In this document: positions 1 to 20,273 of the stretch, piece after piece
Position numbering within the stretch: the stretch's first letter is position 1
How the letters are laid out: every line of letters starts with the position of its first letter
IMG/VR virus record: IMGVR_UViG_3300007735_000448
Span: 1-20,273 of that record
DNA: 20,273 nucleotides
Origin: a virus
Strand: one strand, 5' to 3'
Program-made: the position numbers and the translations under genes
Notes under the pieces: model-generated
What the model saw: only the letters and a program-made list of their open reading frames with translations
The model's database searches: none
Told to the model about the DNA's origin: nothing

Positions 1-205
1 TGTCATAACTTATTGCAGAACCCTCGTTTTTCACAGGGGCTGCGCTAAATCCTGACAGCTTGGTTTCTTCCTCGAAAGAACGCTCGGAAGTCTCTGTTTC
101 GTAGATTTCCTTGTGCTCTTCGCCATATTTTGCATACTCCAGGCCAAACAGGGCGTTAAGGCCGGGGAGCAGCTCTTTCAATAGTTGTGCGCGTGAAATA
201 GCCAT
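1..205 (-). CDS. Major capsid protein, N-terminal part (cut by window edge)
   Basis: The first 68 codons of a minus-strand gene are visible; the rest lies beyond the left edge. The protein begins MAISRAQLLKELLPGLNALF and continues with an acidic stretch around residues 28-50 (EEHKEIYETETSERSFEEE). This N-terminus resembles major capsid proteins I recall from uncultured aquatic tailed phages; the position at the end of a terminase-portal-scaffold series fits the same role. The ATG is preceded by AAGGGGAA, a usable ribosome binding site, and lies 11 bp after the stop of the upstream gene, so the two are probably co-transcribed. The assignment rests on family memory and gene order. A capsid-associated maturation protein is the main alternative. 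Confidence 0.72.
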   Translation of the reverse strand, partial: MAISRAQLLKELLPGLNALFGLEYAKYGEEHKEIYETETSERSFEEETKLSGFSAAPVKNEGSAISYD

Positions 206-216
206 TTAGTTTCCCC

Positions 217-876
217 TTACAGTCCGGTCGGGTTGTAATAGGCATGACCACCATCCACGACAGATCCTGTTACGTTCGGTGCATTGAACTTAACGATAGC
301 TTCTGGGTAATAAATCGTGCCATTGTAGTCAAACGCCGTATCCGGCACCAAGTCAACAATTCGCAAAGGCAAAGTTGCCGTTACAGCAGCGGAACTCAAC
401 AAAATAGCCTGTTGTGAATCGCCAGATGTGGTATTGAGGGTATTAGCCACCAAAGCCACGTTATTGTTGATATTGGTGTAGGTTAGGCCCGTGGTCGTTG
501 AAACAACCGTTGTACCTGTCACTACAGCAACTTGGAACAACTGATCAGGATCTTCGCAAACATAAGCATAGATAAAGGTGTTTGCCTTTACCGAAGTGCC
601 GCTAGTCCACGATTGTGACCAAGTTGGTTGACCTGTAACAGAAGAAACAAACTGACAGCCCAAGAACACACCAGCAAAGCCAGTAGCGGGGCCAGTCGTT
701 GTTTCCGTGGTTACTGCAATGGTGCCGTCGTTAACAAACTTGACAGGGTCACCGAAACCAATGCTAGAAGCACCGGATGCGATACGACGCTGACGAGTTG
801 CTCCGGCGAACACCTGACCACCGATCAAATTGATCGGCTTTAGCCCGTAGGGGGCTGAAACAGTCGGGTAAGCCAT
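217..876 (-). CDS. Beta-rich virion protein, probably capsid decoration or minor head protein
   Basis: A 219-aa protein rich in Thr, Ser, Val, Gly and Asn, with no Cys-rich site, no coiled coil and no hydrophobic membrane segment. It contains alternating beta-type stretches (for example around residues 110-160, where TTVVSTTTGL and NNNVALVANT occur). It opens MAYPTVSAPYGLKPINLIGG, an N-terminus I associate with small structural proteins encoded beside the major capsid gene in aquatic phages. The start is supported by GGAG about 11 nt upstream. It sits between an unknown head-cassette gene and the capsid gene, which suggests a capsid surface or cement protein. That role is inferred; the structural nature is more secure than the exact location in the virion. 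Confidence 0.6.
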   Translation of the reverse strand: MAYPTVSAPYGLKPINLIGGQVFAGATRQRRIASGASSIGFGDPVKFVNDGTIAVTTETTTGPATGFAGVFLGCQFVSSVTGQPTWSQSWTSGTSVKANTFIYAYVCEDPDQLFQVAVVTGTTVVSTTTGLTYTNINNNVALVANTLNTTSGDSQQAILLSSAAVTATLPLRIVDLVPDTAFDYNGTIYYPEAIVKFNAPNVTGSVVDGGHAYYNPTGL

Positions 877-889
877 TTTGGATTAACTC

Positions 890-1366
890 CTACGATTGTT
901 GATTACCGCGCCCAAATGAAACCGTGGTTTTGCGCTCTGAAAACAGAGGCATCCTTGGGTCATTCTCGCGCATGAAGTGATTGTCAACAGATCGGATTTG
1001 AGCTTCGGCTTGCTGTTGATAATAAGCATTCCGTTGATCAACCATCTCTGTTGGCGTTTTGCACAGTAACAACCCACCCACCACGACATTATCTTTAAAA
1101 CGAGCATTGTCATTATCAAGATACATCGAGATTTCGGGATGGTCTTCTGCGCGAACAGGCTCCCAACCTTCACGGATTTTGGATGACACATTGCGTGGAT
1201 CAGCTTGACCCAACGTACTGACACGAATCCAGCGATAGGTATATCCAGCTTCAGGTGTGGGGTCAGGCAGCAGCGTGGGCGGTGCCCAGCTACGAGGACG
1301 CTCATCTTTAGCGCGTGTACCTAATTCGCGGTTTAAGCGATTTTCAACTGTTTTAGTATCAGCCAT
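890..1366 (-). CDS. Conserved-type head-module protein of unknown function
   Basis: A 158-aa soluble, charged protein with no motif I recognise. It has an Arg- and Pro-rich N-terminal third (ERPRSWAPPTLLPDPTPEAG around residues 22-41), a central part containing YRWIRVSTLGQADPRNVSSK, and a polar C-terminus ending in Gly-Asn-Gln-Gln-Ser. The ATG overlaps the last codons of the scaffold-like gene by 8 nt, and AAGGAA in the end of that gene serves as ribosome binding site, so the two are translationally coupled. Its place between scaffold and capsid genes points to a role in procapsid assembly or stabilisation, but the sequence does not show which. An overlapping ORF in another frame of the same strand (883-1305) is a shadow. 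Confidence 0.65.
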   Translation of the reverse strand: MADTKTVENRLNRELGTRAKDERPRSWAPPTLLPDPTPEAGYTYRWIRVSTLGQADPRNVSSKIREGWEPVRAEDHPEISMYLDNDNARFKDNVVVGGLLLCKTPTEMVDQRNAYYQQQAEAQIRSVDNHFMRENDPRMPLFSERKTTVSFGRGNQQS

Positions 1367-2300
1367 TTGTCATTCCTTCCGCCACTTTTCGGGCATATGC
1401 TTCAAGAGGGATACGTAACTTCTTAGCTAGTGCAACCTGAGTCTGCGTCAACGTGATTTTCTTGGGTGCAACGTTTCTGCTAGCCGGGGCTACAACATTA
1501 CTGCTCGTCCGTTTCGGTTTTTCCTCCTGCTTCTCTACACCATCAGAAAAGTTTTCGGGGAATACCTGCCGTAATCTACCGTTGAGCCGTTCATAATAAT
1601 CATCTGAAGTCGGATCAACGCCATTTTTGACCAATTTTTCATGCAGCCCCAGAGCAAAGCTGGTCATTTCCTCATCGGTTCCAAACCACTGATTTTGGCG
1701 TTGCCACGCAAGTGCTTTAGAATCTACTTGAGGCGCTGGGGCGAGTTGTGGTTGCATATTTACAGGAACTTCACGTTCTTGTAAAGGGGTGGGTTTAAAA
1801 TTACTAACCCTGTCAAGCTTTAATTTTGCTGCGGTTAATTCTTCTTGAGCCGCAACAATTTGATCTGCATCGCCAGCATCATAAGCTTCTTTATATTTCT
1901 TGCGAGCTTTATCTAACTCAAGCTCTACAGCCTGTTTAACAGAACCAACCAAAAGAGTTTCATTAGTGCCAAGATTCTTTTGAAGCCGTTTATTCTCTTC
2001 AATAATCTGTTGGGCAAACTTCAACGCCTCTTCACGTTCCCGTAAAGCTGCCTCTTTAGCACGACGTTCATCGTGGTATCCGTGCGACAACTTCTTGATT
2101 CGCTTCTGAACACCTTCATCGTACTTAGATAGCTCATCGTCAGTTACTTCATTGACAGGCTCTTCAAGCGGTTTACGCCCTTTATCTTGCGGGGGCGTGT
2201 CATCTACAACCTCTATTTCAAACTCAACGTCGTCTTTAGCCTTCTTTTCAGGCTCGCGTTCGTCTGGGAATTTATATTCCACCTTTTCAAAATCTGCCAT
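1359..2300 (-). CDS. Capsid scaffolding-like protein
   Basis: A 313-aa, highly charged protein with the composition of a phage scaffold. It has an acidic N-terminal 70 residues (VEFEIEVVDDTPPQDKGRK), a long helical and probably coiled-coil middle at about 65-165 (REREEALKFAQQIIEENKRL and a heptad-like stretch with KARKKYKEAYDAGDADQIVA), a Pro/Gln-rich linker near 170-190, and a basic C-terminal tail with KRTSSNVVAPASRNVAPKKI. Scaffolds of tailed phages usually end in a basic capsid-binding helix, which fits. No protease motif is evident. The ribosome binding site is GAGGTGAT, 6 nt before ATG, right after the GroES-like gene. It lies in the usual place between portal and capsid genes. Confidence 0.72.
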   Translation of the reverse strand: MADFEKVEYKFPDEREPEKKAKDDVEFEIEVVDDTPPQDKGRKPLEEPVNEVTDDELSKYDEGVQKRIKKLSHGYHDERRAKEAALREREEALKFAQQIIEENKRLQKNLGTNETLLVGSVKQAVELELDKARKKYKEAYDAGDADQIVAAQEELTAAKLKLDRVSNFKPTPLQEREVPVNMQPQLAPAPQVDSKALAWQRQNQWFGTDEEMTSFALGLHEKLVKNGVDPTSDDYYERLNGRLRQVFPENFSDGVEKQEEKPKRTSSNVVAPASRNVAPKKITLTQTQVALAKKLRIPLEAYARKVAEGMTNG

Positions 2301-2308
2301 ATATCACC

Positions 2309-2686
2309 TCACGCACGTTGAATGCCACGGGGGTCTTCCACCACAGCTTCAACGGAATCATCGTTAATAATCCGAAACTCGCGGTCGTGAATCTTGATGC
2401 GAGTGCCGGTGTTGGCACGGGTAATAATAAAATCCCCTGGTTTACACCACGGTCCCGTGGGGAATCGGTTCTGGTCGGCATATGCCATATCACCAAGTGC
2501 TACAACGAAGAGCACGTTACTCAGTAACTCTTCAAACTTGACGGTAGCGTCTGCCTTAATAATCCCACTATCAAACTTATTCTCGATGTTAGGTAAGGTA
2601 CAAAGAATCTTATACCCTTTAACAATCGGCAATTGCTTGGCTTTTTGCTGAACATCTTCAATCACAGCTTGAGCTGCATCAGTCAT
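2309..2686 (-). CDS. GroES-like (Cpn10-fold) co-chaperonin
   Basis: With the start at 2686 the protein has 125 aa. The longer frame opens 17 codons upstream, but the ATG at 2686 has GAGGAA 8 nt before it and overlaps the previous stop by only 8 nt. Residues 22-119 follow the Cpn10 pattern: VKGYKILC (first strand), a variable loop with SGIIKAD at 40-46 that could be the GroEL-binding mobile loop, VLFVVALGDMAYAD, then GPWCKPGDFIITRANTGTRI and a C-terminal FRIINDDSVEAVVEDP. Phage co-chaperonins (T4 gp31 is the known case) partner with host GroEL to fold the capsid protein. Its place inside the head cassette fits that role. No GroEL gene is present in the window, so host GroEL would be required. 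Confidence 0.72.
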   Translation of the reverse strand: MTDAAQAVIEDVQQKAKQLPIVKGYKILCTLPNIENKFDSGIIKADATVKFEELLSNVLFVVALGDMAYADQNRFPTGPWCKPGDFIITRANTGTRIKIHDREFRIINDDSVEAVVEDPRGIQRA

Positions 2687-2882
2687 TTTCAAATTCCTCA
2701 TATCGTTGCACAAGGTCTTGTACTTCCATCCTTGCACGGCGCAGACCTTGGATTACGCCGCACAAATTCTTATATTCAGCAAAGTCTTTACAGTTCCCTT
2801 CAGCCATTGCGTCACTTACTTCCCGCTCTCGTTCTTTGAGTTTGTTAAATAAGTGATCTAGCATTTGCCGCTCATGAGCCAT
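2679..2882 (-). CDS. Small coiled-coil protein of the head module
   Basis: A 67-aa, strongly charged and almost wholly helical protein (MLDHLFNKLKEREREVSDAM, then NLCGVIQGLRRARMEVQDLV). Its ATG overlaps the portal stop codon by one base (TAATG), so its translation is coupled to the portal gene, and its end overlaps the GroES-like gene. I know small proteins of this shape between portal and scaffold genes in many aquatic phages, but I cannot give a function. A portal-associated assembly factor or regulator of the portal/scaffold interaction would fit the position; this is inference. Two cysteines (CKDF and LCGV) show no metal-binding spacing. Confidence 0.65.
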   Translation of the reverse strand: MAHERQMLDHLFNKLKEREREVSDAMAEGNCKDFAEYKNLCGVIQGLRRARMEVQDLVQRYEEFEND

Positions 2883-5263
2883 TAACCACCTCGTTTCATC
2901 ACAGATTTAAGGATGTCAGCTTGGATCTTTTTATCCTCGCGCTTATCTTGGCTTTGCAGTCGGATGTTTTCCTTCTGAGCCTCAAGAGCGATCCGCTCAC
3001 GCTCGTTCTGTAGCCTACCCTGAGCCAGCGCAACGTCAGCTTGATCCTTAGCAGCTTTGCGTTGCTGCTCCATACCTTTGATCTGAAGCTCTTGCTGTTG
3101 CATCTGAACCAGCGGATCTGCTGCCATCTGTTGGGACTGTTGCTGTGCAGCTTGAGCTTGATGGATCTGGAGCACTTGTTGAGCTGCTTCTGCTACGTAC
3201 TTAGCCATAGCTAATTCTTCAGCTTCAGATATGTTTTGCTCTGGCCCAGGCAACGGTGCACCAACGCGCTGTTCAATTTCTTGACGGTATTGATAGCCTA
3301 AATGTTCAGCAACGTGAGCCATCATTGCAGCCTGCATCTGCTGCGCCATAGGGCTTTGCCCAACCATCTGTGCAATCTTGGGATCTTGTATAAACGACAT
3401 ATGTGTTGTGATATGCGCTTGATGATCCTGATAAATAAACGCCTTGAGCGGCACACCTTTAAGCGAGTTCATATTCTCAGTCACCGGATCTTTAGGCTTC
3501 TGATCATCAGGCAGTGGTACAAGTTTGTCAGCGTTAGGAATACCCAACACATCCAACATCTGCCTATGCAGACGCGGTAAGTCGTAGAGTTGAGGAGCAC
3601 CCTGAGCCAACTGCAACGCAGCTTGATACTGCACAACCCGCTGAGCCATTGTCGAGGCGTTGGGGTCAGACACAGGAATAACTTCGACAATGTCGTAGTC
3701 CTCAGCCTTAACCTGTGGTGTGCCATCCTGCGGCACATAGCTGTAATCAGGTGAGGTGTACTCCCTGATAATTTCTTTTAAGAGTTTGAACTCTTCTTTC
3801 ATCGCCGCATGGATGCGAGCCTGTACAGCACCCATCGTTTTTAACTGCCGCTCAAGCAATGCCAACGTCGTACCCACCGGAGCCTGACTCGACATATCGC
3901 TGATCTTCATATCAGCCATACCACTGAGCCTTCGCGCTTCTTCGGTGATTTGGTTTAGTAAGGCGAGGAGAACCTGACTGGGTTCTTTGTAAGGCAACGG
4001 CAGAATGTTGTCTCTGATCGCACCCCCCGGCACGTCCACATCTCGCCATTCACCCGGAGCGATGGGCGTGTCATCACCTTTAATCCGCAGACCACGAGCC
4101 TTTAACCCACCGGGAAGATTAGATAGCGAACCTGCATCCACCAACTGACGGATCAGCATAGTGCCTGCCGTGGCGTAGCCACCGATAATGTGGATCAACC
4201 CGAAGCCATAAGCACCAAAGCCGGGGATGTACATATAGTGTACAAAGTGCTGACGCGCACGTTTCTGGGGGTCGTCTTCTTTATAATTCCTGCGGATAGC
4301 GAGGATTTTATTAGTGTTCTTGTCGATAGTGATGACGTAGGGCAGTGGCAGTTCTTCCTCATACCCCGGCAAGTCATACTCGATATGCACCTCGCATATC
4401 TGATACCGATCATCTTTAGTCGGCTCTTGACCTTCTTTCTGCGCCTTGGCTTTCTCAATATCGGTCTGACTGGCGTAAGGCTCACCAAGATCAACATCCC
4501 GATAGAACCCGTTTACCTGTAGTCTTTTAATGTCGTTCTTAGTCTTACGCATGATGTGCGTAAGGCGGTCTGTACGTCTAATGTTTGTTACACCATAAGG
4601 GAGGATGACATCCTCGGCAGGTACATAGAACGAAACTTGGCGTTCTAACGATGGGTCGTAGTAGACCTTCTTAAATGACGAACCTGCTAGCGCCACACCC
4701 CACAACGCACGCTCGTGCTCTGACCGATACTCAGGCATTTTGTCAGTTAGCTGATAGTTCATATCAGCCTTCACGCGCTTACCTGCTTCCTCAATCTCAG
4801 GGGTAAACTGACCAATAATCTGTGTCTTTACAGGCCCACCTGCCGGGAATGTCTCCATGATGGACTCACTTTGGAAGCGAATCGCTGCTTCAGTTAGCAG
4901 TGTTGAGAACACCCCGCAAGCACCATCCCAAGGCTCAGTAACTTCATCATATTTAAGGCCCAATACATCCAAGCCCTTAACATAAGTATCAACCCAGTCC
5001 TTACGCGAAGTAATGTCTGCTTCAACCATCTCCATCACATCGCTAGCAACTTTCTGTAAGTCACCTTCTTTCATGAACTCGGCTAGATTAGAGTCAAACT
5101 CTTCTTCCTCGTTTTCATCCCCCGGCTCAATCTCAAGCTCAAGCCCACCTACACCAATCGTTACGGATTCAGGGTCTTCGATCTCAATCTCAATAGGAGC
5201 TTCTTCAAGCGCCAAGGCTTCAAGTCCTTCAGGCATCTCGTACAGTGCTTTATCAATAGCCAT
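2882..5263 (-). CDS. Portal protein
   Basis: A 793-aa protein located directly after the large terminase gene, the usual place of the portal. It starts with an acidic stretch (about residues 20-60), then the helical region EADITSRKDWVDTYVKGLDV and EPWDGACGVFSTLLTEAAIR (110-130), which I recognise from long portal proteins of podovirus-like aquatic phages. The centre carries a stem/wing type region (NLPGGLKARGLRIKGDD), and the C-terminal 200 residues are Gln- and Ala-rich helix (AQQQSQQMAADPLVQMQQQE). The length and the Gln-rich tail fit portals with an extended C-terminal helical barrel. Twelve subunits form the DNA entry ring and bind terminase during packaging. The ribosome binding site is AGGA, 9 nt upstream of ATG. 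Confidence 0.85.
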   Translation of the reverse strand: MAIDKALYEMPEGLEALALEEAPIEIEIEDPESVTIGVGGLELEIEPGDENEEEEFDSNLAEFMKEGDLQKVASDVMEMVEADITSRKDWVDTYVKGLDVLGLKYDEVTEPWDGACGVFSTLLTEAAIRFQSESIMETFPAGGPVKTQIIGQFTPEIEEAGKRVKADMNYQLTDKMPEYRSEHERALWGVALAGSSFKKVYYDPSLERQVSFYVPAEDVILPYGVTNIRRTDRLTHIMRKTKNDIKRLQVNGFYRDVDLGEPYASQTDIEKAKAQKEGQEPTKDDRYQICEVHIEYDLPGYEEELPLPYVITIDKNTNKILAIRRNYKEDDPQKRARQHFVHYMYIPGFGAYGFGLIHIIGGYATAGTMLIRQLVDAGSLSNLPGGLKARGLRIKGDDTPIAPGEWRDVDVPGGAIRDNILPLPYKEPSQVLLALLNQITEEARRLSGMADMKISDMSSQAPVGTTLALLERQLKTMGAVQARIHAAMKEEFKLLKEIIREYTSPDYSYVPQDGTPQVKAEDYDIVEVIPVSDPNASTMAQRVVQYQAALQLAQGAPQLYDLPRLHRQMLDVLGIPNADKLVPLPDDQKPKDPVTENMNSLKGVPLKAFIYQDHQAHITTHMSFIQDPKIAQMVGQSPMAQQMQAAMMAHVAEHLGYQYRQEIEQRVGAPLPGPEQNISEAEELAMAKYVAEAAQQVLQIHQAQAAQQQSQQMAADPLVQMQQQELQIKGMEQQRKAAKDQADVALAQGRLQNERERIALEAQKENIRLQSQDKREDKKIQADILKSVMKRGG

Positions 5264-5272
5264 GATTCATTC

Positions 5273-6811
5273 CTAACTTAAGTAGTACCCACGCTTAGCG
5301 CCACGGAACCCACGGAAGTATTGCAACTCATCGGGTTCATCTGTTGGAAGGCGCAAAAATCCGCCATTCCTAAACCTTGCTAATGCTAGCGTAGTTGCAT
5401 CCACATAGTCATCATGCTCGCCTGCGGGGAAAGCTGCAATCTCATCAATAAGTTCTTCTGCCCATCGAGTGTTTGGCACCCACACACGTCCCGACTGAAT
5501 GATGTCAGACACCGAATTGAGTCGAGTTATCTTGTCGTTGCCCTTACTAGGGGTGAACTCTGACACCGGCACACCCATACGACGTAGCTCTTGATAGAGC
5601 GAGATACCTGATACCTTCTTTTCCACGATTAATGCGTCAGGTTCATACTCTTTATGCAGTTCTAACACCTTCTTCTTTAATTCATAGAACTCAAGTCGTG
5701 CTTTATAGGCATCTAAGAGGATGATGTTTGTCTCACCTTCCTCAGTTGTCCAGACACCCCACGTCGTACACGCAGAAAAGTCCGAACGATTAGTCGTTTC
5801 GTACGCCGTATCCCACGACTGAATAATAAAATCGCATCTTGGAGGGTCATCTTTTTCCCATACCTTCCACCATTCGCGCTTAACGATGGCACCTTCTTCA
5901 GAAGTCGGCTGTTGCTGGTACTGAGCCTGCCATTTTGAGTTAGGAAGCTCCTCTTTTAGTGCAGAAAGCTCATCTAACGACCAAAATTCAGGCCAAAGTG
6001 GGTTTCCAGAGGGCAAAATAGCAGGAAATTCGATCACTTCCCACTCATCACCCCCTCTTTGCAGCGAATTTTTGATAACTTGACCCGTTAAATCCCTCAA
6101 ACCCCACCGAGTCATCACAATGACGATGGCTCCCCCCGGTTGCAGACGCTGCCGTGGGCCTGATGTGTACCACTCATAAACCTTATCGTAGATTTCTGGG
6201 TTGACTGCTGCCAGCGCAGCCTCTTGTTCTGAGTGTGGGTCGTCAATAATCAACAGGTCTGCACCCTTACCTGTCACTGCACCACCTACGCCAATAGCAA
6301 AATACTCACCACCTTTGTTTGTATTCCATCGACCAGCAGCTTTTGAATCGGCTTGCAGTCCTACACCGGGGAAAATATCTTTATAAACATCCTGGTCAAC
6401 AAGATTTCGCACTTTTCTACCAAACCCAACTGATAACTCTGCTGTGTGCGCGGTTTGAATTACTTTTTTATGAGGGAACTTTCCCAAGAACCAAGCAGGT
6501 AATAAATAAGACGCGAACTCGGATTTGGTGTGGCGGGGTGGCATGTTGATTATTAACCGTTTAACTTCCCCCCTAGCGACTCTTTCAAAAGCCGCAGCCA
6601 TTCGCACATGATGTCTACCATCCACAAATGTAGGCCAAACCCGTTTTACAAACTTAATAAACCGATCCTTACATACTTCCTGACTTTTTAGTTTCTCAAG
6701 TTTTTGTAATCGCAGATTTAAATCACGCAAATCACTTTCAGACAATCCTGAAATATTATTTAACAATGCAGATAAACTTGCATTATCTTGTGTGGGCTGT
6801 GAATTAATCAT
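5273..6811 (-). CDS. terL: Terminase large subunit (packaging ATPase and nuclease)
   Basis: A 512-aa packaging motor protein. The ATPase half shows a Walker A-like motif at residues 91-98 (PPRHTKSE), a Walker B at 186-192 (LLIIDDP), and a motif III-type VMTRWG at 232-237. The nuclease half has the RNase H-like acidic residues: SWDTAYE with Asp334, DALIVEKK with Glu397, and AGEHDDYVDATTLAL with Asp467, Asp468 and Asp471. It is full length for the family. It drives DNA into the procapsid through the portal and cuts the concatemer. Its start overlaps the small terminase gene by 8 nt, and the portal follows 9 bp after its stop. All catalytic residues expected by eye are present. Confidence 0.95.
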   Translation of the reverse strand: MINSQPTQDNASLSALLNNISGLSESDLRDLNLRLQKLEKLKSQEVCKDRFIKFVKRVWPTFVDGRHHVRMAAAFERVARGEVKRLIINMPPRHTKSEFASYLLPAWFLGKFPHKKVIQTAHTAELSVGFGRKVRNLVDQDVYKDIFPGVGLQADSKAAGRWNTNKGGEYFAIGVGGAVTGKGADLLIIDDPHSEQEAALAAVNPEIYDKVYEWYTSGPRQRLQPGGAIVIVMTRWGLRDLTGQVIKNSLQRGGDEWEVIEFPAILPSGNPLWPEFWSLDELSALKEELPNSKWQAQYQQQPTSEEGAIVKREWWKVWEKDDPPRCDFIIQSWDTAYETTNRSDFSACTTWGVWTTEEGETNIILLDAYKARLEFYELKKKVLELHKEYEPDALIVEKKVSGISLYQELRRMGVPVSEFTPSKGNDKITRLNSVSDIIQSGRVWVPNTRWAEELIDEIAAFPAGEHDDYVDATTLALARFRNGGFLRLPTDEPDELQYFRGFRGAKRGYYLS

Positions 6812-7424
6812 CGACAGGTTCAGTTATTAATTCAGCATCTAATTCTTTTAATGGGTTTGGTGTAGCTACCCCCAGCTCTTCATCTAAACTTTTTATTGGA
6901 ACTATATCTACGTCAGTAGCGCCACCTACTAATAAGCGTTTAATACGTTCTTTAATCTCTGCTTCTAAGTCAGCAGAATTTTTATGGGTGACGGTTATCT
7001 CGCTGCGCTCGGTAAATACACCAATGTCGCTGTGTTTACCTAATAACTCTAAAGCTTTTATTTCTATTTTAGTATCGCCACAGGTTGCAAGCTCTACAAG
7101 CTTAGCAGTAATAAACTGCCGCGCCTGCACAATATCTGCAAACACTGGAGAGTCGTACTTAGCAATAATCGTTCGTAGGGTTGCAGCAACCCCGCCATTC
7201 ATAAGTTCTTTTTTAGCTTTACGCGCAGGTAACCCTTTACCCGCCTGTCTAAATAACTCTTCGGCTTTGGCAGCGTCGTCGGGGTCCATCTCCAGAGGCA
7301 TCCCCAACTGATTTAGTAGGAGAGCCGTATCGCCTGCAACAACCATCTTTTCTTTTATGTGCTCAGGTTCCTCTGCGGAGAGGTCAAACGGCACGGGTTT
7401 GTCTTTAGTTGGTTCTACGTTCAT
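6804..7424 (-). CDS. terS: Terminase small subunit
   Basis: A 206-aa protein directly upstream of and overlapping the large terminase gene. The C-terminal half has the usual pattern KIEIKALELLGKHSDIGVFT followed by EITVTHKNSADLEAEIKERI, known from small terminases (helical oligomerisation region and C-terminal segment that contacts the large subunit). The N-terminal part (ARKAKKELMNGGVAATLRTI) probably holds the helical DNA-binding region. It recognises the packaging site and regulates the motor. It is the first gene of the leftward late operon. No convincing Shine-Dalgarno sequence precedes the ATG (the upstream bases read TTATTCCCGCG), which is unlike its neighbours. A weak -10/-35 pair may lie 30-70 bp upstream on this strand. 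Confidence 0.82.
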   Translation of the reverse strand: MNVEPTKDKPVPFDLSAEEPEHIKEKMVVAGDTALLLNQLGMPLEMDPDDAAKAEELFRQAGKGLPARKAKKELMNGGVAATLRTIIAKYDSPVFADIVQARQFITAKLVELATCGDTKIEIKALELLGKHSDIGVFTERSEITVTHKNSADLEAEIKERIKRLLVGGATDVDIVPIKSLDEELGVATPNPLKELDAELITEPVDD

Positions 7425-7729
7425 CGCGGGAATAAGGGCACCGAGATTGAGATAACTACTGACTCTATATGTAAATAATAATTTTGTAAAGCAAAAGGGG
7501 GTTGGGACTCCTGACGGGGGGTGTTTCTATATTGAGGGGTGGGGGTCAAATTGTGGAAATTTTTATGGGGGGGGGGGGTGTTTTTAAAACAGATTATTGG
7601 ATACGTGGAACAGTATGTACGGGCGCGGCGGTGCGTCAAGTCTAGGTTTGGGGTGGTAGGGGCGTGGTGGGGTTGCTGATAACAGAATTACAGTATACGG
7701 ATTCTGCTCAAATTGTGGTGCGATTTGTG
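7425..7729. other. Gene-free divergent region next to the terminase genes, rich in G-runs
   Basis: About 300 bp between the leftward terminase operon and the structured region. No convincing gene is seen on either strand. The first 70 bp are AT-rich and may hold the late promoter for the minus strand (TTTACA and TATAGA on that strand, spacer only 15 nt, so weak). The rest of the plus strand is very G-rich: runs of 5, 3, 6, 4, 5 and 12 G between 7497 and 7578, and further G clusters near 7630-7672. Being next to the small terminase gene, a packaging-initiation site is possible but not shown. Confidence 0.5.
7497..7578 (+). repeat. Cluster of G-runs including a G12 homopolymer
   Basis: The plus strand has G5 at 7497-7501, G3 at 7504-7506, G6 at 7516-7521, G4 at 7536-7539, G5 at 7541-7545 and G12 at 7567-7578. 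Four or more runs of at least three G separated by loops fit an intramolecular G-quadruplex, though one loop is 14 nt. The G12 tract is a classic slippage site; its length may vary between individual phages or be a sequencing uncertainty. It lies upstream of the terS start, on the template strand for terS transcription. Confidence 0.6.
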
Positions 7730-8061
7730 ATAAGCTTGCCCCAAGCAGAGCGAAAGCGAAGCGATCAACGGGCTGATCCTACGGGATCAGCAGGAAAGCG
7801 AAAGCTTACCGCAACGGATAGCCTACTGGGTTATCTCAGCGGACTAGCAAAAGTAGCCAACCAACCGATAACCGTTCATTAACAATCTAGAGCGATCAAG
7901 CCGCGAGGCGACTAGTGTGAGCATACCGCTAGGATCCGCTGATGCCATGCGAGAAATGGGCATTGATGCCGCTATCAGGCTAGAGCAGGAAATGATAGCG
8001 AGGTTACCCTTTGCGGGCTCCCGACTAAAGCTTTCGGATCGCATCCGATTGCCCATAAGTT
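7730..8061 (+). ncRNA. Candidate structured RNA or structured 5' leader
   Basis: Several stable RNA hairpins follow one another on the plus strand. Positions 7772-7791 form an 8-bp perfect stem closed by C(UACG)G, a UNCG tetraloop. Positions 7796-7807 form AAGC-GAAA-GCUU, a GNRA tetraloop hairpin. Positions 7817-7835 form a 7-bp stem with one G-U pair, and its 3' arm GGTTATC can pair instead with GATAACC at 7867-7873. Positions 7970-7977 and 7993-8000 form an 8-bp perfect stem, and 8034-8048 a 6-bp stem with a 3-nt loop. TAAGCTT (7732-7738) and AAGCTTA (7802-7808) bracket the first domain. No tRNA, riboswitch or known phage RNA is recognised. It may be the long leader of the gene at 8142 or an independent RNA. 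This is based on pairing by eye only. Confidence 0.4.
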
Positions 8062-8063
8062 AG
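7917..8063 (+). CDS. Possible 48-aa leader ORF inside the structured region
   Basis: A GTG-started frame reads VSIPLGSADAMREMGIDAAI, continues with an amphipathic stretch (RLEQEMIARLPFAG) and stops with TAG at 8061-8063, shortly before the long hairpin at 8073. An internal ATG at 7947 gives 38 aa; AGGA lies about 12 nt before it, so neither start has a good ribosome binding site. The amino-acid composition is protein-like, but the same bases form the hairpins described for this region. If translated it could act as a leader whose ribosome alters the downstream helices. I would not treat it as an established gene. Confidence 0.2.
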   Translation: MSIPLGSADAMREMGIDAAIRLEQEMIARLPFAGSRLKLSDRIRLPIS

Positions 8064-8121
8064 TAGCGCAAAGGGTACACCAATCAGCGTATTAAATTTT
8101 AGTACGTTGATCCGTGTACCC
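8004..8121 (+). promoter_or_regulatory. Mutually exclusive hairpins before the gene at 8142
   Basis: A long stem-loop spans 8073-8121: GGGTACAC at 8073-8080 pairs with GTGTACCC at 8114-8121, and the inner arms ATCAGCGTA-TA and TA-GTACGTTGAT continue it for about 22 positions with two mismatches and two G-U pairs around an AT-rich loop. The 5' arm also overlaps CGCAAAGGGTA, whose exact complement TACCCTTTGCG lies about 60 nt upstream near 8005. The two helices share GGGTA and cannot form together. The ribosome binding site (TTGGAG) and ATG of the next gene follow within 10-20 nt, so the arrangement could control its expression. The structures are visible; the switching role is inferred. Confidence 0.45.
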
Positions 8122-8141
8122 CTAACCTTGGAGTTTTCAAA

Positions 8142-8630
8142 ATGGAACTAATGAAATATACCGCTGAAATGCCCATCGTTGATTTTGCTCCCGCTCAAGT
8201 ATTGGTATCGGGCAAAACCCTTGCAGATAAGAAAATGAGTGTAGTCGAGCAGGCTTCGCACTTTACCCTTGCCGCTCTTGTTGCTGAAAAGGGCAAGCTT
8301 GGTGCAGCCGCTCGCAATGGCATGGCAATGGATGGATTGTGCAGGATCGCATCGGCTACGTTCAATGGTAACTATCGTCCGCTCGCCGAGTATATCTCGG
8401 CGCTCACTGGGGAATCGCTCACTATCTCTAACCGTGCCACGTATGAAAGCTTGATTGATCGCTTTCAGGATCGCATCAATGATCTTAAGGACAAGGGTTT
8501 GACTTACAACAAAAAGCAGGGTGTTGTAGTTGATGGTGCAAAGCGCAAATCTTACCTTAAGGTAATAGCAGCACTCGAAGCAATCGCAATTGCTACCGCT
8601 GAAGAATTCGCACGTCGCAACGCTGAGTGA
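8142..8630 (+). CDS. Unrecognised 162-aa protein
   Basis: I do not recognise this protein. It is soluble, mostly helical and Ala-rich, with the segments VVEQASHFTLAALVAEKGKL, GMAMDGLCRIASATFNGNYR, and a charged DRFQDRINDLKDKGLTYNKK followed by a turn and two C-terminal helices ending ATAEEFARRNAE. There is no membrane segment, no metal-binding pattern and a single Cys. The start is well supported (TTGGAG, 8 nt before ATG). It is the first plus-strand gene after the terminase operon and has its own structured leader and downstream terminator, so it is expressed separately from the early operon. Possible roles are a small abundant early protein, a host-takeover or a counter-defence protein; the sequence does not decide. 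Confidence 0.8.
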   Translation: MELMKYTAEMPIVDFAPAQVLVSGKTLADKKMSVVEQASHFTLAALVAEKGKLGAAARNGMAMDGLCRIASATFNGNYRPLAEYISALTGESLTISNRATYESLIDRFQDRINDLKDKGLTYNKKQGVVVDGAKRKSYLKVIAALEAIAIATAEEFARRNAE

Positions 8631-8638
8631 GGTTTACA

Positions 8639-8830
8639 ATGAACCACATAGTAAGAAAAGGATCAATGCCCAAGTATCAACCTACCGCTAACACTGTAAG
8701 ACAATGGGAGCGCAGTGTACATCCATCAAACGCTAGCCAAGGCTATGCATCAACGAGCGCAAGTGTGCCTGAATTTGCGCGATCATTCGGGTTTCGCCCC
8801 TTCGGATTACGCGATAGCAGGGTTCAGTAA
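8639..8830 (+). CDS. Small basic protein, doubtful gene
   Basis: A 63-aa frame starting at ATG 8639, 9 nt after the stop of the 162-aa gene, with GAGG upstream. The frame is also open from a GTG at 8627, but the ATG is better placed. The product is polar and basic (MNHIVRKGSMPKYQPTANTV), rich in Ser, Arg and Pro, with an FGFRPFGLRDSR tail and no recognisable domain. Another frame (8715-8990) overlaps it and runs through the terminator, so that one is unlikely. The gene ends 20 nt before the terminator stem, which supports this frame as the last gene of the unit. The low-complexity composition leaves it uncertain. Confidence 0.45.
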   Translation: MNHIVRKGSMPKYQPTANTVRQWERSVHPSNASQGYASTSASVPEFARSFGFRPFGLRDSRVQ

Positions 8831-8850
8831 GAAAATCAGGGGTAATGTAA

Positions 8851-8884
8851 GGCGTAAGAAAAAACTTCTTACGCCATTTTTCTT
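8851..8884 (+). terminator. Intrinsic (rho-independent) terminator
   Basis: GGCGTAAGAA (8851-8860) and TTCTTACGCC (8866-8875) form a perfect 10-bp stem with a 5-nt loop AAAAC, followed by ATTTTTCTTTTT. It closes the short unit formed by the genes at 8142 and 8639. The stem sequence is the same as a motif repeated in the region downstream. Confidence 0.9.
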
Positions 8885-9174
8885 TTTAAAATCAAGCACT
8901 TATACCCCTATTGTAAGAAGTAAGACTTTTTTCGGGAAAATGCAGGGGTCTGAGGTCGCAAGCCTCTCAGCAAGTGTTATTTTCAACTGACTTATCAGCA
9001 AGAAAAATCAGGCAATCCTTATATAATATAGTAAAACTATTTACTTACTTACACTACACTTCCAACTCCTTGATTTTGCACACAAAAATCGCGTAAGTCC
9101 ACTTATAATTTTTAGTACGTATTCCTTACAAACCCCGTTTTTTCTTACGCCCCTCTTACTTTATTTTCTTACGC
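8852..9174. repeat. Repeated GCGTAAG / TTCTTACGCC motif
   Basis: The heptamer GCGTAAG occurs five times on the two strands in about 320 bp: 8852-8858 (+), 8868-8874 (-), 9091-9097 (+), 9144-9150 (-) and 9168-9174 (-). Three of these are part of the identical decamer TTCTTACGCC (8866, 9142 and 9166), the latter two 24 bp apart. Shorter CTTACG copies occur at 9253 and near 9389. Clustering in a non-coding control region suggests binding sites for a phage regulator or initiator protein. Confidence 0.55.
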
Positions 9175-9200
9175 CTCGACCATGCGTGACGAGGATTCTT

Positions 9201-9270
9201 TTACACTGTGATACACCTATTAAACCCTTACATTGTGATACATCTATTTTCTCTTACGTTGTGGTATAAT
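9201..9270 (+). repeat. Three tandem iterons overlapping a promoter
   Basis: Three imperfect direct repeats with spacing 27 and 26 bp begin at 9201 (TTACACTGTGATAC), 9228 (TTACATTGTGATAC) and 9254 (TTACGTTGTGGTAT). The first two continue with similar ACCTATT and ATCTATT tails. The third contains the -10 hexamer of the early-operon promoter. The period of about 2.5 helical turns and the overlap with the promoter fit operator sites of a repressor or activator; iterons for a replication initiator are the alternative. Confidence 0.65.
9262..9270 (+). promoter_or_regulatory. Extended -10 promoter of the early operon
   Basis: TGGTATAAT at 9262-9270 matches the sigma-70 extended -10 consensus (TGNTATAAT). 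No good -35 is found at the normal distance, which is common for extended -10 promoters. Transcription would start near 9277, just before the ribosome binding site of the 28-aa peptide gene. The element lies inside the third iteron. Confidence 0.6.
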
Positions 9271-9295
9271 GTAATCAATGAGCAAAGGAGCAAGC

Positions 9296-9382
9296 ATGAT
9301 GAGTAGTCTTATAGATTGGCTAGTAGCAGCAGCGTTCGGCATAGCCCTTGGTTGTGCCCTTTTCTTCGGTTTTTTCTTGTGA
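9296..9382 (+). CDS. 28-aa single-span membrane peptide
   Basis: ATG at 9296 is preceded by AAAGGAG, 6 nt upstream. The product begins MMSSLIDWLVAAAFGIALGC and ends with a run of Ala, Leu, Phe and Gly, so almost the whole peptide is one hydrophobic membrane segment. An in-frame ATG at 9278 would add six residues but lies at the predicted transcription start and in front of the ribosome binding site, so 9296 is preferred. It is the first gene after the early promoter. Tiny membrane peptides in phages act, for example, in superinfection exclusion, membrane anchoring or lysis control; no specific role can be read from this one. Confidence 0.6.
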   Translation: MMSSLIDWLVAAAFGIALGCALFFGFFL

Positions 9383-9434
9383 AGTTTTCTTACGAGGCAA
9401 CCAGTTCCGAGAGCAAGGAGAGTGAGCAACGCCT

Positions 9435-9647
9435 ATGACTAGATACATGCACTGCCGCGATTGCGGCTTAGAGTTAGAAGATCCCCTGCACACACTTGCA
9501 GGTTTCTGTTGGGATTGCCGTGAGGATGCCGCTATCGAAGCGCGAAAGGGATGGTGCATAGCACCCCTGCACAAATCAAACTATCTGCTAATCACAAACC
9601 GTCAAGACCTCGCAGGTCTGAATAACAAAGGGGGATTAGTGCGATGA
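9435..9647 (+). CDS. Small zinc-ribbon-like protein
   Basis: A 70-aa protein with two Cys pairs, CRDC (residues 7-10) and CWDC (25-28), the spacing of a small zinc finger or zinc ribbon, followed by an Ala- and Trp-containing C-terminal half. An in-frame stop lies four codons before the ATG, so the start is fixed. The AGGAG is about 15 nt upstream, further than usual, and instead serves a six-codon GTG frame that overlaps the ATG, which may couple initiation. It ends in an ATGA overlap with the next gene. Small zinc-ribbon proteins of phages often bind nucleic acid or host RNA polymerase, but no partner can be named here. Confidence 0.65.
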   Translation: MTRYMHCRDCGLELEDPLHTLAGFCWDCREDAAIEARKGWCIAPLHKSNYLLITNRQDLAGLNNKGGLVR

Positions 9648-9844
9648 CAACCAAATACAAAGCATCAGCAAAGCTAATAACCCAAGACGGCAAGACAATT
9701 GTCCTGCGGTTTCACAGTCTCACGTTCGCACAAGCAAAAGCATTTCAAAAAACGTTCGATCAGTTCGACCATGTACACAGCGATGCAGATTTAGTTTTTC
9801 ATGGTTGGTCGGAGGTCAAGCTGAAGTTGGAAGGGTTGGAATGA
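9644..9844 (+). CDS. Small early protein, beta-alpha-beta type
   Basis: A 66-aa protein of unknown function. It begins with two predicted strands (YKASAKLITQDGKTIVLRFH), then a helix (TFAQAKAFQKTFDQFD) and a final strand (DLVFHGWSEVKLKLEGL). The start overlaps the previous stop (ATGA), with GGGGG upstream as ribosome binding site. Several genes after it share this strand-strand-helix-strand outline without clear sequence identity. No catalytic or metal site is visible. Confidence 0.75.
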   Translation: MTTKYKASAKLITQDGKTIVLRFHSLTFAQAKAFQKTFDQFDHVHSDADLVFHGWSEVKLKLEGLE

Positions 9845-10005
9845 AGCAGTTAGCAATAGACACAAGCGATGCCGACGAGGTGATGATCCATCTCTTAGCT
9901 GATGCAGCAGTTGCAGACGGTGAGTTTTCAAACTGGGATCATGCCTACGAGTCGCTGTGGGTATGGTTGGAATATGAGTTAGCGATGCAAAAGGAGCGAG
10001 TATGA
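9841..10005 (+). CDS. 54-aa acidic early protein
   Basis: The start is set at ATG 9841, which overlaps the previous stop (ATGA) and has GGAAGG upstream; the frame is open 12 codons further back but those codons lie inside the previous gene. The protein is acidic and helical (DTSDADEVMIHLLADAAVAD, then NWDHAYESLWVWLEYELAMQ). No motif is recognised. Its last codon overlaps the next ATG. Confidence 0.65.
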   Translation: MKQLAIDTSDADEVMIHLLADAAVADGEFSNWDHAYESLWVWLEYELAMQKERV

Positions 10006-10169
10006 AAGTCTGGATAGTTTGCGAAGAGGATGAAGAACAAACCCAAGCACCGACCCCGACAGGGGAGGTGTTCACCGATGAAACCAAAGCGAAAGCTTAC
10101 GTAGAGGCAGTGAATGCTGATCCGAAAGGGTTGTTGTTCTTAACGCTAGTGGAAGGGGAATTGAAATGA
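10002..10169 (+). CDS. 55-aa early protein
   Basis: A plus-strand frame linked to both neighbours by ATGA overlaps (10002 and 10166). The ribosome binding site is AAGGAG. The sequence MKVWIVCEEDEEQTQAPTPT is followed by EVFTDETKAKAYVEAVNADP and a hydrophobic strand (KGLLFLTLVEGE). The layout is strand, acidic linker, helix with the D-E-x-K-A pattern, strand, as in neighbouring small genes. The function is unknown. The position in an unbroken overlap chain makes it a likely real gene despite its size. Confidence 0.7.
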   Translation: MKVWIVCEEDEEQTQAPTPTGEVFTDETKAKAYVEAVNADPKGLLFLTLVEGELK

Positions 10170-10375
10170 GTGAGAACGACGAAGAAACGGGCAGGTGGGT
10201 AATCCTTAACTTTTTCCCGCATAGCCCAACACATGTCTATGGCTTCTTTGATACCGATAAGGAAGCGTTGGACTACGCAATCAAACACAAGATGGACATG
10301 TATGGGAACAGTTTCGATATTCAAATGGTGCTCAATGCACATTACGTGGAACCAAGGAGAGAACCGTGGGAATGA
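10166..10375 (+). CDS. 69-aa early protein
   Basis: Starts in an ATGA overlap, with AAGGGGAA upstream. The visible layout is a strand (RWVILNFF), a turn with HSPTHVYGF, a helix (DTDKEALDYAIKHKMDMYG) and a strand (FDIQMVLNAHYV). This resembles the neighbouring tiny proteins in outline. No cysteines or catalytic motif. The function is unknown. Confidence 0.72.
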   Translation: MSENDEETGRWVILNFFPHSPTHVYGFFDTDKEALDYAIKHKMDMYGNSFDIQMVLNAHYVEPRREPWE

Positions 10376-10551
10376 AAAAGTTTGAAGTTGAGTTTAAGAA
10401 AACAAGTTGGATGGTTATAACAGTCGAAGCCGAGAGCGAGGAGGATGCTGAGGGCAGAGGCTTTCAATACTTGGAAGCAGAGGGCATCTTAAAGGATGCG
10501 TGTTGGGATATTGATGGAGTCTGGGAAGTGCAAGAGAAGGAGCAAGCATGA
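10372..10551 (+). CDS. 59-aa acidic early protein
   Basis: ATG 10372 overlaps the previous stop and has GGGA just before it; a GTG two codons upstream is the alternative start. The product MKKFEVEFKKTSWMVITVEA is followed by SEEDAEGRGFQYLEAEG and WDIDGVWEVQEKEQA. Two strands, a helix beginning with an S-E-E-D-A pattern and a final strand are predicted, similar to the sister genes on both sides. Function unknown. Confidence 0.72.
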   Translation: MKKFEVEFKKTSWMVITVEAESEEDAEGRGFQYLEAEGILKDACWDIDGVWEVQEKEQA

Positions 10552-10727
10552 TCGAAACGTGGGGGCAACTGAGCACACGCAAGCTTGAGCGTAAGTACAT
10601 ATCACCAGAAGAACGACAAAGGCTTGAGCGTGTTGCTGTTGGAAGGATATGCCGATGCAAGCACTGCATCTGTTGTGACGAGCTAAAAGCAGACATAGAA
10701 AGGAGGAAGCATGAAGGAAGAATTTGA
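10548..10727 (+). CDS. 59-aa protein with a compact Cys/His cluster
   Basis: A frame starting at ATG 10548 (ATGA overlap with the previous stop, AAGGAG upstream). The N-terminal half is basic and helical (STRKLERKYISPEERQRLER). The C-terminal half has CRCKHCICC, with five Cys and one His within nine residues, suited to metal binding or a redox role. The end overlaps the next gene by 17 nt. It resembles a truncated zinc knuckle. I do not recognise the family. Confidence 0.6.
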   Translation: MIETWGQLSTRKLERKYISPEERQRLERVAVGRICRCKHCICCDELKADIERRKHEGRI

Positions 10728-10935
10728 TTTAGTCGTAGAGGTAACGATTACCTACCTTAGAACCATCCATGCAGATGACCAAGAAGAAGCGCAAGAGATT
10801 GCAGAGAACGAAGCAATCGAAATGGCTGAAGAGATTCAAGAGGAGTACGAGCTAGACGATTATGGCTACGAAGTAGCCATCAAAAAACATAAAAACCCCC
10901 TATTACCAAGCGTAAGACTAACGAAACGGAGGTAG
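10711..10935 (+). CDS. 74-aa very acidic early protein
   Basis: A perfect AAAGGAGG lies 5 nt before the ATG, the strongest ribosome binding site of the cluster. The protein begins with a strand pair (EEFDLVVEVTITYLRTI), then a long acidic helix (ADDQEEAQEIAENEAIEMAE) and a final strand (YGYEVAIKKH) with a basic tail. The net charge of the middle is strongly negative, so a DNA-mimic role is conceivable, but this is speculation. It ends one base before the start of the MoxR-like gene and its tail codons carry that gene's ribosome binding site. Confidence 0.75.
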   Translation: MKEEFDLVVEVTITYLRTIHADDQEEAQEIAENEAIEMAEEIQEEYELDDYGYEVAIKKHKNPLLPSVRLTKRR

Positions 10936-10936
10936 T

Positions 10937-12022
10937 ATGCAAGAACAGCAAGTCAAACAGCAGCGCGAGATCTCACTGCAAGAAGCAGCAGACCTTATCG
11001 CTAACATCCCAGACAATAGGTTCCTGCTACGCGGCGAGCCTGGGATCGGCAAGTCGTCTGTGCTTAACCTCTTAGAGTCTCATCCCCTGCTACCCGCAGA
11101 TGAATATGATTTCGTTTACGTAGACTGTGCGAGCCTAGACCTTGGCGACACAGCAGCACCGATACCGAACCGAGAGGAGCGCATCCTCGAATACTTCCCC
11201 AATGGCACATTCAAACTGCATACTGATAAGAAAGTAGTCTTGTGCCTCGATGAGTTCAGCAAGGGTGCAGAACCTGTGCGTAACATGCTGCATCCACTAC
11301 TCGAAGAGAACAAGCCTCGCATGGCAGATAAGTTCCTCAAGAAGGGAAGCATCGTATTCCTCACAGGTAACCTGTCCACAGATGGAGTTGGCGACAACCT
11401 CAAAGCGCACTCACTCCAGAGGGTAACCGAGTGTGAGATACGCAAGCCATCTGCCGATACGTGGTTACCTTGGGCTAGTGCTAACAACATTGCACCAGAG
11501 ATACGCTCGTGGGTATATGCCCATCCCGATTGTCTAGCTTCATATCGAGACCCTGGGCAAGAGAGCAACCCTTACCCATACAACCCACGCAAGCCCAATC
11601 AGTCGTGCGTGTCGCCTCGCACACTCTCAAGGTCAAGCAACATCGTGCACGTCCGCAAGAAGCTTACACAGAACGCAGTACACGTAGCACTTGCAGGTAC
11701 AGCGGGCGCAGCATTCGCTGATTCATTCATGACTTACTTGCAGTTCTCAGATCAACTGCCAACCCGCGAGGCGATACGGACTGACCCCAAGGGATGCCGA
11801 GTGCCTGCTGAATCAGGAGCGCAGGGGATACTTGTGTATGCCTTCATAGACACACTGGCTAAGGACAATATCGACGCTTACATGACCTATGCCGAGCGGT
11901 TGAATCCTGACTGGATGGCATGCCTCGTGTTGAGCATCGCCAAAGACCCAATCAAACAAGCTATCGCATTCAGCAACGCAAGGTTCCGCGACTGGTGCGC
12001 TAACAACCAAGACTTATTCTAA
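10937..12022 (+). CDS. MoxR-like AAA+ ATPase
   Basis: A 361-aa single-domain AAA+ protein. It shows Walker A GEPGIGKS (residues 33-40), Walker B VLCLDEF (101-107), a sensor 1-type FLTGN (141-145) and a likely arginine finger region LQRVTECEI (160-168). The C-terminal 150 residues form the helical lid. The pattern fits the MoxR branch, whose members work as ring chaperones with a partner that has a VWA domain (RavA-ViaA, NorQ-NorD and the chelatase pairs are known examples); similar phage proteins are sometimes labelled CobS. The VWA partner is encoded two genes downstream here. The ribosome binding site is GGAGG. The target of the remodelling activity is unknown. Confidence 0.88.
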   Translation: MQEQQVKQQREISLQEAADLIANIPDNRFLLRGEPGIGKSSVLNLLESHPLLPADEYDFVYVDCASLDLGDTAAPIPNREERILEYFPNGTFKLHTDKKVVLCLDEFSKGAEPVRNMLHPLLEENKPRMADKFLKKGSIVFLTGNLSTDGVGDNLKAHSLQRVTECEIRKPSADTWLPWASANNIAPEIRSWVYAHPDCLASYRDPGQESNPYPYNPRKPNQSCVSPRTLSRSSNIVHVRKKLTQNAVHVALAGTAGAAFADSFMTYLQFSDQLPTREAIRTDPKGCRVPAESGAQGILVYAFIDTLAKDNIDAYMTYAERLNPDWMACLVLSIAKDPIKQAIAFSNARFRDWCANNQDLF

Positions 12023-12039
12023 ACAAAGGAGAACACAGC

Positions 12040-12906
12040 ATGACTATCTTAAACAACGCAGTGCTTGTCGAACTTAACATCTCAGCATGGACTGCATACA
12101 AGCTAGACAAACAACAATCTGCCAAGGTTGTCGCAGATAACAACGCAACCGAGAGCGATGCGGCTCGCGTCAACAAGAACCTCATGGCAGGTACATCACT
12201 GCTCAAGAACATCAACGACTACGTTGCGAAGGTTCGCATCTGGCACATAGCGCAGACCCTGCCGTGGGCAGAGAAAGGCCCAAGGCTTTTGCCGATGGCT
12301 AACTTCTTCCGCTACAAGGAACAGCTTAATACGATGGAGGCAAACACAACAGCACTCGTTAAGACGTTCCTTGATGCTTATCCTAACCTCGTATCAGTAG
12401 CAGCATTCAAGCTAGGTAACTTCTTCAATCGCTCAGAGTATCCAGACGTGAGCGAGGTTGCTCGCAAGTTCAGCTTTAGATATGCCTTCACCCCTGTGCC
12501 ACAGAGCGGACACTTCATCCTCGATACGCACAACGAGGTCATCAAAGAGCTAGCAACTAACTACGAAGCCGAGGCTAACCGCAGGGTAGGTGATGCGATG
12601 AAGGATGCGTGGGGTAGGTTGCACGAGACGCTTATTCATATCTCATCACGCATGACTGACTCGCCACAAGATCAAGAAGATAAGAAAAAGCGGTATCACG
12701 AGAGCATGCTCACTAATGCTCACGAGCTATGCGGACTGCTTACTGCGTTCAACATAACAGGAGATGCCAAGCTAGAGCAGGCAAGACAAGACTTGGAACG
12801 TGCGCTCTTAGGTGTACGCATCGATGACATAAAAGAAAGTGCTTCAGTACGCAAGGAGATCAAGGAGAAGGTAGACAACATCCTCGCCGTTAACGATTGG
12901 ATATAG
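12040..12906 (+). CDS. DUF3150-like protein of the MoxR/VWA cassette
   Basis: A 288-aa soluble protein, mostly helical. The N-terminal third has the outline I know from DUF3150: a WTAYKLDKQQSA stretch, NKNLMAGTSLLKNINDYVAK, then IAQTLPWAEKGPRLLPMANF around residues 70-90. The C-terminal half is long charged helix (ARQDLERALLGVRIDDIKES). DUF3150 proteins have no assigned activity but occur beside AAA+ and VWA-type genes, as here. The gene starts 17 bp after the ATPase stop with AAAGGAGA, and its end carries the ribosome binding site of the VWA gene. The likely role is an adaptor or substrate-binding member of the complex. Confidence 0.68.
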   Translation: MTILNNAVLVELNISAWTAYKLDKQQSAKVVADNNATESDAARVNKNLMAGTSLLKNINDYVAKVRIWHIAQTLPWAEKGPRLLPMANFFRYKEQLNTMEANTTALVKTFLDAYPNLVSVAAFKLGNFFNRSEYPDVSEVARKFSFRYAFTPVPQSGHFILDTHNEVIKELATNYEAEANRRVGDAMKDAWGRLHETLIHISSRMTDSPQDQEDKKKRYHESMLTNAHELCGLLTAFNITGDAKLEQARQDLERALLGVRIDDIKESASVRKEIKEKVDNILAVNDWI

Positions 12907-12914
12907 GAGGTTAT

Positions 12915-14207
12915 ATGTTTGCACAAGCACTGCAACCACAGACAGTCGAGCAACGTCTGGCTACACAGAACAGACGCATGGCTAAGATCAACATCTCAAT
13001 CATGCGTGACGATAGGTTTGCGTTGTGGTCTGGCTTCTTATCGATGGGCACAATCAAGATACTTGATAAGAACTTCACAGCAAGAACCAATGGTATCGAT
13101 GAGGAGTATTCACTAAGCTTCATCGAGACTCTTACTGATAAGGAGCTAGCCTTCGTCAGGCTACACGAGATGCTGCACAAAGCATTCAAGCATCTCAAGG
13201 TTTACAACAAGCTGTACAAGCAAGACGCTGAGTGTGCCAACAAAGCATGCGACTACCTCATCAACTATCTGCTGTGGGAAGCAGACCCTAACGGCAAGAC
13301 TATCGCACTGCCCAAGATCGCACTCTTCGATGCTAAGTACAAGGGTCTTAACAGCAAGCAGATCTATGACCTGCTACGCAAGCAGAAGCAACAACAGCAA
13401 CAGCAAGGCCAAGGTCAGGGTCAGGGTCAACCCCAACAAGGCCAAGGACAAAGCCAAGCGCAAGGTCAGGGTGAGCAATCCCTTGATGAGCATATGTGGG
13501 AAGAAGCTGAGGGGATGTCTGATGATGATAAGAAGAAGATCGAAGAGCAGATAGACACTGCTATCAGGCAAGGCATCATTGCACACAACAAGAAGAACAG
13601 AGGCAAGGGGGCGGGGGGTATGTATCGCACCCTGCAAGAGGTACTCATGCCACAAGTAGATTGGCGCGAGCAGTTGCGAGAGTTCATCAAGCAAGCATGC
13701 CCAAGCAAAACCAAAACATCTTGGCGCAAGATCAACCGGCGCATGTTGGAGTTCGATCTGTATCTGCCTGTGCTGATCGGTGAGCAGATGAAGGACTTGG
13801 TGGTTGCTGTTGATACATCAGGTTCGATTGGTGACAAGGAGCTACGTGCATTCCTCTCAGAGATCAAGTCTATCTGTGAGGAGGTACGACCAAGCAACCT
13901 GCACCTGCTGTACTGGGACACTCGCATCGCTAATCACGAGCAGTACACAGAATCTAATCTTGACATGCTAACAACATCGACCCGACCCAAGGGAGGAGGC
14001 GGCACAACACCTAGCTGTATCGCTAAGTACATGAAGGAGAACCATATCAATGCTGAGCTATGCGTTGTCTTTACCGACGGTTGCGTTGGTGCTGATTGGG
14101 GCGGTCCGGCGGGAGATTGGGTATCACCTGTCTTATGGGCAATTGCGGATAACGAGACTGCGGTTCCGGCTTTTGGGTCGGTTGTACACATTAAAACTGA
14201 TAAGTAA
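12915..14207 (+). CDS. VWA-domain protein with an N-terminal HExxH metallopeptidase-like domain
   Basis: The start is set at ATG 12915 (AGGAGG 4 nt upstream); an ATG 18 nt earlier lies inside the previous gene. The 430-aa protein has three parts. Residues 1-155 form a domain with HEMLH at 84-88 (zinc metallopeptidase signature) and ACDYLIN at 111-117. Residues 156-188 form a Gln/Gly linker, and after a helical segment the VWA-like domain fills about 290-430, with MIDAS residues DTSGS at 300-304, Thr364/365 and Asp388 in FTDG. The combination matches the DUF2201-type (metallopeptidase plus VWA-like) family. It should couple to the MoxR-like ATPase. All key residues are present; whether it is an active protease is open. 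Confidence 0.85.
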   Translation: MFAQALQPQTVEQRLATQNRRMAKINISIMRDDRFALWSGFLSMGTIKILDKNFTARTNGIDEEYSLSFIETLTDKELAFVRLHEMLHKAFKHLKVYNKLYKQDAECANKACDYLINYLLWEADPNGKTIALPKIALFDAKYKGLNSKQIYDLLRKQKQQQQQQGQGQGQGQPQQGQGQSQAQGQGEQSLDEHMWEEAEGMSDDDKKKIEEQIDTAIRQGIIAHNKKNRGKGAGGMYRTLQEVLMPQVDWREQLREFIKQACPSKTKTSWRKINRRMLEFDLYLPVLIGEQMKDLVVAVDTSGSIGDKELRAFLSEIKSICEEVRPSNLHLLYWDTRIANHEQYTESNLDMLTTSTRPKGGGGTTPSCIAKYMKENHINAELCVVFTDGCVGADWGGPAGDWVSPVLWAIADNETAVPAFGSVVHIKTDK

Positions 14208-14217
14208 GGAGAGAGCT

Positions 14218-14469
14218 ATGTCTGATACGAAAGCATTGATCGAGTTCAGGGGAAGCTACGTGCTTCCTATTGAGAGAGCAGTAGAAGTGCTGAGACTGCT
14301 TAGTGAGTGTGAGGCATACGAACATAAGTGGCACAGCGGCAAAGACGGTGGTGCTAGTTTTTATACGCATCATATCTACACACCGAAGCGTGGTGAGTTG
14401 TCGCTAAGTCTTATGCCTAACAGCACCTATGCAATGTACAAAGCAGCGGGTAACCCTAACGAGGAGTAA
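14218..14469 (+). CDS. 83-aa protein of unknown function
   Basis: ATG 14218 has AAGGAGAG upstream and follows the VWA stop by 10 bp. A longer frame runs back into the VWA gene, but only this start has a ribosome binding site. The sequence contains LIEFRGSYVLPIERAVEVLR, a Cys in SECEAYEHKWH and a GKDGGASFYTHHIYTP stretch, giving an alpha/beta fold with an aromatic- and His-rich centre. I do not recognise it. Its spacing suggests it belongs to the same transcript as the MoxR/VWA cassette and the next gene. Confidence 0.75.
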   Translation: MSDTKALIEFRGSYVLPIERAVEVLRLLSECEAYEHKWHSGKDGGASFYTHHIYTPKRGELSLSLMPNSTYAMYKAAGNPNEE

Positions 14470-14471
14470 GT

Positions 14472-15446
14472 ATGCCTACATACAATAACGTAACCCTTAT
14501 GCCCATACCCTCACGAGAGGAGGGTAGGATTGAAACCCAGATTGATAGCAGCTTCGCATTACCTGACGTGCACCCTGTGCACAAGAACATAGTATTTAGA
14601 ACACCAAAGATAGAAGCTGAGTTGATCAACACCAACAAGAAGAGAGATGCCTCTAAGCAAGTAACCTTGGGTATCAGGCATGGCATGTTGCAGTTGCTTG
14701 AGGAGCTTGCCGCTAAGCGTCCGCTGTGGAGGTTTGAGGCGAGCCATTATATATACAGTGGTTTTATTGTTGAGTTTGTTGTAAGCGAAGGCACAGAAGA
14801 ACTCGGCAAGCTTGCTCATAACACTGACTACATAGGTGGTAGGTCGCAAAGAGCAGACGTGTACAAGATCTACAACCATCGCATCAACGACAAGCTAACC
14901 ATGAGGGACCACAAGACTACGTCCAGTATGGATAAAGCTGTACGCACTGTGCTTAAGGAGTTTGGTACAAGGAACCTGCCAGAGATAATCAAGCACGCAA
15001 GAGAGGCAATCAATAAGACTGTCAAAGACCTGCATACCGATGCCCATCGCAAGATGAACGAAGCACAGTGGAATATACGCAGCACACTTATAGATACGTT
15101 GCTAGCCAGACCCGATATGTTTATGCAGTTCGATTGGTACGACAAGCTTGGCGCACCCTGTGTGGAGTATGGGAGGGCAGCGGCTATGATGGACGATACA
15201 AAAATTGGAGTGGAAAAACTTGAGGGAGGTAAACTTGTAATTCAACGTGGCGATACATATATAGTTGTTGACAATGTCAATAACGTGAGCTACACTCATC
15301 AAACACTACCATACGACATACGATCCAAGCTTGGCATGTTGAAGCTGATCGAACCTAATAACTTCGTAGGTGGTGTAGGTTTCAAAGCAAATCAAGAATG
15401 CTTCTACATCTTCCAAGATGCAGAGCAACAACATACTGAGGAATAG
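14472..15446 (+). CDS. Unrecognised 324-aa protein
   Basis: A soluble protein with a good start (GAGGAG, 2 bp after the previous stop). It has an N-terminal polar third (LMPIPSREEGRIETQIDSSF), a middle with charged helices (LPEIIKHAREAINKTVKDLH) and a C-terminal beta-rich part with LEGGKLVIQRGDTYIVVDNV. No Walker, HNH, methylase or polymerase motif is seen. Cassette position directly after the MoxR/DUF3150/VWA genes makes it a possible fourth component or substrate, but this is only context. Base composition looks like that of its neighbours, so recent acquisition is not suggested. Confidence 0.78.
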   Translation: MPTYNNVTLMPIPSREEGRIETQIDSSFALPDVHPVHKNIVFRTPKIEAELINTNKKRDASKQVTLGIRHGMLQLLEELAAKRPLWRFEASHYIYSGFIVEFVVSEGTEELGKLAHNTDYIGGRSQRADVYKIYNHRINDKLTMRDHKTTSSMDKAVRTVLKEFGTRNLPEIIKHAREAINKTVKDLHTDAHRKMNEAQWNIRSTLIDTLLARPDMFMQFDWYDKLGAPCVEYGRAAAMMDDTKIGVEKLEGGKLVIQRGDTYIVVDNVNNVSYTHQTLPYDIRSKLGMLKLIEPNNFVGGVGFKANQECFYIFQDAEQQHTEE

Positions 15447-15448
15447 TT

Positions 15449-15757
15449 ATGGTTACTACAAAGAAGCGCAGGGGTCGCCCCCCTGGGTCACGCAACAAGG
15501 TCGATGTTGCACCAGCACAAAGACCGCTTACTGCTAACGATATACAAGTTGGTGGTTCACACTACAAGACGATGGGCGTACAACCTTGGGAAGCGATGGA
15601 GACATTGCTTACCTATGACGAGTTCATGGGGTTCCTCAAGGGCAACATGATTAAGTACGCTATGCGCCAAGGTCTTAAAGATCCTGCCGATGCGGGTAAG
15701 TTCCGACACTACAGGCAGAAGTATCTTGAGATGCTAACCCCTCGCGTGATGGAGTAG
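15449..15757 (+). CDS. DUF3310 protein with an N-terminal AT-hook
   Basis: A 102-aa protein. Residues 34-96 match the DUF3310 outline: VGGSHYKTMGVQPWEAMETL, then FLKGNMIKYAMRQGLKDPAD and the closing KFRHYRQKYLEML. This family is widespread in phages and is sometimes called nucleotide kinase-like, without proven activity. The first 17 residues, TTKKRRGRPPGSRNK, form an AT-hook (RGRPPGS), a minor-groove DNA-binding motif. The fusion therefore suggests work on or near DNA. The ribosome binding site is GAGGAA, 6 nt upstream. Confidence 0.82.
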   Translation: MVTTKKRRGRPPGSRNKVDVAPAQRPLTANDIQVGGSHYKTMGVQPWEAMETLLTYDEFMGFLKGNMIKYAMRQGLKDPADAGKFRHYRQKYLEMLTPRVME

Positions 15758-15759
15758 CT

Positions 15760-15963
15760 GTGCGCGAGGGAGACCGAGTGCGGTTTCCAAACAAAGAAGA
15801 AGGCAAGGTGCACGCAGTCAATGGCGATGACTTAGTCGTCCTCATTCCGCAAACACCTTGGCCGTTCCCACGTTGGGTTTACTGCACAAAGCGTGACGTT
15901 AAGTTAGTACGTGCAAAGCAAGACAAGCAGGATCTATCTGACATCGAGGAGGCACCTTACTAA
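15760..15963 (+). CDS. 67-aa SH3-like barrel protein, GTG start
   Basis: The start is GTG at 15760 with TGGAG 7 nt upstream, 2 bp after the previous stop. The sequence REGDRVRFPNKEEGKVHAVN, then GDDLVVLIPQTPW and a basic VYCTKRDVKLVRAKQ, has the strand and turn pattern of small KOW/SH3-like domains found in many phages. Such domains bind nucleic acid or proteins. The acidic C-terminus overlaps the next gene (TAATG). Function otherwise unknown. Confidence 0.72.
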   Translation: MREGDRVRFPNKEEGKVHAVNGDDLVVLIPQTPWPFPRWVYCTKRDVKLVRAKQDKQDLSDIEEAPY

Positions 15964-16193
15964 TGACAGAAGATGAACTACAAAACATGGAACGCTACAT
16001 CAAGCTATGGAAGTCTGGTTCAGATGTAATGGCTGTGTGGAAGAAGCAACCAGTTCCCGAAGATAAGAGGAGGGACATGCCGCACCCTGCTCCTACGTGG
16101 ACACCCCCAAGCGAAGACCCGTATTACTTACGCAAGTGGGCGTTCTACAAATCCCTAGCGGCTAAGGCAAGTGAAAACGATCTCATCAATTAA
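15963..16193 (+). CDS. 76-aa small protein of unknown function
   Basis: Its ATG overlaps the previous stop (TAATG); GAGGAGGC in the end of that gene is the ribosome binding site. The product is helical at both ends (DELQNMERYIKLWKSGSDVM and RKWAFYKSLAAKASENDL) with a Pro-rich centre (RRDMPHPAPTWTPPSEDP). No known domain is recognised. It is tightly coupled to the SH3-like gene. Confidence 0.68.
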   Translation: MTEDELQNMERYIKLWKSGSDVMAVWKKQPVPEDKRRDMPHPAPTWTPPSEDPYYLRKWAFYKSLAAKASENDLIN

Positions 16194-16202
16194 GAGGAAA
16201 TT

Positions 16203-16970
16203 ATGGCTACAAAGAAAGTAACAGAAGATACGATTCAAATCGTTGAGATGGAAACCCAAACGGTTACGTTCCACGTACTAGGAACTACACCGATGATCTG
16301 CAACCGTATGCCAGAGAAGGCATGGCAGCAACTGCTTCTTCCTTCCGGTCGCAAGACTGCTGCTGAGAAAGCAGGATCAATGAAGCACGATCCGTTGGTT
16401 GAGTATCGGTCTTCACCGTACCGTATGCCGCAAGGCGATCATGCAACAGAGCTATCTGTATTGGCTACACAGTTCAAGGGTGCGCTACGTAACGCGGCAC
16501 TCGATATGCCTGGAGCTAAGAAGTCACAGATAGGTCGCCTGACTACGGTCGAGAACGAGCGTCTTGAGTTGTTCGGTGTACCTAAGATCTTCTCAAGTAT
16601 TACTCGGTCAGCAGACATCAACAAGACCCCCGATGTACGTACCCGTGCCATTGTTCCGAAGTGGGCATGCAAGGTTGATATTACTTATGTGCGTCCGGTT
16701 CTGAACCATACAGTTATCTCTAACCTCTTCGCTACAGCAGGTATCACAATGGGCGTTGGTGATTGGAGACCTGAGAAAGGTTCGGGCAACTACGGTCGTT
16801 GGAAGATTGTTGACGCCAATGATCCTGAGTTCTTAGAGGTAATCAAGACAGGTGGTAAAGCAGCGCAACTCGAAGCACTGGAAAACCCAGAGGCTTATGA
16901 CGATGACACTGAAGAGTTGCTTTCATGGTTCAACGCAGAGACCAAGCGTCGTGGTCTCAAAGCTGCTTAA
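16203..16970 (+). CDS. RAMP/Cas7-reminiscent phage protein
   Basis: A 255-aa protein of a phage family I know only as hypothetical. Three features resemble RAMP (Cas7/Csm3-type) RNA-binding proteins in the usual order. The first is an N-terminal strand with HVLGTTPMICNRM (residues 24-36). The second is ATQFKGALRNAALDMPG (88-104), close to the RAMP motif around SLKGALR. The third is a late Gly-rich segment GVGDWRPEKGSGNYGRWKI (184-202) like the RAMP G-loop. There is no endonuclease motif, no CRISPR array and no other cas gene nearby, so it would be a stand-alone RNA- or ssDNA-binding protein. GAGGA precedes the start. The RAMP link is inferred from sequence only. Confidence 0.6.
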   Translation: MATKKVTEDTIQIVEMETQTVTFHVLGTTPMICNRMPEKAWQQLLLPSGRKTAAEKAGSMKHDPLVEYRSSPYRMPQGDHATELSVLATQFKGALRNAALDMPGAKKSQIGRLTTVENERLELFGVPKIFSSITRSADINKTPDVRTRAIVPKWACKVDITYVRPVLNHTVISNLFATAGITMGVGDWRPEKGSGNYGRWKIVDANDPEFLEVIKTGGKAAQLEALENPEAYDDDTEELLSWFNAETKRRGLKAA

Positions 16971-16980
16971 AGGATAAAAC

Positions 16981-17445
16981 ATGGACAGAGCCGCAATCGC
17001 TAAGAGGTTAGAAGAGATTGCGGCCCTCCACGGAGGGTCGCTTACACCAGACATCGTAGTAGCAGATGCTAAGAATCCATCAAGTCCTCTGCATACTTAC
17101 TTTGACTGGAGTCTTGAGAGCGCAGCTTATAAGCATTGGGTTGACACTGCTCGCAATCTGATTGCTTCAGTTCGCGTAGTTATAACAACAGACAAGGTCG
17201 TTATCAAAGCTCCTATTTACTTGCGAGACCCAAGCAAGAAAGGCAACGAGCAAGGTTACACCACACTCACCAAGGTACGTAGCGATAAAGACCTGTCGAG
17301 AGAAGTTATCAACAACGAGGTCGCACTCATTGTTGGTGCGTTAAGAAGAGCAAAGAACGTAGCGCAGGCGCTCGACATGGTGGATGAGATGGAAGCACTG
17401 CTTGACCAAGTTTTAGTCCTACGCAACAAACTAGAGAAGGTTTAG
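16981..17445 (+). CDS. Partner protein of the RAMP-like gene, unknown function
   Basis: A 154-aa protein 10 bp after the previous gene. It contains LHGGSLTPDIVVADAKNPSS (17-36) and LHTYFDWSLESAAYKHWVDT, then SVRVVITTDKVVIKAP and a helical C-terminus (ALDMVDEMEALLDQVLVLRN). From memory, proteins with the LTPxxVVxDAxxPSSPLH signature accompany the GVGDWRPE-type protein in many phages; no function is assigned. The stop codon TAG runs straight into the first GGCAGG of the repeat array, so the array begins exactly where the coding region ends. Confidence 0.75.
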   Translation: MDRAAIAKRLEEIAALHGGSLTPDIVVADAKNPSSPLHTYFDWSLESAAYKHWVDTARNLIASVRVVITTDKVVIKAPIYLRDPSKKGNEQGYTTLTKVRSDKDLSREVINNEVALIVGALRRAKNVAQALDMVDEMEALLDQVLVLRNKLEKV

Positions 17446-18302
17446 GCAGGCAGGGTGTGGCGCGGTTGGTGGGGCGAGGTGAGGTTTAATTTGGCAGGCA
17501 CGGTGCGGTTGAATTTGGCAGGGTTCGGCGAGGTTCGATATGGCAGGCTAGGTGCGGTTCGGTTCGATTGGTGGGGCGAGGTGAGGTTTGATTTGGCAGG
17601 CATGGGTAGGTTCGGTCTGGTTTGACAAAGTGCGGTCTGGTAGGGCGGGGTTCGGCAGGTCCGGTGGGGCGAGATAAGGTCCGGTGGGGTGTGGTGTGGT
17701 CTGGTGTGGTATGGCAGGCACGATCAGGTTCGGAAAGGTACGGTACGGTTCGTTATGGCAGGCGTGGTTGGTTCGGTGCGATATGGTTAGGACCGGTTGG
17801 GTTTTTTCCGGCAGGCTAGGTGAGGTCGGGATAGGTGTTGTATGTAAGGTCTTATCAGGCAGGCAGGGTGGGGCACGGTCTTATTGGGTTCGGCTTTATC
17901 TAGCGTGGTTTGGTGTGGCAGGCTAGGTTTTATAAGTTGCGGTTTTATAAGTTGCGGTTCGTTTTGGCAGGTATGGTCAGTGAGGTGTGGATTGATAAGA
18001 CGCAGTTGGGTATGGTTCGGTGCGGTTCGTTTTGGCAGGTGTGGCGAGTGAGGTCGGTCACGGCATGGTCGGGCTTTTCAGGCAGGCGCGGTGTGAGAAG
18101 GTGAGGTTGGTTCCGGTTAAGTGCGGCATTGTAAGGTCAGGCAGGCACGGTAGGTTTACGTGTGGTTAGGTTCGGTTCGGTGAATTGAGTTTTGATGAGG
18201 CAGGCACGGTGGCGTTAGGTAACACAAGGTGTGATGGGTTTTGATAAGGCAGGTGCGGTGTATTCAGGTTAGATGGGGTATGGCGGGGCGAACTTAGGCA
18301 GG
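17445..18302 (+). repeat. Phased G-rich pentanucleotide array with GGCA phase markers
   Basis: About 860 bp without genes. The plus strand reads as a degenerate pentamer GGNNN (mostly GGTNN, for example GGTTC, GGTGC, GGTGT, GGCGA). At 18 places a four-base step GGCA, always followed by GG, shifts the phase: 17445, 17493, 17517, 17542, 17595, 17654, 17713, 17757, 17810, 17858, 17917, 17966, 18034, 18081, 18140, 18199, 18248, 18297. Ten of the 17 intervals equal 5n+4 (59 five times, 49 three times, 44 and 24 once). The other seven differ by one or two single-base steps. The 59-nt intervals are GGCA plus eleven pentamers. The array is on the transcribed sense strand, between a stop codon and the ribosome binding site of the next gene. 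Its function is unknown. Confidence 0.92.
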
Positions 18303-18320
18303 TAATTTATAGGAGGTTGT

Positions 18321-18554
18321 ATGGATGAGTTTGAAGCAGAACGTGCATGGGCAGAGAAGCAATTCTTAACGGAGTTGCGTGACGATTTTGCTATGTCAGC
18401 AATAGCAGGAATCCTCGCAGGTAAATGGGGGCAGATGCCGCAGTACAAACCAGAAGAAGCATTTGCAGATTTTGCCTACCGAATAGCAGACGAAATGATC
18501 AAGCGGAGAAACAAGCATGTCGATGATGAACCTAAACAAACTCGCAGAGACTGA
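18321..18554 (+). CDS. 77-aa helical protein after the array
   Basis: ATG 18321 with AGGAGG 4 nt upstream, 19 bp after the last GGCAGG. The protein is helical and charged (MDEFEAERAWAEKQFLTELR, then AMSAIAGILAGKWG and EAFADFAYRIADEMIKRRNK). No motif is known. The strong ribosome binding site right after the array suggests expression from the same transcript or from a promoter hidden in the array. It overlaps the next gene by 38 nt. Confidence 0.75.
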   Translation: MDEFEAERAWAEKQFLTELRDDFAMSAIAGILAGKWGQMPQYKPEEAFADFAYRIADEMIKRRNKHVDDEPKQTRRD

Positions 18555-18756
18555 GACGCAACCTGTCTTTTATTTGCGTGGAGTTCCTTACCTGCCTGAC
18601 TATAGTGAGAAGCATCGTTGGGTCAGTCCTGGTACTAAACATACTAGAACGGTATATAAAACAATTGAATTGGTAGACGCAGGCGCAAGGCTTAGCGTTA
18701 TGCAGTTATGGAAACGGTCGTGGACCGAGGAGGTCAAAGGATGGAAAGCACTTTAA
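18517..18756 (+). CDS. 79-aa protein of unknown function
   Basis: Starts at ATG 18517 inside the end of the previous gene, with GCGGAG upstream; ATGs at 18523 and 18526 are alternatives. It contains PVFYLRGVPYLPDYSEKHRW and a C-terminal LSVMQLWKRSWTEEVKGW, a mix of strands and aromatic residues. It is not recognised. The long overlap with both neighbours is typical of compact phage gene clusters, but the exact start remains uncertain. Confidence 0.6.
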   Translation: MSMMNLNKLAETETQPVFYLRGVPYLPDYSEKHRWVSPGTKHTRTVYKTIELVDAGARLSVMQLWKRSWTEEVKGWKAL

Positions 18757-18920
18757 TTTGGGCCTTTGGATTTTTAGTTGGCTTCATGGTCGGTATTGTG
18801 AGAGGTAGACGCAGCATCGTACGGGAAGCACAAGAGCTAGTTGCTCAAGCAATCATGGAGATAAAAGAGAAATATGAAACCAAAAAATATGACGAGCGCA
18901 CAGTACATCGAGCTTCTTGA
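18741..18920 (+). CDS. 59-aa membrane-anchored small protein
   Basis: The start is placed at ATG 18741, with GAGGAGG about 8 nt upstream; the frame is open further back but without a better site. Residues 5-20 (LIWAFGFLVGFMVGIV) form a single membrane segment, followed by a basic GRRS stretch that would stay in the cytoplasm and a charged helix (EAQELVAQAIMEIKEKYETK). This layout fits a type of small anchored protein such as a spanin-like or membrane-tethered factor, but no lysis gene is seen near. It overlaps both neighbours. Confidence 0.6.
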   Translation: MESTLIWAFGFLVGFMVGIVRGRRSIVREAQELVAQAIMEIKEKYETKKYDERTVHRAS

Positions 18921-19080
18921 GAAGAAGTTAGAGGTATACGAGAAACTGCAACAGCGCAGTGAGTGGAAGGACTTAGCCAACACAACGATCTTCGCTGAGA
19001 GTATGCGGTGGGTTAATTCTTCGATGTTTACAGCAGGCGCGAACTGGGCGCAACGTAGGCTTAAGGAGTTGAATGGATGA
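18874..19080 (+). CDS. 68-aa helical protein
   Basis: ATG 18874 has AAAGAGAAA upstream and overlaps the previous gene by 47 nt. The product is helical (MTSAQYIELLEKKLEVYEKL, then DLANTTIFAESMRWVNSSMF and a C-terminal WAQRRLKELNG). No motif is recognised. Its stop overlaps the next start (ATGA), which supports the frame. Confidence 0.62.
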   Translation: MKPKNMTSAQYIELLEKKLEVYEKLQQRSEWKDLANTTIFAESMRWVNSSMFTAGANWAQRRLKELNG

Positions 19081-19397
19081 GCTATCACGACGAGATGACA
19101 CCCTTGCAGCTTAAGTGCGTCACCTACGTGCGTAGCCGTAAGATCCCCCCAAACCGCAGAGAGGTTGCGCTACATCTACGAGTGTCCCCTGCGGCTGCTA
19201 ATAACTTACTGAGAAGACTTGCATTCTTTGGGTATATAAAAAGTTTTACTGAACGTGGTAAGTCAGGGCAGTTAGAACGGTTCTATACATTCGTGAGCAT
19301 GAACCGTGTGGAGCATGGGCGCAAAGAAAAACCTAAGAAGAATAAGTTAAGCACAATCTTTAACGATCCATTTAATTTAGCAGGAGCTAGACAATGA
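19077..19397 (+). CDS. Winged-helix DNA-binding protein
   Basis: A 106-aa protein starting in an ATGA overlap. Residues 7-60 have the pattern of a winged helix: LQLKCVTYVRSRKIPPNRRE, then VALHLRVSPAAANNLLRRLA as helix-turn-helix, followed by FFGYIKSFTERGKSGQ as wing. The C-terminus is basic (GRKEKPKKNKLS). It resembles the N-terminal domain of LexA-type or MarR-like regulators. A phage transcription regulator is likely; the iterons or GCGTAAG sites upstream of the early operon are possible targets, which is inference. Confidence 0.68.
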   Translation: MSYHDEMTPLQLKCVTYVRSRKIPPNRREVALHLRVSPAAANNLLRRLAFFGYIKSFTERGKSGQLERFYTFVSMNRVEHGRKEKPKKNKLSTIFNDPFNLAGARQ

Positions 19398-19579
19398 GTC
19401 CCGCGCATAGGTTCGCCATGCTTGCCGCATGGTTGGAAGGTTACGCCGAAGGCTTGCCCGACTACTGCACTGCTGAGAAGTTCAAGATAAAAGAAGCAGC
19501 AGAACTGCTCATGGAAGTGTATGAGCAGCGCATGAAAGAAAAGGAGGAATGGAAGCGGCATGCGAGTGATCAAGCATGA
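19394..19579 (+). CDS. 61-aa helical protein
   Basis: Starts in an ATGA overlap with the regulator gene. The sequence is a string of helices (HRFAMLAAWLEGYAEGLPDY, then FKIKEAAELLMEVYEQRMKE) with one Cys in the turn between them. No motif is known. It ends in an ATGA overlap with the next gene, so it belongs to the regulator cluster. Confidence 0.65.
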   Translation: MSPAHRFAMLAAWLEGYAEGLPDYCTAEKFKIKEAAELLMEVYEQRMKEKEEWKRHASDQA

Positions 19580-19911
19580 TCAAGATGAACGAGCTTTTGT
19601 ATGCGCGAATGATACGCATGCTGCTTGATGGATGTACGGCACACGATATTGCCAACGAGACAGGACTACATATTGTAACGACGCAATCCTACTTGCGAGC
19701 ACTACACAGAGAGAAAGCAGTTCACGTCATTGGGTGGCTAAAGAACTCAAGGGGTGCGGATACTACAAAGATCTTCAAGGTAGGCGAAGGTGAAGATAAA
19801 CCCCGCACCATCATGACCCGCGCAGAGATCGCTAAACGCTATAAGTTTAAACAGAAGCTTAGGAAGCGAATGCAACGAGAGAAACTAATTATTGAAGGGG
19901 ATCGAGCATGA
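19576..19911 (+). CDS. Helix-turn-helix regulator-like protein
   Basis: A 111-aa protein. Residues 8-52 read as a helix-turn-helix of the winged type: YARMIRMLLDGCTAHDIANE, then TGLHIVTTQSYLRALHREKA, followed by strands VHVIGWLKNSRGAD and TTKIFKVGEG that could be the wing. The C-terminus is very basic (KRYKFKQKLRKRMQREK). A DNA-binding role is likely. It is the second such protein within 500 bp and is linked to its neighbours by ATGA overlaps. Confidence 0.68.
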   Translation: MIKMNELLYARMIRMLLDGCTAHDIANETGLHIVTTQSYLRALHREKAVHVIGWLKNSRGADTTKIFKVGEGEDKPRTIMTRAEIAKRYKFKQKLRKRMQREKLIIEGDRA

Positions 19912-20273
19912 ATAATTTTGAGTGTCCGAGGTGTGGGCATTGCTGCCATGTTGAAGAAGAACATAGGAATACTTTACGACAAGCAGCACAGCGAGCAGTA
20001 GAGGCGTTGGATTCAGACAATCCAGACATTCAGTTACGAGCAGCGATAGCCCTGCGCCAAGCACTTGTCGATGCCGACGACACATCGCAAAAACGTGTCG
20101 ATGAAAAGGAAAAACGTGAACATGAGCCGGTGGCAGAGATTCAAGTCGAAGATATGGGGAAACCATTTAACGCAATACGGGTGACGGTTCATTTCTACGC
20201 AGAAGTGCCTGCTGTGGGTACGAAACTCTACAAAGCACCACCAAAGCGTGATTTGACATGCGTATGCGGAGCA
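19908..20273 (+). CDS. Zinc-finger-like small protein, cut by the right edge
   Basis: An open frame from ATG 19908 (ATGA overlap, GGGG upstream) to the window end, 122 codons. The N-terminus has FECPRCGHCCHVEEEH, a Cys/His cluster suited to zinc. A helical, Ala- and Arg-rich middle (LRQAAQRAVEAL) and an acidic linker follow. Near the end VGTKLYKAPP is the small motif I know from the C-terminal parts of many accessory phage proteins, followed by another CVCGA pair. The end is not seen. The function is unknown. Confidence 0.7.
   Translation, partial: MNNFECPRCGHCCHVEEEHRNTLRQAAQRAVEALDSDNPDIQLRAAIALRQALVDADDTSQKRVDEKEKREHEPVAEIQVEDMGKPFNAIRVTVHFYAEVPAVGTKLYKAPPKRDLTCVCGA

What the first reader, a model, noticed from the sequence alone, without database searches (positions are those of the whole stretch)
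17445..18302. An 860-bp array built of phased GGNNN pentamers with 18 GGCA phase markers
The plus strand is a degenerate 5-nt repeat (GGTNN dominant) that is not a plain microsatellite: at 18 positions a 4-nt GGCA step shifts the phase, and ten of 17 marker-to-marker intervals are exactly 5n+4. The remaining intervals are explained by one or two extra single-base steps. The first two bases are conserved while the other three vary, so selection appears to act on G-doublet spacing rather than on sequence. It is gene-free and exactly fills the space between a stop codon and the next ribosome binding site. I do not know a described element of this type.
Basis: seen in the sequence. Interest (0 to 1): 0.88.

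Follow-up and report, generated by a model that had tools for sequence, protein, structure and literature searches.

The report
Phage guide-RNA array of a VIPR system
The odd five-letter repeat is a string of about 17 guide RNAs beside the gene for a CRISPR-like (Cas7/Csm3-fold) protein, a phage-against-phage weapon called VIPR that was first described in a 2026 preprint; this locus is a new member of it rather than a new kind of element.

Summary
Window 17445-18302 is a phased GGYNN pentamer array punctuated by 4-nt GGCA steps. GG autocorrelation at lag 5 is 0.35, against 0.00±0.04 in shuffles, and 10 of 17 long intervals are 5n+4. The same grammar occurs in more than 120 viral contigs; 746 of 1024 distinct units are 5n+4.

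The statement 'no described element of this type' is wrong. The gene two upstream (16203-16970) is a RAMP protein. Its family profile matches PDB 36pp 'SUSP1 Vipr protein' (E 2e-16), and its model matches Csm3/Cas7. The locus is a VIPR system (PMC13142463, 2026): vipr, an accessory gene (vap, 16981-17445), then a vrRNA array whose NN dinucleotides pair with DNA while one target base is skipped.

I tested that code on 722 decoded guides from GGCA-punctuated arrays. Only the 1-nt skip gave hits beyond controls: 4 at E<1e-3, none for skip 0, skip 2 or shuffled guides. The hits fall in rival phage genes, including the conserved motif of another vipr and a helicase in a close relative of this phage. 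No target was found for the window's own guides.

Related phages share guide cassettes in conserved order (428:10). Verdict: real, important system, already described; new member.

The parts
16203..16970 (+). vipr gene (255 aa): RAMP/Cas7-like protein that is expected to bind the array RNA
   Evidence: Family profile A1 matches PDB 36pp_D 'SUSP1 Vipr protein' E=2.3e-16; AF2 model pLDDT 89.8 matches Csm3/Cas7 chains, Foldseek E 7e-6 prob 1.00, VIA Z 10.1; family lies next to arrays in 84 of 131 array loci, always on the array strand.
16981..17445 (+). vap gene (154 aa): VIPR accessory protein, N-terminal winged-helix-like and C-terminal long helices; probable DNA-binding protein
   Evidence: Family in 83 of 131 array loci, always on the array strand, median distance about 0; AF2 pLDDT 91.0; only middling winged-helix matches (Z 5-6: MecI, MarR, FOXO). 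PHROG_15946, unknown function.
17445..18302 (+). vrRNA array: GGYNN pentamer units punctuated by GGCA, about 17 guides plus two tandem GGCAGGCAGG junctions
   Evidence: same locus in 15 related phages.
17449..17492 (+). guide unit 1 (44 nt), shared with L004, L005, L006 and L018
17493..17516 (+). short guide unit (24 nt), only in this phage
17517..17541 (+). short guide unit (25 nt), only in this phage
17542..17594 (+). guide unit (53 nt)
17595..17653 (+). guide unit (59 nt, 11 pentamers)
17654..17712 (+). guide unit (59 nt); NN nearly unchanged in L007, L008, L013 and L018
17713..17756 (+). guide unit (44 nt)
17757..17809 (+). guide unit (53 nt), identical in 7 arrays
17810..17857 (+). guide unit (48 nt), identical in 8 arrays
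17862..17916 (+). guide unit (55 nt) after a doubled GGCA
17917..17965 (+). guide unit (49 nt), with an internal 15-nt duplication
17966..18033 (+). guide unit (68 nt)
18034..18080 (+). guide unit (47 nt), identical in 6 arrays
18081..18139 (+). guide unit (59 nt)
18140..18198 (+). guide unit (59 nt)
18199..18247 (+). guide unit (49 nt), near-identical in most relatives
18248..18296 (+). last guide unit (49 nt), followed by the closing GGCAGG at 18297-18302

Best explanation
The array is the vrRNA (guide RNA) array of a phage-encoded VIPR system. It is transcribed in the direction of the vipr and vap genes (inferred from co-direction). Each roughly 44-64 nt unit between GGCA marks is one guide of about 8-12 GGYNN repeats (inferred from grammar and from unit-wise inheritance). 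Vipr subunits line up along the RNA, one per pentamer, holding GGY and presenting NN (published for SUSP1 and P. fulva; inferred here from homology). The NN pairs bind double-stranded DNA of rival mobile elements with one target base skipped per repeat, usually the codon wobble position, and block transcription of rival genes. The GGCA step ends one guide and starts the next in a contiguous, tail-less array.
For: Vipr membership by sequence and by fold. Two-gene plus array synteny, always co-directional, in about 84 loci and beside most further vipr relatives: 62 of 78 newly fetched viral loci, all on the vipr strand. GGYNN grammar identical to the published one (PMC13142463). Decoding test: 722 guides against 3.1 Mb gives 4 hits at E<1e-3 with a 1-nt skip; none with skip 0, skip 2 or shuffled guides. 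The hits are a 12-dinucleotide perfect run in the conserved motif DMVRVGMGTADI of a rival vipr, an SNF2-type helicase motif in a close relative of this phage, a portal-like gene and one more ORF. At E<1e-2, 6 of 8 hits align the skip with the wobble base of the longest ORF there, against 0 of 5 shuffled hits. Within homologous units NN changes less than the scaffold.
Against: No target was found for the window's own guides, in 3.1 Mb of loci or by exact gapped patterns for four of its guides in all viral contigs. There is no separate conserved 3' tail as in SUSP1 vrRNAs. No transcript data. Wobble bias also appears in weak hits of shuffled guides, so it counts only for the top hits.
Confidence: 0.94

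Rival explanations
1. The array is a DNA-level element (replication origin, packaging or partition site) bound by a protein that reads GG doublets every half helical turn.
For: Fixed place in the genome, strand asymmetry, one copy per phage.
Against: Always co-directional with vipr, whose family is an RNA-binding RAMP; guides decode to rival genes only with the 1-nt skip; units are gained and lost as cassettes with unit-specific NN.
Confidence: 0.02
2. A selfish or slippage-grown degenerate satellite without function.
For: Short tandem duplications within units; variable unit number.
Against: The grammar is the same in many unrelated phages and bacterial contigs; NN is conserved among homologous units better than the scaffold; decoded matches exceed controls.
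Confidence: 0.02
3. The units are VIPR guides, but the GGCA-punctuated RNA is used differently from SUSP1 vrRNAs: overlapping vrRNAs span two units across a GGCA step, so the functional guide is not the unit between marks.
For: The preprint mentions 'staggered arrays with overlapping vrRNAs' without details in the main text; there is no tail after each unit.
Against: Matches to targets run through a whole unit from its first pentamer (L128, L220 and L063 guides); units are inherited as blocks.
Confidence: 0.2

Closest known systems
VIPR (Viral Interference Programmable Repeat), type II of Escherichia phage SUSP1 / Felixounavirus (PMC13142463; PDB 36pp)
   Same: RAMP-fold Vipr protein (E 2e-16 by profile; VpaE1 homologue E 1e-20), small co-directional accessory gene, intergenic GGY/NN repeat RNA, 1-nt skip code
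   Different: In VpaE1 each vrRNA stands alone with its own conserved 3' tail, and the neighbouring gene does not match the vap family found here. Here about 17 guides run on without tails, punctuated by GGCA.
VIPR types with staggered arrays and overlapping vrRNAs (PMC13142463, fig. S18)
   Same: Probably this architecture: contiguous array of many guides
   Different: Figure and supplement not held, so the type number and the role of GGCA could not be compared.
Vipr/vap homologues in Gordonia phage ODay (gp19, gp20) and Mycobacterium phage ByChance (gp40, gp41)
   Same: Same two families (A1 E 5e-75 and 3e-68; A2 E 1e-44 and 3e-37) with GGY arrays that also use GGCAGG
   Different: 29-30% identity to the window's Vipr over the aligned part; short arrays; annotated as hypothetical proteins.
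Class 1 CRISPR-Cas (Csm3/Cas7)
   Same: RAMP fold that lines up along a guide RNA
   Different: No cas genes, no CRISPR repeats; guide interrupted by protein-held GGY every five bases.

Membership tests
VIPR | Vipr protein: minimal RAMP with G-loop | tested here: met
   Profile hit to SUSP1 Vipr E 2.3e-16; Csm3/Cas7 fold; invariant G180, G184, R189 and G198 in A1.
VIPR | vrRNA made of tandem GGY/NN pentamers, 9-16 repeats | tested here: met
   Pentamer profile and information content; units hold 8-12 pentamers, so the lower end is one short of the published range.
VIPR | Minimal locus: vipr plus vap plus intergenic array, mostly in phages | tested here: met
VIPR | NN dinucleotides match DNA targets with a 1-nt skip | tested here: met
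   Met for guides of related GGCA-punctuated arrays.
VIPR | Identified DNA target of this window's own guides | tested here: inconclusive
   No confident target.
VIPR | Invariable structured 3' tail after each repeat tract | tested here: inconclusive
   No tail between units and no excess folding (z -1.0); the preprint states that array architectures vary between types.
VIPR | RNA expressed, bound by Vipr, represses target transcription | not testable with these tools
   Needs sRNA-seq, pull-down and a reporter.
CRISPR-Cas class 1 | CRISPR repeats and cas genes | tested here: not met
   No near-identical repeat-spacer structure; neighbouring genes have no Cas families in Pfam, NCBIfam or PADLOC.
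TIGR-Tas (recalled from own knowledge) | Nop-domain Tas protein with paired spacers in the array | tested here: not met
   The adjacent protein has a RAMP fold and no Pfam domain was found.

The most novel reading that the evidence does not exclude
GGCA is a guide delimiter of a tail-less VIPR class: a 4-nt step that breaks the five-base register between subunits and so ends one guide and starts the next. It may also serve as a homology joint by which phages gain and lose whole guides in a fixed order, a guide library without acquisition genes, with some guides aimed at the most conserved motif of rival vipr genes.
Probability: 0.35. Interest if true: 0.72.

Novelty: new member of a known kind. 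Interest (0 to 1): 0.55.

Why it matters
VIPR is a recently reported RNA-guided DNA recognition system with a non-contiguous code. This locus and its relatives give a dense natural data set: more than 1000 units and families of related arrays that differ by whole guides. The work supports the 1-nt skip rule, by sequence alone, on the GGCA-punctuated array class. It shows guides against rival vipr and replication genes, and makes the turnover of guides in phage populations directly testable.

Tried and rejected
(1) DNA-similarity search of the region in named phages: no match. (2) Rfam on the array: nothing, so no hammerhead ribozyme as in another VIPR array class. (3) Folding of the array RNA: no excess structure. 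(4) Promoter and terminator scan: no more sites than in shuffles. (5) Targets of window guides by exact gapped patterns in viral contigs. Pattern 17654: one hit, L260, where the likely minus-strand gene puts the skip at codon position 1, treated as chance and excluded from later counts. Patterns 18140 and 18081: no hit. Pattern 18199: 4 hits in unrelated genes, mostly not wobble-aligned, treated as chance. (6) One Bradyrhizobium guide in 266 genomes of the genus: no hit. (7) A guide shared by L012 and L015 reads W-A-C-E-V-R-I-T of the vipr of L220 over 15 of 15 bases but only 4 of 8 upstream; the follow-up search found that same site only, so it is suggestive at best. (8) Skip-3 'hits' are unmasked array ends, trivial. 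(9) The vap model has no confident fold match; winged-helix resemblance is middling only. (10) Laxer pairing (25% mismatch) in the substitution test mixed non-homologous units and reversed the result; the test was repeated with at most 3-7 differences, and at 9 differences it reverses again.

Full report
WHAT WAS CHECKED. The region 17445-18302 was read and tested. GG doublets recur with lag 5 far beyond 1000 dinucleotide-preserving shuffles (0.347 against 0.00±0.04). The array begins on the last base of the TAG of the upstream gene and ends 18 bases before the next ATG.

RELATIVES. The 154-aa gene just upstream found 15 close relatives, L004-L018, each with such an array at the same place. 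The arrays are made of units GGCA+(5 nt)n; 132 distinct units in 16 arrays. Identical arrays in three records from different metagenomes (L004, L005, L006) argue against an assembly artefact. Each whole record checked has the array only once. In 1024 distinct units, 746 are 5n+4, and the pentamer is G G Y N N with 1.52, 1.18, 0.63, 0.05 and 0.02 bits.

THE PARTNER GENES. Clustering of ORFs around 131 arrays gave two dominant families, in 84 and 83 loci, always on the G-rich strand and mostly touching the array. The order is A-B-array or A-array-B. Family A contains window 16203-16970 and family B window 16981-17445. Pfam, NCBIfam and PADLOC do not name them; PHROGs lists both as unknown.

IDENTITY. 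A profile of family A matches exactly one kind of solved protein well: 36pp 'SUSP1 Vipr protein', E 2.3e-16. Its AlphaFold2 model (pLDDT 89.8) matches Csm3/Cas7 RAMP chains (Foldseek E 7e-6, prob 1.00; all 50 best VIA rows, Z 8-10). [quoted passage not shown]). It reports a Vipr RAMP protein, vap accessory genes, vrRNAs of 9-16 GGY/NN repeats, pairing of NN with double-stranded DNA with a 1-nt skip, repression, targets in competing phages, seven types, and 'staggered arrays with overlapping vrRNAs'. The locus here fits in gene content, fold and RNA grammar. The SUSP1 clade itself is different: phage VpaE1 has separate vrRNAs with long conserved tails, and its neighbouring gene does not match family B. 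Gordonia phage ODay and Mycobacterium phage ByChance carry both families with GGCAGG-type arrays, annotated as hypothetical. The type number could not be assigned because the supplement is not held.

INDEPENDENT TEST OF THE CODE. I decoded the NN of all clean 5n+4 units (722 guides) and compared them with 3.09 Mb of fetched loci, arrays masked, with skips 0-3 and shuffled dinucleotides as control (earlier rounds). Hits with E<1e-3: skip 1 real 4; skip 0 none; skip 2 none; shuffled none. Skip-3 hits are unmasked array ends. The four: an L128 guide on the vipr of L037, 24/26, with a perfect run of 12 dinucleotides over DMVRVGMGTADI, the family's conserved motif; an L063 guide on L287 18320-18357, 24/26, in an SNF2-like helicase of the phage that carries L009, a close relative of the window's phage; an L220 guide on L222, 24/26; an L054 guide on L205, 22/24, in a gene that reads like a portal protein. 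Weaker but suggestive: an L114 guide on L147, in the phage that carries L011, and a guide on ByChance gp37. At E<1e-2, 6 of 8 have the skipped base at the third codon position of the longest ORF there, against 0 of 5 for shuffled guides. In weaker hits shuffled guides show the same bias, so it is not used as evidence there.

EVOLUTION. Thirteen related arrays hold 80 unit families, 36 shared. Shared units keep the same order in 428 of 438 pairs. Arrays therefore differ by gain and loss of whole guides, not by shuffling. Among near-identical units the GGY positions change 1.6 times as often as NN (P about 0.03), although between unrelated units NN is random. This is what a guide sequence under selection would show; the effect is modest and depends on the similarity cut-off.

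SHOWN AND INFERRED. Shown: grammar, synteny, Vipr homology and fold, code-specific matches for related guides, ordered cassette turnover. Inferred: transcription and processing of this array, Vipr binding, one unit equals one guide, GGCA as delimiter, repression of rivals by this phage. Not found: any target of the window's own guides, in loci or by four exact gapped searches, and any self-target.

VERDICT. The claim that no such element is described is not. The locus is a new member of VIPR with a tail-less, GGCA-punctuated array.

Noticed in passing
L287:18320-18357 (phage of L009): A guide carried by another phage (L063) matches a conserved SNF2-type helicase motif in this close relative of the window's phage (24/26), so this phage group looks like a target as well as a VIPR carrier.
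   Followed up: partly
window 7480-7680: Intergenic G-rich stretch with runs of 5-10 G between the two divergent gene blocks, with strong GC skew; not the GGYNN grammar; possibly a regulatory or origin region.
   Followed up: no
window 10937-14207: AAA+ ATPase (PHROG_1297) followed by a 288-aa gene and a DUF2201 metallopeptidase/VWA protein: a MoxR-VWA-like pair kept upstream of vipr in several relatives.
   Followed up: no
L128 array and L037:4630-4667: A natural VIPR guide reads the most conserved motif of the Vipr family itself, which suggests anti-VIPR guides that could hit many rivals at once.
   Followed up: partly
L209, L210, L213-L216, L232, L233 and others: Close vipr relatives without a detectable GGY array within the fetched flanks; arrays may lie elsewhere, be shorter than the detector's limit, or be absent.
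   Followed up: no
L163, L169: Bacterial-contig arrays with the same pentamers but a GGCGGTC-like mark in place of GGCAGG, hinting at other punctuation signals.
   Followed up: no
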